From Armatimonadota bacterium (GTDB lineage Bacteria > Armatimonadota > Fimbriimonadia > Fimbriimonadales > Fimbriimonadaceae), in NCBI GenBank assembly GCA_037138755.1, contig JBAXHT010000003.1, forward strand, positions 248,001 to 312,000: DNA of 64,000 nt, read 5' to 3'. A model generated the notes under the pieces. That model saw nothing but the letters and a program-made list of their open reading frames with translations. It had not been told where the DNA came from and made no database searches. The first letter of the stretch is position 1, and every line of letters starts with the position of its first letter. The position numbers were made by a program, and so were the translations under genes. This document shows, piece by piece, positions 1 through 64,000 of the stretch.

Positions 1-326
1 TGTCCGTTCGCAACGTAGCCAAGAAAGGCCCGAATTTCGAACGTTCCGCATGACTGTAAACCTTCGGTTTCGAGCCACCAAGCTAACTTATCTAAGAAGT
101 GACGACGGAGCGAAAGTGTGTTTGGACTGAGCTGACGGTATTCCCCGTCAAGTATCCATCCTTTAGCGAATCGGCGAAGATCATTGATTCCAATTGTGGA
201 ACCAGAATTGAGTGAACGAAGTGCTGTCTGCAAGTTTCTAGGTCTCGTTTTGGTGGTCGATGGAAGACCAAAACTGAGAACGAAGTGCTGAATTTGCACC
301 TAGAAAGCTCTTGCTAACTTCAGGAC
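1..326. other. non-coding flank of tRNA-Val with repeats and a nested inverted repeat
   Basis: I see no convincing gene here; only a few short open frames run off the left edge. Two imperfect direct copies of a 24-26 bp unit lie at 201-226 and 267-290. Both contain GAACGAAGTGCTG, and 12-14 bp of this recurs inside the adjacent tRNA-Val anticodon arm (367-380). Between them is a nested inverted repeat: TTTCTAGGT (235-243) pairs with ACCTAGAAA (298-306), and GTTTTGGT (247-254) pairs with ACCAAAAC (267-274). The segment lies directly 3' of the minus-strand tRNA. It could be a tRNA-adjacent integration scar or part of an unrecognised structured RNA; the sequence alone does not decide. Confidence 0.4.
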
Positions 327-401
327 TGGTGGGCGGTGCGGGACTTGAACCCACGACCCCTTCGGTGTGAACGAAGTGCTCTACCACTGAGCTAACCGCC
401 C
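327..401 (-). tRNA. tRNA-Val (anticodon CAC)
   Basis: The minus strand folds as a full cloverleaf: 7 bp acceptor stem GGGCGGT/ACCGCCC, D-arm AGCTCAGTGGTAGAGC, anticodon stem CTTCG/CGAAG with loop TTCACAC (anticodon CAC, reads GUG), and T-arm with loop TTCAAGT. The discriminator is A and the CCA end is encoded. It decodes valine and is one of two tRNA-Val genes in the window. Confidence 0.95.
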
Positions 402-412
402 CAAGGTGAGGG

Positions 413-418
413 AGTATA
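413..418 (-). promoter_or_regulatory. putative -10 element of tRNA-Val(CAC)
   Basis: On the minus strand TATACT ends 11 nt upstream of the tRNA 5' end, which would give a primary transcript with a leader of about 5 nt. No good -35 hexamer is seen 16-18 bp further up, so the call rests on the hexamer and its position. Confidence 0.4.
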
Positions 419-454
419 CCGCGAGGTTTACGTTAGAGGCATTTGGTGAAGCCG

Positions 455-757
455 TCAATCGAAATCGAAAATATCACCTAGGAAGCTACGTCTCTTCTTC
501 TTCCCGTTGTAGCGATAGTCGTAGTCGTCATGATCGTTTCTTCGGTGAGCTTGTTGGGGAGATACTTGTTGGTGGGGGTGCTGCGGGTACACAGGTTGTT
601 GATAAGCAGGGAGCGGCTGCAGGGAGAGCTGAATCATCTTTTCGAGCTCACCTCGGTCCAAGAAAACCCCGTGGCACCGTTGGCAGTAGTCAATATGGAT
701 GCCTTGTCGTTCAACGATCATCATAACTTCGGTGCACTTCGGGCAAAGGATGCTCAT
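455..757 (-). CDS. TFIIB-type zinc-ribbon protein
   Basis: A 100-residue soluble protein. The first half carries CPKC (residues 5-8) and CQRC (25-28) followed by HGVFLDRGELEKM, the arrangement of the zf-TFIIB (COG3809) zinc-ribbon family, which binds one zinc ion and has no firmly assigned role. Residues 48-75 are rich in Pro, Gln and His. The end is basic and then acidic (KKKRRS, DIFDFD). It stands alone, about 50 bp upstream of the 5' end of tRNA-Val on the same strand. The ATG at 757 is the only reasonable start; I see no clear ribosome site. Family assignment is good, function unknown. Confidence 0.8.
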   Translation of the reverse strand: MSILCPKCTEVMMIVERQGIHIDYCQRCHGVFLDRGELEKMIQLSLQPLPAYQQPVYPQHPHQQVSPQQAHRRNDHDDYDYRYNGKKKRRSFLGDIFDFD

Positions 758-890
758 AGTTCGGTTTCTACGAACTGGTATTCGACGAGGTTGCCTATTT
801 CGGCTTTTGGCAAAATGAGATCGATAATGCTCTGCAAAAGCTGATAGTTTCAGGGGCTATGCAGTCTGATCAAAGCGGAACAATGCAGTG

Positions 891-1424
891 ATGAGCTTGA
901 TCGCCGCACTAGTCATTGGCGCTCCGTCCACGTTGACTAAGACAAAGCTGAATGGGATTCTCTTTGGAAAGTCGATAGTGTTTGATCACGTCCAGATTCT
1001 TAAGCTCTCCCACAGAGCTTCCGTAAAGAGTGGAAGCAAGAAGGATGAAGCAGAAGTCTATGTTTTCACGTTTCAGCAAGGTGCCGATCTGCTGTACGAC
1101 AACGGGATCAAGTTTCACGTCAACTTGAACCCTGGATCAAAACTTGAGAACACTATGATCAATCAGCAGTCCCTTAAGTTCGGCACACCGGAGTACAGCA
1201 AGATGGTTCACGGCCACACAACTGGCCCGTCATGTGGTCGAGGTGCTCTCGCAGTGTTTATCGATGCCAATGGCAAAATCGAGTCTGCGAGTGACCGAAT
1301 CAAATTCAAATTCTTCTGTAAGGCACTGGGAAACGGAGAATACAAAGCCTCGATTTTTGGCTACGCTGCTGAGCACAAAGCCGGAGTTCAGGGCAACTTC
1401 AGGTTCAAGCTTGAGAAAGCTTAG
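891..1424 (+). CDS. hypothetical protein
   Basis: About 177 residues, not recognised. The first ten residues are hydrophobic (MSLIAALVIG) but too short for a sure signal peptide. The rest is polar, with alternating hydrophobic residues that suggest a beta-rich fold. One CGRG motif lies near residue 115. A GTG directly upstream (888) is an equally possible start; ATG 891 was chosen for its codon. The gene sits between the zinc-ribbon gene, which is divergent, and the NIF3-family gene, with a 74 bp gap to the latter. Codon use looks like that of the neighbours. Confidence 0.6.
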   Translation: MSLIAALVIGAPSTLTKTKLNGILFGKSIVFDHVQILKLSHRASVKSGSKKDEAEVYVFTFQQGADLLYDNGIKFHVNLNPGSKLENTMINQQSLKFGTPEYSKMVHGHTTGPSCGRGALAVFIDANGKIESASDRIKFKFFCKALGNGEYKASIFGYAAEHKAGVQGNFRFKLEKA

Positions 1425-1498
1425 CCCAGCCCGTAACTAGTCCGGCCGGGGTCGCGGCGACTTGCTCACTTGAAGCTCCAACGAGCTAAGCTAGGAGG

Positions 1499-2299
1499 AT
1501 GACTGCTAGGCAGCTTTCTGATGCGCTCCACACGCTTTGGCCGCACTGCGATCCGAACAAGACTGTTGACCGAGTGATTGCAGGTGACTCAAATCAAGAA
1601 ATCAATGGAGTCGCCGTCTGCTGGATGCCCTACTCGGCGACTTTAAGGCAGGCGGCGGCGATGGGAGTCAACACAGTTGTGACCCACGAACCGACCTTTT
1701 ACGATCATTGGGAGCTCAAAAAGGAGGTTTCACACGCTCGATATGAGTCGGCCAAACGCGAGAAGGAAGCCCTGATTGAAGCGCTCGGGCTGACCGTCAT
1801 TCGATGCCACGATGTCTGGGACGCGATTCAGGAGATAGGTGTGCCATTTGAATGGGGAAGGTTTCTAGGACTCAGCGACTTGGTCAAGTCGGAGCAGTAC
1901 GTGAACCTGTATCGTATCGAACAGCAAACCGCGATTACCTTCACCCAGTATTTCGCCTCACGCACGGCGGTTGCGGGGCAAGCTACGGTCGAATTCTACG
2001 GAGACCCCGAACGGCTCATTGAGACGGTTGGGATTGGGACGGGCTGCTACAGCGACGCGATGCGCCTCTATGATCTTGGAGCGGACCTTGCCGTCTCTGT
2101 TGATGATATCGCCCGCGCCTGGATCATCGGTGAGTACTGCCACGACACGGGTAGTCCAATGATTGTAGTGAACCATGGAGTCAGCGAAGATTGCGCCATG
2201 GTTTCGCTCCGCGATAAGATTCAGGAGTTGTTACCGAACTTGCGAGTATGCCGAATCGAACAAGGTTGCAGCTACCGCGAGATTTCGGCTAAGATCTGA
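1499..2299 (+). CDS. NIF3/DUF34-family dinuclear metal-centre protein
   Basis: 266 residues, typical of the NIF3 (YqfO/YbgI, GTP cyclohydrolase I type 2-like) family. Features are the N-terminal segment ending in NGVAVCW, the metal-ligand motif VVTHEPTFYDHW near residue 60 (THHP in most members) and a C-terminal NHGVSED near residue 222 that corresponds to the second His/Glu ligand site. The family forms hexameric toroids with two metal ions; a role in metal handling or damaged-metabolite repair has been suggested, but the substrate is unsettled. AGGAGG abuts the ATG with no spacer, which is too close to act as a Shine-Dalgarno site. TAAGCT at 1487-1492 ends 6 nt before the start, so the mRNA may be leaderless. 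Confidence 0.85.
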   Translation: MTARQLSDALHTLWPHCDPNKTVDRVIAGDSNQEINGVAVCWMPYSATLRQAAAMGVNTVVTHEPTFYDHWELKKEVSHARYESAKREKEALIEALGLTVIRCHDVWDAIQEIGVPFEWGRFLGLSDLVKSEQYVNLYRIEQQTAITFTQYFASRTAVAGQATVEFYGDPERLIETVGIGTGCYSDAMRLYDLGADLAVSVDDIARAWIIGEYCHDTGSPMIVVNHGVSEDCAMVSLRDKIQELLPNLRVCRIEQGCSYREISAKI

Positions 2300-2355
2300 T
2301 TCAATCTGAGTTCAAAGAGCCTCCCAACCGATCTTAAGCATTGGAGGTACCGCGA

Positions 2356-2844
2356 ATGAAGAAGTCAGAACGCTTGTTAGGCTTTACGCTTGTCGAACTC
2401 CTCATTGTGATCATCCTTGTCGCAGTTCTTGCGGCAATCGCAATCCCTCGATTCTCCGACTCCGTCCTCCGGTCAAAGGAGTCAAGTCTTTCGGCCAACC
2501 TCGCTCTCATCCGCCTAGCAGCGGACAGAGCCGAAGCAGACACAGGGCTGACGTTCCCGGTCTCTGCTCTGGACGACCAAGCATCTCCCACCAACGGTTG
2601 GGAGAGGGGGGCCATGAATACAGATTGGGCTCAGAAGTCAGTGCCAGCCGGAACTTGGAAAGGTCCTTATTTGACACAAATACCAACGAATCCTTTCACT
2701 AACAACAACACGTACACCGGAGGAATCACCAATTCGCCTAGTTCAGCATGGACTCACTACTCAAAGCAGTCTTTTAATCGCAGCTACATCTACTTCCCTT
2801 CCACTAAAATAGGATCCGACGGGAAGCCATATCGAGAATGGTAA
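2356..2844 (+). CDS. type II secretion/type IV pilus pseudopilin
   Basis: 162 residues. The class III leader is clear: a basic start, then GFTLVELLIVI with prepilin peptidase cleavage between Gly9 and Phe10 and the conserved Glu at +5, followed by a hydrophobic helix to about residue 32. The remainder is a small GspG-like domain with GAMNTDW, GPYLTQIPTNPFT and a C-terminal PYREW. The start is set by GGAGGT at 2343-2348, 7 nt before ATG 2356. Assembly genes are not in the window, so this is an isolated minor or major pseudopilin. It ends 1 bp before the minus-strand tRNA-Val(TAC). Confidence 0.85.
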   Translation: MKKSERLLGFTLVELLIVIILVAVLAAIAIPRFSDSVLRSKESSLSANLALIRLAADRAEADTGLTFPVSALDDQASPTNGWERGAMNTDWAQKSVPAGTWKGPYLTQIPTNPFTNNNTYTGGITNSPSSAWTHYSKQSFNRSYIYFPSTKIGSDGKPYREW

Positions 2845-2845
2845 G

Positions 2846-2920
2846 TGGTGGGCGGTGAGGGATTCGAACCCCCAACCCTCTCGGTGTAAACGAGACGCTC
2901 TACCGTTGAGCTAACCGCCC
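2846..2920 (-). tRNA. tRNA-Val (anticodon TAC)
   Basis: Complete cloverleaf on the minus strand: acceptor GGGCGGT/ACCGCCC, anticodon stem TCTCG/CGAGA with loop TTTACAC (anticodon TAC), T-loop TTCGAAT, discriminator A and encoded CCA. It would read GUA/GUG and, with modification, other valine codons. Its acceptor stem is identical to that of tRNA-Val(CAC) at 327-401. Confidence 0.95.
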
Positions 2921-3048
2921 TTATGGCACCTGCTATTGAACTTTGAGATACCCTCCGAGCGTATATACTTGGAGTGCCTCCCCTTTCGGGTGGAAGCAAT
3001 GAAGATACCCGAAGGAATGCCGATAATGATTACGGGAGGTTGTAGAAT

Positions 3049-4701
3049 TTGATACAAACGCTGTACAATGGCGGTTCCAGGATGAAAAATGTGCTCACTG
3101 CCCTGGCGCTATGGATGGCGCTGTGTGCCGGAGCTTTCGCCCAAGTGCGGAATGCAACGGTGACCTATACCTATCTGGGGGTCCAGCTTCGTGGGTACCG
3201 AGTCGGAGACGAGTTTATGATTCCGCTAGATCGGATCATCGAACTAGGTTGGTCCGCAAACTCAAGCTCCGTCGGCTCCAAAATCGTTGCCGAGGGCAAA
3301 ACCTATCAAGTGCCAACTCGGCAAGTCGATGGCCACGCCTGTATCGCGCTCCGTGAACTTGTCCAAAAAATGGACGGACTCTCCTCATGGATCCCAGGCG
3401 GATATGATGCGCTCGAAGTCGTTAGCGCTGTAACTTCGGTTTCCGTGCGAAATGGGTCATTGGCCATCACCGCCGCTCTCAAGGTGAAACCGACTGTTTC
3501 GCTGATGGGTTCAAACGACCCGAAAGTTGTGATCGATTTGGAAGGTGCTCGACTTGCACCTGGTACTCAACTCGAACTAGATTCCTGCGCAAAGGTGAGT
3601 CAGTATCGGCCTAACAACGTACGGATTGTGCTGAACCTTCCGTTCACGCCAGTCCTGCCCCAGAAGCAACTGGCCAATTCCCACAGTTTCAACCTTGACT
3701 TTAACCCGCCTGAGAGGCTAATTCAGAATCCTCCGAAGACTGAGCCCCCAAAGGTCAATCCAACCAAACCGGATCCTGCTCCACCAGTTGCCGACACTGG
3801 TGAAGTTTCGATCGCGAAGCGAAACGAGGACGAGATTGCGACGGAGTTGTTCGTCACAGTCCCAAAACCAGATTGGAAGGGCATTGCCACGGTTCGTCGC
3901 CCAGCAAGGGATACGGTAGAGATCGCAATTCCCACGATTCAAGCCAAGCTCTCAGCGATTGATAAAGATCTCAGCAAACACATTCGCTCCGTGCAGCTTC
4001 GGCAGGACACAGGTCTGACCATTTTGTCCTTCAAACTGAGCGGGCGCATGGGAGCTGTCCTCGAACCGTCTTCAGAAGGCTTTAAACTCACCATTGTCCA
4101 CCCGACGGGCAACGGAAGCCTGAAGGGCAAAGTAGTCGTCATCGATGCAGGACATGGCGGGAAATTCCCTGGAACCGGCAACGGCGCCTACACTGAAAAG
4201 GTTTTGAGTCTAGCGACAGCAAAGGCAGTGCAAAAGGCACTGGAAGCAGAGGGAGCTCAGGTCATCATGACTAGGGACTCCGACAAAAACTTCCGAGAAA
4301 GCCTTGCTGATGACTTGGTCTATCGAGCAGATGTAGCGAATCGCAACAACGCCGATTTATTCCTATCGTTCCACTACGATGATGCAGGCGCAACTCCACC
4401 AAGCGGTACTAAGTCGATCTACCATGGTGGACGAGACACCGACAAATACCTTGCCGAGTGCATTCAGGAGTTCATCAAGTCGGAGGGTCCACTCCCAGAT
4501 CTCGGAGCGATCAATGATCGTAAATTTGCCAGGGACAGTGGCTTTTCTGTTCTGCGCAACGCGAAGATGCCCGCCATTCTCATGGAGTGCGCTTTCGTCA
4601 GAAATCCAAACGACCGAAAAGTGATTCTGACTGACCAATTCCGCGACGGTATTGCAAAGTGCGTCGTCAAAGGACTTAAACTATTCTTCGGACAAAAATG
4701 A
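3049..4701 (+). CDS. N-acetylmuramoyl-L-alanine amidase with AMIN domains
   Basis: 550 residues; cleaves the amide bond between MurNAc and the stem peptide in the cell wall. A signal peptide (MKNVLTALALWMALCAGAFA) ends near residue 31. Next come a region resembling copper-amine-oxidase N1/stalk domains (about 40-115), AMIN-like beta domains (about 120-225 and 255-350) joined by a Pro/Lys-rich linker, and a zinc-dependent Amidase_3 domain from about 360. Zinc and catalytic residues are visible: DAGHGG (His369), Glu in YTEK, His in SFHYD and the catalytic Glu in LMECAF (about 513). TTG 3049 is preceded at 8 nt by GGGAGGT; ATG 3082 would also give an intact signal peptide. It overlaps the GerMN gene by 4 bp. 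Confidence 0.9.
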   Translation: MIQTLYNGGSRMKNVLTALALWMALCAGAFAQVRNATVTYTYLGVQLRGYRVGDEFMIPLDRIIELGWSANSSSVGSKIVAEGKTYQVPTRQVDGHACIALRELVQKMDGLSSWIPGGYDALEVVSAVTSVSVRNGSLAITAALKVKPTVSLMGSNDPKVVIDLEGARLAPGTQLELDSCAKVSQYRPNNVRIVLNLPFTPVLPQKQLANSHSFNLDFNPPERLIQNPPKTEPPKVNPTKPDPAPPVADTGEVSIAKRNEDEIATELFVTVPKPDWKGIATVRRPARDTVEIAIPTIQAKLSAIDKDLSKHIRSVQLRQDTGLTILSFKLSGRMGAVLEPSSEGFKLTIVHPTGNGSLKGKVVVIDAGHGGKFPGTGNGAYTEKVLSLATAKAVQKALEAEGAQVIMTRDSDKNFRESLADDLVYRADVANRNNADLFLSFHYDDAGATPPSGTKSIYHGGRDTDKYLAECIQEFIKSEGPLPDLGAINDRKFARDSGFSVLRNAKMPAILMECAFVRNPNDRKVILTDQFRDGIAKCVVKGLKLFFGQK

Positions 4702-5213
4702 AAACGTCTCGCCGCAGCTTCCCTTGGACAATCATCGCAACCGCTGCCGTGGCTGGTGCTAGCTTTGTCGGAATTGCCAGCTATGTTAACGGCAACCGAA
4801 CTAAGCCACTTGTGTCGGATGAAGCTCCAATCTCGGTTACAGATGTTACGCCGGCAACATCGGCAGGATCAACTGGAGGAAAAGGCCAAAAGAATGAGAA
4901 CGGTTCGGAGCATCGCGATCTGGTTTCCTCCGACCATGTCACCACTGGAGATTTGAATCGCGCAGTAAAAGGCAAAGGACTTGATAACGCACGGGTCATT
5001 GGCCTAGACGTTGAAAATGGAACAGCGGTAGTGGACATGAACTCAGCAATCATTGATAGCCTTGGGTCGACTGGAGAAGCGGAGCTTATAGAATCCCTAA
5101 GGACTGCACTCTCGAAGGATAAGCGCGTTAAGAATTTCCAGATTCGAGTCGATGGAGAAATTCAAAAGACCCTTGGTCACACTGACCTCAGCTCGCCCGT
5201 TTCTGTCCGCTAG
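4698..5213 (+). CDS. GerMN-domain protein
   Basis: 171 residues. An N-terminal membrane anchor or uncleaved signal (about 10-28) is followed by a polar linker rich in Thr, Ser and Gly and a C-terminal GerMN domain (about 80-165). The domain shows the family pattern: GTAVVDMNSA, GSTGEAELIESLRTAL and IRVDGE. GerM in Bacillus is a lipoprotein needed for sporulation and germination, but the domain is widespread in non-sporulating bacteria with cell-envelope roles. ATGA overlap with the upstream amidase gene indicates translational coupling and a shared cell-wall function. Its end overlaps the convergent M50-like gene by 26 bp. Confidence 0.85.
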   Translation: MKTSRRSFPWTIIATAAVAGASFVGIASYVNGNRTKPLVSDEAPISVTDVTPATSAGSTGGKGQKNENGSEHRDLVSSDHVTTGDLNRAVKGKGLDNARVIGLDVENGTAVVDMNSAIIDSLGSTGEAELIESLRTALSKDKRVKNFQIRVDGEIQKTLGHTDLSSPVSVR

Positions 5214-5880
5214 CTCGGTTTAGGCCGATGACGGCCATAACAACTCCGTAAATGCCTAATAGCGTCCAAAGGAGTGCCCAACCGGCAGCGGGAACCCCGG
5301 TTTCCCTAGCGAGCATGGCTGCATCCGTGTTTTCCGCTCGCGCTCCAGTGAGCAATAACAAGTCGCGCAACGACTTGAATCCATTGATGCACTGCTGAAC
5401 TCCTAGGAACTGGGCTACGAGAAGAATTTCACTCGATTGAAGCCTTGCTGCCAGAACAAGGAGGAACACTCCCCAGAAGATGCCGATTGGCCATCCTACG
5501 ACATCTCCCCGAACCCAAGCAACATTGACCAGCAGAGTCACGACTCCAAGAATCTGACACCACTTTCGGGCACTCTTTTCGTTGACGGACGACCTGACCA
5601 TGAATGCCCCGAACAGCGAAGCCCCGATGTAGCCGGCCGAATAGATGAGGGGTACGAACCCCCCATAGGTCATGGTCACCCCTTCCGAGTTGCGGAAGAC
5701 AAGAATCCTATCGACACTACCTCCGGTCAGGACTGCCGCTAATGCGTGAAACATCTCGTGCAAATGTGTGTTGAGGTAATCAAACGGAAGAAGAATCCCC
5801 CTAACAATCGGTATGAACGGGAGAATGATAGACGCAGCTACCGCGATCAGGAATGCGTTAGTTGCCGGATTTCGGTTCAT
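5188..5880 (-). CDS. M50-like membrane metalloprotease
   Basis: 230 residues, polytopic, with five or six hydrophobic segments. The zinc-site motif HEMFH (HExxH) lies in the second segment (NTHLHEMFHALAAVLTG), as in the M50B-like family. The third ligand, usually Asp in an NxxPG-type motif, is not obvious. Start ATG 5880 is preceded by GAGGG at a good distance; an upstream in-frame extension was rejected because it reads back through the PAP2 gene. The first 23 bp overlap the end of the PAP2 gene, so the two are translated as an operon. The substrate is unknown. Confidence 0.75.
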   Translation of the reverse strand: MNRNPATNAFLIAVAASIILPFIPIVRGILLPFDYLNTHLHEMFHALAAVLTGGSVDRILVFRNSEGVTMTYGGFVPLIYSAGYIGASLFGAFMVRSSVNEKSARKWCQILGVVTLLVNVAWVRGDVVGWPIGIFWGVFLLVLAARLQSSEILLVAQFLGVQQCINGFKSLRDLLLLTGARAENTDAAMLARETGVPAAGWALLWTLLGIYGVVMAVIGLNRASGQKRAS

Positions 5881-6430
5881 TGATTTCCCTCTTCGCCGCT
5901 CGGCGCTTTCCGAAATAGTCGTAGAGCGTACAGATGAGTACGGCTGCAAACGCACCGCAGATCCAGCCGAGAACAACTTGGTAGGGATAATGCACTCCGT
6001 TGTAGATCCGGCTAAAGGAAACCAAGATTGCGAGAATCAGCCAAGGAATTCCGCCCCAACGCAGCGCGATCAGCATACAGATGGCAACCGCGAGCATGTT
6101 GGCACTATGCGCGCTCGCTGTGCCCGCCGAGTCAGATCTGCCAATTCTGAGGATAAGTTCATCGAGAGCGGGATCGTTACAGGGCCGAGGAAGCGGGATC
6201 GTCTTTTTAAGGATATTTGTCAACAAATCGGCGATCGGCCACGCTAGCAAAGCGCACACGGCACCCTTTCGTGTGTCTTTTCCCGCGGCAATCATTGCCC
6301 CGAGGCACACCAGCAAAATCAAGCGAACCCACCATTCCTGAAGACTCTCGCTGAAGAAGCGCATGGAACCTTCTAGGCCGGATGACCATCTATTGATCCA
6401 GTGGAACACCGCGTGATCAACTTGCTGCAC
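5858..6430 (-). CDS. PAP2-family membrane phosphatase
   Basis: 190 residues with about five transmembrane segments. The three phosphatase signature regions are present: KKTIPLPRP (KxxxxxxRP), ASAHSAN in place of PSGH, and SRIYNGVHYPYQ (SRxxxxxHxxxD). In the last motif the usual Asp after the catalytic His is Gln, and the second motif lacks Pro and Gly, so activity may be altered. Members dephosphorylate undecaprenyl pyrophosphate or phosphatidic acid at the membrane. GTG 6430 was chosen because TACACT (6437-6442) ends 6 nt before it and the 75 extra codons upstream are low-complexity and antisense to a likely gene. It forms an operon with the M50-like gene. Confidence 0.8.
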   Translation of the reverse strand: MQQVDHAVFHWINRWSSGLEGSMRFFSESLQEWWVRLILLVCLGAMIAAGKDTRKGAVCALLAWPIADLLTNILKKTIPLPRPCNDPALDELILRIGRSDSAGTASAHSANMLAVAICMLIALRWGGIPWLILAILVSFSRIYNGVHYPYQVVLGWICGAFAAVLICTLYDYFGKRRAAKREINEPKSGN

Positions 6431-6456
6431 GCGCTTAGTGTACTTTGAAGGTGGCG

Positions 6457-6771
6457 ATGAATTGGCTCGCAACTTGGCTATCCAGGAAGACCTGGTTTTT
6501 GACCATCCACTGGATGCGGAGACCGTGGATGCGTCGTCTCCACATGGCTCCGCTGCGGTGGATGCCTGCATCACGTCATCCTGGATTCCTCGAAAGCTAT
6601 CGCACGCAAAACCGCTTTGCTCGCAAGATTGGGTTGCCTCTGCTAAAGGCAACATACTTGTTTTTACTTGCCATGTTCGCGCTACAAATCACCTACTTGG
6701 TGGCAATCAAGATGTTTGACAGCGGCTGGCTGACGCCGCCTCAGTTGGAAGAGCGGCGCATTACGGAATGA
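6457..6771 (+). CDS. small single-pass membrane protein, unknown
   Basis: 104 residues, no recognised family. The first 65 residues are rich in Trp and Arg. One clear transmembrane helix follows (LLKATYLFLLAMFALQITYL, about 66-85) with a short polar tail. GAAGGTGG just upstream of ATG 6457 is a plausible ribosome site, and TACTTT at 6441-6446 could be a -10 element. It is divergent from the PAP2 gene (26 bp apart) and overlaps the convergent murB end by 11 bp. The alternative, a long N-terminal extension of PAP2 on the other strand, has poorer composition. Confidence 0.5.
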   Translation: MNWLATWLSRKTWFLTIHWMRRPWMRRLHMAPLRWMPASRHPGFLESYRTQNRFARKIGLPLLKATYLFLLAMFALQITYLVAIKMFDSGWLTPPQLEERRITE

Positions 6772-7714
6772 TTGGCGCAAAGCTCGACCAGTCTCCGATG
6801 TACATCACTTCTTCTTCGAGTTCGACTCCGAACTTTGATTGAACTTGAGCCTTGGCGTAGTGCGCCAAAGAGCGCAGCTCTGTAGCGTTAGCCCCGGCCA
6901 CGTTGAGTAGGAAGTTAGCGTGCTTCTTCCCGATCATCGCGCCGCCAATACGGAACCCCTTCAATCCGCACTGCTCGATCAAGAAGCCTGCTGGGACGAC
7001 GCTGTTCTTGCGCATTCCTTCGGTCAATCCGTCAATGTCATTTGCTAGCTTGGAGTCGATTACGTTCTTAAAGAAACTCCCGGCGCTGGCACTCGGCGGC
7101 TGCTTGCCGATCCGCTGCCGCTGATATTCACGGGCCTCGTCATAAGATTTTTTGGCGTCCCCCTTCGGTAAACGGAAGCGAGTTCGCGCGATGAGCGCGG
7201 AACGAGGATTTTCGCATCGAAGCACTGAGTCTCGGTACTTGAACTCCATCCAGCTCGGATCAACCCACTCGGCCTTTCCATCTTGGACGATTTCTAGGGC
7301 AATCAGAAATTCACTGATGTTGCTGCGATAAGCACCCGCGTTGCTGACGAGGGCGCCACCGACCGTTCCAGGAATTCCGACTGCAAACTCTAATCCGACC
7401 AAGCCTGATTGGGTCGTTTTCAGCCAAAGATCTTGAAAGGCTGCGCCCGAGTCTGCGATTACCTCATCTCCTTGAATCGTGATCTCGCGAGTCTGATTCA
7501 GAAGTATGAGCCCGTTAACACCTTGGTCTGATGCCAAGAAGTTAGATCCCCACCCCAAGGGCGTCACTTTGATCCCTTCCTTCTGAAATGCGGACGCGGT
7601 TTCAATCAATTGCGCAGAACTTCTCGCCTGGGCAAAATACTCCGCTTCTCCTCCCGCTTTGAGAGTGGTAAGCCGCTTCAGAGATACCCTACGTTGGACC
7701 GCTTCCCAGTTCAA
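6761..7714 (-). CDS. murB: UDP-N-acetylmuramate dehydrogenase MurB
   Basis: 317 residues; an FAD enzyme that reduces UDP-GlcNAc-enolpyruvate to UDP-MurNAc with NADPH in cytoplasmic peptidoglycan precursor synthesis. FAD-domain motifs are seen: TTLKAGGEAEYF, GWGSNFL and GIPGTVGGALVSNAGAY. The substrate domain has YRDS, SAGSFFKNV with the catalytic Ser, and a C-terminal GAMIGKKHANFLLN. The Glu near the end (ELEEEVMYIG) fits the third catalytic residue. It is the last gene of the rph-rdgB-tsaB cluster and overlaps tsaB by 4 bp (ATGA). Confidence 0.95.
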   Translation of the reverse strand: MNWEAVQRRVSLKRLTTLKAGGEAEYFAQARSSAQLIETASAFQKEGIKVTPLGWGSNFLASDQGVNGLILLNQTREITIQGDEVIADSGAAFQDLWLKTTQSGLVGLEFAVGIPGTVGGALVSNAGAYRSNISEFLIALEIVQDGKAEWVDPSWMEFKYRDSVLRCENPRSALIARTRFRLPKGDAKKSYDEAREYQRQRIGKQPPSASAGSFFKNVIDSKLANDIDGLTEGMRKNSVVPAGFLIEQCGLKGFRIGGAMIGKKHANFLLNVAGANATELRSLAHYAKAQVQSKFGVELEEEVMYIGDWSSFAPIIP

Positions 7715-8274
7715 GTTGATCCTCCGACGCGGCTAAGCGGTTGCTTGGGCTGAGAGATGCTTGGATCTATCAGATAGAGCGGCACGAGTGTTTCTGGTGC
7801 GATTCGTTCGACTTGATTCAGTAACGAAACAAATCTCTCCGCGTGGGGAAAAACAGGATTCTCGACCAAAGGCCCGAACCCGACGAAACCGACGTCAGGA
7901 AGGGACTCGCTCCTCGCAACCTCGCCTCCCGGCGGACGGATGAACCACTCACCTCGCTTGCTCGGAAACACGACGGTTTGGTCGAGTGAGATCAGATCAA
8001 ACGCCGAGGCACCACCGCAGTACGCACCCGCTGACCATGCCAATGTCTTAGCCATCGTGACTCCAACCCGTGTCCCGGTGAACGATCCAGGACCAAGATC
8101 TGCGAGAAAGAGGGTCCCCGCCAGGACATCAAAACCTGAATCGGCGAGAAGTTCTAAGCACGCGTTGGAAGCCTCTTGCCGAGACTCTCGCTCACCGGAG
8201 AACAGTAAAGTCCCTTCCACATCGAACACTCCGACCGATACGATAGGGCTACTTGTCGAGAATGCGAAAATCAC
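7711..8274 (-). CDS. tsaB: TsaB, tRNA threonylcarbamoyladenosine biosynthesis protein
   Basis: 187 residues with an ASKHA-type N-terminal fold: an opening FAFSTSS and the family signature GPGSFTGTRVGVTMAKTLAW near residue 65. TsaB is the scaffold partner of TsaD in forming t6A37 on ANN-decoding tRNAs. The C-terminal half is shorter and more divergent than usual, as is common. It overlaps both neighbours by 4 bp. tsaD and tsaE are not in the window. Confidence 0.9.
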   Translation of the reverse strand: MIFAFSTSSPIVSVGVFDVEGTLLFSGERESRQEASNACLELLADSGFDVLAGTLFLADLGPGSFTGTRVGVTMAKTLAWSAGAYCGGASAFDLISLDQTVVFPSKRGEWFIRPPGGEVARSESLPDVGFVGFGPLVENPVFPHAERFVSLLNQVERIAPETLVPLYLIDPSISQPKQPLSRVGGST

Positions 8275-9287
8275 TTCTTCTCGTCAAGGCGAATCGCGTT
8301 GATGAACGCGGTAAGTGCTTTTTCCTCAGCCTTGAAAACCGACTTGTTCGTTTGGACATAAGAAGCGAAGATATACTGCGGATTGAGCTGGGCGATGAGG
8401 ACATCACATGTCATTAAATCTCCACCCTTTTGAGATATCCCGTAACGCCATACGTACTGTCGCTGTTGCATGTCCTTCCGCACCGGCACAAGGCGGTCAA
8501 CACGGTTAACCGCTCCCTTAAAAAGCTTAGCGGTCGCGGCTGGCTTTTCTGAAAACGTCTTCGTAATCGGCGTGATCTTCTGTGAGTAGCAGTCAATGAT
8601 CACCGACTGGCTCAAGCCAGGGACGCTTATAGTGGCAGAACTCTCACCTAGCTTGGCGGCGCTACAGCCTTTCGGTAGTCGAAGCACATAGTTGGACCCG
8701 CTAATCATGATGGGGTGCTGAATCGGGGTCGGAATGATCGAGCCTGGAAACTGCTCAGAGATTTCAACTTTTCGCTCTGTGGGAACCGCCGGACGAGCTG
8801 CTTCCTTAACCGCAGTCTCCTTCATCGTACTCAGCACCCTCGTTAGCTGAGGCTCAACAGATGCAAAAACATCGCTTGGAGATGAGAGCAGTAGAACCAT
8901 TTTGCTCTTCGTCTTACGGAAGAACACTCCCCTGATCGTCGTCTCGTTCTCTTTTTTGCTTTTCGTAAAAATGAATGGGGAGCCAAGAGCTTCAACTGTC
9001 CATTGCCGCTCTACGGTAGAGCCTGACCGAGTGAGGATGTCCTTCTGAGCGGCCAAAAATCCTTCTGTATCCGTGGACTCATCGATGACGTACCCAAGGT
9101 CGAGCTTGCCGACAACTTTGCTGTCCTGGATCGGCACCCGTGCCGAGATTGCTAAGTTAGAATCTTTGGGGTTGAGCTTCCAAATCTTTGGAATTTCTAG
9201 AACCAGCCCTGCCGGCTTGATCTCAACCTTCCGCATTGGTTCAGTCTGTGCGGAGAGCGCGAATGCGAGGAGCGGAAGCAAGTTCAT
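8271..9287 (-). CDS. exported protein of unknown function
   Basis: 338 residues. A short N-terminal hydrophobic signal (MNLLPLLAFALSAQ) suggests export. The body looks like two similar beta-rich halves. The first (about 20-150) has KVEIKPAGLVLEIPKIWKL; the second (about 170-335) has KVEISEQFPGSIIPT and RLPKGCS. Both resemble small lipoprotein-like folds with a conserved opening strand and a final helix. I do not recognise a family. It lies between rdgB and tsaB and overlaps tsaB by 4 bp, so it is co-transcribed with housekeeping genes without an evident link to them. Confidence 0.7.
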   Translation of the reverse strand: MNLLPLLAFALSAQTEPMRKVEIKPAGLVLEIPKIWKLNPKDSNLAISARVPIQDSKVVGKLDLGYVIDESTDTEGFLAAQKDILTRSGSTVERQWTVEALGSPFIFTKSKKENETTIRGVFFRKTKSKMVLLLSSPSDVFASVEPQLTRVLSTMKETAVKEAARPAVPTERKVEISEQFPGSIIPTPIQHPIMISGSNYVLRLPKGCSAAKLGESSATISVPGLSQSVIIDCYSQKITPITKTFSEKPAATAKLFKGAVNRVDRLVPVRKDMQQRQYVWRYGISQKGGDLMTCDVLIAQLNPQYIFASYVQTNKSVFKAEEKALTAFINAIRLDEKK

Positions 9288-9328
9288 AGAGGTCTCTAAG
9301 GATTATGGACGCCTGAGTGCCCTGTTAG

Positions 9329-9925
9329 TTATCCCAGGCTGGCGATCTCATCGCCGACGGCCCGCAAAACTTTGCCTCTATGGCTGATTTCGTGCTTCTG
9401 CTCTGCCGTCAGGTCGGCCATTGTGCAGTTATGATCTGGAAGAAAGAAGATCGGGTCATATCCGAAACCGCCACCGCCGCTAGGTTGATCAGCGATGACT
9501 CCTTCGCACGTCGCTTCGAACACCTTGGCCGCGTAGCCCGGTCCGATGAGAGCAACATTGCAACGAAACCGGGCTGCTCTCGATGGCGCACGTTGAATTT
9601 TGTCGAGAATGAGAGACATCTTCTGAGCGAAAGGCAGCCCCTCACCTCCGAAGCGTTTGCTGTAAAGCCCCGGCGCACCGTCCAGAGCATCGATTTCGAG
9701 TCCGGCATCGTCGGCCACACACCATTCACCAGTGAAGGCAAACGCTGATTCAGCCTTGATCCGCGCGTTTTCGTTGTAAGTCGTTCCTATCTCTTCGGGT
9801 TCCGGCGCCCCATCGTAGTCAGCCAAAGTCGCAATTTCCATTTGTGGAAAGCGCTTCGATAGAATCGTGACCATCTCTCCCGCCTTCTTGCGGTTGTGGG
9901 TGGCAATAACAAGTTTGCTGATCAT
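9329..9925 (-). CDS. rdgB: RdgB/HAM1 non-canonical purine NTP pyrophosphatase
   Basis: 198 residues; hydrolyses dITP, XTP and ITP to monophosphates to keep deaminated purines out of DNA and RNA. Motifs are [11 protein letters not shown] at the N-terminus, [22 protein letters not shown] (active site, near residue 68), [13 protein letters not shown] and C-terminal SHRGKVLRA. It overlaps rph by 4 bp, a gene order also found in Bacillus and many other bacteria. Confidence 0.95.
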
Positions 9926-10632
9926 AACCCGAGGACTTCACGCTGAGCGGCGAAAAGCTCATCGCATCCACCTTTGGCAAGCTTGAGCATCCGACCGAGT
10001 TCGTCTGCTGCGAATGGTTCTGCTTCGGCGGTGCCCTGAACCTCGACAAACTTCCCTGCCCCGGTCATGACGACGTTCATGTCGGTCTCGGCAACAGAGT
10101 CCTCGTCGTAGTTCAAATCGAGCACCTCGGTTCCACGGTAAATTCCCACCGAAATCGCCGCGATCTGGTCCTTGAGTACATCCTTCTTCAGAAGACGTTT
10201 CCCTTTCAGGTGTTCAAGGGCATCATACAACGCAATGTAAGCTGCCGTGATGGACGCACATCGAGTTCCGCCATCGGCACGGATAGCATCACAGTCAATT
10301 GTAATTGTTCTCTCGCCAAGGCTTTCAAGATCCACTACGGCCCGAAGTGCGCGTCCGATCAGCCGTTGAATCTCCATCGACCGACCATTCGGCTTCACCA
10401 AGTCGCGATTATTCCGTTGCCTTCCCGAACGAGGGAGCATGGAGTACTCAGCCGTCACCCATCCTTGTCCTTTGCCTTTTAGAAACGGAGGTACACGTTC
10501 CTCTACCGTCGCGGTCACCAACATGTGAGTATCGCCTAACTTGAGCAGGCAGGACCCCTCGGCGAACTTTGCAAAGCCTCGCTCAAAGGTGTAAGGGCGT
10601 AGTTGGTCCGGCTGGCGTCCGTCAGGTCTCAT
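9922..10632 (-). CDS. rph: RNase PH
   Basis: 236 residues; phosphorolytic 3'-5' exoribonuclease that trims tRNA 3' ends. It opens with [19 protein letters not shown] and has [16 protein letters not shown], the phosphate-site stretch with [14 protein letters not shown], and [20 protein letters not shown]. Length is standard. It is the first gene of the rph-rdgB-tsaB-murB run. TAGCCT ends 9 nt before the ATG but overlaps the end of the upstream gene, so a promoter there is only possible. Confidence 0.95.
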
Positions 10633-10644
10633 TCAGCAAAGAGG

Positions 10645-12165
10645 CTACCCTTTTGCCAGGTCGCATCGAATGAGTTTGTAAGTTGCATCTTCGAACAGAA
10701 CCTCGTCGGTGGTCTTCAAGAGAGCGGATGTCGAGCGGTGGTCAATGACGAAAACGTAGACTCGGTTTATGCCGAATGGGGCGAGTTTCTCCGAGATATG
10801 GGCTCTCCACTGATCGAACCCTCTCTGCTGAGATTCGATCCTTCCCTCTTTGTCATTAGACAAAATCGGTAGTGCCGCCTGAAGACCATTCTTGACCACC
10901 ACCGGCTGCTGCGTGGGATAGGAAAATATCCCCTGCACATGCATTGGGCGCTCGGGAACAGCGACGAACTGAAGCATGTTGTAATTCGGATACCAAGTGT
11001 CGCGATGCGTGGCTTGACCAAAGTTCAGTCCGAGAACCGTAACGACCGAGTTTGCCGGAATCGCAGCCAAGATTGAGCGAACCCTGCTTGCTTCCGCGTC
11101 AGTCCGAATCATCGCCGCAGCAACCGTACCCAAATGTGTGATGGTTACCGCAGCGGAAATCCACACGACCGCACGTGAAAACCGTTGAGTTGCGTTAAAC
11201 CCTGACAAAGCCACCAGGAACGTAAACAAGATCGCCGGAATGCGAGCGTCAAAATTACCTCCAATACTCAATCCCATCGGGCAGATCAAGAACAGAACAA
11301 GGATTGCGACCAAGACCTTACCGCTGTCCGGCGTGAGCCGGAAGCTCTTGGCGCAGATCAAACCCAATAGGAGAAGAAAAAATGCTCCCGAAGAAAGCTT
11401 CCAAAAGGGCCCAAACACGAACGTAGCGAAGAAGAACTTGACCTTGTCGGCAGGAGACGACCAAATGATTCGAGATTCCTCTGTAGAGGATGGACTCAGT
11501 TTGTAAAGCGCGACATACGCCAAAAAAACGAGCAGAAGTGCGATTGTTTCGGCGGCTTTCGGTTTGGTCCCTGACCTAAACTGGAACCAAACCAATGTCA
11601 AGTAGGCAAAGATCATCCATGCGAAGAAATGACAGAAGAACAGCGCCGTGGACCAAGCAATGAGTCGAAGCCACCACTTTACGTCCCTCGGCTTAAGTGT
11701 CGACATCAAGGCCCAAGGCAGCAGGCTTAGAGCCAACGCAAAATTAACGAACCCGAGCAAGTAGGAGTAGCTGAGGGCCGTCATCGGCAAGAGGAGCACT
11801 AGTGGAGAACAAATACTTCCGTGCAACGACCGATGCAACCGGAGAAAACCGAAGCAGTGAAGCAGAACGATTGATCCGAGTACGACACGAAAAGCAATTC
11901 CCGGTTCGATGACCCTCCCTAGAATGAACATGATGGCATCCACGCCAACATTCGGAAGCAGCCTAAAATTTGTTTGATAAACGGAGTCAAAGAATGGAGA
12001 ATGGAAGTCTCTCGTCATCACGTAATAGCGAGCGAGGTGATTCGGAGCATCTAGGAAACCGGGATTCCTAACCAGGCAAACCAAACAGACCGCGATTCCC
12101 GTAAGGGCAAAGAACAACCGTTCTATGAGCTTACTGTCTTGGTTTTGAGAGGGGCTACTTTCCAT
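10645..12165 (-). CDS. polytopic membrane protein, glycosyltransferase-like
   Basis: 506 residues from ATG 12165, with about ten or eleven transmembrane helices and a C-terminal soluble domain of about 130 residues. The overall plan (first periplasmic loop LDAPNHLARYYVM, multiple helices, final extracytoplasmic domain) resembles GT-C/PMT-like membrane glycosyltransferases, but the diagnostic acidic pair is not certain, so function is left open. An upstream in-frame ATG (12240) was rejected because the extension would run through a 13 bp perfect hairpin at 12205-12236. The stop is 12 bp before rph. Confidence 0.6.
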   Translation of the reverse strand: MESSPSQNQDSKLIERLFFALTGIAVCLVCLVRNPGFLDAPNHLARYYVMTRDFHSPFFDSVYQTNFRLLPNVGVDAIMFILGRVIEPGIAFRVVLGSIVLLHCFGFLRLHRSLHGSICSPLVLLLPMTALSYSYLLGFVNFALALSLLPWALMSTLKPRDVKWWLRLIAWSTALFFCHFFAWMIFAYLTLVWFQFRSGTKPKAAETIALLLVFLAYVALYKLSPSSTEESRIIWSSPADKVKFFFATFVFGPFWKLSSGAFFLLLLGLICAKSFRLTPDSGKVLVAILVLFLICPMGLSIGGNFDARIPAILFTFLVALSGFNATQRFSRAVVWISAAVTITHLGTVAAAMIRTDAEASRVRSILAAIPANSVVTVLGLNFGQATHRDTWYPNYNMLQFVAVPERPMHVQGIFSYPTQQPVVVKNGLQAALPILSNDKEGRIESQQRGFDQWRAHISEKLAPFGINRVYVFVIDHRSTSALLKTTDEVLFEDATYKLIRCDLAKG

Positions 12166-12204
12166 AACGCTGCTTGCGCCGTGTGCCAAAGTAAACGGCG
12201 AAGA

Positions 12205-12236
12205 GGAGTTCTTGTGCCTAGATGCACAAGAACTCC
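12205..12236. terminator. perfect 13 bp hairpin, probable terminator
   Basis: GGAGTTCTTGTGC (12205-12217), loop CTAGAT, then GCACAAGAACTCC (12224-12236). It lies about 80 bp past the DUF1559 gene stop, on the side where that minus-strand transcript would end. There is no strong T-tract, so it may be a weak or factor-assisted terminator, or protect the RNA 3' end. Confidence 0.55.
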
Positions 12237-12314
12237 CCATAGTTTGCACCAAATCCGAGTTGCTTTGTCAGCTGAGATCCGAAACAGGAGACCTTGGCTA
12301 GCCGACTGCGCAGC

Positions 12315-13052
12315 CTACGCGGGACAGTTTACGTGCCAAGGTGTTCGGGTCGGCTGGCCCGGTGTTGGCGGGATCGGGAACTGACGCATCAGTTGGACAC
12401 CTGAAAATGGGAGTCCGCAGGGGTCTCTGAGAATGAGTCCCTTCGACATCCACTTGGCATGACCGTCGAAAAAGGTGTTGTTGACGCCGCCTATCTGACC
12501 GTCGAGCCACAATACCGGAGGAGTCGTAGCGGACTTGTTGTACAAATTTTTGGGTGGCTCATACCACGAATCGTCGTAGATGCCATTCTTCAAAGTGACA
12601 ACGACAATCTCGGCGGGGGTTTCAACGCTCGTGTAGTTCAGGCCTTCTGCAGCTCGGTTAGCGACATAAGAACGGGGAACAAAGGGTCGGCCTGATTGAC
12701 CATCTTCCAGAGGATGTGGCTTTCGCCCTGAATCGCTGGGTGACCAGAGAACGTCGCGATTCTTCAGATAAGGCTGAATCTGGTTCCACCAACGGTTTTC
12801 GATTGTCGCACCAAAGGGGGTGAGAGGTCGAGTGCGAGAAGGATCGACGTTATGAGCGAAAAAGAAGATGGTGTCATCCTCGTCCGCCATGTACATCATT
12901 AGTCCGATACCAATCTGGCGAGTGTTGGAGAGGCAAGCAGACTTTTTCGCCGATGCCTTGGCCTGGGCAAACACGGGAAACAAGATTGCGGCAAGAATTG
13001 CGATGATTGCAATAACTACCAATAGCTCTATTAAAGTGAAGGCGCGTCTCAC
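12315..13052 (-). CDS. DUF1559-type pseudopilin (H-X9-DG family)
   Basis: 245 residues. Class III prepilin leader [30 protein letters not shown] is cut between Ala4 and Phe5, with Glu at +5. The helix is followed by the usual Armatimonadota/Planctomycetes pattern: [35 protein letters not shown], then [11 protein letters not shown] near residue 200. These proteins are abundant in both phyla and are thought to form pseudopilus-like or secretion structures. The start is GTG 13052 with TACGAT (13059-13064) 6 nt upstream and no Shine-Dalgarno site. Confidence 0.85.
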
Positions 13053-13064
13053 TTGGAAATCGTA

Positions 13065-13349
13065 TCATGCACTTAGGCCCATCCAGGTTAAGAGATGAAG
13101 AAGGTTGTTCTCTGCGTTCGTTCTTCTGCTATTGACCAGTTCGGTTAGCGTGTTGGTCGGGTTGGCGATAGCTCTTACGATTGCCTCATCCGAGAGTGAG
13201 TGGGGCCAGCTTTCTTTTTGAGGAGTTTTTGACTCGCAGCCGGCATGCTCAAGGTTCAGGCCGGACTCCTGCGTCTCCCGGGAGATCCCAGGCGGTAGCG
13301 AAGTCCGGGCATGGAACCGAGTATTATATTGATCGCAAGACCAAGATTG
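13065..13349. other. intergenic stretch with a start-less open frame
   Basis: Between the DUF1559 gene and tRNA-Ser. On the minus strand an open frame ending at 13065 encodes a protein-like C-terminus (DEAIVRAIANP, TELVNSRRTNAENNLL). It has no ATG, GTG or TTG before it enters the tRNA-Ser complement; only a CTG with AGGAG upstream is available. It could be a gene remnant or a gene using a non-standard start. Nothing else is seen here. Confidence 0.3.
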
Positions 13350-13436
13350 GAGAGATGGCGGAGTGGTCGATCGCGCTTGTCTTGAAAACAAGAAGCCTGC
13401 AAGGGCTCAGGGGTTCGAATCCCCTTCTCTCCTCCA
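13350..13436 (+). tRNA. tRNA-Ser (anticodon TGA)
   Basis: 87 nt, class II. Acceptor stem GGAGAGA/TCTCTCC, anticodon stem CTTGT/ACAAG with loop CTTGAAA (anticodon TGA), a long variable arm (GCCTGCAAGGGCTC) and T-loop TTCGAAT. CCA is encoded after a T in the discriminator position, where bacterial tRNA-Ser more often has G. Confidence 0.93.
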
Positions 13437-13444
13437 GATTATTC

Positions 13445-15769
13445 TTACTGCTCGGATCGGAACACAATCGCGGCCCGAGGTGAATACTCCGCCCCACTCT
13501 CCAGGCGGAGGGTGGTTTTTCTAGCACTGGCAAGTTCCACGATCGAAGCGAGATAAGCCAAGGTCGATTCGGCCCCTTGATTTTCGTTTAAACCAGTCGC
13601 TTCGATTCCATCGTAACAAGCCCCAGTGAACGGATCACCGACATTGAGACCCAGAGCGTTCGTTCCTTGGAACCAGGCGGCGCAGAGCTCTGCCGCCGCG
13701 AGGAACCGGCTCTGATGCGTGAGATCATATGCGGTGAGACATGCCGAAAGAGTGCTGCTCGCTTCGATGGGTTGCTGGTCAAACTGGACCGTGCCTAACT
13801 CCTCAGGTGACGCCCCAGCGGCTCCGACCGGTGAGAAGAAGCCACCCGCATTGATTTGCGACTCCAAGAGCCATTTCATGGAGTTCACTCCCAGAGCAAC
13901 GAGAACAGGACGGTTGAGTGTCGTTCCGGCGACCATCAAGGACTGAGGGATCCTTGCGTTCGCATAAGCGAGTCGATCCTCCAGCCATTTCCAATCAGGA
14001 GAAGATTCGATCAAGAATCCCCGTTCGAGTCGATTTGCCCCGGCGACAAGAAGCTCCATCGCAGGTAGCGAATCGGGATACCGCTCTAGATAAGCGGCTG
14101 CTCCAAGAATTGAGTAAGCCCAGGTCCGGGGGCTGGTGGCCGCCAAAAGACTCGGAGCCGCAGTTTCAAACAGTTTGGACGCTAGCTTGGAATGAGCCCG
14201 ATTCTTACTCCTTCCCGCAACTGCGCCAACCGACCACAGCGCCCGACCTTGAGAGTCTTCAGAACCTTGAGCTTCTAACCAAGTTCGATCGTATCCCATA
14301 AAGTTTCGAAACTTCGAGTTCAATGGGTTGAGAGAGTGAGCTAGGAAGGCGAGGTAACGGGCCTGCAACTCGTTGGTTCGCGGCGACTCGGGGAGTTCCA
14401 GAGTCAATAGGAGTGCTCTCGCATTGTCGTCGACGCAGTACCCTTCGTGTCGATTAGGAACGCTAAAGGTAGCGTGCTGAAGAATCCCAGTATCGTCCGT
14501 GAGACGCTCAAGATGGCTCAGATTGATCTCGCATTTCGTCTGCGACACTGAAGGCTGCACCAAGATTGGGATCAGTTTGGAGTCGCTCACCGCTTGACTA
14601 AAGCTGTCGAGATACAGCTGCCCGACGCGCTCCCAATGCATGAGAGAACCGTACTTGGCGGCCCTGTCCCCCATTGTCCTCCTGACGCTGGGTTGGGTCC
14701 AACTGTTGATGACGGCATCGGCAATTGGCCCGCTTTCGGCAAATGGAACCAAAATTCCTCGCCCTTCAGCCAGAACTTCCTTCGCGTATTCGTATGGTGT
14801 GGATAAAACGACCTTGCCGGCACCCATTGAATATGCAAGCGTCCCTGACGTAATCTGCGCCGCGTTCAAGTACGGCGTAATATAAAAGTCCATCGCCGAA
14901 AGATATGAAAGGAGCTGTTCCAGACTGACGAAGTCGTCGACAAACTCGACACTCTCAGATAATCCAAGCTCCTTAACCGTCTTTTCCAAGTTTTTTCGGT
15001 AGGATTCCCCGCTGAATGCCTTGACGTGCGGATGGGTTGCGCCCACCACAAGATACTTGGCCTCCTGACACCTGGCAAGAATCTCAGGCATCGCCTGAAT
15101 GACATGCTCGACGCCTTTGTCAGGTGAGAGCAATCCGAAGGTGAGAAGTATCGGCCCCGCACCTCCAATTTTGGCGCGCATTTCGGTGCCAGCGGCTTTT
15201 GATATCTTTGGAATTCCGTGGGGGATAAAGTCGATCTTTGAGGCGTCCACGGAATGGACTCTGTGCAGGAGGTCTATTGCCGTTCGGCTCATGACAATCA
15301 CTCGTGTCGAGAGTTGCAGAAGCTCTTCCATAACCGCCCGCTGGTCAGGAGTAGGATTTCTCAGAACTGTATGGAGCGTCGTCACGACTGGCATCTTCAC
15401 AGCTCGGATCAGGTCAAGCAGATACCGACCCGCATCTCCACCGAAGATTCCATATTCATGTTGGATCGAAAGGACGTCATATCTTCTCTCGTTGAGCTGT
15501 TCGGCTACTGCTGTGTACCGGGCGCGATTGCCTACCTCGATCACCGTCACTTCGGACGAGTGATTGTCTTGCAAGTCGCTCATCACAAAGGGATCAACCT
15601 TGACCAGAGGGTCCGCAGTGCAGAATGAGTTGGCTAAATCCGCTGTAAATGTCGCGATTCCGCATCTTCGCGGTGGGTAGGTGCCAAGGATTGCGATTGA
15701 TTGAATTTCTGCTCGGCTTTTCTGGTTGGGCACAACTGTCCGTACTCCGCATATGACGAAGTGTCGCAA
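13445..15769 (-). CDS. two-domain protein: GT4 glycosyltransferase plus C-terminal helical toroid-like domain
   Basis: 774 residues. Residues 25-400 form a GT-B glycosyltransferase family 4 domain: GTYPPRRCGIATFTADL, HEYGIFGGDAG, then the donor-site half with LLTFGLLSPDKGVEHVI and PYLNAAQITSGTLAYSMGAG. Residues about 430-765 resemble an (alpha/alpha)6-toroid domain of glycosidase or epimerase type, with HEGYCVDDNARALL, FDQQPIEASS and GLNENQGAEST. The protein therefore probably builds or trims a glycan containing mannose or glucose, but the donor and product are unknown. TTG 15769 has TAATTT ending 6 nt upstream; GTG 15733 is an alternative start. It stands convergent to tRNA-Ser. Confidence 0.8.
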   Translation of the reverse strand: MRHFVICGVRTVVPNQKSRAEIQSIAILGTYPPRRCGIATFTADLANSFCTADPLVKVDPFVMSDLQDNHSSEVTVIEVGNRARYTAVAEQLNERRYDVLSIQHEYGIFGGDAGRYLLDLIRAVKMPVVTTLHTVLRNPTPDQRAVMEELLQLSTRVIVMSRTAIDLLHRVHSVDASKIDFIPHGIPKISKAAGTEMRAKIGGAGPILLTFGLLSPDKGVEHVIQAMPEILARCQEAKYLVVGATHPHVKAFSGESYRKNLEKTVKELGLSESVEFVDDFVSLEQLLSYLSAMDFYITPYLNAAQITSGTLAYSMGAGKVVLSTPYEYAKEVLAEGRGILVPFAESGPIADAVINSWTQPSVRRTMGDRAAKYGSLMHWERVGQLYLDSFSQAVSDSKLIPILVQPSVSQTKCEINLSHLERLTDDTGILQHATFSVPNRHEGYCVDDNARALLLTLELPESPRTNELQARYLAFLAHSLNPLNSKFRNFMGYDRTWLEAQGSEDSQGRALWSVGAVAGRSKNRAHSKLASKLFETAAPSLLAATSPRTWAYSILGAAAYLERYPDSLPAMELLVAGANRLERGFLIESSPDWKWLEDRLAYANARIPQSLMVAGTTLNRPVLVALGVNSMKWLLESQINAGGFFSPVGAAGASPEELGTVQFDQQPIEASSTLSACLTAYDLTHQSRFLAAAELCAAWFQGTNALGLNVGDPFTGACYDGIEATGLNENQGAESTLAYLASIVELASARKTTLRLESGAEYSPRAAIVFRSEQ

Positions 15770-15811
15770 GTTGTGAAATTACTTTTCGCTTTTTGCTCAA
15801 ACGAAAAATGG

Positions 15812-16489
15812 TCAGCTAAGCCTAAAATCTCCAGGTGCTAGGTCGAACTCTTGAGTGGCTTTGATGCCGTCAATGCTAGATCCGTAACCTGAAAGCAATT
15901 CGGTCATCCCTGCCCGAGCAAGGACTCGATCTTTATGCATCACTATTTCCAGACCATGGTCTTTATCCCAAGATGTCTGAAACTCAAAGCCAACGAAGGC
16001 ATGATCCTCCAACCCATTTGAATCCAAAACGATTCCAACCAGCTTGAAAAATTTGTCGATTTGCATTTCCGCATCGGGAATGGCAGATTGAATCATTTTC
16101 CAATGATCCGCGAATGGTCCGCCGTCTTCAATCTCTTCTGCAAGCAGAGTGAGGTCGCTTTGCTGAATTTGAAGGAGTTTTGCTCGGAGCCTTTCCTCGA
16201 TTACGACAGAATTGTCCAGAAGAAACATCCATCCATTCTCGCGAAGCTGTGTCGCCTCCGGATTTTTGTCGAAGACAAAAACCGGCACTTCGGCGTCTTC
16301 AACTCGAGAATTGTAACCAGAAGGTTCTAGGGGGTAAGGCTTGTTTTCCAACTTTCCCTTGTGAAAATCCTCATCGTAAACCGCAAACGCTGACACAAAT
16401 GATTTCAGAACCAGTTTTGGTGTTGTGAACGACCAACGCTCATCCGGAAACTCCTTATCTGGTTTGAATTGGTTGAGAAAATCGCTCAT
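15812..16489 (-). CDS. protein of unknown function, DUF6985-like end
   Basis: 225 residues, cytoplasmic. The C-terminal third (FVGFEFQTSWDKDHGLEIVM, HKDRVLARAG) resembles small bacterial domains with a WDxEHG motif (DUF6985 type), but I hold that loosely. The ATG at 16489 is 1 bp beyond the stop of the upstream gene (TGACATG), which shows translational coupling and sets the start; an upstream in-frame start at 16537 lies inside that gene. No function can be inferred. Confidence 0.65.
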   Translation of the reverse strand: MSDFLNQFKPDKEFPDERWSFTTPKLVLKSFVSAFAVYDEDFHKGKLENKPYPLEPSGYNSRVEDAEVPVFVFDKNPEATQLRENGWMFLLDNSVVIEERLRAKLLQIQQSDLTLLAEEIEDGGPFADHWKMIQSAIPDAEMQIDKFFKLVGIVLDSNGLEDHAFVGFEFQTSWDKDHGLEIVMHKDRVLARAGMTELLSGYGSSIDGIKATQEFDLAPGDFRLS

Positions 16490-16490
16490 G

Positions 16491-16952
16491 TCAATTCCGC
16501 TTATAGTGACAACGTACCGCCCAGTCTTCTTTACCATCCGGATGAATGTTCGTCATCTCGAATTGCAAGATTTCTCCGTTCAAACTAAGTTCGAACCGCC
16601 AGCCCCATTCAGGCCCGGAACCGGCGGAATAGTGACCCAGAACCGAGATTGAATTGTCCTTGTCCCACTTCCCGGACATGGTCATAACGTTTGGACTCTG
16701 ATGCCAGGAATCAACCCAGCCCACTGTCACATTGCCCCCCAGCTTGTTCCCAGCAATCAACAAGACTCCGTGCTGAACAGCTCCTTCGTAGCTCCAGCGA
16801 TACTCAATCTGCGCAAACGATCCGCGAGGTCCAACATCGATGTGCAGAGAAGAATTGGAATCGTATGGCTCCTTGCTCTGCCATGGAAGACTGAGGGACG
16901 ATGTGCCATCCCACCAGCCGAGAGCATCTTCAAAAAACTTTGGAACTGGCAT
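16491..16952 (-). CDS. DUF1579-like small protein
   Basis: 153 residues, no signal peptide. It appears to be a single small beta-barrel with many Trp and Gly residues. The pattern DALGWWDGTSSL, VQHGVLLIAG, NVMTMSGKWD and EWGWRFELSL resembles DUF1579-type proteins, which bind small ligands in some related folds. ATG 16952 is preceded at 6 nt by TAAAAT (16959-16964) with no Shine-Dalgarno site. It is the first gene of a two-gene unit with the 15812-16489 gene and divergent from the exported protein at 17039. Confidence 0.65.
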   Translation of the reverse strand: MPVPKFFEDALGWWDGTSSLSLPWQSKEPYDSNSSLHIDVGPRGSFAQIEYRWSYEGAVQHGVLLIAGNKLGGNVTVGWVDSWHQSPNVMTMSGKWDKDNSISVLGHYSAGSGPEWGWRFELSLNGEILQFEMTNIHPDGKEDWAVRCHYKRN

Positions 16953-16992
16953 GGCGGCATTTTATCAGAGTAATGGCTAAGTTGGACACGAA

Positions 16993-17022
16993 TTGTGCAT
17001 TGAGCGAAGGCAATGTTATAAT
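16993..17022 (+). promoter_or_regulatory. sigma-70-type promoter of the 17039 gene
   Basis: TTGTGC (16993-16998) and a perfect TATAAT (17017-17022) are separated by 18 bp. Transcription would start near 17029, leaving a leader of about 10 nt before ATG 17039. This is the only consensus -10 with a fair -35 on this strand in the divergent gap. Confidence 0.6.
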
Positions 17023-17038
17023 CCGGTTAGGTGTAGTT

Positions 17039-18241
17039 ATGCTGAGTGTAAACAGTCTGCTTTTCCTTGCAATCCCAGTTGCAACACTGCACAGTTGTTC
17101 GGGGGTTGCCCCGGCTCCAAGTAGCGAAGTTTTGGCATATCAAAGTTCAAAAAGAGGCGGTGTTGTCGATCGTGAGGACCCATTTTTGCAGGGAGTCTTC
17201 CCAATTGGCGTATTCTCACAACCTGAACAGTCCTTTGCAAAATGGAAGTCTCGGGGAATAAACACGATTCTTGAAACGCCACAAGGACATGATCCTGTCA
17301 GCTGGGACCGTGCCGCACAAGTTGCAGGTCTATACGTTATTCGCCGCCCAATGCAGAACCCACGACAGGACATCGGACGCAAGGACCTGTTGGCTTGGTC
17401 TCACTGGGATGAGCCAGACGCGGCAGGGCGTATCGCTGAGTGGACGCCGATGTTTGAGAAGACCGCAGCCGAATGGCGCGCCATCGATCCGAACCGCAAG
17501 ATCTTTATCAATTTCGCGGGACCCGACCTGAGTTGGTTCACGCAACTCGGCGACGCGTACTCAAAGAAATACGCCTCTTACTATCCCAGATTGATTGCAT
17601 CGGCAGATTGGATTGCCAACGATCTTTATCCGTGTGGAGGTTGGCTCAATCAGTCGCAAACTCGAAGGCGTGGTGACATCACTCTCCTGGGTGAGCCGAT
17701 TAGGATATTGAAGGGTCTCACCTCGAAACCCCAGTTCGCCTTTATTGAAGCCAGCGAGATTGAACGAGGAAATGTTGAGGGAGCGCGCTGCCCCAGCGTC
17801 GCCGAATTCAGGGCCGAAATTTGGTATGCCCTTACGCAGGGTGTCCGAGGCATTTTCTACTTTCCTGCCGTCGTCGGGAAGAGCGGATTTCAGTTTGATG
17901 GTGCTCCATCGGATATCGTCTCTGAAATGTCGAAGCAGAACGCGATTATTGCACGAATTGATCGACTGCTACAGTCCGAGGTTGATCCCTCCGGCCTGAA
18001 GGCAGCGACGCCTCCGGGGGTCATTGCCGGCTGGAGACGAAGAGGTCGCGAAATTCTGCTGATTCTAGTCAATACCCGCGCCCAGACCGTAGCAGAAACA
18101 GATATCTCGCTGGCAGGTTTGGGCAATGTGACTTCTGCCAACTCCTTAATCGACGGGAAGTCAACAACTGTCACGTCAGGGAAGCTTCGTACCTCTTTTG
18201 CGGCACTTGGTGTCCAGGTACTCCAGTTCCAGACTGATTGA
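17039..18241 (+). CDS. exported TIM-barrel-like protein, possible glycosidase
   Basis: 400 residues from ATG 17039. The first 22 residues are a signal peptide; Cys in LHSCSG could be a lipoprotein site, though the lipobox is poor. Then comes a likely (beta/alpha)8 domain with GVFPIGVFS, RGINTILETP, LAWSHWDEPDAAG, NRKIFINFAGP, WIANDLYPCG and FAFIEASEIERG. A C-terminal beta-sandwich (about 320-398) has LLILVNTRAQ. The acidic residues in HWDEPD and FIEASE sit where glycoside hydrolases keep catalytic groups, but I cannot name a family. The start was chosen from the promoter; longer in-frame starts would read through the divergent gene. Confidence 0.65.
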   Translation: MLSVNSLLFLAIPVATLHSCSGVAPAPSSEVLAYQSSKRGGVVDREDPFLQGVFPIGVFSQPEQSFAKWKSRGINTILETPQGHDPVSWDRAAQVAGLYVIRRPMQNPRQDIGRKDLLAWSHWDEPDAAGRIAEWTPMFEKTAAEWRAIDPNRKIFINFAGPDLSWFTQLGDAYSKKYASYYPRLIASADWIANDLYPCGGWLNQSQTRRRGDITLLGEPIRILKGLTSKPQFAFIEASEIERGNVEGARCPSVAEFRAEIWYALTQGVRGIFYFPAVVGKSGFQFDGAPSDIVSEMSKQNAIIARIDRLLQSEVDPSGLKAATPPGVIAGWRRRGREILLILVNTRAQTVAETDISLAGLGNVTSANSLIDGKSTTVTSGKLRTSFAALGVQVLQFQTD

Positions 18242-18253
18242 AACTGGGAAATA

Positions 18254-18288
18254 TGCTCACCACCCCCCCCCCCACGGGTCGGTGAGCA
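18254..18288 (+). terminator. hairpin with an 11-C tract in the loop
   Basis: TGCTCACC (18254-18261) pairs with GGTGAGCA (18281-18288). The 19 nt loop holds 11 consecutive C (18263-18273). It lies just after the stop at 18241 and is probably a transcription end point without a U-tract. The homopolymer length could vary or be a sequencing artefact. Confidence 0.45.
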
Positions 18289-18373
18289 CAACGCATTGCC
18301 AGGAGCTGACGGTTCTGGGCGATGTTGCCTTGAAACTCCAACTATCGCAACCGCCAAAAACCTCCGGCTAAAC

Positions 18374-21337
18374 CTAAGGCTTAGCCAGTTGCTTTTGTAC
18401 GACGGCGAGGCGATTCAGCTGGACTTGCAGTTCTGCAGACAAGAGTCGGAAAACTTCACGAGCTTGGTCTGTCGGCTTTGTTGATCCGTTCATCGCGTTG
18501 CTGAAGACTCCGGCGAGTTTATCATTGAGCCGTATCGGGTAGTTCAGAGGATCTTGACCGCTCTTGTTTTTTGTCTGGTAGATCGCTTCTTCGATGCTGG
18601 TGAGCTCTTTCGTGATCTCCGCCGAGGGGTTCTTTTCACGAAGTTCTCGGCAGGTCTTCACCGCACGGTTTGCCTCGGTAAGCCTCGCCGACACCCTTTG
18701 GAGGAACTCGAACTGGGCGACAAGGTCTTTGTCCGAACCGACCGCCGTCGGATCGCGTTGCCACTTAAACTGGTGGGTGAACTTCTCGCCATCGATGGTG
18801 GTCTCGAGTGTGTACCTACCTGGCGGAGCTTGAATCGGCTGCGGGAAGCCCGACCAAAGGATCATCCCAGGCACGGTCTCCCATGAAGGATATTCGAGCC
18901 AGAGCGAAGTTCTTTGGAATCCAGCGGTTCCTGCTCGCGTCCGCTTCAAGACGACGTTGCCTTTGGCGTCCCGTACGACCATCTCGACTGATTTAGCCTC
19001 CTTGGGTAGGTAGTAGGAAACCACCAATCCAGAGAGAGGGTTTGTCCCGATCTCACTGATCGGCGTCCCTGATCCAGGAGCTCGACGACGGGTGAAGCCT
19101 CCGCCCCAGCGAACTGCCACGGGGTCCTTGGGAGCGAACACAATCTGCTTCGCGCCAGGGGCTAACTGTTGCAATGGCGTCACATCGTCCAGAACCCAGA
19201 ATCCCCGTCCGTGGGTTGCGGCGATCAAGTCATCGTCCTTCCAAGCAAGGTCATGAACGGGGGTAACGGGCAGATTCAGACTCAGCGGCTGCCAGTTGGA
19301 GCCAGCATCAAAGCTGACGAGAACACCTCGCTCGGTACCACCGTAAAGGAGACCTTTTCGCTTCCGGTCTTCCCTAATCACCCTGAAGAACTCGTCTTTC
19401 ATGACACCACCGGTGATTGGAGTCCAAGTCGCGCCGTAGTCCGTCGTTCGATATGCATGCGGGGCATAGTCATCGTTTTCGTGATTATCCACCGCTGCGT
19501 AGGCGGTGCCCGTATCAAACGGAGATGCCTCGATCATGCTAACAAGACCGTTTTTCGGCATGGTAGGCGGAGTGATCTCCTTCCAGCTTCTCCCTCCGTC
19601 CCGAGTGACATGGATTCGGCCGTCGTCCGAACCAGCCCAGAGCACATTCTTGTCTTTGGGAGATTCGGCGAGGGTGAACACCGTTCCGTAGTACTCAACA
19701 CTTGTGTTGTCCTTGGTGATTGGACCTCCCGAGGGACCCATCGTCGACTTGTCATTACGCGTCAAGTCAGGGCTGATCCGCCGCCAGCTCTGCCCCATGT
19801 TCGTACTCTTCAGAACGAATTGTGAACAAGTGTAAAGGACGTTTGGGTTGTGCTGAGAGAACAGGATCGGATAGGTCCATTGGAAGCGGTATTCGCTGTC
19901 TTCTGCGCCATGTCCCATCGGGTTGTTCGGCCACGGGTCAACCGCGCGGCTTTGTCCCGTTCGGTGATTGATCCACGACAGATCTCCTCCGTACGATCCG
20001 CCGAACACGATATCTGGGTCGTTCGGCTTGACTGCGATGTACCCACTCTCCCCTCCTGCTGTACTGGTCCAATCCTTTTCGCCAATGTTTCCACCTTGTT
20101 TGCGACTCACGATTCGAATCGTGCTGTTATCTTGCTGGGCGCCAAGAATTCGATAGGGGAAAGCGTTATCAGTTGTGACATGATAGAACTGGCCCGTGGA
20201 GTAGGTTGACTCCGTCCAGGTTTTTCCGCCATCTAGTGAGACATTAGCTCCGCCGTCGTTTGCCTCAATCATTCGACTTGGATCATCAGGGCTCACCCAG
20301 AGATCGTGATTGTCCCCATGCGGGGGGTTAAGTTGAGTGAAGGTTTTGCCTCCATCAGTCGACTTACCGAATCCCACGTTGAGCGCATACACCTCATCCT
20401 TGTTCTTTGGACCCGCGTAGACATGGGTGTAGTACCAGGCGCGCTGTCGCCAGTTCCGATCTGAGTTAACGAGTTGCCACGTCTTTCCCGCGTCATCGCT
20501 CCGGAAGAGTCCTCCGTCCAAGGCTTCGATCTGAGCATAGTAACGCTTGGAATCAACCGGCGAAATCGTGAAGCCAATCTTGCCAACAGTTCCTTTTGGG
20601 AGTCCCTCATTCCGGCTAATGTCGTCCCAGGTCTCCCCGCCATCGGTGGATTTCCACAGTTTGGAACCCGGGCCGCCTGAGTTCATCGAGTATGGCGTTC
20701 GCCAAGCTTCCCAAGTGGCGGCGAGGACGGTATTACTGTCGTTCGGATCGAGGGTGATGTGCACTGCTCCGGCCTTCTCAGACTCAAAAAGAACCTTCCG
20801 CCAGCTTGCCCCACCGTCGGTCGTTTTGTAAACGCCTCGCTCTCGATTCGGGCCATAAACATGGCCAAATGCGGCGACGAGAATCTTGTCTGGATCTTTG
20901 GGATCAATTACAATTCGGGAGATCGTTTGGCACTCTTTCAGCCCAATGTGCGACCAACTTTTGCCGCCGTCCTTCGACCGATAAACCCCATCACCATGGG
21001 AAATGTTGCCTCGAATATCACGCTCTCCAGTCCCGGCGATGATGATATCCGGGTTGCTCGGGGCCACCGCAAGCGCGCCCACGGACGCCGTGCCGAACGT
21101 GTTATCGCTCACTTGCGACCAACTCACCCCAGAGTCGGTAGATTTCCAGACTCCGCCACCTGTGGCTCCAAAGAAAAACTCTTTCGGTCGTTGGATACTT
21201 CCTGCGACGGCGATGGAACGGCCGCCGCGAGCTGGTCCCACATTTCGCCAAGACATGCCGGCAAAAAGGTCCGGGTTAACCTGGCCGAAGGTGATCGCGC
21301 CAAGTCCAAACAGCAAGAGAGAAGAAAGGAGTTTCAC
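18374..21337 (-). CDS. VPS10/sortilin-type BNR-repeat protein
   Basis: 987 residues. A signal peptide ends near residue 18 (LLLFGLGAITFGQ). The rest up to about 720 is a large beta-propeller with many Asp-box motifs of the form SxDxGxTW, for example STDSGVSWSQV, SKDGGKSWSHI, TTDGGASWRKV, STDGGETWDDI, SDDAGKTWQL and TRDGGRSWKEI. The last 250 residues include a fibronectin-like section and a helical end. Such proteins are common in Acidobacteria, Gemmatimonadetes and Armatimonadota, often annotated as glycosyl hydrolases, but Asp boxes alone do not show catalysis. It overlaps the upstream S9 peptidase gene by 4 bp, so the two are made together. Confidence 0.85.
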   Translation of the reverse strand: MKLLSSLLLFGLGAITFGQVNPDLFAGMSWRNVGPARGGRSIAVAGSIQRPKEFFFGATGGGVWKSTDSGVSWSQVSDNTFGTASVGALAVAPSNPDIIIAGTGERDIRGNISHGDGVYRSKDGGKSWSHIGLKECQTISRIVIDPKDPDKILVAAFGHVYGPNRERGVYKTTDGGASWRKVLFESEKAGAVHITLDPNDSNTVLAATWEAWRTPYSMNSGGPGSKLWKSTDGGETWDDISRNEGLPKGTVGKIGFTISPVDSKRYYAQIEALDGGLFRSDDAGKTWQLVNSDRNWRQRAWYYTHVYAGPKNKDEVYALNVGFGKSTDGGKTFTQLNPPHGDNHDLWVSPDDPSRMIEANDGGANVSLDGGKTWTESTYSTGQFYHVTTDNAFPYRILGAQQDNSTIRIVSRKQGGNIGEKDWTSTAGGESGYIAVKPNDPDIVFGGSYGGDLSWINHRTGQSRAVDPWPNNPMGHGAEDSEYRFQWTYPILFSQHNPNVLYTCSQFVLKSTNMGQSWRRISPDLTRNDKSTMGPSGGPITKDNTSVEYYGTVFTLAESPKDKNVLWAGSDDGRIHVTRDGGRSWKEITPPTMPKNGLVSMIEASPFDTGTAYAAVDNHENDDYAPHAYRTTDYGATWTPITGGVMKDEFFRVIREDRKRKGLLYGGTERGVLVSFDAGSNWQPLSLNLPVTPVHDLAWKDDDLIAATHGRGFWVLDDVTPLQQLAPGAKQIVFAPKDPVAVRWGGGFTRRRAPGSGTPISEIGTNPLSGLVVSYYLPKEAKSVEMVVRDAKGNVVLKRTRAGTAGFQRTSLWLEYPSWETVPGMILWSGFPQPIQAPPGRYTLETTIDGEKFTHQFKWQRDPTAVGSDKDLVAQFEFLQRVSARLTEANRAVKTCRELREKNPSAEITKELTSIEEAIYQTKNKSGQDPLNYPIRLNDKLAGVFSNAMNGSTKPTDQAREVFRLLSAELQVQLNRLAVVQKQLAKP

Positions 21338-23859
21338 GGTGCGATCACCATGTCCACGCCGGAAGGAAGCGGAGCGCCCATCAGATGCTGCACGAAGTAT
21401 TCGTACATCCGTTGAGTGAAGTAGTTTTGCATCGGCCCGAAGCCGTGAGCTTGCCCTGGCATCGACATGAAGTCAAATCGCTTGTTTGCCTTGATGAGTG
21501 CATCCATGAGCCTTACGGTACCTGCGTAGTGGACGTTGTTATCCATATCTCCGTGAACCAGGAAAAGGTGCCCCTTCAAGTTCGCAGCGAGTTCGGCGTT
21601 TGTCGGGACTTTAATGTCAAAGCGGGTACCGGTAGTGCCGTAGCCACTATCGAACTGTGGATCATCCCAACCGAGGTAGTCATCGTAGGGTTTAGCTTCA
21701 GTGGCTTTTGCCGTAGTCGTCACAGGAACTTCCTTGAGGCCGTGGTGCTGTTCACTCCAGTTCTGGTTGTACACGTTGTTATCGTGGTTGCCCGCGCTAG
21801 AAACTCCAACTTTGAAGAAGTCGTTGTATGGTGGCAACATGAGCGCCGCAGCGGTCATGAAACCTCCCCCCGAGTGGCCGTAGATACCTACTCGGTCGAT
21901 GTCGATCCAAGGATTCTGGGCCGCTAGTTGCTCGATTCCCGCTTTCTTGTCGGCGAGGCCGTAGTCCCGCAGGTTGTAGTACCCGTAGCTGTGGTAGGCG
22001 TTGGAACGGGCCGGGTTTCCACCTCGGTTTCCGATTTGAATCACGATGAAGCCGAGTTGGGCGAGCCGCTGGTTTCCAGCGGTTGCCGAGAATGCGGTTG
22101 TCACTGACTCCGTCTGAGGGCCTGGGTAGACGTTTGCGATGATTGGATACTTCTTGGTTTTGTCGAAGTCGAACGGTAGCCACATGTTTCCGTAGATGTC
22201 CGTCACTCCGTCGGCGGCTTTGACCTGAAAGGTCTTAGGCATCTTCCAGCCCGTTTGATAGAGCCGACTCAGGTCCGTTTTTTCGAGCTCAAGAATCATC
22301 TTGCCTTCGTTGTCGCGTAGAACTGCCGAGGGTTCCAAGTCGGTCCGCGAGGAAACGTCGACAGAGTAGTTCTTCGACGTCGTAAGAACGGTGTTGTGAT
22401 CTGCGTCGCCTTTATCAAGTAGCGTGAGATCCTTTCCGTTGAGCTCAACTCGGTAGAGGTGGCGATAGTATGGGTTCTCGTCGTCCTCGCGACCATTGGA
22501 AGCGAACCACATTCGACCCTTCTCGGGTTCGACGTCGACCAGGGTGCTCGCCCGGTAAGGCCCGCTCGTGATTGCGTTTTTCAGCTTCCCGTCGTTCGAG
22601 TACAAATAGAAGTGCCCCCAACCGGTCCGCTCTGACCACCAGATGAAGTCGCCCCCCGGCTTCAAGTATCGAATCTGTTGAGACTCCAGAAACGCGTTCT
22701 CAACCGATTCCGTGAGTAGAACCGTAGTCATCTTCGTCTTGACGTCATAGTCGCAGACTTCTAAGTTTCGTTGAAGCCGATCTCGCCTAACGAACCGGAT
22801 CACATCAGAAGACGCATCCTGGAAGTGCATGTCCATGGCCCGCTGATCCTTCCACTTGCCGATCTCCATCTTGCTAATGGTTTTAGTTTCAGGCTCAAAG
22901 ACGTACGTCTCTTGCTGAGGGACTTCGACCTCGCCGGGCATCGCGTACTTGTAAGTCATGAGGGATGGCCGAGGCAGGGTCAAGCTGTTCACTAAGAAGA
23001 GGTCTTTGACTCTTCTTTGGTCGGTTCGACTCGTGTAGAACCGCTTGGAGTCCTTCGACCAGGTTCCCCCAGCACGAACCCTCTGCTCGTTACTACTCGC
23101 ACCGCCACCTTGGGTGGTGGTTGTCCCATCTTGTTGCATCATCTGCTGGAGCTCGGCTTGCTCGGAGCGAGAGCCAAAGCTGTAGTCCTTGACCCCATCT
23201 TTGCTCAGTTGGACCGGCGGTTGCTCTTTCTTATCGACTACAGAAACATAGTAGAGGTTGTGATCTTGAGCGTAGATAAATGCACTCTTATCGGGTGACC
23301 AGTTGCGGAAATCTCGCGCCGCAGCCGCTCCGCCGGCCCCCCGGCCTCCACCGAAGCCGCCCCCGCCGCCCGTCCTACCAATGTAAGCCGGGTCCTCCAG
23401 CGGAGTTGGAGCTGGAGGCGTCTCTTTCGGTTTCTCAAGCTTCTTGAATTCGTCTTTCTCAGTGTCGTAGCTGAAGAGGATGTTGTCGACAGTGAACTTG
23501 ATCAGTCGGTCGTTCTTATCTTCAAATGTCAATGTCGTCAGAGGTAAGTTTGTCGTGTCATACGGTTTCTTCGTGTATTCGCTCAGGTACGCCGCCATCT
23601 TCGCTGAGTCGAAAAGCGGCTCTTTCTTCCTTGCTTTTGGGTTCACTCGCCAAAACTTGACGCCCTTGCTATCCTTCCACGAATACCAAAATTCATCGGT
23701 CTTGTTGATGAAGTTCGGAGTCAGGGATGTGCTGTAGACATATTGTCGGATGTAGTTTCCGCCGAACTGATTCATGAGTTTCCAGTTCGCCTGGGGCTGT
23801 TCCTGAGCGGATAAGACTCCCGAAACCCCGAGCACAAGAATCAAAGCGAATAAACGCAT
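21334..23859 (-). CDS. S9-family (DPP IV-like) exported peptidase
   Basis: 841 residues. A signal peptide (LFALILVLGVSGVLSAQ) precedes an N-terminal propeller domain (DPPIV_N type, about 80-540), which contains a Gly-rich insertion near residues 165-180 (GGGGGFGGGRGAGG). The C-terminal alpha/beta-hydrolase carries the nucleophile in GHSGGGFM (about residue 660), Asp in GDMDNNVHY and His in GQAHGFGP. Members remove dipeptides after Pro or Ala. ATG 23859 has TAAACT (23867-23872) ending 7 nt upstream. It is divergent from the PDZ-hydrolase gene, 77 bp away, and leads the operon with the VPS10-like gene. Confidence 0.9.
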   Translation of the reverse strand: MRLFALILVLGVSGVLSAQEQPQANWKLMNQFGGNYIRQYVYSTSLTPNFINKTDEFWYSWKDSKGVKFWRVNPKARKKEPLFDSAKMAAYLSEYTKKPYDTTNLPLTTLTFEDKNDRLIKFTVDNILFSYDTEKDEFKKLEKPKETPPAPTPLEDPAYIGRTGGGGGFGGGRGAGGAAAARDFRNWSPDKSAFIYAQDHNLYYVSVVDKKEQPPVQLSKDGVKDYSFGSRSEQAELQQMMQQDGTTTTQGGGASSNEQRVRAGGTWSKDSKRFYTSRTDQRRVKDLFLVNSLTLPRPSLMTYKYAMPGEVEVPQQETYVFEPETKTISKMEIGKWKDQRAMDMHFQDASSDVIRFVRRDRLQRNLEVCDYDVKTKMTTVLLTESVENAFLESQQIRYLKPGGDFIWWSERTGWGHFYLYSNDGKLKNAITSGPYRASTLVDVEPEKGRMWFASNGREDDENPYYRHLYRVELNGKDLTLLDKGDADHNTVLTTSKNYSVDVSSRTDLEPSAVLRDNEGKMILELEKTDLSRLYQTGWKMPKTFQVKAADGVTDIYGNMWLPFDFDKTKKYPIIANVYPGPQTESVTTAFSATAGNQRLAQLGFIVIQIGNRGGNPARSNAYHSYGYYNLRDYGLADKKAGIEQLAAQNPWIDIDRVGIYGHSGGGFMTAAALMLPPYNDFFKVGVSSAGNHDNNVYNQNWSEQHHGLKEVPVTTTAKATEAKPYDDYLGWDDPQFDSGYGTTGTRFDIKVPTNAELAANLKGHLFLVHGDMDNNVHYAGTVRLMDALIKANKRFDFMSMPGQAHGFGPMQNYFTQRMYEYFVQHLMGAPLPSGVDMVIAP

Positions 23860-23936
23860 GAAGCGCAGTTTAGTTCAATTCCGCTATTCTTTTGCAACTG
23901 GAACTGTACCGTAGTTACAAACAGTAATATCAATTC

Positions 23937-25271
23937 ATGCTCCGATCGTTGAGTCTCATCGCTATCACCTCATTGACCTTTTTCTCCCAAGCCCAAGAGC
24001 TGCCAAGACGCGGAGCCCTTGGTCTTCAAATGGTCCCGCTGACCGCAGAAGAAGCTAAGGCCAACGGCATGAAGGCTGGAGTCAAGGCGGCAGGCGTCCT
24101 GCCCGGACTGACCGCCGAAGCCCTGAAGTTAGAGCCGGGCGATATCCTGGTCAGCATCAACAAGAAGCCGATCCAGGCGAACACCGACGTCTCGGCAATC
24201 TTGAGAACTCTTCGGGCAGGTGAACTCATCACGGTCGTGACGAAGCGGGGCAAGTTCGTGATGACCACCACGACCAAGCTCATCGAGAAGCCAAAGCAGA
24301 AGCCGGACGGATTTGAGGTTGTCTACACTCACGTCGTCAGTAACGGAAACCGCATTAGAGTCATTGCAACTCATCCCAAGGGCGATGGTCCATTCCCAAC
24401 GCTGTTTGTCATTGGCGGAATTGGCTCCTACAGCATGGATGGGGAATTCAAAGCGGTCCCTTACGGCAACATTCTTGAACCTATCAGCAAAGCCGGCTAC
24501 GCAATTGTTCGCACTGAAAAGCCGGGTCAAGGAGATAGCGATGGACCCGCCTACACCGACTTGCTGTTTAACGACGAACTAGACGCGTACATCACATCAC
24601 TTAGAAAGGTGAAGACTCTTCCGTTTGTCGACAAGAATCGGATCGCGATTTTTGGCCACTCGATGGGCGGAGCTTTTGGGCCGCTCGTCGGAGCTGCAGA
24701 ATCTGTCGCCGGAATCGCGTCTTGCGCCACCATGTACAAAAGCTGGATTGAGTACAACCTGGAAAACTCTCGCCGACAATCCGCTCTGGCCGGAGCCACG
24801 GGTCCCGAGATCGAGAAGCAACAGGTTGACCTGAGCAAGATTCTTCACTACACCTACAACGATCAGCTCCTGCCAGCCCAGATCATCAAGAAGTATCCAG
24901 CGCTCAAGGCGGCCGTGATGGACACCTACCCAGACGGCAAAACCTATTCAGGAGTAGGAATCAAGTTTTTCCAGCAGCTCTCCCAAAAGAACCTCCCCGA
25001 AGCTTGGGTTAAGGCAAACACCCGAGTGCTTTCGCTTTGGGGAGATGCCGACTTCATCAGCACGGGATGGGATCAGGAAGAAATTGCCAACTGCGTCAAC
25101 GCCGCACGTCCCGGCTACGGGGAGTTCAGACTTCTCAAGAATGCCGACCACGGCTTCTTCCAAACCACGTCGTTCAAGGACAGCATGTCGAAGTGGGGTA
25201 AGCCAGGCAATGTACACAACCCAGAAGTCACGTCCGTGCTTCTTGAGTGGCTTGGCCGCGTACTCAAATAG
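23937..25271 (+). CDS. exported PDZ-alpha/beta hydrolase fusion
   Basis: 444 residues. Signal peptide to about 19 (LIAITSLTFFSQAQ); a PDZ domain at about 25-115 (LGLQMVPL, GVLPGLTAEALKLEPGDILVSINKKPI, VSAILRTLRAG); then an alpha/beta-hydrolase at about 130-440. Catalytic residues are visible: Ser in GHSMGGAFG, Asp in LWGDADFIS and His in NADHGFFQ. The substrate is likely an ester or peptide at the cell envelope; a PDZ domain on the N-terminal side is unusual for this fold. The ATG is preceded at 6 nt by TAATAT (23925-23930). It is followed after 25 bp by a glycosidase gene. Confidence 0.8.
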   Translation: MLRSLSLIAITSLTFFSQAQELPRRGALGLQMVPLTAEEAKANGMKAGVKAAGVLPGLTAEALKLEPGDILVSINKKPIQANTDVSAILRTLRAGELITVVTKRGKFVMTTTTKLIEKPKQKPDGFEVVYTHVVSNGNRIRVIATHPKGDGPFPTLFVIGGIGSYSMDGEFKAVPYGNILEPISKAGYAIVRTEKPGQGDSDGPAYTDLLFNDELDAYITSLRKVKTLPFVDKNRIAIFGHSMGGAFGPLVGAAESVAGIASCATMYKSWIEYNLENSRRQSALAGATGPEIEKQQVDLSKILHYTYNDQLLPAQIIKKYPALKAAVMDTYPDGKTYSGVGIKFFQQLSQKNLPEAWVKANTRVLSLWGDADFISTGWDQEEIANCVNAARPGYGEFRLLKNADHGFFQTTSFKDSMSKWGKPGNVHNPEVTSVLLEWLGRVLK

Positions 25272-25296
25272 CGAAGCCTTGAGGTAGCGTGATGAC

Positions 25297-27975
25297 ATGC
25301 GAGTATTCGCTTTGCTCGTCACGTTACTCATGTCTGGTTCAGTGTTCGCAAAATCTGTTCAGCAAGATCTAGTCAAGCAAGATATTGTCTGGACAACGCC
25401 GTCTGTCGATGCGGCTGGCTCAATGCCGATCGGGAACGGCGAGGTTGTTCTGAACGCATGGGTGGACGCGAGGACGAGCGAGATTTGCCTTCTGATTGCT
25501 CGTACAGATGCGCTGTCGGAGATCGCCAGAATTCTGAAGATCGGACGCGTCCGGGTGAAGCTAACTCCAAACCCGTTTGTTGGAGGTTCTTTTGAACAGA
25601 GACTTGATCTCTATAACGGCCAAATTCACTTTAGGGGCAAAGATGCATCACTGACGCTGTTTGTCGATTCAGACAACCATGTGGTGCACTTGACCGGCAC
25701 CTCTAAGTTGCCAGTCATAGCCCAGGTAACTACTGATAACTGGCGCGATACTGACCGTCCGCTGCCTGAAATTGACTTTAACTCCGCCTGGAGCGCAAAA
25801 GGGGCTCCGGTCGCGCTCGTGGAATCTGCCGACGTTCCAATTGATCGGCGAAGGAATAACCAGATCGGCTGGTACCACACGAATCGTTCATCGATTGTCC
25901 CTGTCCTGTTAGCGGAGCAGACCTTGACGGGGCTCAACGGCACCTTTGATCCGCTGCTGGGCAGAACCTTTGGGGCAGTAATCTCGGGAGCTGAGATGAC
26001 GGCCGAAGGCAAGACTAAGCTGGTTTCACAGTCGCCTTCCAAGGCGATTAACGTGAACATCGCGGTTCATACCAACCGCGAATTGAGTGCTTGGGAATCC
26101 GAAACGGTGACCCTGTTGGCTCGTTCCCCTTCCGAAGCAGCTTCTGCTCGGACGAAGAAATGGTGGAACCAATACTGGGACCGATCCTACGTCTTCGTGG
26201 AGGAGAAGCTTCCCTCGAAGGCAATTCCCGACAACGACTTCCCGATCCGGCGTGGCCAAGATTCTAACGGACAAAACATGCTACCCGGCTCGATCCGCGA
26301 GTGGAAATACTCCAACTCTGTTGATCCGAAACAGGTGGAGCAAGACTTCGGCCACTGGCTGGACAGCATGGACTCGGATGTTCCGTTCCATCCGAAGGAC
26401 CTCACCCTCAGGGCTTACATTCATTTAACAGAGCTGAAACCAGGCCGAATCTTTGACAAGCTGACCGCGGGTCGCAACGACGGATTTCTTCTCGATACTC
26501 ACCCCGGAGACTCACTTCGGTTCATCGTCGGCGATAAAGAGATCACGGCGAAAGGTGTCCTCACAGTTGGCAAAACCTACGCCGTTGAAGCAAGTTTCAA
26601 CAGCGCAACCGGTGAAGCTAAAATCTTTCTCGATGGAAAACAAGTAGCCTCTTCGCCCGCTGAACTAGGCTCGCCAATCACTCGTGGCTACACGCTCCAA
26701 CGCTACGTCCAAGCTTGCCAAGGTCGCGGAAATCTTCCGATCAAGTTCAACGGGGGTTACTACACGGTAGAGCCGACCGCAATGGGACGGCAAACAAACT
26801 CAGATTTCCGTAACTGGGGAGACGCCTTCTGGTTCCAAAATACTCGGCACGTGTATCATCCGATGCTCGCCAACGGGGATTTTGACATGATGGAGCCGTT
26901 TTGGCGACTCTACGAAGACGCTCTGCCTCTCGCCAAGAGCCGGGCAGCGAGCTACCACGGTGTAAAGGGTGCCTACTTCCCGGAAACGATGACTGCATTT
27001 GGGACCTACGCGGGCAGTGATTACGGTTGGGATCGCAAAGGTCTCAAGCCAAACGAAGTTCAGTGCCCGTGGTGGGACGATGCCTGGAACCAAGGGCTTG
27101 AACTGGTCAACCTAATGCTGGATCGTTTTGACTACACTCAAGACCGAGCCTTTTTGACCAAACGAGTTCTGCCAATGGCCGACGAAGTGCTCGCATACTT
27201 CGATTCGCGCTTCAAACGCGACGGAAAAGGAAAGCTCTTGATTGATCCAACCCAAGTTGTCGAAACGTATTGGGACGGGGTGGTAAACGATATGCCGGTG
27301 GTTTCGGGTCTTCACCGTATTCTTGGTCGCCTGAATTCTCTTCCTGCTGGTGCTGTAAAGCCAAGTCAGGCATCAACTTATTCGAGGCTACTTGGAGAAT
27401 TGCCCGAACTACCGCTTGAAGTTCGGGACGGTAAGCGACAACTTTCACCTGCCGAGAAGTACATCAAGAAGGAGTCAAACGTTGAAAACGGCGAACTCTA
27501 TGCAGTCTGGCCCTTTGGCACTGCTTCGCTAGCGCAGTCAAAACTGGTAGTGGAAGCAAAGAATGCTTACGCCACCCGAAAGAATCGTCTTGACACTGGC
27601 TGGGGTTACGATGGCAATGTTGCGGCGATGCTGGGAATGACCGAAGAAGCCGCTCGAATTCTCAACGTGAAGGTTCGTAATTCTCACCCCGCCTACCGCT
27701 GGCCCGCTACTTGGGGACCCAACTTTGACTGGCTCCCTGACCAGAACCACGGCGGCAACCTGATGACTCAGACCCACTTGATGCTGATGCAGTGCGAGCC
27801 TATGGAACTAGGCGGAGCGATTCGACTGCTACCCGCTTGGCCAAAGGATTGGGACGTCAAGTTTCGGCTGTTCGCACCCGGAAAGACGGTGATCGAGTGT
27901 GATTTTCGGAATGGCAAGGTCGAGAAACTCAGCGTTACTCCCGAAACTCGGCGGAAAGACATCATCATGCCCTAG
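25297..27975 (+). CDS. DUF5703/GH95-like exported glycosidase
   Basis: 892 residues. Signal peptide MRVFALLVTLLMSGSVFA; N-terminal DUF5703-like beta domain starting IVWTTPSVDAAGSMPIGNGEVVLNAW, the opening also used by GH95 fucosidases. A LamG-like insert (about 350-470) follows, then an (alpha/alpha)6 barrel (about 500-820) with WGDAFWFQNTRHVYHPML and CPWWDDAWNQGLELVNL. The C-terminus is a beta domain (RLLPAWPKDWDVKFRLFAPGKT). The family suggests hydrolysis of plant or microbial polysaccharide; the sugar is unknown. TAGCGT ends 6 nt before the ATG. It precedes the GH78 gene by 42 bp. Confidence 0.8.
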   Translation: MRVFALLVTLLMSGSVFAKSVQQDLVKQDIVWTTPSVDAAGSMPIGNGEVVLNAWVDARTSEICLLIARTDALSEIARILKIGRVRVKLTPNPFVGGSFEQRLDLYNGQIHFRGKDASLTLFVDSDNHVVHLTGTSKLPVIAQVTTDNWRDTDRPLPEIDFNSAWSAKGAPVALVESADVPIDRRRNNQIGWYHTNRSSIVPVLLAEQTLTGLNGTFDPLLGRTFGAVISGAEMTAEGKTKLVSQSPSKAINVNIAVHTNRELSAWESETVTLLARSPSEAASARTKKWWNQYWDRSYVFVEEKLPSKAIPDNDFPIRRGQDSNGQNMLPGSIREWKYSNSVDPKQVEQDFGHWLDSMDSDVPFHPKDLTLRAYIHLTELKPGRIFDKLTAGRNDGFLLDTHPGDSLRFIVGDKEITAKGVLTVGKTYAVEASFNSATGEAKIFLDGKQVASSPAELGSPITRGYTLQRYVQACQGRGNLPIKFNGGYYTVEPTAMGRQTNSDFRNWGDAFWFQNTRHVYHPMLANGDFDMMEPFWRLYEDALPLAKSRAASYHGVKGAYFPETMTAFGTYAGSDYGWDRKGLKPNEVQCPWWDDAWNQGLELVNLMLDRFDYTQDRAFLTKRVLPMADEVLAYFDSRFKRDGKGKLLIDPTQVVETYWDGVVNDMPVVSGLHRILGRLNSLPAGAVKPSQASTYSRLLGELPELPLEVRDGKRQLSPAEKYIKKESNVENGELYAVWPFGTASLAQSKLVVEAKNAYATRKNRLDTGWGYDGNVAAMLGMTEEAARILNVKVRNSHPAYRWPATWGPNFDWLPDQNHGGNLMTQTHLMLMQCEPMELGGAIRLLPAWPKDWDVKFRLFAPGKTVIECDFRNGKVEKLSVTPETRRKDIIMP

Positions 27976-28017
27976 TAATGTTGCATTAAAGAGTCGTTCC
28001 GGCTAAACTCCGCACAG

Positions 28018-31000
28018 ATGCTAGTTTCCGCCGCCGTCCTCGCCTGTTCGATTCTTCCATATGAACTTCGGATAAATGCACAGACTCAACCGCTCGCGAT
28101 TCAGGGGCTGGAGCCAACATTCAGCTGGAAGCTCCGCGCATCAGATGCGAAAGCGACGAACCTGCGGCAAACCGGCTACCGGCTGTTGGTTGCCACAAAT
28201 CCGAACTTGTTGAATCAGGAGATTGGTGACCTTTGGGACACCGGCCGGGTCGCATCGGCTTCGACTTACGGAATTCGCTATGCCGGAAAGGCGCTTAGCC
28301 CCAAGCTGAACTGCTTCTGGAGGCTTCAAGTGTGGGATCAGGATGGAGTGGTTTCGGCTTGGACAAAAGTGGAGAAGTTTGGGACCGGTATTCAATCGCC
28401 CAAGGACTACTTGGCGAAGTGGATCTACGGGGCCACTCCAAAGGCGTCCACAGGCTTCCTCGATGGGTCGAAGTGGATTTGGGGACACGACGAGGCCGGA
28501 GACCAAACTCCGCAAGGGACTCATACTTTCAGCTACACGTGCAGTGCTCCTTTAATCGGGGGCAAAGCAATGCCGACTAAACTTGTCGTGACAGCAGACG
28601 ATTCCTTCACCGTGTTGATTGATGGCAAAGAAAAGTTCAAGTCGATGGGCACGGACAGCTGGAAAAAGCTCACTGCGATCAGCCTTCCGGAGCTATCAAC
28701 TGGCGAGCACACAATCAGCATTGTTGCGACCAACGCTTCAAAAAGTCCGGCGGGGGTAATCGGGGCACTAGTTTCTGAACTGGACGGCACCCGAGTCGTC
28801 ACCCCGACCGATGAACGCTGGCTGATCAATGGACAACCGGTGAAGGTAGTTGGTCCATACGGAATGAATCCGTGGGGCCGACCCGAACCAAAGGAGATGG
28901 TCAAGGCTCCTGCACAATACTTCGGCAAAGGCTTTGAAGTAAGCAAGAAAGTCTTCAGAGCAACACTCTATGCCACGGCTCTGGGCATTGCCGATTACGA
29001 ATTGAACGGCAATCGAATCACCGAAGATTTGTTCACTCCGGGATGGACCGAGTATGAGAAGCAGGTTCTCTACCGAACCTTCGACATAACCAAGTCGATC
29101 AAACAAGGCAAGAACAACCTCGGTGCGGTTCTCGGGCAGGGTTGGTACACGGGGTACGTCGCTTGGGGAGCTCAACGGGAGCACTATGGTTCCACTCCGA
29201 TGCTACTCATGCAAGCTGAGATCGAGTACTCAGACGGAACAACGGAAACCATTGTTACAGACTCCTCTTGGGCTGTGACTGAGGGTCCGATTAGAGACGA
29301 GCACTTCCTTCATGGCGAGAAGTTTGACGCGCAGCCTGTAAAGCGAGAAGCGATGGCTGCCAAAGTCGGTAACCCGAACGTGGGTCCCCTGGAAGCTTTC
29401 GACGGTGACCCGGTACGAGAGTACGCTCGGCTGAAAGCCAAAACGGTCACAGCGCAGGGCACGGGTAAGTACCAGATCGACTTCGGTCAGAATCTGACCG
29501 GGTTCGTTCACCTAAAAGTGAACTACCCAGCAGGAACGAAGATCACAATTCGACACGGAGAGCGGCTCGACCCGAAAGGCAATCTCTACACGGACAATCT
29601 TAGGCTTGCTCAGGCAATCGACACCTATACCTGCCGAGGTGGCGGAGAGGAGTGGAATCCTCGATTCACCTTCCATGGCTTCCAGTACATCGAGGTCACC
29701 GGTGTGCCAACGCAACCATCGAAGGACACTTTCCAGGCAATTGCCATTTCTTCTTCCACTCCTGAAAGTGGGACCCTCAAAACCAGTGACGCGATGCTCA
29801 ATCAGCTGGTGAGCAACGCTTGGTGGACGCAGAAGATGAACTTCGTAGACATTCCTACGGACTGCCCGCAGCGCGACGAGCGGCTTGGCTGGACCGGTGA
29901 CGCTCAGGCTTACATCCGAACCGCAACTTACTACAGTGATGTTCAGGCCTTCTTCCAGAAGTGGCTCGTCACCCTCGACGACTCGCAGGGCGCAGACGGC
30001 AACTTCCCCAAGGTTTCTCCGGTACTGAAGGGCCTCGACGATGGCGGGCCGGCTTGGGGAGACGCCGGGGTGATCTGCCCGATGACGATTTATCAGGTGT
30101 ACGGCGACAAAGACCTGTTGGCGAGGCACTATCCGCAGATGAAGAAGTTTGTCGATTTCTGCCGGGCGCGTTCGACTGCGGACATGCTACCACCGAAGAA
30201 CTATCACTTGTTTGGCGACTGGCTCAGCATCAACGCCGAGACCCCGCGCGATGTGATTACCACTGCCTACTTCGCGGGGAGTACTAAGATCGTCGCCGAC
30301 GCGGCTCGCGTCCTTGGCCATCGAGCCGAGGCGGCGGAGTACGACGAACTACATGAAAAGATTCGCACCGGGTTCCAAGGTGCATTTATCGACAAAGATG
30401 GCCATGTCAAGGGCGAGACTCAGACGGGATACGTTCTGGCTCTGTTCTTTGACCTTGTTCCTAAGGATCTGATTGAGAAGGCGTCAAGCCACCTCCTTAA
30501 GAATATTGAAGATCGGCAGTGGCACCTGTCGACAGGCTTCGTAGGAACTCGTGACCTGATGTACGTCCTGAGCAAGATCGGGCGTAATGACGTTGCTTTC
30601 CGACTGCTACACAACAAGACATTTCCTTCGTGGGGATTCCCGATTGTCAACGGTGCGACCAGCATCTGGGAGCGTTGGGACGGCTGGACTCCAGAGAGGG
30701 GCTTCCAAGATGTCGGAATGAACTCGTTTGCCCACTATGCTTATGGAGCAGTCGTTGGTTGGATGTTCGAGAAGATCGGCGGAATCAAGGAGTTGAAACC
30801 TGGTTTTGAAGAAATTCTGATTGCGCCGGAAATTGATCCCAACCTTACATTCTCAAATTGTGTTTATAAGTCGGTCCGAGGAGACGTAAAGACGTCTTGG
30901 AAGGTTTCCAAAGGTGTGCTTACCTTAACCGTGCAGGTGCCTGTTAACGTTAGCGCACTTGTGAAAATGCCAAGTTCCAAAGGCATCACTGAGCATCGAA

Positions 31001-31047
31001 TTGGCTCTGGACAACACACCTTCACCTCGCCGTGGACCGAAAAGTAG
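28018..31047 (+). CDS. GH78 alpha-L-rhamnosidase
   Basis: 1009 residues; removes terminal alpha-L-rhamnose from plant glycosides or pectic polysaccharides. Domains in order: signal peptide, N-terminal beta domain (about 20-110), carbohydrate-binding-like insert (about 140-260), Bac_rhamnosid_N (about 300-450), concanavalin-like domain (about 460-580), then the (alpha/alpha)6 catalytic barrel (about 590-910) with the signature DIPTDCPQRDERLGWTGDAQ holding the general acid, and the C-terminal beta domain. TAAACT (28004-28009) lies 8 nt before the ATG. A good intrinsic terminator follows. Confidence 0.93.
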   Translation: MLVSAAVLACSILPYELRINAQTQPLAIQGLEPTFSWKLRASDAKATNLRQTGYRLLVATNPNLLNQEIGDLWDTGRVASASTYGIRYAGKALSPKLNCFWRLQVWDQDGVVSAWTKVEKFGTGIQSPKDYLAKWIYGATPKASTGFLDGSKWIWGHDEAGDQTPQGTHTFSYTCSAPLIGGKAMPTKLVVTADDSFTVLIDGKEKFKSMGTDSWKKLTAISLPELSTGEHTISIVATNASKSPAGVIGALVSELDGTRVVTPTDERWLINGQPVKVVGPYGMNPWGRPEPKEMVKAPAQYFGKGFEVSKKVFRATLYATALGIADYELNGNRITEDLFTPGWTEYEKQVLYRTFDITKSIKQGKNNLGAVLGQGWYTGYVAWGAQREHYGSTPMLLMQAEIEYSDGTTETIVTDSSWAVTEGPIRDEHFLHGEKFDAQPVKREAMAAKVGNPNVGPLEAFDGDPVREYARLKAKTVTAQGTGKYQIDFGQNLTGFVHLKVNYPAGTKITIRHGERLDPKGNLYTDNLRLAQAIDTYTCRGGGEEWNPRFTFHGFQYIEVTGVPTQPSKDTFQAIAISSSTPESGTLKTSDAMLNQLVSNAWWTQKMNFVDIPTDCPQRDERLGWTGDAQAYIRTATYYSDVQAFFQKWLVTLDDSQGADGNFPKVSPVLKGLDDGGPAWGDAGVICPMTIYQVYGDKDLLARHYPQMKKFVDFCRARSTADMLPPKNYHLFGDWLSINAETPRDVITTAYFAGSTKIVADAARVLGHRAEAAEYDELHEKIRTGFQGAFIDKDGHVKGETQTGYVLALFFDLVPKDLIEKASSHLLKNIEDRQWHLSTGFVGTRDLMYVLSKIGRNDVAFRLLHNKTFPSWGFPIVNGATSIWERWDGWTPERGFQDVGMNSFAHYAYGAVVGWMFEKIGGIKELKPGFEEILIAPEIDPNLTFSNCVYKSVRGDVKTSWKVSKGVLTLTVQVPVNVSALVKMPSSKGITEHRIGSGQHTFTSPWTEK

Positions 31048-31091
31048 CCGATGCGCTCGGAAGGTTGAGTTCGACAGCTGTCAAAAACAAT

Positions 31092-31117
31092 TCCCCTCTT
31101 CGAGAGGGGATTTTATA
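31092..31117 (+). terminator. intrinsic terminator after the rhamnosidase gene
   Basis: TCCCCTCT (31092-31099), loop TCG, AGAGGGGA (31103-31110), then TTTTATAT. It lies 45 bp after the GH78 stop and ends the plus-strand glycosidase unit. Confidence 0.8.
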
Positions 31118-31161
31118 TCCTCAAACAGTTTCCAAACAAGCATCACCTAAACTAAGTGATC

Positions 31162-32418
31162 ATGAGGTTTCAACCGAAGTCAATTGCCATCCTCAGCGCT
31201 GGCACAATCGCTGCGATCGTCGTTGCCCAAAGCGGGCGATTCGTCGCGGCAAACCAAACTGCTGGATACAAAAACGAAGTTTCGATCACCGTCCAAGGAG
31301 ATAAACGAATCATCACTTCCAATGGGATTCCCGACCATTCTGTTGGTCGTTTCCCTAACCCCGGGAATCCGAATCGGATCGCACCTCAGAAGTATTCTTG
31401 GTCGATTCCGCTTAAGCCGACGCCAGCATCCCGTCCGGCCAGAGGAAACCTTTTCGGCGTTGCTGTCAACGGGGTTCCTTTCGATCCTGGCACTGCGGAG
31501 CTTTGGAACAACAACTTTGCTTGGCACTACGAGGCCCTTGTCGGCCAAGTCGCAAACGGACGTGGCCTTGGCGTCGATGAGAACCTTGCCCACGTTCAGC
31601 CAAACGGGGCGTACCACTATCACGGGCTTCCGTACGGGTTGCTGAACAAGTTGGACTACAAGAACAAGATGGCTATCGTCGGCTGGGCGGCCGACGGTTA
31701 TCCTGTTTACGGCAACTATGCTTACTCGGATGCTTCGAGGGTGAGTTCGATGAAGAAGCTGACTTCGGGTTATCGCCTTAAGTCAGGTACCCGGCCGGAT
31801 GGCCCTGGCGGAGCTTATGACGGCTCGTTTGCTTCGGACTACGAGTGGGTCTCCGGCGACGGTGATCTCGATCAGTACAACGGTCGAACTGGCGTCACGC
31901 CAGAGTTTCCGAACGGAACCTACTACTATGTTTTGACCGACTCATTCCCGTTCATTCCTCGCCAATTGAAGGGACAAGCTGACCCTAGCTTCAGCAAGGG
32001 TGGACCCGGTGGCCCGGGCGGTCCAGGGGGTCTGCGTGGTCCGGGTGGCGGTCAGGGAGGTCCGGGACAAGGTGGACCAGGACAAGGTGGACCAGGACAA
32101 GGCGGACCAGGACAGGGTGGGCCTGGCCAAGGCGGGCCGGGTTTTGGCGGGCCGGGCGGACCACCGAGAGGAATGGTTCCGGCGGACGTTCTGGCCAGCT
32201 ACCTTGAGCTTTCGGCAGACCAGCAGGCACGGCTGAAGACGTTCAAGACGGCGCTTGAAAAACTGTCTGGCGCAGGGGTGATGCCCCACCAGCTCACCGC
32301 TTTGAAGCTGAGCAAGTCGCAAATTGAGAAGATCGCTCGAGGCGAAAAGCTGGACTCTGTGCTGACGAAAGAACAGCAGTCTCAAGTTCAAGATGACGGG
32401 CCACCGATGCAGGATTAG
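31162..32418 (+). CDS. YHYH-domain exported protein with Gly-Pro-Gln repeats
   Basis: 418 residues. Signal-type N-terminus (about 1-30). The YHYH domain (about 35-265) shows the eponymous motif in NGAYHYHGLPYG plus GWAADGYPVYGNYAY and FPNGTYYYVLTDSFPFIPR. Residues about 280-335 are a collagen-like tract of GGPGQ units. The end (about 340-400) is helical with LELSADQQARLKTF and LSKSQIEKIARG, like Spy/CpxP or LTxxQ proteins. YHYH proteins occur in planktonic and soil bacteria; the role is unknown. TAAACT ends 8 nt before ATG 31162. GTG 31156 is an alternative start. The stop overlaps that of the convergent gene. Confidence 0.8.
   Translation: MRFQPKSIAILSAGTIAAIVVAQSGRFVAANQTAGYKNEVSITVQGDKRIITSNGIPDHSVGRFPNPGNPNRIAPQKYSWSIPLKPTPASRPARGNLFGVAVNGVPFDPGTAELWNNNFAWHYEALVGQVANGRGLGVDENLAHVQPNGAYHYHGLPYGLLNKLDYKNKMAIVGWAADGYPVYGNYAYSDASRVSSMKKLTSGYRLKSGTRPDGPGGAYDGSFASDYEWVSGDGDLDQYNGRTGVTPEFPNGTYYYVLTDSFPFIPRQLKGQADPSFSKGGPGGPGGPGGLRGPGGGQGGPGQGGPGQGGPGQGGPGQGGPGQGGPGFGGPGGPPRGMVPADVLASYLELSADQQARLKTFKTALEKLSGAGVMPHQLTALKLSKSQIEKIARGEKLDSVLTKEQQSQVQDDGPPMQD
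32056..32145 (+). repeat. 15 bp tandem repeat coding GGPGQ
   Basis: About six units of the form GGTGGACCAGGACAA, each encoding Gly-Gly-Pro-Gly-Gln, with synonymous changes between units, so selection on the protein repeat is likely. Unit number may vary between strains. Confidence 0.8.
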
Positions 32419-33425
32419 TCTGGTCGGATCGCAATGGAATCTGCAGCGATTGGTCGTGATGTAAGATTCCACTGGTTGCCGCGGATTCTGTCTCCGCCGA
32501 CCAGTCGTCTTGTCCAAACGGCGATCTTTCCGATATTCGTCGTTTCCTTATGGTTACCGAGGGCGACCCAATACCGCTTATCAGGATCGAATTCGGGGCC
32601 GAAGATTGAGTCAGCAATGACGCGAGGTTTCGCGGTCTTCAAGTCCATCTCAAAAATCCATCCGAAGCTACCAGCGGAGCCGGAGCGAAATCGATTCTCC
32701 GCATACAGTTTGCGCCCGTCAGCCGACTTCCAGGCTTGCCGAAGATCGATTGCTGGCCAGACATAGTCTTTGCCATTGAGAGTGAGTACACCGGTTTGGC
32801 CTGATGATTCGTAACTCCCAAACGTGTTCGTCCTCATTTCCCCAGCCTTAAAAGTGCATTTCAGACCTAACGGCACAAACGGGTTCGGAAACGTTTCTCC
32901 TTCATCAGTCCAGGGCTCTGGAATCAGATTAGGAATTGGCGAGCTGACGAGCCGACCTTTCTTTATCGTCCAACTTCGGATGGGGACCCGTGCTGGGTCG
33001 TCCAATCGCGCGAATTCCACAAAATGCGGCTTAGCACGGCTAGCCGCTAGCCCAGGAAAATTGTAGTCATCGGCTCTTTCAAAGTATCCGGTTCGAACTG
33101 CGTTCCGTTTTCCCGTCTTTAAGTTCAGTGTAAACACCTTGGTTTTCAAGTGAGTCGGAAAATGGTATCCGAGCCAAGTTTCGGCTTTCGTGACGCCCAC
33201 CGACTGTCTCCAACCGATGGTGTATGAATCTAGCCAGAAGACATCGAACTTCTCGGTGCCATCGAAGGTTAGTTGCCTGAACTTCTTCCCTTTCAGGTCG
33301 CACAGATAGACTTGGTGGTAGCTGGTCCGGCGGTCGCCCGGCGGGTATTAGAAGCGGACACAGCACGCTACGACGGGTGGTGTTTGAGCCGTTACCGAAA
33401 GCAGAATGAGTTGCGAAGAAAGCAT
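32415..33425 (-). pseudogene. tandem paralogue of the 33453-34469 gene, interrupted by an in-frame TAA
   Basis: From ATG 33425 one frame runs to the stop at 32415, broken only by a TAA at 33350-33348 (codon 26). Codons on both sides match the downstream-numbered neighbour in order: HQVYLCDLKG versus HQIYLFRIDG, RQLTFDG versus KQLTHSD, IGWRQS versus LAWLES. With the stop read through, the length equals that of the paralogue (about 336 versus 338 residues). A single base change would restore it. The remaining open part could be translated from GTG 33200 (261 residues), but the signal-type N-terminus would be lost. It may be a recent pseudogene, a strain variant or a sequence error. Confidence 0.7.
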
Positions 33426-33452
33426 CGGCAGTCGTAGTTCTTTCCGCAGATC

Positions 33453-34469
33453 CTAGTTGGCCAGCCTAATCATTGCGGAATCAGTGTGGACAACACCACT
33501 TGTCAGCCTCCACTGACCACCAGATTGCAAGTTTCCTGCCCAAAGATCACGGTTCCATACAACTTTCTCTCCCAGCATGGCAAAGGATTTCCAGTTGGAT
33601 AAGCCTATCCATTCATCTCTTGATCCGTCAAATCCAGTTAGATCGACTCTTCGTACGACGGATTGCACAATCCCGCTTGGCAAGTGACACTTCCAGACCC
33701 AATGTTCTGGTCCTCGATTCACTCCTCGCTCTTGTGAGATCGCATATATGCTTTGTGAGCCTCCGCGGACAAATGCTTTCTCAATGTGGCTGGATGGCCA
33801 AACGATGGTTCGTCCTCCAATTTTCATGAGACCAGAATGACCATCCCAACTGCTGTCGTCATACCAACCATAACTCGGCAGGGCTGGTGCCCTCTCAAAT
33901 GTGCATTTAACTCCGGCGGAAACAAATGGGTTTGCTAGGAGCTTGCCTTCCTCTTGGTCGAATGAAGTATTGAGAGCCGGGCACTGTTCAAACTCGGAGG
34001 CTTCGAAGGGTCCTGTTGCTTTCATTAGACGACCGTGACTCACTGTAAATCGTAGCTCTTGCCGCTTGTTGATAAATCCAAAGTGTAAGGGATATTCATA
34101 GAGTGTTGACAGCTCGAGAGTTCCTCTTGCGACCACCTTTGCTCGTCCAGACTTTAGGGAGTATTGAATCAATCGAAATTTGGGTTTTGTGGTGAAGTTT
34201 TTGATTCTGTAGCCATTTGCTGAGACCCCAAACTCTGGTTCCTCAGACTCAAGCCAGGCAAGTTCATCTTTGTTCACCCAAGTCGCGCAAATTGAGTCCC
34301 TATCACTGTGAGTTAGTTGCTTCACCGCGCCGCGGCCATCAATCCGAAAAAGGTAAATCTGGTGAAAACTTGGGCGCTTAGCCGGATGCGCGATGTACTT
34401 GCGGATTGAGGCGACAACAAGTGTTGCCGACTCGCTCGGAGGAAGCAATGCCGTTAAGCCCGGTAGCAT
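33453..34469 (-). CDS. protein of unknown function, intact tandem paralogue
   Basis: 338 residues. The N-terminus is weakly hydrophobic (LPGLTALLPPSESATLVVA), so export is possible. The rest looks like repeated beta-strands of a propeller-type fold: IYLFRIDGRGAVKQLT, FRLIQYSLKSGRAKVVARG, NPFVSAGVKCTFERAP, GGRTIVWPSSHIEKAF, then GGQWRLTSGVVHTDSAMIRL. The last two segments correspond to GNQWNLTSRPIAADSIAI in the neighbouring copy 28 bp downstream. No family is recognised. TAGAAT (34475-34480) ends 5 nt before the ATG. It follows the Pup-ligase-type gene by 22 bp. Confidence 0.65.
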   Translation of the reverse strand: MLPGLTALLPPSESATLVVASIRKYIAHPAKRPSFHQIYLFRIDGRGAVKQLTHSDRDSICATWVNKDELAWLESEEPEFGVSANGYRIKNFTTKPKFRLIQYSLKSGRAKVVARGTLELSTLYEYPLHFGFINKRQELRFTVSHGRLMKATGPFEASEFEQCPALNTSFDQEEGKLLANPFVSAGVKCTFERAPALPSYGWYDDSSWDGHSGLMKIGGRTIVWPSSHIEKAFVRGGSQSIYAISQERGVNRGPEHWVWKCHLPSGIVQSVVRRVDLTGFDGSRDEWIGLSNWKSFAMLGEKVVWNRDLWAGNLQSGGQWRLTSGVVHTDSAMIRLAN

Positions 34470-34491
34470 GACCTATTCTACAAAATCCGGC

Positions 34492-35973
34492 CTACTTATC
34501 ACCAAAAATTGGCTGACCCCATTGATCCAACGGATTGGCATAGGGGTCGAGGGGTTCGGGGAGCTGGGTGAAGCGTTGGCGGTCGACTTGGACGCTGGAC
34601 CAGTCGAAGGTGTAGATCGGGGCGCCTTTACGCTTTAGGACGTGTTCAACGAGCTTGGAGCGGCCGTGGGCTCGGGTGTCCTTGGGGGCGTCGGCTTGGG
34701 CGACCATGATGTCGAGGTCGCGGAGGAGGCGTTTGGATCGCCCCATCTCTTGCCAGCCGTAGAAAAGCGATGCGGCGGGGTCGATGTTGTGGTACTCGAG
34801 GTCAACCGATTGGAGGGCGTCGTCTTCCCAGCCGATTTGCTCGCTCGCCATGTATTCTTCGCAGATCAGCTTTTTGGCGACCCAGTCGAGCCGGTCGCCC
34901 ATCTGCATGGGGTCAGCCTTGAGGTCGTTGAGGGTTCTTTCCCATTCGGTAAGGATCCAGTCGTTTTGATCGGATTCACCTTTGAATGCTTGGCATGCTT
35001 CGAGGTAGCGGCTTTGGAGATCGAGGGCGGAAACGATGGAGCCGTCTTGAAGCTCGAGAAGCCATTGGAAGGAGTCGTCTCGGCTGATGTCCCTTAGTGC
35101 CACTAGCGGTTGGGCGAGGAGGAAATCGTGGGAAATGAGACCGCTTTCGCAGGCGCGGATGGCGAGGGCGGTGGTGCCGATTTTGAGGGCGTAGCCGTAT
35201 TCGTTTTGGTTGGCTTCGCCGAAGAGGAGGTGGAGTCGTGTCATGCCGTTTTGGCTGTACATCGTCTCCCATTTGGGGTTGACTATGGCTCGATTGAACC
35301 TGACTTTGCTCGCGATGGTTCGCAGGATGTGATCGGCGCGTTGGCTGAGTTGGAACTTGACCGACGGATCGGGGGCGACGCCGTAGACGTGGGAGACCCA
35401 GATGTAGTCGATGGGGTTTTGGCTCAGCTGCTCGTAGGTCGGGGCGTCGCCCTCGAAGAGGACGTGGCCGCCGACGCGCCCGACTCCGGCGTAGACCTGG
35501 CGCGTCACGAGGAACGGGATGAGGAGGTGGAGCGTGCCGTTCATCAGCTCGCCTTCGGCGCGAACGAGGTAGTTTTCGTGGCAACCGAAGGTGTGTCCTC
35601 CGAAGTGGTCGACAGAGTTATTGTAGATGGCGCAGTCTTCGGCGAGGCCGAGGTCGTGGAGGGCTTGGACGATCAGCCTTTGACCAGCTCTATCATTGGC
35701 GACGAGGTCTTTGAGAGACTGGCATTCGGCGGTGGCGTACTCGAGGTGCGAACCGACGGCGTCGACGTAGAGCCGTGCTCCGTTAAGCAGGAACCCGCCG
35801 CTTTCGGCGGGTTCAAAGACATCGTCTCGAGCGTGGTGGTCGATCAAGCCGATCTTCTTGTCGTAAAAGAGGTGGTCTTTGATCTCTTCGACGATCTGCT
35901 CGGGATTACCAAGATTCTCGTCGGCGACGAGGCACCCGAACTCCGTTTCCACTCCGAAAACCCGCTTGTCCAT
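34492..35973 (-). CDS. Pup ligase PafA / deamidase Dop family protein
   Basis: 493 residues of the carboxylate-amine ligase fold used in pupylation. Diagnostic motifs: GVETEFG at residues 7-13, NGARLYVDAVGSHLEYATAEC with the catalytic Asp, NNSVDHFGGHTFGCHENYL, PFLVTRQVYAGVGRVG, QLSQRADHI and RLHLLFGEANQNEYGYALKIGT. PafA joins Pup to lysines of target proteins; Dop deamidates Pup or removes it. The sequence before NGARLY carries a short insert as in Dop, and AGVGRVG is Dop-like, but the rest fits either, so the two are not separated here. No Pup or proteasome gene was found nearby. It follows the FmdB-like gene by 5 bp, in one operon. Confidence 0.85.
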   Translation of the reverse strand: MDKRVFGVETEFGCLVADENLGNPEQIVEEIKDHLFYDKKIGLIDHHARDDVFEPAESGGFLLNGARLYVDAVGSHLEYATAECQSLKDLVANDRAGQRLIVQALHDLGLAEDCAIYNNSVDHFGGHTFGCHENYLVRAEGELMNGTLHLLIPFLVTRQVYAGVGRVGGHVLFEGDAPTYEQLSQNPIDYIWVSHVYGVAPDPSVKFQLSQRADHILRTIASKVRFNRAIVNPKWETMYSQNGMTRLHLLFGEANQNEYGYALKIGTTALAIRACESGLISHDFLLAQPLVALRDISRDDSFQWLLELQDGSIVSALDLQSRYLEACQAFKGESDQNDWILTEWERTLNDLKADPMQMGDRLDWVAKKLICEEYMASEQIGWEDDALQSVDLEYHNIDPAASLFYGWQEMGRSKRLLRDLDIMVAQADAPKDTRAHGRSKLVEHVLKRKGAPIYTFDWSSVQVDRQRFTQLPEPLDPYANPLDQWGQPIFGDK

Positions 35974-35978
35974 GTTGT

Positions 35979-36326
35979 TTAATCTACGTTATCGAGGTCG
36001 ATTCTTTTCGGCTTTGCCGCCTTTTCTTCCTCGACTGCTTTGAGGTCTTCTTTTGTTCCGGTGATGATGTCGGGTCCCTCGCCAGCGGCTTTCTCCCAGA
36101 CGCCTTTTTCGGCGCGCTTGTACGTTGTGAAACCTTTCTTAGCAGCTTTATCGGCGGTTGGTTCGTTGCCAACTTTGAACGTGGCTCGGCTGACGACCTT
36201 TTTGACATCGAGCCCGCAGTAGGGGCAGAACTTGTAGGCCTCGGCTCCGATTTCTTGGATGACTTCGATGCGGTTCGGGCACATGAAGCAGTCCCGATCG
36301 ACGGGTTCGTATTCGTAGATGGGCAT
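35979..36326 (-). CDS. FmdB-like zinc-ribbon protein
   Basis: 115 residues. It starts MPIYEYEPVD like FmdB regulatory proteins and has two cysteine pairs, CFMCPN (residues 13-16) and CPYCG (about 34-37), for one zinc. The second half is hydrophilic and rich in Lys, Glu and Ala. FmdB family members are small, widely distributed and mostly of unknown role. ATG 36326 has TAAAAT (36333-36338) ending 6 nt upstream and no Shine-Dalgarno site. It is the first gene of the operon with the Pup-ligase-type gene. Confidence 0.8.
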   Translation of the reverse strand: MPIYEYEPVDRDCFMCPNRIEVIQEIGAEAYKFCPYCGLDVKKVVSRATFKVGNEPTADKAAKKGFTTYKRAEKGVWEKAAGEGPDIITGTKEDLKAVEEEKAAKPKRIDLDNVD

Positions 36327-36338
36327 GGTTGGATTTTA

Positions 36339-36637
36339 CGCTAGCGGCACCTAGATGAAGCGATCAAAACCGTGAGAACTGCAACGCATTTGGTTGGGTA
36401 GTCAGGTTCGTTGAATAGTGCCTTTGGCGTTTTTGGTGGGTAGGGGTGGGTACGCGTCTGTCTAACTATTTGGGTCGAAATTTGGGCGGTAGCGGTCGTT
36501 CTTGTGATTGTCTCGCTTCTGCTTGGGGACTCGTAGGGGCAAGGTGAGATCAGAACGGTAGTGTCAGAAATTTGTGCATCTACTTATCATCACTCTGGAG
36601 CACGAAAGTCAACCAAGAGAATCAACATTGAGAAAGG
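36339..36637. other. 300 bp intergenic region, no gene seen
   Basis: G- and T-rich stretch between the FmdB-like gene and the end of the 36638 gene. No open frame with a start and ribosome site, no Pup-like end (Gly-Gly-Gln/Glu) and no clear hairpin was found. Confidence 0.5.
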
Positions 36638-37885
36638 CTACGGCTTGTCCGGAACCCATTTGGCGTGACCATCGGCATAGACGACGGCTCGACCGCCTGG
36701 GCCGTTGGTGAAGCCTAGTTCGGTGTTCGCGATATCTTTGATCTGATCCAGTGGTCCGCCCCCAAAAGTGTAGTTGAATCCATCCAACATTTTTCTGTTC
36801 TTCAGGTACGGCATCAGACGGTTTACGAAATTCTCGCCGTTGGGTAGAACGTCTTCCATGTCCGATGCATAGAGGATCAGCGCTAAGCCGACCTGCTTTG
36901 CCTGGCTCAACGCCTGAGCTTTGAGTGCGGCAAGTTTCATTTTCTCAGCCAGATCACGATCGAACGGCTTGATGTCTCTGATCAGCAGTGCCCCGTTATC
37001 AACATAGACGACTGATGCCGCCAAAGGATGGAGTACTGGGTTAAATCCGGAAGGGCAAAGGTAAGTCGTTCGATCAAGGAGGGTTTTTTTGGGTTTGCTG
37101 CCTCGTTTGTCCGGAAGTTCCGGGAGCCCGATCCGGAGTTCAGCGTCTTCTCCACTGAGTTCAAAGGGTTTCTCTGGCTCCACATAAGCGAGCTTTCCCC
37201 ACAGATCGGACTTAATCTCCTTGACGGCTACTTCTCCGGTTGCTCGGTCAAGAGTGGCGTCTAAGTATTGAATGGGGTTTGTATTTCGGCTGTAACTGGC
37301 AAACTTGATCACGCGTGCATCGGCGTAGTAGGGTGCCTGGAAACCCACCCGGAGCTTTACTTTGTAAACGACAGGTTGTCGACCAGGTTCTAGGATCCCG
37401 AAGGAAGACTCACCTACTTCGTACATGAGGAGCGGGGCGACACTTTTCTCGCCAGCGTAGAACAATGTCTCGGGGGTGATGGCTGTCGCTTGGATGCGAC
37501 CTGTGCTGAGGTCTAAGAATCCTTGCAGTTTTGGATTTGAGGAGTCGAAAAAGAAGATCGTCTTGCTGTCGCCTAGGGCTGTTAGCTGGGTACTCGGGGT
37601 GGCACCCGGAATCATGAGCTCAGTTGAGACGCCGCGTTGGCAATCATAGGCGAACCATTTGGAAGACGGTGCGGCTGTGAGGCTTGGGTTGAATATTACG
37701 TTTGGGTCGATACGGTTGTAGAAGATACGCTCGCCGTTCGCCGAGTAGCTGAAGTTCATTACCATTCCGCTCGACACGGATTTGGCGGGACCAACCATCC
37801 AGGCTCGGGTTTCGTCCCCGAAGATGGATTGAGCGTTTGACGCAGCTACCGCGAACAACGCAACTAGATTGAGAGTTGCTTTCAT
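36638..37885 (-). CDS. exported protein with a C-terminal pseudopilin-type (DUF1559-like) domain
   Basis: 415 residues. Signal peptide MKATLNLVALFAVAASNA; residues 20-310 look like a beta-propeller with SYSANGERIFYNRI, LTALGDSKTIFFFD and VVYVDNGALLIRD. The last 95 residues copy the C-terminal part of DUF1559 pseudopilins: SQAKQVGLALILYASDMEDVLP, LMPYLKNRKML and YADGHAKWVPDKP, close to [27 protein letters not shown] and FFDGHAKWM in the protein at 12315-13052. The pilin leader and hydrophobic helix are absent. It starts 22 bp after the DUF192 gene, with AAGGCG as ribosome site, so it is the last gene of the leuD unit. Confidence 0.75.
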   Translation of the reverse strand: MKATLNLVALFAVAASNAQSIFGDETRAWMVGPAKSVSSGMVMNFSYSANGERIFYNRIDPNVIFNPSLTAAPSSKWFAYDCQRGVSTELMIPGATPSTQLTALGDSKTIFFFDSSNPKLQGFLDLSTGRIQATAITPETLFYAGEKSVAPLLMYEVGESSFGILEPGRQPVVYKVKLRVGFQAPYYADARVIKFASYSRNTNPIQYLDATLDRATGEVAVKEIKSDLWGKLAYVEPEKPFELSGEDAELRIGLPELPDKRGSKPKKTLLDRTTYLCPSGFNPVLHPLAASVVYVDNGALLIRDIKPFDRDLAEKMKLAALKAQALSQAKQVGLALILYASDMEDVLPNGENFVNRLMPYLKNRKMLDGFNYTFGGGPLDQIKDIANTELGFTNGPGGRAVVYADGHAKWVPDKP

Positions 37886-37906
37886 GTTCGCCTTGACGAG
37901 GTCGGG

Positions 37907-38455
37907 TTACTCATCCGTTCGGAGAGTTTCGGGAATTTTCACTTTGTCACCGACTTTGAGACCCATCCGATCGGCGAGGCCGAGTTTGAGTTCGATGACG
38001 TATTGGTAGGCGCCTTTGGGTTCAAGCATCGTATCGTTCAGCGGCTGGCCTTTGGCGATGCTAACGATCTTTTTGTCTTTGCTGATGTAGGCGATGTCGA
38101 GCCCGAGCGGCGTGTTGTGCATCCAGAAGCCGTGCTTGCCGTCGTCGGCCTGGGTCTCGGGGAAGACGAAGATCATTCCTTCGTCGTCTTTAACTTCCCT
38201 GTCGACCAGGAACATCATTCCCTCCTGTCGCTTGCTGGGGTTGTCCATGATCCAGAGCTTCATGGTCCCTTTAGGAACAGCGATTTCGACTTTTTTGAGA
38301 TCTTTGAGCTGGTTGATTCGGTCGGGGTTTATGTCCGTCGGAGTTGAAGGGTTTGTTGGAGTTGAAGTTGACGGAGAAGAGTCGGGGGCGGTTTGACAAC
38401 CAGAAAGGAGAACCGCGAGAAGAAGCGCGGACGCGCCCATCCGCCAGCCGTTCAC
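37907..38455 (-). CDS. DUF192 lipoprotein
   Basis: 182 residues. Lipoprotein signal LLLAVLLSGC with lipidated Cys20, a Ser/Thr/Pro linker (to about 47), then a DUF192 domain: VPKGTMKLWIMDNPSKRQEGMMF, DDEGMIFVFPE, GFWMHNTPLGLDIAYI and VIELKLGLADRMGLKVGD. The domain is widespread in Gram-negative bacteria and archaea and its function is unknown. It overlaps leuD by 4 bp. Confidence 0.85.
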   Translation of the reverse strand: MNGWRMGASALLLAVLLSGCQTAPDSSPSTSTPTNPSTPTDINPDRINQLKDLKKVEIAVPKGTMKLWIMDNPSKRQEGMMFLVDREVKDDEGMIFVFPETQADDGKHGFWMHNTPLGLDIAYISKDKKIVSIAKGQPLNDTMLEPKGAYQYVIELKLGLADRMGLKVGDKVKIPETLRTDE

Positions 38456-39051
38456 GAGGCCCCCACCAGCGGAACGAAAGCGAGTTTGGTGGCCTCGTAG
38501 TCCGCGATCTGAGAATCGTACTGAAGGGTGGTTCCGATCAGGTCGAGACCCGCGATAAGCGCGAGCTTCGTGGCTTCATTGATGTCGAATCCAAGCGATT
38601 CACCTTTGCTTAGGACGGTTTGATCGGGAAGATTTACCGTGACTTCGGCTCCCGAGCCAGCGGAAACCAGCTTGGCATGATCTGTCGGGTTCAGCTCGAT
38701 CAGCAGGAGCCCACAGTTGGCAGAGTTGCCACGAAAGATGTCGCTATAGCCGGGTGAATCCGCATCGCGCCGAGCGATCACGCAGGCGAAACCAGCCTGT
38801 TGGATCGCCCAAACCGCGTGCTCGCGGGAAGAACCGCAGCCGAAGTTTGTTCCGACGACTAGAACAGAAGCGCCCGCGGCTTCGGGCTGGTCGAGCGGGA
38901 AGTCAGCGCCGCGCACATCACTGAAAACCAGTTCGCCGTACCCAGCTTTCGAAACTCGCGAGAGGAATCGGGCCGGAATGATTCGGTCGGTGTCCACCTG
39001 ATCCTGGTTCAAAACTGCAATCTTGCCCGTATGAGTGGTAAATCCTGGCAC
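38452..39051 (-). CDS. leuD: 3-isopropylmalate dehydratase small subunit LeuD
   Basis: 199 residues; the swivelling domain that pairs with LeuC to isomerise 2- to 3-isopropylmalate in leucine synthesis. Motifs: VDTDRIIPARFL near the start and the substrate loop GTNFGCGSSREHAVWAI near residue 70. Start is GTG 39051. leuC is not beside it. It heads a minus-strand unit with the DUF192 and pseudopilin-domain genes and is divergent from trpE, 49 bp away. Confidence 0.92.
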   Translation of the reverse strand: MPGFTTHTGKIAVLNQDQVDTDRIIPARFLSRVSKAGYGELVFSDVRGADFPLDQPEAAGASVLVVGTNFGCGSSREHAVWAIQQAGFACVIARRDADSPGYSDIFRGNSANCGLLLIELNPTDHAKLVSAGSGAEVTVNLPDQTVLSKGESLGFDINEATKLALIAGLDLIGTTLQYDSQIADYEATKLAFVPLVGAS

Positions 39052-39100
39052 GATCCTAGTTTGTCACATCCTCGCTTCCCGGTAACATCGTTAGCTCACG

Positions 39101-40567
39101 ATGCTGACCCCCGAACTTCCAGATTATCTGCGACTCGCCAAGCGCGGAAAGGCGATTCCGGTTTACCAAGACATCCTTGCTGATGTGGAGACTCCGGTGA
39201 GTGCGTACTGGAAGATATCACACGATCAGGTTCACTCGTTCCTGTTAGAGTCAGTGACTGGTGGCGAACAAGTGGGACGCTATTCAATTCTGGGCGTAAG
39301 GCCGCGGAAGATTATCCGCTCGAAGAACGGCGATTTGCGCGTGACGGATTCGGATGGAACGACGGTTTCGGCTCTGGAGTCTGGGGAGGACCCACTTCAT
39401 GTTTTGAAGCGAGAGCTGGCGTCGGTTGATCCGCTGCCCTTACCGGGGATGAAGCACTTCCTTGGGGGTGCGGTGGGAATGATGGGCTACGACATCGTCC
39501 GTTACTTTGAAGTCCTGCCGGATACGTGCGTGGACGATCTTGGTGCTGAAGATCTGGCGATGATGATCTGCCAACTGGTCGTGGTTTTTGACCATGTGAA
39601 GCACATTATTCGAGTTCTTTATGTGGCGGATGGGTCCGAATCAGATTACGAAGTGGCTCAGGCTGAGATTGGATGGGTGATTGATCGCCTTCGAGCTCCG
39701 CTTCCTGAATTGCCGAGCGACACAAAGGCGGAGCCGGTGGTGACGCACAACCAGACACAGCAGGAGTTTGAGGACAAGGTGACGCGGATGAAGGAGTACA
39801 TCGCGGCCGGCGATGCATTCCAGATGGTCCCCTCGCTTCGGTTCAATGTGACCGGAATCTCGCATCCTCTTTCCACCTATCGGGCTTTGCGGTCGATCAA
39901 TCCTTCGCCTTACATGTTCCTACTTCGGTTCGAGGATTTTGAACTGATCGGGGCATCGCCAGAGATTCTGGTTTCGCTTCACGATGGAAAGGCAAGGGTT
40001 CGGCCGATTGCCGGGACTCGCTGGCGCGGACAGACAGAAGAAGAAGATCTGACCCTAGCACGCGATCTTCTAGCCGACGAGAAAGAGCGTGCGGAGCATA
40101 TTATGCTCATCGATCTGGGACGAAATGACCTTGGGCGGGTGTGTAAATACGGCTCGGTGAAGGTGAATGACCTAATGGTCATCGAGAAGTACAGCCATGT
40201 CATGCACATTGTTTCGGATGTGACTGGCGATCTCGCTTTGGATAAAGATGGGTACGACCTGATTCGGGCGGCGTTTCCGGCAGGAACGGTTTCGGGCGCG
40301 CCAAAGGTTCGCGCGATGCAAGTGATCGATGAATTGGAGCCGACCCGGCGAGGAGCGTACGCGGGGTCGGTTGGAGTGATTGGCTTCGACGGGAATGTCG
40401 ATTTGTGTATCGCCCTTCGGACCATCTACAAGAAAGGCGAGGTTGGTTACGTTCAAGCGGGCTGCGGCGTCGTGTTCGACAGCGACCCTTCGTATGAGTA
40501 CACCGAGGCTTGCAACAAGGCTCGGGCCTGCTTGAACGCTTTGAAGCAAGCAAACGCTGGGCTTTGA
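39101..40567 (+). CDS. trpE: anthranilate synthase component I TrpE
   Basis: 488 residues; converts chorismate and ammonia (from the TrpG glutaminase) to anthranilate, the first step of tryptophan synthesis. The N-terminal feedback domain has LLESVTGGEQVGRYSILG, with the LLES Ser typical of tryptophan inhibition. The chorismate-binding half carries SPEILV, PIAGTRWRG, DLGRNDLGRV, TVSGAPKVRAM and the end YEYTEACNKARACL. No trpG or other trp gene follows; a long hairpin ends the gene. Confidence 0.93.
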   Translation: MLTPELPDYLRLAKRGKAIPVYQDILADVETPVSAYWKISHDQVHSFLLESVTGGEQVGRYSILGVRPRKIIRSKNGDLRVTDSDGTTVSALESGEDPLHVLKRELASVDPLPLPGMKHFLGGAVGMMGYDIVRYFEVLPDTCVDDLGAEDLAMMICQLVVVFDHVKHIIRVLYVADGSESDYEVAQAEIGWVIDRLRAPLPELPSDTKAEPVVTHNQTQQEFEDKVTRMKEYIAAGDAFQMVPSLRFNVTGISHPLSTYRALRSINPSPYMFLLRFEDFELIGASPEILVSLHDGKARVRPIAGTRWRGQTEEEDLTLARDLLADEKERAEHIMLIDLGRNDLGRVCKYGSVKVNDLMVIEKYSHVMHIVSDVTGDLALDKDGYDLIRAAFPAGTVSGAPKVRAMQVIDELEPTRRGAYAGSVGVIGFDGNVDLCIALRTIYKKGEVGYVQAGCGVVFDSDPSYEYTEACNKARACLNALKQANAGL

Positions 40568-40573
40568 GGTTGT

Positions 40574-40603
40574 GTCTTCAGTCGGTTTGAACCGACTGAA
40601 GAC
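40574..40603. terminator. bidirectional terminator between trpE and the M32 gene
   Basis: GTCTTCAGTCGGT (40574-40586), loop TTGA, ACCGACTGAAGAC (40591-40603): a perfect 13 bp stem in the gap of two convergent genes, so it probably serves both. Confidence 0.75.
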
Positions 40604-40617
40604 TAGTTGCTCTTGAC

Positions 40618-42102
40618 TTACAGGCTGTACAGCTTTCGATACTTCGCGCCGAGGCCGTCCAAGTAGTACTTGGGGTTCATGTCCTCGCCAGTAGCAGCTT
40701 TGATGAGGTCCTTCGGTATGTACTTTCGTCCCTGGCTGTAGATGTTCTTCTGGAGCCAGGCGAGAATCGGCTCAAATTCGCCCTTTGCGATCAGCTCGAA
40801 CGGCAGCGGAACTTCCTTTTCGAGTGCGTTCCAGATTTGGTAGCTCAGGATGTTGCCCATCGAATAAGTCGGGAAGTAGCCGATGGAACCCATTGACCAG
40901 TGGACATCTTGCAGACATCCTTGGGCGTTGTTTGGCGGGCGAATTCCGAGATACTCCTCATACTTCGCGTTCCAAGCTTCGGGAAGGTCCTTGATCTCCA
41001 GGGAGCCTTCGAGAACCGCACATTCGATCTCGAATCTCACGAGAACGTGGAGGTTGTAAGTCAACTCGTCAGCTTCCACTCGAATGAGTGACGGCTCGAC
41101 CTTGTTGATCATTCGCATAAAGTCGCCGAGTTGAATGTCAGCGATCTGCGGGAATGACTCCGTGAGGTTCGGAAGGAAGTGTGACCAGAAGGCTTCGCTA
41201 CGTCCAACGATGTTTTCCCAAGTGCGACTCTGACTTTCATGAAGCCCAAGTGAGACCCCTCCGGCGAGCGAAGTGAGATCCCACGCGGCAGGAGAGCCTT
41301 GCTCGTACATCCCGTGTCCTGCTTCGTGAAGCGAGCCGAAGATTGCCGAACCGAGGTATGGCTTGTAGCGGGTTGTGAGGCGAATATCGCCGACGGACCA
41401 TCCGGTGCAGAACGGGTGCGGAGCGGTGTCCTGGCGTCCGCGGTTGAAGTCAAATCCAATTTTGGAAACGATCAATTCGGTGAACTGAGATTGCTTCTGT
41501 TTGTCCCACTCACCGTATAGACGAGAGTCATCAACCGGGCCTGTGGCCTGAATCGCTTTCACTAGTTCAACTTGAGGCCCTTTTATGGCCTCGAACATCT
41601 TCTTCCAATCGGCAGCAGTTGCACCTTCCTCGTACTGGTCGGTGACGGCGTCGTAGATGTGATCGGTGAACCCGAGATGGTGGGCTTCTTCCTTCACGAT
41701 CTCGAACATTTGCTCTAGAGTCGGAGCAAAGCTCTCGAAATCATCTTGGGTTCGAGCACGGACCCACTCCTCGTGCGCGATCGCGGAGAGCTTAGTCTTG
41801 CGAGCGACCAGTTCAGAAGGGAGCTTGGTGGCGAGATCGAGGTCTCGCCCGATCACCCGTAGAAGCGCAAGGTCGTCTTCGCTTGACGCTTCCGCCTTCG
41901 CACCTTCGAGGGCTTTGCGAGTCTCGTCAGCGATAAAAATCTCGTGGTGCATCTTAGAAAGGCACTCCAAATGATTGGCTCGCGCCTCGGCTCCCCCTCG
42001 GGGCATATAGGTCTGTTGGTCCCAGTCCATTATCGCCATCGCCGCTCCGAGCGCGTTCACATCGCCCATTCGATCCTTCAAAATCTCAAGTGAAGATTTC
42101 AT
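40618..42102 (-). CDS. M32-family carboxypeptidase (Taq type)
   Basis: 494 residues; cytoplasmic zinc carboxypeptidase. The active site LHEAGHGMYEQG (HExxH) lies near residue 270, followed by the ESQSRTWENIVGRS motif with the third ligand Glu. Other family signatures are DTAPHPFCTG, IRVEADELTYNLH and GIRPPNNAQGCLQDVHW. ATG 42102 was chosen because it begins the family's usual N-terminus and TAGACT (42110-42115) ends 7 nt before it; an upstream in-frame start would add an unrelated segment. Confidence 0.93.
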   Translation of the reverse strand: MKSSLEILKDRMGDVNALGAAMAIMDWDQQTYMPRGGAEARANHLECLSKMHHEIFIADETRKALEGAKAEASSEDDLALLRVIGRDLDLATKLPSELVARKTKLSAIAHEEWVRARTQDDFESFAPTLEQMFEIVKEEAHHLGFTDHIYDAVTDQYEEGATAADWKKMFEAIKGPQVELVKAIQATGPVDDSRLYGEWDKQKQSQFTELIVSKIGFDFNRGRQDTAPHPFCTGWSVGDIRLTTRYKPYLGSAIFGSLHEAGHGMYEQGSPAAWDLTSLAGGVSLGLHESQSRTWENIVGRSEAFWSHFLPNLTESFPQIADIQLGDFMRMINKVEPSLIRVEADELTYNLHVLVRFEIECAVLEGSLEIKDLPEAWNAKYEEYLGIRPPNNAQGCLQDVHWSMGSIGYFPTYSMGNILSYQIWNALEKEVPLPFELIAKGEFEPILAWLQKNIYSQGRKYIPKDLIKAATGEDMNPKYYLDGLGAKYRKLYSL

Positions 42103-42199
42103 AATTCTTAGTCTACCAACCGAACTAATCAATAAAATCATCATCAAACAATCAAGTTGGGCGCAACGCATCCGACGATTAGAAAGTAAAAAGGCACAT

Positions 42200-42598
42200 A
42201 TGGAGCGAAATCGAATGCACAGAATTCCTCACAAGGATCCGGTGAGCGGCGGCGAGCTGTACATCAGTGAGCTGACCAGCGAGGAAACGGGAATCACGAT
42301 CCGAGGGAACTTCGAAATTCCGCGTTACGCAAAGCTCGATACCGAGATGCTGGACTTTCTTGAAGTCTTCTTGCGATGCCGAGGAATGCTAAACGGCGTG
42401 GAGCGTGAGCTGGGAATCAGTTACCCAACCGCCCGAGCGAGGCTCGATACTCTCCTCGGTGCCCTGAACTTAAGCCCTATTGAGGCTCGAGAGCGCAGCG
42501 ACAAGAACGCTGACAAGCGTAAGAAGATTTTGGAACAGCTTGAAAAAGGCGAAATCACCGCCGACGAAGCGAAAAAGAAACTGGGGGTTTTGAGTTGA
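42200..42598 (+). CDS. DUF2089-family protein lacking the zinc ribbon
   Basis: 132 residues. The family core is clear: RGNFEIPRYAKLDTEMLDFLEVFLRCRGML followed by a helix-turn-helix-like LGISYPTARARLDTLL, then a short helical end KGEITADEAKKKLG. Most DUF2089 proteins start with a CPxCG zinc ribbon; here those cysteines are missing (DPVSGGELYI). The pair DUF2089-DUF4097 is also seen in Bacillus (yvlA-yvlB) and is linked there to envelope stress. ATG 42215 with GGAG 9 nt upstream is an alternative start. The stop overlaps the next start (TTGA). Confidence 0.75.
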   Translation: MERNRMHRIPHKDPVSGGELYISELTSEETGITIRGNFEIPRYAKLDTEMLDFLEVFLRCRGMLNGVERELGISYPTARARLDTLLGALNLSPIEARERSDKNADKRKKILEQLEKGEITADEAKKKLGVLS

Positions 42599-43806
42599 AA
42601 GAGGAGATTAAACGCATTAACAAATTGGTCGCCGAGGGCAAGTTATCGCCTGAGGACGCCGCCGACCTGATCGACGCTTTCTACACGTCGGCATCCCAGG
42701 ATGGAGAAGTTCCTCCTCCGCCGCCCCGTGAGGCATACGAGAGTGCTGGAGCGACAGAATACGCCACCGACTCACGGCCTCGCGATCCGTTCAAAAATAT
42801 CATCGATTCGATTGAGAAGCTTGGCAAGGAAGTGACCGAGAAGATTGACTGGAACGAAGTATCAGAAGGAGCGCGGTCCTCGGCGAAGAAGGGCCTTGAT
42901 GCTCTCAAGGCTGGACTGAAAGATGTCAGCAAGGGTCGATTTGATGTTGGGTGGCTCTTCAGCACTGCGACTCGCGAGCTTCGACTTCCCTTCTCGATTT
43001 CCGACGGACAGAGCCTCTCGGTGGAGAACGGTTGCGGTGATGTTTCGATCGTTGCCGATTCGGTTGAGTCCTATGTTGTCGCTAAAGCTAAAGTTCGAGG
43101 AGCGACGATTGAAGATGCAAAGGCAAAAGCTGATGTATACACTCTGGTGGTAGAGGGCTCGGATCACGGAGTCGTGATTCGACAGCCTCAAGTGAGTGGA
43201 CTAGAGGTTGATCTAGAGATTCATGTCGCAGCAACGCCGGCGATTGACGTCAAATCGGACACCGGTGACGTCATTGTTCGAGACACCAAAAATGCTTGCC
43301 GCATCAAGAGCACGGACGGAACCGTGGATGTTCGCGGCGTGAACGGAGTTGTTGAAATTATCGTTTCGGCTGGTAATGTGTCGGTTGAGAATGGCGTTTC
43401 TCCTAACCTGTATGTCGAGAATAAGTCGGGAGATGTGAGTGTCCGCGAGTGCGACGCCAATATGAACCTGCGCTGCTCCAGCGGAAACATTGCGATCCTG
43501 AGTTCCAAGGGCAAAACGATTGCTGCTGAGGCCGTTTCCGGAAACGTGACCGTGGACCTGATTGAGCCAGTGAACGGAACTGTCAACGTTCGCACGGTGA
43601 GCGGTAACGCTCATGTGCAGGTTGCCGACGGCTCAGATGCTCGAGTTGCGCTAACTACTTTGCGCGGCGTGACTTCGACTGATATTGAGCTCACCGACCG
43701 AGCGCAGAACGATCAGCGAGTGACGGGGCGACTGGGTGATGGCACCGGAACAATCGATGTCAGCGCGGTGACGGGAAACGTGGAGTTGCAACTCCGGCGA
43801 GTCTGA
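42595..43806 (+). CDS. DUF4097-family beta-helix protein
   Basis: 403 residues, no signal peptide or membrane segment. The N-terminal 30 residues form a SHOCT-like helix pair (EGKLSPEDAADLIDAFY), then comes a charged linker with a Pro run. From about 130 to 403 there are repeated short strands such as VSVENG, DVSIVADS, GDVIVRDT, GNVSVENG, GDVSVRE, SGNIAILSS and SGNVTVDL, which is the DUF4097 (YvlB) pattern of a right-handed beta-solenoid. TTG 42595 is coupled to the DUF2089 stop and is preceded by GGGGG. The pair probably senses or reports envelope or protein stress; that is inference. Confidence 0.8.
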   Translation: MKEEIKRINKLVAEGKLSPEDAADLIDAFYTSASQDGEVPPPPPREAYESAGATEYATDSRPRDPFKNIIDSIEKLGKEVTEKIDWNEVSEGARSSAKKGLDALKAGLKDVSKGRFDVGWLFSTATRELRLPFSISDGQSLSVENGCGDVSIVADSVESYVVAKAKVRGATIEDAKAKADVYTLVVEGSDHGVVIRQPQVSGLEVDLEIHVAATPAIDVKSDTGDVIVRDTKNACRIKSTDGTVDVRGVNGVVEIIVSAGNVSVENGVSPNLYVENKSGDVSVRECDANMNLRCSSGNIAILSSKGKTIAAEAVSGNVTVDLIEPVNGTVNVRTVSGNAHVQVADGSDARVALTTLRGVTSTDIELTDRAQNDQRVTGRLGDGTGTIDVSAVTGNVELQLRRV

Positions 43807-43809
43807 AGG

Positions 43810-43833
43810 TAACCCCGGCGAGACCCGGGGTTA
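43810..43833. terminator. terminator shared by the DUF4097 gene and rsmG
   Basis: TAACCCCGG (43810-43818), loop CGAGAC, CCGGGGTTA (43825-43833). The right arm contains the rsmG stop codon. A T-run at 43844-43849 is on the plus-strand side, so the DUF4097 transcript is the better candidate. Confidence 0.65.
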
Positions 43834-44493
43834 AGCTAACGGCTTTTTTCGAATGGTCGCCCAATCCCGAGGGAACTTCCTTGGGGTTGAGGCGACTTTT
43901 TTGTAGATCGGAAACACCCGTTCGATATCCGTTCCCGGCAACATTTGCGTTTCGAAGGAAACCAGCTCGAGCCCCAATTCTTTCAGAGAAGACAGCTCGA
44001 AGCCATCGTTCGGAGTCCGCATCGGAATCACGAGTCCACCGATTCGGACAACTGGAGCAGAGAGCTCGAGCTGGATTCCAAGTGGGGCAACTGCGCGTCC
44101 CGTGGCCACATCGAACTTCTCTCTCCGACCCCACGATTCTGCGCGATCATTGACAATCTCGAGATTCGACAATGGATGCCGAGCCAAAAACCCGAGCATT
44201 TTGCCGCTTGAATCGAGCGCAGTTACCTTCAGATCAGGTCGCGCGCAAGCGAGTGGCCACGAAGGGAATCCGGGGCCGCAACCGATGTCAACGACTCGCT
44301 GGCCGTCCCCAATCAAGGAAGACAGCAACAGCGAATCCAGAAAGTGGCGAATACCGCACTCTTCAGGCGAAACGCGGGTGAGGTTCATCACCTGATTCCG
44401 GTCGTACAGGTCCCCTTGAAAAACAGAGAACATCGAAATTTGCTCCGGCGAAAGACTCAAACCAAGCTCAGAAACCGCCGAAATCCAATCCAC
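43831..44493 (-). CDS. rsmG: 16S rRNA m7G527 methyltransferase RsmG
   Basis: 220 residues; methylates G527 of 16S rRNA with S-adenosylmethionine. Motifs: NLTRVSPEECGIRHFLDSLL, the SAM loop VVDIGCGPGFPSWPLACARPDLKVTALDSSGKMLGFL, and RAVAPLGIQLELSAPVV. Two GTG codons are available (44499 and 44493). TAAACT (44501-44506) ends 7 nt before the second and only 1 nt before the first, so 44493 was chosen. Confidence 0.92.
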   Translation of the reverse strand: MDWISAVSELGLSLSPEQISMFSVFQGDLYDRNQVMNLTRVSPEECGIRHFLDSLLLSSLIGDGQRVVDIGCGPGFPSWPLACARPDLKVTALDSSGKMLGFLARHPLSNLEIVNDRAESWGRREKFDVATGRAVAPLGIQLELSAPVVRIGGLVIPMRTPNDGFELSSLKELGLELVSFETQMLPGTDIERVFPIYKKVASTPRKFPRDWATIRKKPLA

Positions 44494-44532
44494 TCGCACA
44501 AGTTTAGCTTGCTACAAACCAACAATACCTTT

Positions 44533-45477
44533 ATGATCCTTGCACTTCTCGTCCTGAAATCCGTGAAGGTCACTCAACTTCCTGCCTATCCGGCGACACC
44601 TCAGCCGCACCCTTACGCGCTGAGTGGAGATGGGCGGGTGGTGGTCGGTCAATTCGCGCCAGGCAATGCTTTCGTCTGGCGGGGAAGCGAGATTTCGAAG
44701 TTTAAACCAACTCTGGACCACTCTGTATTGGACATTTACGCCCAGGCGACCAGCCATGACGGCAACGTAATCGTTGGGAAGGCGGGGCAAGCGTATCGCT
44801 ACAGCCGGGCCAGCGGATTTCAGCTTTTAGGAAAGCTCCCGGGCGACATTGATTCATTCGCTTACGACGTCAGCTCCGATGGAAACGTGATCGTTGGCTA
44901 CAGCCAGGCGAGCAACTACAATCGGGCCTTCGTCTGGAGAACGGCGGATGGTATGGTTGAAATTCCCGCTCCAGGTGCAAACACGAGCAGCATTGCCCTT
45001 GCAGTTAGCGCAAATGGAAAGGTTGCGTGCGGGATCTCGACGGCCGATACCTCGGCGAAAGCGTTTTGGACAGATTTCCGAGTTTCCGAGCTTCTTCCCA
45101 TGGGAAAGAACCATACAGATGCGGCAGCAAATGACGTGAACGGGGATGGTTCTATTATCGTTGGGACGGTCTCGGGAGAGGACTCGAGTAGCGCCGTCTA
45201 CTGGAAAGGCAAGCAAATCTTCTTCTTGCCTAATTTGGGTCGCCGGGTAGCGGTCGCCAAGTGCATCTCGGCGGATGGCTCCTATATCGGCGGATACTCT
45301 GGTGACGATGCCGTCATTTGGCACGGCAAGGAGATCATCAAACTTGATTCGATAGCCTCTGGGTGGTCCTTTGAAAGCGTCAACGGGATCACACACGTGG
45401 GCAACAAGTTGATTGTCACGGGCTGGGGTAATCGAGCCGGAAAAGACGTTGGTTACTACCTCGTGATGAGCGAGTAG
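44533..45477 (+). CDS. HAF-repeat protein
   Basis: 314 residues. A short hydrophobic N-terminus (MILALLVLKSVKV) gives a weak export signal. The body has about six repeats of the HAF type: SGDGRVVVGQFAPGNAFVW, SHDGNVIVGKAGQAYRY, SSDGNVIVGYSQASNYNRAFVW, SANGKVACGISTADTSAKAFW, NGDGSIIVGTVSGEDSSSAVYW and SADGSYIGGYSGDDAVIW. This suggests a beta-propeller-like fold. HAF proteins are found outside the cell in several phyla and have no established role. The ATG at 44533 begins the conserved part; a longer frame upstream is antisense to rsmG. Confidence 0.75.
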   Translation: MILALLVLKSVKVTQLPAYPATPQPHPYALSGDGRVVVGQFAPGNAFVWRGSEISKFKPTLDHSVLDIYAQATSHDGNVIVGKAGQAYRYSRASGFQLLGKLPGDIDSFAYDVSSDGNVIVGYSQASNYNRAFVWRTADGMVEIPAPGANTSSIALAVSANGKVACGISTADTSAKAFWTDFRVSELLPMGKNHTDAAANDVNGDGSIIVGTVSGEDSSSAVYWKGKQIFFLPNLGRRVAVAKCISADGSYIGGYSGDDAVIWHGKEIIKLDSIASGWSFESVNGITHVGNKLIVTGWGNRAGKDVGYYLVMSE

Positions 45478-45512
45478 CAACGAATCTGCGCCAAAACGTG
45501 TATAACCTTGTC

Positions 45513-45953
45513 ATGCCACGCATCCTCATTGCCTCTTCCTTTCTCGCTTTTGCCCTTGTCGGATGCGGAGGTCCGTCTCTTGTGGGCGACTGGACGGTGT
45601 CCAGCGATAAGATGCCCCAAGGTGCGACGGCAAACATCAACTTTACGTCCAACGCTTACAAGATGGATATCAAAGCCGGCCAGGCGGGCGTCAATCTTGC
45701 CATCACGATGGATGGTACATACACTCTGAAGGGCGAAGAAATGACGATGACGGCAGGCAACGTCACGATTGACGACAGCCAGATTCCTGCGGCGTTCAAA
45801 GCCATGATCGAGCCCGCGAAGAAGCAGCTCGAGGAAGGCAAAGGCAAGACGACCTCTGGCTCAGTGAAGATTGAAGGCGAGACCGCTACCTTCACGGGAA
45901 AGGATGACAAAGGTCAACCGGTAACGATGACCTTTACCAAAGTCAAGAAATAG
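45513..45953 (+). CDS. small lipoprotein
   Basis: 146 residues. Lipobox FALVGC with lipidated Cys18 or so, then GGPSLVGDWTVSSDKM, the opening of many small lipocalin-like proteins. It has a repeated beta pattern ending in FTGKDDKGQPVTMTFTKVKK. A highly charged helix (PAKKQLEEGKGK) lies near residue 100. TATAAC (45501-45506) ends 6 nt before ATG 45513 and could be a -10 of a leaderless transcript. Function unknown. Confidence 0.75.
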   Translation: MPRILIASSFLAFALVGCGGPSLVGDWTVSSDKMPQGATANINFTSNAYKMDIKAGQAGVNLAITMDGTYTLKGEEMTMTAGNVTIDDSQIPAAFKAMIEPAKKQLEEGKGKTTSGSVKIEGETATFTGKDDKGQPVTMTFTKVKK

Positions 45954-45960
45954 CTCTTCT

Positions 45961-46809
45961 CTACTTCGGAGCCCATCCGTGCTGACGCAACCAGAAGATC
46001 AGGTTGCTTGCCCACGGGTGGGCATTTTTATAGGGTGCTTTGTCTGCGAGCCCGATCCCGTGCTTCCCCTTTTCGAAGATGTGATATTCACACTCTACTC
46101 CCGCTTTTCGCAGGGCAGCGGCGAAGAGTTCTGAGTTTTGTGGAGGGACCCCGTCATCCTCCTGAGTGTGCCAAAGAAAGGTTGGCGAGGTGTCCTTATT
46201 GATCTGTTTGGGAAGATTCATGAGGTCCATCAGCTTCCGATTCGGCTTGTCGCCGAGAAGCTGCTTGCCCGAAAACTCGTGGCCGTAAGGCTTGTCAAAC
46301 GAAGTGACGGGATAGCAGAGGATGGCGAAGTCGGGTCGTGCTGAGAGGGAGTCGATGGCCGCAATCTTCGGACCCGCTTCGAGGTTGACTTCCTTGTCCG
46401 GCTCGTAAGTCTTCATCGCGTGGTGGACAGCCGCAGTTCCAGCCAGGTGTCCGCCCGCGGAGGAGCCCATGATTCCAACCGTTGTGTAACCCAATGAACG
46501 CACTTTTCGGATCGCTCGTTGGGCGTCAGCAAGCATAGCGGGGTGGCGGTATCCGTATTGACCAAGGCGGTAGCGGAGAACGTAGGCGGCAACTCCGTTC
46601 ATGGCGAGGTACTCGGCATAGTCTTTACCTTCATGGTCGGCCAGAACCCAGTAGGCTCCGCCAGGGCAAACAACGACAGCAGTTTTGGACGACTTTTTCG
46701 GCAGGAACTCGGTTAAAGTCGGGATGTCGTTCTCGCCTTTGCCGGTTGCATAAGGGGCATCGCCCTCCCAGAGCCGGATAGTCACCGCCGCTATTGCTGC
46801 TGTAAGCAT
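45961..46809 (-). CDS. alpha/beta hydrolase, acetyl-esterase type
   Basis: 282 residues. N-terminal hydrophobic start (LTAAIAAVTIRLW), then a BD-FAE/Axe-type fold: oxyanion motif VVVCPGGAYW, nucleophile GSSAGGHLAG (about residue 115), Asp near TQEDDGVPP and His in GKHGIGLAD. Such enzymes deacetylate xylan or other sugars, which fits the glycosidases in the window, though they are not adjacent. TAAGAT (46816-46821) ends 6 nt before the ATG. Confidence 0.85.
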   Translation of the reverse strand: MLTAAIAAVTIRLWEGDAPYATGKGENDIPTLTEFLPKKSSKTAVVVCPGGAYWVLADHEGKDYAEYLAMNGVAAYVLRYRLGQYGYRHPAMLADAQRAIRKVRSLGYTTVGIMGSSAGGHLAGTAAVHHAMKTYEPDKEVNLEAGPKIAAIDSLSARPDFAILCYPVTSFDKPYGHEFSGKQLLGDKPNRKLMDLMNLPKQINKDTSPTFLWHTQEDDGVPPQNSELFAAALRKAGVECEYHIFEKGKHGIGLADKAPYKNAHPWASNLIFWLRQHGWAPK

Positions 46810-46878
46810 TTTCTGATCTTACTCGGATTGGGTAAGGCGTTCTGCAACCAACGCCGAGCTGACTTCGTCCCTTAGTCA

Positions 46879-47214
46879 GTGGACGAGCAGAAAACGGAAC
46901 TTCAAGAAGCGATTGAGCGGCTAACCACTCAGGTTGAGGCTCAGAACAAGTTGCTGAAGGAGTTTGTCGACAGTCAGACCCACTTTGGAAAAAGGCTGGT
47001 TGCGGGGCTGTGGACCGGTCTTGGCACTGTGCTCGGTGCGACCGTTGTCGTGTCGCTACTCGTCGTCATGCTGAAGCCTTTAGCTGAAGTCGATTGGGTT
47101 GGACCGATTGTGAACCGAGTCATCGACTCCTTAGATCGCCGCCGCCCAGTCAGCGAGCCTCCGCCAGCCGCGCAAAAGACGGAGCTGAAGCAGGTTCCAA
47201 CACAGAACCCCTAG
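46879..47214 (+). CDS. DUF5665-like membrane protein
   Basis: 111 residues from GTG 46879. An N-terminal coiled-coil segment (about 5-35), the motif HFGKRLVAGLWTGLGTVLGATVVVSLLVVML carrying one membrane helix (about 38-66), then a soluble tail ending in Pro and Gln. The pattern fits DUF5665. It precedes the ATP synthase genes by 22 bp, but a TAnnnT element starts a new unit there. Confidence 0.7.
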   Translation: MDEQKTELQEAIERLTTQVEAQNKLLKEFVDSQTHFGKRLVAGLWTGLGTVLGATVVVSLLVVMLKPLAEVDWVGPIVNRVIDSLDRRRPVSEPPPAAQKTELKQVPTQNP

Positions 47215-47236
47215 CTCGGGCTACACTTCTTTGTAT

Positions 47237-47728
47237 ATGGTCGAAGACAACGACGTTTCGGAAGTTCCTTCGGACGATGACATTCAGGCAAGGTTTGATG
47301 CGATCAAAGCCAAGCTCGAGCCAATTGCTGAGAATCCAGAGCTGGATGCTCGCGTTGAAGCCTTCCTCGGCCAAGAACCAATTGCGAAGGTTCCCACCGA
47401 GATAGAACTCGAGGCAGAGCGCGTTGCCGCCAAACTGAACGGACTCGATGAACGGCTTAACTCCGCCAAGCAGACCTATCAGAACACTAAGCCTAAACCT
47501 AATTCCGTCTCGGGGGGGCTTGACCAGAAAACTGCACTCGGAATGGGCCTTGGACTCTCGATGGCGTACACCATCATCGGTGCCCCACTGGTCGGCTATG
47601 GCTTAGGGTTGCTCATCAACAAACTCACTGGCAATCCCGGATGGCATATCTGGACGACTCTGATTTTCAGTGTGATTGCGATTGCCTGGGTTGCGATGAT
47701 CGGGGCAAAAACTAACGATCGTCTATGA
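47237..47728 (+). CDS. AtpZ/AtpI-like ATP synthase accessory protein with long N-terminus
   Basis: 163 residues. The last 70 residues match the AtpZ family: GMGLGLSMAYTIIGAPLVGYGLGLLINK and a second helix (TTLIFSVIAIAWVAMIGA), two membrane segments in all. The first 90 residues are a charged, mostly helical extension that the usual 80-100 residue AtpZ lacks. AtpZ/AtpI assist c-ring assembly or Mg2+ transport in other bacteria. TACACT (47222-47227) ends 9 nt before ATG 47237 and is the likely promoter of the plus-strand atp genes. Confidence 0.75.
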   Translation: MVEDNDVSEVPSDDDIQARFDAIKAKLEPIAENPELDARVEAFLGQEPIAKVPTEIELEAERVAAKLNGLDERLNSAKQTYQNTKPKPNSVSGGLDQKTALGMGLGLSMAYTIIGAPLVGYGLGLLINKLTGNPGWHIWTTLIFSVIAIAWVAMIGAKTNDRL

Positions 47729-47738
47729 GGGTAGGGCA

Positions 47739-48032
47739 TTGCTAGCAACTTTCGCAATCGTTGCAGTTACAACGGCTCTCTTCGTGGGCGGATCAGTTTG
47801 CTTGGTACGATGCCTCGGATTGGCGAATGATGGAAAAGTGCTTCCAGCAGCTCTTTTTGGAGTTTTTGGGTTGTCGCTTAAGTTCCCTGCCGTGATTGCC
47901 GCGTTAAAAATTGCAAAAACCGGAACGGAGAGCGAGAGGGGTGGCGCAATGGCGGCGGTCACGTTGGTATACTTCGTTTCCGTTGTTGGAGCATCCATCT
48001 ATGGATTCCGACAGAACCGCAAAGACCAATGA
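47739..48032 (+). CDS. ATP synthase subunit I-like membrane protein
   Basis: 97 residues with three hydrophobic segments (about 1-20, 35-55, 70-88) and charged connecting loops. Similar to AtpI-type proteins by position and topology, while sequence identity is low. Start is TTG 47739 with GAGGGTAGGG just upstream. It overlaps atpB by 4 bp. Confidence 0.6.
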   Translation: MLATFAIVAVTTALFVGGSVCLVRCLGLANDGKVLPAALFGVFGLSLKFPAVIAALKIAKTGTESERGGAMAAVTLVYFVSVVGASIYGFRQNRKDQ

Positions 48033-48754
48033 CGGACCTTAGCCAACTCAGTGGGATCTCCATCGCGAACACTCAAGTGTCGTTCCTAGGATGGGCGGTT
48101 TACTTCACAATTGTCTTGCTCGTCATCGGGTTTTTCGTCCAGAGCGCACTGAAAGGTTACAACGGTCGAGTCTTCAAAACCGGACCGGCCCGAATGGCTG
48201 AGCAGCTTTATCTCTTCCTAGAGAACATGGCGGTTGGGGCGATTGGTTCCCACGGTCGCAAGTATCTTCCAATGCTCGCAACATTTTGGATGATCATCTT
48301 TGTGAGCAACGTGGTTGCTCTCTTCATGCCAGCTTCTCCGACGACCGTTCTCGGTTTCAACTTCGGCCTTGCGCTCTGTTCGATTGGCTATGTTCAGTAC
48401 GAAGGCATCAAGGCTAACGGGCTGATTGGACACGTTTCTCACTTTGCTGGTCCAAAGCTTGGACTCGCACTTCTGCCGATCACCCTCATGATCTTCCTCA
48501 TCGAGATTTTCTCGGAGATCATGAAGAACATTTCGCTTTCGATCCGTATCTTCGCAAACATGAGTGGGGGCCACGCGGCGGTTGAGTCGATGAACAAGCT
48601 TGGCGAACCCGCTTTCCTTCCTCTCGGCGAATTCCTCCTTCCGCTCAAGGTTCTCACCTGCCTTGTCCAAGCCCTGATCTTTACGCTTCTCACCTGCGTT
48701 TATCTCGGGCTGGTCACGCATCACGACCACGGGGACGAAGCTCACGCGCACTAA
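48029..48754 (+). CDS. atpB: ATP synthase F0 subunit a
   Basis: 241 residues, about five membrane helices; forms the ion half-channels. The essential Arg is in SIRIFANMSGGH (Arg173). Other family stretches are FWMIIFVSNVVALFMP and the final LVQALIFTLLTCVYLG. The C-terminus is His-rich (HHDHGDEAHAH). Overlaps the upstream gene by 4 bp. Confidence 0.93.
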   Translation: MTDLSQLSGISIANTQVSFLGWAVYFTIVLLVIGFFVQSALKGYNGRVFKTGPARMAEQLYLFLENMAVGAIGSHGRKYLPMLATFWMIIFVSNVVALFMPASPTTVLGFNFGLALCSIGYVQYEGIKANGLIGHVSHFAGPKLGLALLPITLMIFLIEIFSEIMKNISLSIRIFANMSGGHAAVESMNKLGEPAFLPLGEFLLPLKVLTCLVQALIFTLLTCVYLGLVTHHDHGDEAHAH

Positions 48755-48806
48755 ACAATTTCTATCCGCAAACAACAAACAAAACTAGGAGAAACACGAA
48801 AAACAA

Positions 48807-49007
48807 ATGAGTATGATCGGTCTCGGTCTCGCGATCCTGGGCGTCGGCCTGGGCCTCGGCATGATTGGTAATGGTGCGCTACAAGGTATGTCGCGACAAC
48901 CAGAAGCAATTGGTAAGCTGCAGGTTCAGATGCTGATCGCTCTGGCATTCGTCGAGCTAATGGGCTTCTTGACCATCTTCGCTACCAGCGGATTTGTCGG
49001 CAAGTAA
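48807..49007 (+). CDS. atpE: ATP synthase F0 subunit c
   Basis: 66 residues, a hairpin of two helices with the polar loop GMSRQPEAIGKL. The ion-binding carboxylate is Glu50 in LAFVELMGF. It is followed by Leu rather than the Ser/Thr of Na+ rings, so proton coupling is more likely. Gln26 in the first helix is of the kind also found in Na+-binding rings. The protein is short for the family. AGGAG lies 15 nt before the ATG. Confidence 0.92.
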   Translation: MSMIGLGLAILGVGLGLGMIGNGALQGMSRQPEAIGKLQVQMLIALAFVELMGFLTIFATSGFVGK

Positions 49008-49067
49008 AGACCTCAACTATTTTCGTGCCTGCGCTCAACCCGCAGGCACCATGACCAATACCAACTA

Positions 49068-49748
49068 ATGGCTGAACAGCAATCATCATCGAAAGGAAGC
49101 GCCCTGCCGGGAATCATCATTGGAGCAATCCTGATGGTTGGCGGTGTGTACCTCGATAAAGTTCTGCACGTCGCTCACGAAGCAGGCGCGGCTGAGCATG
49201 CTGGTGGCGAGCACGCTGGGCAGTGGACGGTTCCGTTCCTGAACAAGCTTGACGAGATGGGTCTACCGCTGAACCCGGGGATCACCCTGGCGACCATCGG
49301 TGTTCTCCTTATCGTTATGCCCGCGATCAAGTACTTCTACACCAACCCGCTTAAAAACGCCATCGACGAGCGAAATCACAACCTCGAATCTACATTTAAC
49401 GAAGTCGAGACTCTCCGAAACGAGATGACTTCGATGAAGGGCGACTACGAGAAGCGGATCGCTACGACCGAGGCAGAAGCTCGCGAGAAGATCAACGCAC
49501 AGATCAAGGAAGCTCAATCGCTTCGACAGAGCCTGATGGCAGAGGCGGCGGCGAAATCCGACGCACTCGTCAAGCAAGCTCAAGAAGAGATTTCATCCGA
49601 GAAGGCAAAAGTTCTCGGCGAACTGCGAAACCATGTCACCGACCTCTCGCTAACCGCAGCTGAGAAAGTCGTTGGCGCAAACATGGACACCGCAGCCAAC
49701 CGAAAGCTCGTCGCTGATTTCATCGCCGACCTCGAGGTGAAGGCTTAA
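49068..49748 (+). CDS. atpF: ATP synthase F0 subunit b with an extra N-terminal helix
   Basis: 226 residues. The usual b subunit starts at about residue 70: a membrane helix (GITLATIGVLLIVMPAIKYFY) followed by a long coiled-coil stalk (about 105-220) ending near KLVADFIADLEVKA. In front is an added hydrophobic segment (PGIIIGAILMVGGVYLDKVL, about 13-32) and an Ala/Gly/His-rich linker (HEAGAAEHAGGEHAG). It therefore has two membrane segments instead of one. It lies between atpE and atpH in the usual order. Confidence 0.88.
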   Translation: MAEQQSSSKGSALPGIIIGAILMVGGVYLDKVLHVAHEAGAAEHAGGEHAGQWTVPFLNKLDEMGLPLNPGITLATIGVLLIVMPAIKYFYTNPLKNAIDERNHNLESTFNEVETLRNEMTSMKGDYEKRIATTEAEAREKINAQIKEAQSLRQSLMAEAAAKSDALVKQAQEEISSEKAKVLGELRNHVTDLSLTAAEKVVGANMDTAANRKLVADFIADLEVKA

Positions 49749-49749
49749 C

Positions 49750-50304
49750 GTGGCTGGAGATCGCGTCGCAAAACGGTACGCCCAAGCAGCTTTTGAAGCT
49801 GCGAAAAATGCGAAGTCCGTCGAAATCGTCGGCGCCGATCTGGCTGGCCTGCAGGCCGCCCTCACCGGAAACGGTGACCTCCGTGCTTTCCTTCTTAGCC
49901 CCAACCGGGGTCGAGACGAAAAGATCGCCCTCTTCGAGCAAGCACTTGGCGAAAAAGTGACCGCTCTGACGAGCAACCTTGTCAAGCTGATGCTTGAAAA
50001 GCGACGCGAAGAAGAGCTACTTACCATCGGCGACGAGTTCTTGACGCTTCGAAGAGCCCACGAAGGCATCGTTCACATCACTGTGACCAGTGCCATCGAG
50101 CTAACGGACAGCGAGAAGAAGCAGATCGTCGAGAAAGTGAGCGCAAAACTCGGGCGCAAGTCCGAAGCAGAATTTGCCGTTGATCCCACCCTTGTTGGTG
50201 GTGTGAAAGTGGCATACGACAATTTCGTCATTGACGGCAGCGTCAAGGGATCGCTTAAGCGACTCCGAGAATCGCTCCGACAAGACAACCTGAAACAGGC
50301 ATAA
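49750..50304 (+). CDS. atpH: ATP synthase F1 subunit delta
   Basis: 184 residues from GTG 49750, 1 bp after atpF. N-terminal six-helix domain opens [14 protein letters not shown], and the C-terminal motif ([33 protein letters not shown]) is the family signature. Links the alpha3beta3 head to the peripheral stalk. Confidence 0.92.
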
Positions 50305-50309
50305 AGAAC

Positions 50310-51836
50310 ATGGCCATCCGACCAGAAGAGATTACAGACATCCTCCGCAAGCAACTTGAGTCATTCGACAAGTCTGCGAAGACCGACCACGTTGGCACCG
50401 TTATCCAAGTTGGAGACGGTATCGCTCGCGTTCATGGCCTTCCGGACTGCCAAATGGGTGAGCTCCTTGAGTTCCCTAACGGCGTCGTTGGCCTTGCGCT
50501 CAACCTCGAAGAGGATTCGGTTGGAGCCGTTCTTATCGGCGACGACACCTCGATCATGGAAGGCGACCCCGTTAAGGAAACCGGAAAGATCATCCAGGTT
50601 CCGACCGGAAAGGCTCTCCTTGGTCGCGTTGTGAACGCGCTTGGTCAACCGATCGATAACAAGGGACCAATCGTTACCGACACCTATCAGCGACTTGAGA
50701 CCATGGCTCCGGGCGTTGTTGATCGACAGCCCGTTACCGAGCCTCTCCAGACCGGTATCAAAGCTATCGATGCGATGATCCCAGTTGGACGAGGTCAGCG
50801 AGAACTCGTTATCGGTGACCGACAGACCGGTAAAACCGCGATCTGTATCGACACGATCATCAACCAGAAGTCGACTCACGAGCCAGGCGGCTCGCCGGTC
50901 TACTGCATCTACGTTGCTTGTGGACAGAAGGCTTCTAACGTCGCCCGAGTTGTCAAGACCCTCGAAGAGAACGGCGCGCTGGAGTACACCACCATCGTTC
51001 TTGCTTCCGCTTCCGACTCGAACGCTGAGCAGTATCTTGCTCCGTTCGCTGGTGCAGCAATCGGCGAGTTCTACCGAGACAACGGCATGCACGCTCTGGT
51101 TATCTACGATGACCTTACCAAGCAGGCACAGGCTTACCGCGCTGTTTCGCTCCTTCTCCGTCGCCCGCCAGGACGAGAAGCTTATCCGGGAGACGTTTTC
51201 TACCTTCACTCACGCCTTCTGGAGCGAGCGGCTAAGGTGTCCGACGCTCGTGGCGGCGGATCGCTGACGGCTCTACCAATCATCGAAACCCAAAGCGGCG
51301 ACGTTTCGGCTTACATTCCGACCAACGTTATCTCGATCACTGACGGTCAGATCTACCTTGAGCCCGACCTCTTCTTTGCTGGCGTTCGCCCGGCAATTAA
51401 CGTTGGTATCTCTGTTAGCCGTGTTGGTGGAAACGCGCAAATCAAGGCGATGAAGTCGGTTGCTGGAAAGCTGAAGCTCGAAATGGCTCAGTACCGCGAC
51501 GTTGCTGCCTTCGCGCAGTTCGCTTCGGACCTTGACCGATCAACCCAGCTTCAGCTCATCCGAGGCCAGCGCCTTACCGAGCTGCTCAAGCAGGATCTCG
51601 TTTCGCCAGTTGACGTTGTTGATCAGATCATCGCGATCTTCGCTGGTTCGCAGGGCGTTCTTGACGAACTGACCAACGAGCAGGTCAAGCCGTTCGAAGC
51701 CGGACTTCTCAAGTTCATGCACGAGAAGTACAGTCAGGTTGTTGAGTCAATCCGAACTTCCAAGGCGATCAGCAAGGAAGCCGAGGATCAGCTCAAGGCC
51801 GGAATCGCAGAATACGCAGCATCTTTCGGAAAATAA
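50310..51836 (+). CDS. atpA: ATP synthase F1 subunit alpha
   Basis: 508 residues. The P-loop GDRQTGKT is at about 169-176. Other typical stretches are [33 protein letters not shown], the visible signature [17 protein letters not shown] and the C-terminal helical domain. Start 5 bp after atpH. Alpha binds nucleotide without catalysis; the catalytic partner, beta, is encoded elsewhere (58104-59540). Confidence 0.97.
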
Positions 51837-52694
51837 ATGGCAACGCTCAAGCAGATTCGTCAGCGCATCCGCGCCGCTAAGAACATCCAGCAAATCACGA
51901 AAGCGATGAAGCTGGTTGCCGCCGCGCGCCTCAAGAAGGCGACGGATCGGGTTTTGGAAGCTCGACCTTACGCCGACAAGCTCAAGGACATCATGACCAG
52001 CATGTCGGCGTCGGGCGCTTTGCCTCCGCACTCATTGCTGACCAACCGCGAAGTCCAGAACATTCTCGTCATCGTCATGACCTCCGACCGAGGCCTGGCG
52101 GGTGGCTTCAACACCTCGATTCTTCGAAAAGGAACCGAGTTTGCGAAGCAGAATGAGGGCAAGGGCGTTAAGATTCTTGGCTACGGTAAGAAGGCTAACA
52201 TCTTCTTCGCAAAGCGCGGCTATGACATGGTCGAAACCTTCTCGGCTCCTTCGGCCGGAGCTCGACTTGAGGACGCTATTGCGATCACCAAGAAGGCTCG
52301 GACGATGTTCGAGTCGGGCGAGGTTGATGCGGTTTGGGTCATTTACTCCAAGTTTGTCTCTGCTGTAAAGCAGATTCCAACTGTCGTTCAGTTGCTTCCA
52401 ATCGAAGCTCCTTCGGACGTTGAGACGTCTGGCGGTGAAGTAGCTTTCGAACCATCTGCGGATGTCGTCCTTGACATCCTCCTTCCCCGCTACTTCCAGA
52501 CCTTGGTTTGGCAGTCGATGCTCGAGTCCACGGCCTCAGAATTCGGTGCTCGAATGAGCGCGATGACCGCCGCCACCGACTCGGCCGGAAAGATGATCCA
52601 CACTCTCACCCTCAAAGCCAACCGCGAGCGCCAAGCCGCGATCACCAAGGAAATCTTGGAAGTTGTTGGTGGTGCCGAAGCTCTAAACGGCTAA
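51837..52694 (+). CDS. atpG: ATP synthase F1 subunit gamma
   Basis: 285 residues, the central rotor shaft. N-terminal helix LKQIRQRIRAAKNIQQITKAMKLVAAARLKKA and C-terminal helix MSAMTAATDSAGKMIHTLTLKANRERQAAITKEILEVVGGAEAL are the family signatures. Starts directly after the atpA stop. It is the last gene of the plus-strand block and is followed by an intrinsic terminator. Confidence 0.95.
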   Translation: MATLKQIRQRIRAAKNIQQITKAMKLVAAARLKKATDRVLEARPYADKLKDIMTSMSASGALPPHSLLTNREVQNILVIVMTSDRGLAGGFNTSILRKGTEFAKQNEGKGVKILGYGKKANIFFAKRGYDMVETFSAPSAGARLEDAIAITKKARTMFESGEVDAVWVIYSKFVSAVKQIPTVVQLLPIEAPSDVETSGGEVAFEPSADVVLDILLPRYFQTLVWQSMLESTASEFGARMSAMTAATDSAGKMIHTLTLKANRERQAAITKEILEVVGGAEALNG

Positions 52695-52713
52695 GATCCA
52701 CAATCACAGAATC

Positions 52714-52748
52714 AAGCTCTTGCATTATTGCAGGAGCTTTTTTATTAA
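52714..52748 (+). terminator. intrinsic terminator after atpG
   Basis: An 11 bp stem with one G-U pair (AAGCTCTTGCA at 52714-52724 with TGCAGGAGCTT at 52729-52739), loop TTAT, then TTTTTATT. Ends the atpZ-G unit before the TPR gene. Confidence 0.88.
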
Positions 52749-52812
52749 GCGATTCTCTTGAATCGAATCAAATCTCTACCTCTCTTTGTATCCGAGGCAT
52801 TAGAATGTGTGG

Positions 52813-55647
52813 ATGTTATCTACCATCGCTGCCACGTTTTTGATGAGCCGCGCCGAGCTTATCCCCGGAAGAGAACTAGCGGCGAAGTTGAACAAACTGG
52901 ACTCTCCGGATTTCTCAAATGTAGAAGGTGTATACAAAGAATATCAGCAGTTAGAGCGTAGGGTGGCATCATTCCCATCCCGGCAGGGCAACCTGGAGCC
53001 AAACGCGGCGGCTGAAGAGTGGATAGGCTTGCTTAACAAATCACTGACTTTGAAGGGGTATTCGGACAACTCCCTTCCCGAGAAGCTTGTTGGCTTGCTT
53101 CCAAGACCTGAAGCTTGGCCCCGACTCAGTGAGTTATTGCGAAAGCACTTTGGTTCGAGGACTACCCCGAGGGCAGTTGGACTCAGTGTTCTTGCCGAGC
53201 TACTTTCGGGGACGCCTCAAACACAAAAAGCAGCTTTAGCGAAACTTGCTCCGATAGGAAAGGGCTCTGGCAGCCAGTACTTGAATTCCACCCTCACAAC
53301 TTTGAAGCAAGCGCTTGCGGCTCGGAATGGTGATCACGCCACAGCACTGCGCCTCATGCTCGAACTCGCCGATGCCGGAACATCCTATGTTTATGTCGAT
53401 GATCGTGTTTGGGATGCGGCTGCTCCAAACCAAGAATCACTCATCAAGAACCTTCTGATGAAGTCCAAGACGCCAGTCATGTTCGGGCTCATCGATCCAA
53501 AGCGGAATTCCGAGGTGAGTCGGTGGGCTCTTGAAACGGCTCCAAAGCACCGGGTTGCGCAATGGGGTTTGGTACACCAGGTTGATCAAGGCTCTCTATA
53601 TAAAGCGATTGCTGCTAGATTTAGTCCGTTTTCAAATGATTCGACACGAGTCAATTCTTCGGGACTCGCGGCTCGATCGCTCTATATCCTTGGACTTGCT
53701 GATCGAGGAGCAAAGAAGGAGGCATTTCAGGGTGCGGGCGATGGTTCAAGCCTGATGTTTGATCCAGCTCGATTGGAGGGATTAGGCGTCAAGAACGTAG
53801 CGGCCGTCCGAGAATTTGTACGCGAACTAGCTCTCGCCCACCCCTCGAAGAAATTGCTGTCTTACTATTCACAGCTTGCGAGGGGCGAGGAAGCTAACAG
53901 TCAGTTTGATACAGATGTTCGGTCGCTGCGGGGAAAGAAGGGGATCTCGGTTCAGGTGAAATCAGAAGCGGATCAACTATACATCAAGAGTTTGATGCGT
54001 AGAGACGAACTTGAAAAGGCCGCCACCGAGCTAAAACGATTCGCGGGGTCCATCAAAAAAGCTGATCAGCCGACTCAGCAATTCATTGAATCGACAGCCA
54101 CGATTCTCGCCACACAGCTAGGCAAGCCTCAACTTCTATCTCTCGTGAAGTCGACGAAGGACTTGGAGCGGATCTCAAGCGGATACCCAAAGAGCGACCT
54201 GTTGATCAAGCAGAAGAAGTTTCCTGAGGCTCAAGCTGCTGCGCTTACAGAATTCGCGGCTCTTCAGCAACGGGGTGACTGGGGACGTGATCAACTCATC
54301 GTTACACTCATCAAAATCTACGAGGCCTCTGGAAGGTACGCCGATCTGGTCACGTTTGCTCAGGCGGTTGAATGGAGTAACGCGGAGAGTTTTCTCGGCA
54401 CCTATGGCGACTTCTTTTATCAAGGTAGGCCAATGGATTCCTCACCCGATTCACCGCTGAGATTCGGGGAATTCTGCTTAAAGGCGGGTCGGCTCGACCT
54501 GGCCGCGATAATAGCCAAACATTCATTGCGTTCAGAGGTAGCGGATGACGGTGCTTACTCATTGCTCACTAGAGCGGAGAAAGCGAGCTCAATCCCGTTC
54601 TTGGAAAAACTTGCCGAGACTTTTCCTTACGAAGAACGACCCGTCATCTGGAAAGCAAAAGTCTTGTTCGAGGCAGGAAAACTCGATGAAGCTCTCGCCA
54701 CCATCCAGTCAGCCATCGACATTGATCCTTCGGACGGGGAGACCGGGCCTGGAAAGCGCATGTACGGATACTCAGTCTTTGCCGACATCCTTGAGGCAAA
54801 AGGCGACAAAGAGAAGGCAGAGTTCTTCCGTGGAGCCGTCAAGGCAATCCGATTGAGCGAACAGGCTGACGCGCTCTTGAGAGATGGTCTAGAGACTCGA
54901 GCTCTTCGCAAGTACGAGGCGGCATTGGAACTCTTCTCCGGCGCTTATTGCATCCAAAGCCGTCTTGCAGTGCGCCTCGCCGAAGCAGGAAAGATGGATG
55001 AGGCGAAGGAGCACTACCGTGCGGCCTATGAGCTGATGTCGAGCAGTTTTGGTTACGTAGAAACGCACTGCTTTGGGTGCGAGCATGTTTTTGAGGGTGA
55101 GACGCAACAGGCTCTTGCAGAAGAGATTTTCCAGCGCCAACTAGACACCAACCCTGCCCGCCCGCAGAATCACTATTTACTGGGCTATTTGCGTGAAGAG
55201 CAAGGTCGCATTCCGGAGGCAATTTCATCCTATCGAACCGCGATCAAACTTGCACCTAAGTATCTTAACGCGATACTTAGGCTTGCGAATCTGCTGAAAC
55301 CAGCCCCGGAGAATCGAGCAGAATTAGAATCGCTCGCCTCAGCGATCGCGAAACTGCAACCAGCTACGAAGATGAGCTACAACTCCGAAACCCCAGATTA
55401 CGCGGAGCTTTACAGGCAGGTGGACAAGATCTACAGTCTTTTTGGATCGACTGGCACCATCGCTGAAGCATTGGGATTCAAGAGTCGATCCCCGGAAGAT
55501 CGGTATTTCTATACTAGTTACGTAAACTATGTCCTCGCTCCGGGAGCTGCTATCGCCCAGACACGAACCTTTCAAGCACTGGGAAGCTTCATCCAGGCCG
55601 GCGCGTACGCACGGGGCACGACTTTCCTCGACTACTCGTCGAGATAA
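52813..55647 (+). CDS. large TPR-type repeat protein, possibly exported
   Basis: 944 residues. The N-terminus (LSTIAATFLMSRA) is a weak signal. Helical throughout; recognisable tetratricopeptide units occur toward the end, for example AKVLFEAGKLDEALATIQSAIDIDPSD (near 620) and LGYLREEQGRIPEAISSYRTAIKLAPKYLNAILRLANLL (near 800). Two close Cys residues (HCFGCEH, near 757) could bind metal. TAGAAT (52801-52806) ends 6 nt before ATG 52813. It lies between the two halves of the atp locus; no direct functional link is visible. Confidence 0.75.
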   Translation: MLSTIAATFLMSRAELIPGRELAAKLNKLDSPDFSNVEGVYKEYQQLERRVASFPSRQGNLEPNAAAEEWIGLLNKSLTLKGYSDNSLPEKLVGLLPRPEAWPRLSELLRKHFGSRTTPRAVGLSVLAELLSGTPQTQKAALAKLAPIGKGSGSQYLNSTLTTLKQALAARNGDHATALRLMLELADAGTSYVYVDDRVWDAAAPNQESLIKNLLMKSKTPVMFGLIDPKRNSEVSRWALETAPKHRVAQWGLVHQVDQGSLYKAIAARFSPFSNDSTRVNSSGLAARSLYILGLADRGAKKEAFQGAGDGSSLMFDPARLEGLGVKNVAAVREFVRELALAHPSKKLLSYYSQLARGEEANSQFDTDVRSLRGKKGISVQVKSEADQLYIKSLMRRDELEKAATELKRFAGSIKKADQPTQQFIESTATILATQLGKPQLLSLVKSTKDLERISSGYPKSDLLIKQKKFPEAQAAALTEFAALQQRGDWGRDQLIVTLIKIYEASGRYADLVTFAQAVEWSNAESFLGTYGDFFYQGRPMDSSPDSPLRFGEFCLKAGRLDLAAIIAKHSLRSEVADDGAYSLLTRAEKASSIPFLEKLAETFPYEERPVIWKAKVLFEAGKLDEALATIQSAIDIDPSDGETGPGKRMYGYSVFADILEAKGDKEKAEFFRGAVKAIRLSEQADALLRDGLETRALRKYEAALELFSGAYCIQSRLAVRLAEAGKMDEAKEHYRAAYELMSSSFGYVETHCFGCEHVFEGETQQALAEEIFQRQLDTNPARPQNHYLLGYLREEQGRIPEAISSYRTAIKLAPKYLNAILRLANLLKPAPENRAELESLASAIAKLQPATKMSYNSETPDYAELYRQVDKIYSLFGSTGTIAEALGFKSRSPEDRYFYTSYVNYVLAPGAAIAQTRTFQALGSFIQAGAYARGTTFLDYSSR

Positions 55648-55699
55648 AGAAATGGTGAGCAGAGATCGGTCACAGCCCACCGCCATGTAAACTTAACGA

Positions 55700-55918
55700 A
55701 TGAGCACACGGCTGAACCCTGAAGGAATTCCTCGGAATCAGTTGTTGTATGCCCTCGGAAACCGGGAGATGGTGGCTTTTCGGCGGAAGATGGACTCTTG
55801 CTTTCTGTGTTGCCGGCCGGATGTGAATGAGGCGGGACTCTGTCGCTACTGCTACTCGGCGCTGGATACGCCGGAGATTCAGGCGGCGGTTCGGTGGACG
55901 AGCGGAGTTGGACCTTGA
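55700..55918 (+). CDS. small zinc-finger-like protein
   Basis: 72 residues. CFLCCRPDVNEAGLCRYC gives two Cys pairs (CxxC, then CxxC), suggesting one structural zinc. No family recognised. TAAACT (55688-55693) ends 6 nt before the ATG, and no Shine-Dalgarno site is present. Its end overlaps the next gene by 25 bp. Confidence 0.6.
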   Translation: MSTRLNPEGIPRNQLLYALGNREMVAFRRKMDSCFLCCRPDVNEAGLCRYCYSALDTPEIQAAVRWTSGVGP

Positions 55919-56694
55919 GCCCGGCGGGGTTCTTCGTCACCGCGGTTTTCGTCGCGCTGGGATTCGTCGTCTCTCGATACCTCAGCAGCCGCAAAGGCAA
56001 GTACCTCGCCCATGTCGAATACTGGGTTCTGAGCCCGATAACGAAGCTCCCCGATCTGACCGAGACGATGGCGGCGGTGATGCAAAGCCCGGGAATTAGC
56101 CCGGCTGAAGGGCTTCTGTTCTCAGACATCAGATTCAAAATCGGACTGATTTTGGCGAACAAGAACAAGAATGCCGAGTTGTTGACTCGGATTGACTACC
56201 GAGATGCGTTTGCCAGATCGGGGAGCGCGATTCGGATTCAGTACAGTAGCGAGACGAAGTTGGACGCAAAGAAACACTTGCAGTTTTGCGTTCATGTTGC
56301 TGGTGCGCTCGCCACTCAGGTCGGGGCTCTGAGCATCCTAGATGTGGTGGCGGATCGGCTCTGGTCGACACCAGAGTTTCAGCAATTCCTGGGAAAGCGG
56401 AATCAGGCAACGGATTTTGAAGACCACGTTAGGATCGAGGAAGCGAGCGATTCTACATTCATAGTTCGTGGTCTTCAAAAGGTTGGAGTCCCTGATCTTC
56501 ACACTTACCCTGTAGAAAAAGACAAGCTCTTGCTAGCTAAGAATATCCTTGATCGCTACGCCCGGGCCTCATGGGAGAAAATGGAACCTTTGACTGAGCC
56601 GATCGAGGAATACGGAGACGAGTTCATCCTTCTCAGAACGCCGCAAAAACCTGGTAGCGAATCGGCCCGCCTTCTACGCCGCCAATCGAAGTAG
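55894..56694 (+). CDS. membrane-anchored protein of unknown function
   Basis: 266 residues from GTG 55894. One N-terminal helix (PAGFFVTAVFVALGFVVSRYL, about 10-30), then a cytoplasmic alpha/beta region of about 230 residues with no family I recognise. Some order is seen in HVAGALATQVGALSILDVVADRLW and GLQKVGVPDLHTYPVEKDKLLLAKN. It is coupled to the upstream Cys-rich gene by a 25 bp overlap, which suggests the pair works together. Confidence 0.65.
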   Translation: MDERSWTLSPAGFFVTAVFVALGFVVSRYLSSRKGKYLAHVEYWVLSPITKLPDLTETMAAVMQSPGISPAEGLLFSDIRFKIGLILANKNKNAELLTRIDYRDAFARSGSAIRIQYSSETKLDAKKHLQFCVHVAGALATQVGALSILDVVADRLWSTPEFQQFLGKRNQATDFEDHVRIEEASDSTFIVRGLQKVGVPDLHTYPVEKDKLLLAKNILDRYARASWEKMEPLTEPIEEYGDEFILLRTPQKPGSESARLLRRQSK

Positions 56695-56736
56695 GCTGTG
56701 CTAAAATGAAACCTCAAGTAGATTGAAAGGTTTTCC

Positions 56737-57618
56737 ATGTCTAGGCTTCACACAACTCTCTCCATCGCGGCATTAGGTCTTCTCTCTTCGATTGCGAGCG
56801 CACAGTTCGCGGCCTCCGCCTCCGGACCGATCAACTCGTTCGGATATCTGGGAAATCCTGCGAACGGTAGCTTCACCCGGACCTATTCTGGACCAAGCAC
56901 AATTTTCACGTCTTTGGCCTTTTCGGGAAGGTTGACCAGTGTTGCAGGGGCGACTTGGGAGAGCGACTCGTTGTGGAACGTTACCGGAACCGGAGTAGGT
57001 CCAGGCTACCAGCTCATGCCGTCTGGAAACGGCCCCTATTCGGCACCAGTTGATATTAATGTCTCAACCAAGGGCTTGTTCTGGTTCCAGGGTGGAGCAT
57101 CAGTGAACTTCGGCGCATTTCAAGACAGCAATGCACCGAATACCGTCCAGGCGAGCTGGACCAACGTTTCTTTCAACTATAGCAACTCCATCTCTCATGT
57201 CGCCAGCCTTGGTACGTTTGTAAATCCGAGCTCTCTTACGTTCGATACCAATGGAAGTACAGGGATTTCGGACACGCACATCGCCCTCTACACTGCTTCG
57301 GGAACCAAACTTTTTGAAGACGACGATAGCGGTACTGATCTGCTGAGTTCGATTTCAACGACGAATCTGGCTCATGACAACTACATCCTCGTCATTGGGA
57401 GCTTCCAAAGTACGTTTGCGGATGGCTTTGCAATTCCTGGAGTCGATTCGCTGAACTATGGTGCTTACAATCTTAACGTCAATGGTTCCAGCGTCGGCAC
57501 CGGGACAATCGCTGCGGGAGAGTTTAAGACGTATTCCTTCCAAGTGGTACCAGAGCCAGGAACAATGGCTGTTGTTGGGCTCGGGGTAGCGGCACTCCTC
57601 CGACGCCGACGCAAATAA
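56737..57618 (+). CDS. PEP-CTERM anchored surface protein
   Basis: 293 residues. Signal peptide ending in IASAQ (about residue 22), a Ser/Thr/Gly/Asn-rich beta-sandwich body with NPSSLTFDTNGST and TSGTKLFEDDDSGTD-like turns (DVUA0089 or pre-peptidase type), then the sorting signal VPEPGTMAVVGLGVAALLRRRRK at the end. The signal directs processing by an exosortase (not in this window) and usually goes with exopolysaccharide. Start ATG 56737 has GAAAGG at a normal distance, with TAAAAT further up, so this gene is leadered. Confidence 0.88.
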   Translation: MSRLHTTLSIAALGLLSSIASAQFAASASGPINSFGYLGNPANGSFTRTYSGPSTIFTSLAFSGRLTSVAGATWESDSLWNVTGTGVGPGYQLMPSGNGPYSAPVDINVSTKGLFWFQGGASVNFGAFQDSNAPNTVQASWTNVSFNYSNSISHVASLGTFVNPSSLTFDTNGSTGISDTHIALYTASGTKLFEDDDSGTDLLSSISTTNLAHDNYILVIGSFQSTFADGFAIPGVDSLNYGAYNLNVNGSSVGTGTIAAGEFKTYSFQVVPEPGTMAVVGLGVAALLRRRRK

Positions 57619-57629
57619 TGCGACTGTCT

Positions 57630-57672
57630 AGCAACAACAAAGCGAGTTCGACGAACTCGCTTTGTTGTTGCT
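57630..57672. terminator. bidirectional terminator, 20-bp-class palindrome
   Basis: A near-perfect palindrome: the arm at 57630-57650 pairs with the arm at 57652-57672 (AGCAACAACAAAG against CTTTGTTGTTGCT at the outer ends). It separates the PEP-CTERM gene from convergent atpC and probably ends both transcripts. Confidence 0.8.
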
Positions 57673-57684
57673 TCTGGAGAGTCG

Positions 57685-58095
57685 TTACTTCCCTGCTTTC
57701 GCGGCACGAATCCGAGCGGTTGCTCGCTCGATTTCGGTGATCGCGTCTTCGGACGCAATTGTGGAATCTTCGCCTCGAAGAGCCTTTCGGGCTTCTTCAA
57801 GGGTCTTTTCTGCTTCGCTGACATCAAGGTCTGAAGCAAGTCGTGCTTCATCGGCAAGAACAGTCACCTTGGAAGAGTCGACTTGAACGAACCCACCGCC
57901 AACGTAGACATGGTTTCGGTTACCGTTCTCATCAAGAAACTCGAGAATTCCGGGCTTCAACGCAGAGACGACTGGAACGTGACCAGCCCAGACGCCAAAG
58001 TAGCCGTCCACGCCGGGCGCGATGACCGACGTGGATTGAGCCGCGACCACTTCGCGGTCTGGAGCTACGACTGACAGTTCAAATGTGCTTGCCAT
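57685..58095 (-). CDS. atpC: ATP synthase F1 subunit epsilon
   Basis: 136 residues. N-terminal beta-sandwich (FELSVVAPDREVVAAQSTSVIAPGVDGYFGVWAGHVPVV) and C-terminal helical hairpin with SEAEKTLEEARKAL. It regulates ATP hydrolysis by contact with gamma and beta. It follows atpD by 8 bp. Confidence 0.92.
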   Translation of the reverse strand: MASTFELSVVAPDREVVAAQSTSVIAPGVDGYFGVWAGHVPVVSALKPGILEFLDENGNRNHVYVGGGFVQVDSSKVTVLADEARLASDLDVSEAEKTLEEARKALRGEDSTIASEDAITEIERATARIRAAKAGK

Positions 58096-58103
58096 GAGGG
58101 TAC

Positions 58104-59858
<1,755 letters not shown>

Positions 59859-59862
<4 letters not shown>

Positions 59863-60464
59863 GCCTTTACAATTGCTCCTTTGAGTTTCTTCAAAGTTTC
59901 AATTTGATCGGGCGAAAGAACCTTTTCAATCGCTTCCATCGCGTTAGCTCGCAACTTTCCGCGCTTCACCGTGAGTTCCTCGGGGCTGGTGACTCCGGCT
60001 TGTTGAAGGTCGCCCATCTGGTCAAGAAATTCTTGATGGTAGGTCTTGATTTGAGTCTTCTGTTCGGAAGTGAGCTTAAGCTCGGCAGCGTAGGCTTCGT
60101 TAAGGATCGTGATGGGGGGGCCAAATTGTAGGTCAAGCTCCCTCAGACGCTGCTTCTGCTCGGCCGTAAGAGCGGCGTCAACTTGCTTAGTGAGCTTCGA
60201 GCTTTCGGCATCAACCTGCGCCTGCAGGTCTTCGATCGACCCTCCCGAGAATCCGCCCCCCATCATCCCATTGATGGTCGCTCGGTAGTCCTGATCAACT
60301 CTCTTGACCATTGCGACCTGTTCATCGGTGAGCTTCAGCTCCTTTTGTACGACCTTCATCGAAAGAATCCCCACTGGACTCTTGGCATGGATTCGCATTT
60401 GTGCGTTTGCGACAACGGCTACCCCGAGGAGCGCGGCGGCAACGGCGAGTTTGAGAAGTTTCAT
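59859..60464 (-). CDS. Spy/CpxP-like exported protein
   Basis: 201 residues. Signal peptide MKLLKLAVAAALLGVAVVANAQ; two similar helical halves with LTxxQ motifs: KLTDEQVAMVKRVDQDYR, LTAEQKQRLRELD, LTSEQKTQIKTYH and LSPDQIETLKKLKG. Proteins of this pattern are periplasmic chaperones or metal-responsive stress proteins in other bacteria. AAGAG is close to the ATG. The protein at 31162 ends with a similar domain. Confidence 0.8.
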
Positions 60465-60502
60465 CTCTTGTACTGAGCGACCAGTACCTTCAAAGGTTGA
60501 GC

Positions 60503-60537
60503 AAAAAAGAGCCTCGCACAATTCGGGCGAGGCTCTT
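60503..60537 (-). terminator. intrinsic terminator of glnA
   Basis: On the minus strand AAGAGCCTCGC, a 9 nt loop, GCGAGGCTCTT and then TTTT. It lies 24 bp after the glnA stop. Confidence 0.9.
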
Positions 60538-60560
60538 CGGAAGCGGACGTCCGCCTTTGG

Positions 60561-62000
60561 TTAGAACTTGCCCCAGAGGTACTGGTTGGTGACCTCGTGG
60601 TGATAGATGATCTCGCCCGTCTTTACTCGGGTCCCGAGCTCTTTCGGGCTGCGCTCAGCCGCGGCGAGCTTGCGGTCGATATACTTCTCCTTATTGTCTT
60701 CGCCCAAAAGCTCTGACATGAACACCGACTGCTTCATATGCCGGATGGCATCGTAGATGTTGTCTGGGAGGAAGCGAGTTCGTGTTCGGCGTGTCTCGCT
60801 GGTGATCTTCTCGGTCATCGGACCTTCGAGTCCGGTTCGGAGAAGGGTGTAGAACGCGAGGTACGCGTTCGCATCGGGAGCAACCGTTCGGCACTCGACA
60901 CGAGCCGACTTGGCGTTGCCAAGCGGAATTCGGATCATGCTGGTTCGGTCGACTGCGCTCGACTTGATCTGGTTCGGAGCTTCGTAGTGAGGATCTAACC
61001 GTCGATACGAATTAACGCTGGCGTTCAGGATCAAGCAGATGTCGTTCGCACTGTTAAGGATTCGGTCGACGAAGTCGATTGCCATTGGGCTAAGCCCGTC
61101 CTCACCCTTGGCGTCATGGAACAGGTTCTTGCCGCTCTTGTCCGAGATCGACATGTTTGTGTGCATTCCGCTTCCGTTGATACCGACCATTGGCTTTGGC
61201 AAGAAGCTAGCCGTGAGGCCCATTGTGCTTGCAATCTGCCGTGCGGTTAGCTTGTAGAGCTGGATTTGGTCAGCGGCGATGACAGCATCGCTGTACTTGT
61301 AGTTCAGCTCAAACTGGCTTGGTGCCACTTCGGGGTGGTCTTTCTCGTTTTCGAAACCAAGGGCGCGCTGAGCTTCAGCGAGTCGGTCGATAAATGTCCT
61401 CAACTTGTCATTGGGAAGCGAGTGGTAGTAGCCACCGCTTGAGACGACCTGGAATCCTGCTGCACTTGAGAAGTTTTGCTCGGCGTTAAGGCCCTCAAAA
61501 AGAAACCCTTCGACCTCGACGGCAATGTTGAAGTGCCAGCCGTTCTTCTTCACTTGGTCGTCGGCGTACTCCTTCAAGAGTCCTCGGAAGTCGGAGCCGT
61601 AAGGCTTCCCTTCTCGGTCTTGAATCAAACCGAAAACGATAACCTTTCCTGGTCCGAAAACGTCGGACGGAAGCCAGCGGAACGAGCCCCAGTCGATGGC
61701 AAGCCGAAGATCGGACTCGCTCACGACGCTAAAACCTCGGATCGAGGAGCCATCAAAGGTGAGATTGTCGTGGCTCGAAAGGAGGAACTTCTTATCGTAG
61801 TCCAGCATGTGGAAGCGGCCTTCGAGGTCGCTAAAGCAGACGGTGACCGCCTTGATCGCCTTCTCCTTTTCGAGATAAGCAAGGTAGTGCTTCTCAAGAT
61901 CCGCTACGGGCACGCGGTCGAGTTGCTTCTTCTTGGCTTCTAGGTTGAGCTCTTCGAGCTGGTCGTAAGGAATTTCGAGAAATGTTCGGAGTTCCGCCAT
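60561..62000 (-). CDS. glnA: glutamine synthetase, type I
   Basis: 479 residues; makes glutamine from glutamate, ammonia and ATP. Motifs: beta-grasp domain with DGSSIRGF near residue 85, KPMVGINGSGMHTN (ATP-binding signature), LGNAKSARVECRTVAPDANAYL and a C-terminal DNIYDA segment where the adenylylation Tyr would be. The arginine-binding stretch reads SSAVDRTSMIRIPLG. ATG 62000 begins the family N-terminus. The promoter has TTGTTA and TAAAAT with an 18 bp spacer; TAAAAT ends 9 nt before the ATG, leaving a very short leader or none. An inverted repeat covers the spacer. Confidence 0.95.
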   Translation of the reverse strand: MAELRTFLEIPYDQLEELNLEAKKKQLDRVPVADLEKHYLAYLEKEKAIKAVTVCFSDLEGRFHMLDYDKKFLLSSHDNLTFDGSSIRGFSVVSESDLRLAIDWGSFRWLPSDVFGPGKVIVFGLIQDREGKPYGSDFRGLLKEYADDQVKKNGWHFNIAVEVEGFLFEGLNAEQNFSSAAGFQVVSSGGYYHSLPNDKLRTFIDRLAEAQRALGFENEKDHPEVAPSQFELNYKYSDAVIAADQIQLYKLTARQIASTMGLTASFLPKPMVGINGSGMHTNMSISDKSGKNLFHDAKGEDGLSPMAIDFVDRILNSANDICLILNASVNSYRRLDPHYEAPNQIKSSAVDRTSMIRIPLGNAKSARVECRTVAPDANAYLAFYTLLRTGLEGPMTEKITSETRRTRTRFLPDNIYDAIRHMKQSVFMSELLGEDNKEKYIDRKLAAAERSPKELGTRVKTGEIIYHHEVTNQYLWGKF

Positions 62001-62009
62001 TGCACCTAC

Positions 62010-62039
62010 ATTTTAGCGTTAATTTGTCCGAATTAACAA
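62010..62039 (-). promoter_or_regulatory. glnA promoter with internal inverted repeat
   Basis: Minus-strand TTGTTA (62039-62034), 18 bp spacer, TAAAAT (62015-62010). The spacer and -35 edge hold GTTAATT (62018-62024), TGTCCG, AATTAAC (62031-62037), a 7-6-7 inverted repeat. A factor bound there would cover the promoter. The regulator is unknown. Confidence 0.6.
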
Positions 62040-62062
62040 TAATCTCAAAAACATAAACAATA

Positions 62063-62094
62063 AACCCGTACATCACTGATGCGACGCACGGGTT
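62063..62094 (-). terminator. terminator after pdhB
   Basis: On the minus strand AACCCGT (62094-62088) pairs with ACGGGTT (62069-62063), with an inner CATCA/TGATG stem, then TATTGTTT. It sits 20 bp past the pdhB stop and upstream of the glnA promoter. Confidence 0.75.
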
Positions 62095-62114
62095 TTCAAT
62101 CCAAGATCGCGGAG

Positions 62115-63110
62115 TTACCGAATCTTGTGAACCGCTGCGATCACGTCTTCTTCTGACGGGATGCAGAGCAGCTCAAGGTTCCGAGCATACGGCATCGGAA
62201 CGTTGAGTCCACCAACTCGGATAACTGGGGCATCAAGGTCATCGAAGCAATCCTCTTGGATTCGCGAAACAATTTCGCCACCGAAGCCACCGCTTCGCCA
62301 GTCTTCGTAAGTCACAACCGCACGATGGGTCTTTCGAACAGATTTATAGATCGTCTCAGTGTCCAATGGCAACAACGAACGCACGTCGACGACTTCGCAG
62401 TCGATTCCGTCTTTCGCCAGCATCTCCGCCGCCGCAAGGTGAACCTGGGTCATTCGCGAGTAGCCGATGAGGGAGATGTCCTTTCCTTCTCGGAGGATTT
62501 GCCCCTTTCCGATTGGGACCGAATAGTTGATGTCCTCCGGAATCTCACCTTTGACGGTGTAGAGACCTGGGTTCTCGTAGAAGATGACCGGGTTGTCGTC
62601 GGCGATGGCCGACTTCATCATTCCGTAGGCATCCGCAACCGTCGCCGGGCAAACGACCTTGAGACCTGGAACGTGGGCGTACCATCCGTCCATGCTGTGG
62701 GAGTGTTGCGCCGAAAGCTGCTTCGCCGCGCCACCCGGGCCTCGGAAGACGATCGGACACTTTACTTCGCCGTTGGTCATGTAATGAACCTTCGCGGCGT
62801 GGTTGATGATCTGGTCAAGAGCAAGAATCGAGAACGACATGGTCATGAACTCGACGATTGGTCGAAGTCCAGCCATCGCTGCGCCGATTCCGATTCCGGT
62901 GAAACCGCACTCGGTGATCGGAGTATCGAGGATTCGATAGTTATAGTTTGCGGATCGCGAACCGAACTTCTCGACGAATCCACGGGTGACTTTAAAGGTT
63001 CCCTGGTACCGTCCTATGTCCTCACCCATGATGAAGACCTCGGGGTTCTTCTGCATTTCCTCTTCGATGCTCTTTGCCAGAGCCTCTCGGTAGGTCATTT
63101 CAAGTGCCAT
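62115..63110 (-). CDS. pdhB: pyruvate dehydrogenase E1 component, beta subunit
   Basis: 331 residues. Motifs: MTYREALAKSIEEEMQKNPEVFIMGEDIG, FGSRSANYNYRILDTPITECGFTGIGIGAAMAGLRPI, AQHSHSMDGWYAHVPGLKVVCPATVADAYGM and a C-terminal SIGGFGGEIV-like segment (GGFGGEIVSRI). With the alpha subunit it decarboxylates pyruvate (or another 2-oxoacid) with thiamine diphosphate and passes the acyl group to E2. Start ATG 63110 overlaps the pdhA stop (TAATG). The terminator after it shows that E2/E3 are not downstream. Confidence 0.92.
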   Translation of the reverse strand: MALEMTYREALAKSIEEEMQKNPEVFIMGEDIGRYQGTFKVTRGFVEKFGSRSANYNYRILDTPITECGFTGIGIGAAMAGLRPIVEFMTMSFSILALDQIINHAAKVHYMTNGEVKCPIVFRGPGGAAKQLSAQHSHSMDGWYAHVPGLKVVCPATVADAYGMMKSAIADDNPVIFYENPGLYTVKGEIPEDINYSVPIGKGQILREGKDISLIGYSRMTQVHLAAAEMLAKDGIDCEVVDVRSLLPLDTETIYKSVRKTHRAVVTYEDWRSGGFGGEIVSRIQEDCFDDLDAPVIRVGGLNVPMPYARNLELLCIPSEEDVIAAVHKIR

Positions 63111-64000
63111 TAGTGTCCCTTCTCCGGCGTCATATCGCTGTAAATGTTGTCGTAGACCTCATCGGGGTCTGGGAATGGCGAGGCATCGCAGATTTCGTAG
63201 ATGCGCTCGACCTCGTTATTGAGTTCTTCCTCAATTGCCTCGTACTTCTCATCGGTCATGTAGCCGAGAGCAGTCATCTGCTTTCGCAGTCGAGCGATTG
63301 GGTCGCGGGTCCAAGCCAGTTCTTCCTCTTCCTTGGTTCGGTAAAGCTGGCGATCGTTATCGGCAGCACCGTGTCCCGAATATCGGTAGGTCATGATCTC
63401 GATCCAGGCTGGGCGCTGTTCCTTACGGCACCACTCGACGATTTCGGTCGCCTGTCGCTTCATCTGAATCACGTCCATTCCGTCAAGCCGCTCCGAGCGG
63501 ATGTCGAACGGCAGTCCGCGCTTCCACAACTCCTTGTCAGCAGCGTGGTACTCAAGCCGAGTTCCCATTGCGAACTCGTTGTTCTCGATGACGAACACGC
63601 ATGGCAGGTCGTAAAGTGACGCCATGTTCAGGGTCTCGAAGACGACGCCCTGGTTGGCGGCGCCGTCGCCCATGAAGTTGATACAAACTTTGTCTTCGCC
63701 TCGATAGCGAGCGGCGAAGGCCAGACCTGCTCCGAGCGGGATGTGCCCACCGACGATTCCCCAGCCTCCGTAGAAGCCGTTCTTCGGATCGTAGATGTGC
63801 ATCGAACCGCCTTTTCCTCCGGCAGTTCCGATCTTGCGACCCATCACTTCGCCGAGGACAGCCTCGGGCGGAGTTCCTAGTAGGAGGGCGTGTGCGTGGT
63901 CTCGATAGGCGGTGATGACATAGTCCTCACCCTTGCGAATGGCCTTCATCCATCCGACCGCGAGGGCCTCCATGCCGATGTAAACGTGCATGTAACCACC
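63110..64000 (-). CDS. pdhA: pyruvate dehydrogenase E1 component, alpha subunit (partial)
   Basis: The gene runs off the right edge; 296 codons plus the stop are present. The reading frame stays open up to position 64000 (GGYMHVYIGMEALAVG), so the Met codon at 63991 is internal. The thiamine-diphosphate motif GDGAANQGVVFETLNMASLYDLPCVFVIENN and the loop YRDHAHALLLG are typical. YRYSGHGAADNDRQLYR corresponds to the regulatory loop in eukaryotic relatives. Coupled to pdhB. Confidence 0.93.
   Translation of the reverse strand, partial: GGYMHVYIGMEALAVGWMKAIRKGEDYVITAYRDHAHALLLGTPPEAVLGEVMGRKIGTAGGKGGSMHIYDPKNGFYGGWGIVGGHIPLGAGLAFAARYRGEDKVCINFMGDGAANQGVVFETLNMASLYDLPCVFVIENNEFAMGTRLEYHAADKELWKRGLPFDIRSERLDGMDVIQMKRQATEIVEWCRKEQRPAWIEIMTYRYSGHGAADNDRQLYRTKEEEELAWTRDPIARLRKQMTALGYMTDEKYEAIEEELNNEVERIYEICDASPFPDPDEVYDNIYSDMTPEKGH

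Follow-up and report, generated by a model that had tools for sequence, protein, structure and literature searches.

A leaderless type IV pilin head at the C-terminus of a predicted exported beta-propeller family in Armatimonadota

In a family of Armatimonadota proteins, a C-terminal domain homologous to the heads of DUF1559 / H-X9-DG pseudopilins follows a predicted beta-propeller, with neither the prepilin leader nor the membrane-embedded half of a pilin. The member studied here is encoded in the window, by which we mean the whole 64,000-nucleotide stretch analysed, from a genome of the Fimbriimonadaceae. We propose, with a probability of about one half, that it is a secreted or periplasmic two-part binding protein, in which the head, as a free-standing interaction module, attaches the propeller to a conserved partner in the cell envelope. 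What was computed, as described below, is the fusion architecture, its homology to pilins, the absence of the anchor, how widely the family occurs, the clustering of its sampled heads on one branch, the higher conservation of the head and the related heads on other proteins.

Results

Gene, domains and neighbourhood

The fusion ORF occupies 36638-37885 on the reverse strand, and its product starts with MKATLNLVALFAVAASNAQS; coordinates and frame had been correctly given in a preliminary description made from the DNA letters. The relevant features of the window are:

36638..37885 (-): whole fusion gene, putatively exported beta-propeller plus C-terminal pilin head, 415 aa + stop
37832..37885 (-): putative signal peptide, residues 1-18 (MKATLNLVALFAVAASNA), classical export type as read by eye
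36962..37831 (-): predicted divergent beta-propeller, residues 19-308 (AlphaFold2, VIA-align, Foldseek)
36641..36961 (-): type IV pilin head of the DUF1559 / H-X9-DG kind, residues 309-415 (sequence, profile, predicted fold)
36860..36958 (-): predicted amphipathic alpha1-C helix of the head, residues 310-342 (DSSP of the model)
36656..36673 (-): C-terminal DGHAKW motif, residues 405-410, common to the fusion head and the window pilin
12315..13052 (-): DUF1559-type pseudopilin with prepilin leader, the comparison gene or window pilin (N_methyl above, DUF1559 below the cut-off)
37907..38455 (-): DUF192 protein, upstream of the fusion gene (Pfam DUF192, E 5.2e-24)
38452..39051 (-): Aconitase_C protein (Pfam Aconitase_C, E 8.4e-18)

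The DUF192 gene and the fusion gene are 21 bases apart and, because of this spacing, are probably co-transcribed. The Aconitase_C gene, which we take to be leuD, overlaps the DUF192 gene by four bases. On the 3' side of the fusion gene are a zinc-ribbon gene (below the Pfam cut-off), presumably fmdB, and a gene of the Pup-ligase family. The order leuD-DUF192-fusion gene is conserved at four related loci (L067, L068, L069 and L071); the gene names of most neighbours at the related loci are likewise our assumption. Elsewhere in the window, two adjoining genes, at 33453-34469 (-) and 32415-33200 (-), encode proteins with similar C-terminal ends that look propeller-like by eye and gave no Pfam match, and a YHYH-domain protein (E 5e-63) with a long GPGGQGGPGQGG repeat tract is encoded at 31156-32418 (+).

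Export signal and missing anchor

The N-terminus of the fusion protein reads by eye as a Sec-type signal, from which we infer that the protein is exported. This signal contains neither a prepilin leader nor a lipobox, is the sole strong hydrophobic stretch of the protein, and is modelled by AlphaFold2 as a helix over residues 2-16; a Pfam scan of the protein gave no N_methyl match. Among 34 members of the fusion family, 30 have a strong hydrophobic N-terminal core, 33 lack any hydrophobic 19-mer beyond residue 100, and none carries the prepilin leader motif, confirming the lack of a leader noted in the preliminary description. The same description had reported that the pilin helix was missing. 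This is true of its hydrophobic N-terminal half, alpha1-N, a feature of filament subunits that is absent from the fusion protein, but not of the amphipathic C-terminal half, which is retained and modelled as a helix of 33 residues.

Homology of the head to DUF1559 pseudopilins

In a single BLASTP comparison, the fusion protein and the window pilin were aligned with E 2e-7 (22/73 columns identical, 20 gap columns). This alignment spans the helix and PYLKNRKML, the ADGHAKW motif being recovered only as a separate segment with E 0.20. A single-sequence search of the whole genome with the last 103 residues found 11 other places at E < 1e-3, and the window pilin at E 0.21 only. With phmmer, the last 105 residues matched all 32 extracted ORFs (31 distinct; E 2.6e-9 to 1e-4), with the window pilin ranking sixth, a count that is not independent because 29 of the 32 target loci had been retrieved as matches to the C-terminal part. 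The loci retrieved with the DUF1559 model (L001, L002 and L005) were matched by phmmer as well; L005 and L016 represent a single gene that enters as two rows into the leader count, phmmer, hhalign, the combined alignment, the tree and the identity and motif comparison. Residues 1-305 matched none of the 32 ORFs by phmmer, and none of 200 shuffled versions of the C-terminal part matched anything. The FTLIEL leader is present in 30 of these 32 ORFs, and the open frame of L022 starts within the helix region. In the last of them, L034 (C1:370226-373318 of the same genome; match at 1501-1593), a pilin-type head is found behind a membrane helix without the FTLIEL leader.

Profile comparisons gave stronger matches. 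A family C-terminal profile of 26 members, with no pilins included, was searched against the ORFs of the window and of 26 loci, and detected the window pilin at E 7.8e-12. In hhalign, the fusion head matched the 30 leader-bearing pilin rows of the window genome (29 distinct) with a probability of 99.7 and E 4.5e-26; this alignment of 59 columns begins at VFAQAK, immediately after the membrane segment of the pilins, and runs as far as PYLKN, so that the DGHxKW end lies outside it. In the combined alignment, PYLKN, the next strands and DGHxKW are in register for fusion heads and pilins. D342 and D405 are invariant in the fusion heads, and G406 is likewise found in 34/34 members. The His of H-X9-DG is present in none of the 34 fusion heads; counted in the same crude way, only 4 of the 32 pilin rows have it, with 7 rows unscored. 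A Pfam scan of the fusion protein alone gave no match, and TIGR04294 scored below the cut-off against both the whole protein (E 0.17) and its C-terminal part (E 0.027).

These sequence comparisons indicate that the fusion head and the DUF1559 / H-X9-DG pilins share common ancestry. The resemblance of the C-terminal ~95 residues to the pseudopilin at 12315-13052, as first proposed, is upheld by BLASTP, phmmer, the family profile and hhalign; it depended on a significant profile match between the two C-terminal regions, and such a match was found. Chance similarity is ruled out by the shuffles, the family profile and the profile-profile comparison.

Predicted structure

A model of the whole fusion protein was obtained with AlphaFold2 using 34 sequences (mean pLDDT 92.5, pTM 0.82). 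It consists of strands over residues 20-308, a helix over residues 310-342 that comes straight after the last propeller strand and corresponds to alpha1-C, short helices, and strands at 370-372, 389-395, 398-403 and 408-412. The head modelled alone reached a pLDDT of 94.1. When this head model was compared with solved structures using VIA-align, the seven best rows were all type IV pilins: Thermus PilA4 (Z 8.1, 95/110 residues, rmsd 3.0, chain residues 18-118), Shewanella PilA (Z 5.3), the Neisseria major pilin (Z 4.6), PilX (Z 4.4) and Clostridium difficile PilA1 (Z 4.1, 4.0 and 3.9), followed by an unrelated row with Z 3.3. The PilA4 value of 8.1 is what the tool describes as typical of a best match. 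Foldseek gave no match to the head at E 0.001; PilA4 was third by E (E 1.2) and was the sole listed row with TM > 0.5 (0.57). The head profile found nothing meaningful among the sequences of solved structures (best E 0.7). Based on the VIA-align Z of 8.1, the seven leading pilin rows and the sequence homology, the C-terminal part is predicted to be a pilin head, with its alpha1-C helix packed on an antiparallel sheet. Since the PilA4 alignment starts at chain residue 18, the model would correspond to a pilin without about its first 18 mature residues.

For the whole model, the VIA-align matches included 3c5m (Z 11.8, 245 residues, rmsd 5.6, model residues 17-308), which we take to be a seven-bladed propeller, and 6e29 (Z 10.7), which is titled beta-propeller and was also found by Foldseek (6e29_C, E 2.0e-5); rows titled beta-propeller or WD40 reach Z values of at least 10. 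The Foldseek TM-scores for the propeller were low (about 0.3), so that it appears to be divergent. The N-terminal part is thus predicted to be a divergent beta-propeller, a ring of small antiparallel sheets, and the confidence of the model together with the fold searches supports the earlier reading of the gene product as an exported propeller-like protein.

Spread and conservation of the fusion family

A search with the fusion protein (E 0.01) gave matches, pilins included, in 126 of 151 genomes, comprising its own genome and relatives. At E 1e-10, 198 of the 291 genomes searched in the phylum had a match to the head profile and 93 had none; these genome counts are lower bounds because candidates were only partly scored (up to 16 per genome for the head profile, and up to 40 for the second-group profile described below). 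Fusion-type heads (E <= 1e-20) were found at no fewer than 131 places, in at least 106 of the 291 genomes and in 10 family-level groups; 120 of the 131 places are in frames of at least 400 aa, and 20 genomes contain between two and four of the 131. In the genus of the window genome, the fusion is present in 18 of 20 genomes (window genome included), and 2 of the 20 are without it at E 1e-20. Given these two congeners and the 93 genomes without a head match, the fusion protein is dispensable.

A pattern scan of public genome contigs matched 73 stretches, of which 27 were confirmed, representing 26 loci. Of these, 24 are labelled as Armatimonadetes, Fimbriimonas/Fimbriimonadales/Fimbriimonadaceae or Chthonomonas (presumably also of Armatimonadota), one as Actinomycetota and one simply as 'bacterium'. 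The search for the fusion covered the genomes of one phylum and this one scan of public contigs; the head was also searched in a plasmid collection, where it had no match. At E 0.01, the Pfam model PD40 matched 2 of the 34 members and two other propeller models matched 1 each; among the NCBIfam models, TIGR04294 matched 2 and one model of unrelated name matched 1. The fusion family is therefore undescribed by any Pfam or NCBIfam model, none of which matches more than 2 of 34 members.

In a tree of heads (100 rows, 115 columns), the 34 sampled fusion heads are on one side of one branch with an SH-aLRT support of 99. The sampled pilins are also on one side of one branch, with a weak support of 68, and 51 of the 96 inner branches are open. 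The pilin L021 was excluded from this tree for its gaps. Alignment A1 excludes L037 (which is the window gene), L047, L059, L060 and L063, and alignment A2 excludes the incomplete or short ORFs L070 4873-5931, L085 119-679 and L076 7519-7878.

The 34 members can be aligned over most of their length, L084 (333 aa) being short at its N-terminus. Mean pairwise identity is 0.43 for the head (residues 310-415) versus 0.18 for the propeller (residues 20-305), with the head the more similar of the two parts in all 561 pairs; when the window protein is compared with L067, identity is 0.80 in the head and 0.40 in the propeller. This contrast fits a conserved docking part joined to a variable recognition part, with the constraint on a small fold as an alternative. 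An annotation accident or a recent one-off fusion is ruled out by the 34 alignable members and the 10 family-level groups.

Leaderless heads on other proteins

Further leaderless heads were collected from 40 stretches (L093-L132) that were selected by frame length and score and not at random, and hence the architectures listed here are no census. Nine proteins carry a related leaderless head on a membrane peptidase of the M56/BlaR1 type; the HExxH motif was found in seven of them, and Pfam M56 scored above the cut-off in five of five tested, all of which had been selected for their M56-like look. In BlaR1, the sensor is the extracytoplasmic C-terminal domain. The five tested peptidases, with a leaderless pilin-type head at the C-terminal end where BlaR1 has its sensor, are encoded by the following reading frames:

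L110, 675-2279 (+)
L112, 1160-2596 (-)
L113, 1036-2679 (-)
L114, 1125-2651 (+)
L119, 678-2576 (+)

A second putatively exported family, grouped by eye, combines a leaderless head with an uncharacterised N-terminal domain in 10 proteins of ~260-430 aa (L104, L106, L107, L108, L109, L120, L123, L124, L125 and L132). Short proteins that bear either a signal peptide or a membrane helix along with a leaderless head were also found; another of this kind is L085 3163-3747. L117 and L130 have what we take to be a GYF-like N-terminus; L117 gave no match in the Pfam scan. At L090, a TM-anchored head-like protein, a CAAX-protease-family (Rce1-like) protein and a propeller fusion are encoded nearly without gaps (4934-8405, +), in what may be an operon.

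A profile of this second group of leaderless heads matched at least 87 of 113 genomes at E 1e-12, which is not a count of M56 forms because the rows include propeller fusions. In the window genome, the window gene was its sole match at E 1e-12, with 40 of 77 candidates scored. The heads on M56 proteins, in the second exported family and on short proteins lie off the propeller-fusion branch, dispersed across the tree outside the pilins (3, 6 and 7 changes, respectively), so that a common function of all leaderless heads is only a possibility. Leaderless heads look like a portable module in Armatimonadota.

Pilus machinery and gene linkage

T2SSF was found in 289 of the 291 phylum genomes and prepilin peptidase in 267, and because this machinery is near-universal, co-occurrence is a weak test of a link between the head and pseudopili. 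Of the 24 genomes without a prepilin peptidase match, 20 are below the line of 90% completeness and 5% contamination. The remaining four, which are of good quality (G017, G022, G060 and G142), have the fusion; all have T2SSF as well, and the prepilin peptidase gene may therefore have been missed or be divergent. In two 1.5-Mb genomes of one family (G047 and G065), the head profile found nothing at E 1e-10; each has only two T2SSF matches but retains a prepilin peptidase match.

Near the 26 fusion loci, 4 prepilin ORFs were observed versus 4.4 expected, the latter being a rough value from ~40 pilin-type places in the 3.27 Mb of the window genome, and other genomes may be denser. No linkage to minor-pilin or pilus genes was seen at the fusion loci, where the recurring neighbours read as housekeeping genes. 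No PilY1-type Pfam family was found among the 34 fusion members at E 0.01, and a distant relation is possible. The window itself contains, at 2341-2841 (+), a prepilin-type ORF with the leader GFTLVELLIV, for which N_methyl is just under the cut-off.

Discussion

Comparison with known systems

The fusion head shares with the DUF1559 / H-X9-DG pseudopilins (PF07596, TIGR04294) the head fold, the alpha1-C helix with KQ and Y..D.DD.xP, PYLKN and DGHxKW, but it has no leader or alpha1-N and is placed at the C-terminus of a propeller. PilY1, a tip adhesin, contains a propeller. The M56 proteins resemble the fusion in ending with a leaderless head from the same superfamily, and differ from it in being membrane peptidases rather than soluble propellers, with heads elsewhere on the tree. 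Modular pilins such as Streptococcus sanguinis PilB and Caulobacter CpaL likewise join a pilin module to an unrelated functional module (PMC8179133, PMC12607857). However, their pilin part is N-terminal, with the extra module behind it, whereas the fusion has its pilin part last and is missing the membrane half of a pilin. In the modular pilin survey, which counts > 1,200 proteins in 264 architectures, the N-terminal position of the pilin part was built into the search (PMC8179133), and it is likewise N-terminal in the described CpaL (PMC12607857). PilY1 / PilC tip adhesins are similar to the fusion in having a conserved and a variable part (PMC7541494, PMC13190605); PilY1 is anchored to the tip of the pilus along with minor pilins (PMC7541494), and pilY1 genes are often within minor-pilin operons (PMC13190605). 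In contrast to these adhesins, the fusion has a covalently attached pilin head, gave no PilY1-type Pfam match at E 0.01 and has no minor-pilin operon in sight.

For Fimbriimonas ginsengisoli, the genome description reports 79 PulG-type genes, 65 of them with the N-terminal methylation motif (PMC4072686), which leaves 14 without it; some of these 14 may be leaderless heads. No report of a pilin head on an exported propeller was found in the literature searched, which had preprints and most subscription papers outside its scope. The fusion places a known pilin fold in an inverted, anchor-less architecture.

Possible roles of the head

The preliminary description had offered two roles for the domain, as an adaptor for a pseudopilus-like system or with an independent binding role. 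The pilin C-terminal domain on a putatively exported propeller has held up in sequence, profile, predicted structure and tree, while the adaptor role is no more than possible: co-occurrence with the machinery has little power as a test, and prepilin genes are not enriched nearby. As an adaptor, the head would dock externally on DUF1559 pseudopilins or minor pilins, and the propeller, like PilY1, would act as an adhesin, either at the tip or side-on. The head has retained the pilin fold and signature, the machinery is present in almost every genome of the phylum, and the head is undetected in the reduced genomes G047 and G065, which have only two T2SSF matches each, though both retain a prepilin peptidase match; a conserved end and a variable end are also described for Myxococcus xanthus PilY1 proteins (PMC13190605). 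Set against this are the absence of linkage to pilus genes at the 26 loci, the four good-quality genomes that have the fusion with no prepilin peptidase match, the usual filament contacts that would be missing without alpha1-N, and the lack of any PilY1-type Pfam family among the 34 members. We regard docking on a pseudopilus as a tentative possibility, with the odds against it.

The place of the related heads in M56 proteins, which is that of the sensor in BlaR1, suggests instead that the head may bind a small ligand or a cell-wall fragment, the propeller protein being a soluble partner in the envelope and the head-bearing M56 peptidases the receptors; with no ligand site identified in the head and no M56 partner of the head-bearing kind seen among the candidates scored in the window genome, such a signalling role seems unlikely. 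It is more doubtful still that the head only stabilises the propeller and has no binding role of its own: packing on the propeller is possible in the model, where the helix directly follows the last strand, but the head is predicted with high confidence without the propeller, and it is the more conserved part, with the invariant D342 and D405. Elements of these ideas may be combined if the head is a general extracytoplasmic docking or sensing module, through which soluble propellers and BlaR1-type proteases read the same pseudopilus or surface-contact state, the one presenting or capturing and the other leading to regulated proteolysis; this scheme is speculative, and we consider it improbable.

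We favour a portable extracytoplasmic interaction module, for which PilY1-like docking to a pseudopilus is also possible, and an independent binding role is favoured because leaderless heads also occur on M56/BlaR1-type peptidases and on other putatively exported proteins. For this two-part binding protein we infer that it is exported, that the propeller captures a target, that the head docks, and that a conserved partner exists. The protein would be exported by its Sec-type signal peptide. Its fast-changing propeller would probably capture a target that differs among species, and its slowly changing head would dock the propeller to a conserved envelope partner. With the prepilin leader and the hydrophobic alpha1-N missing, the anchorless head would not be expected to undergo processing by prepilin peptidase or to enter the filament core in the usual way.

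Implications

Pilins are regarded as parts of filaments, and modular pilins as filaments with extra cargo. Here, an anchorless pilin head is a conserved domain of putatively soluble exported proteins, with a related form on membrane peptidases. The head is small and soluble and is thus experimentally tractable. If it docks to the pseudopilus, it would provide a handle on the role of the many DUF1559 pseudopilins in these genomes; if it binds something else, the heads of DUF1559 pseudopilins may bind the same thing.
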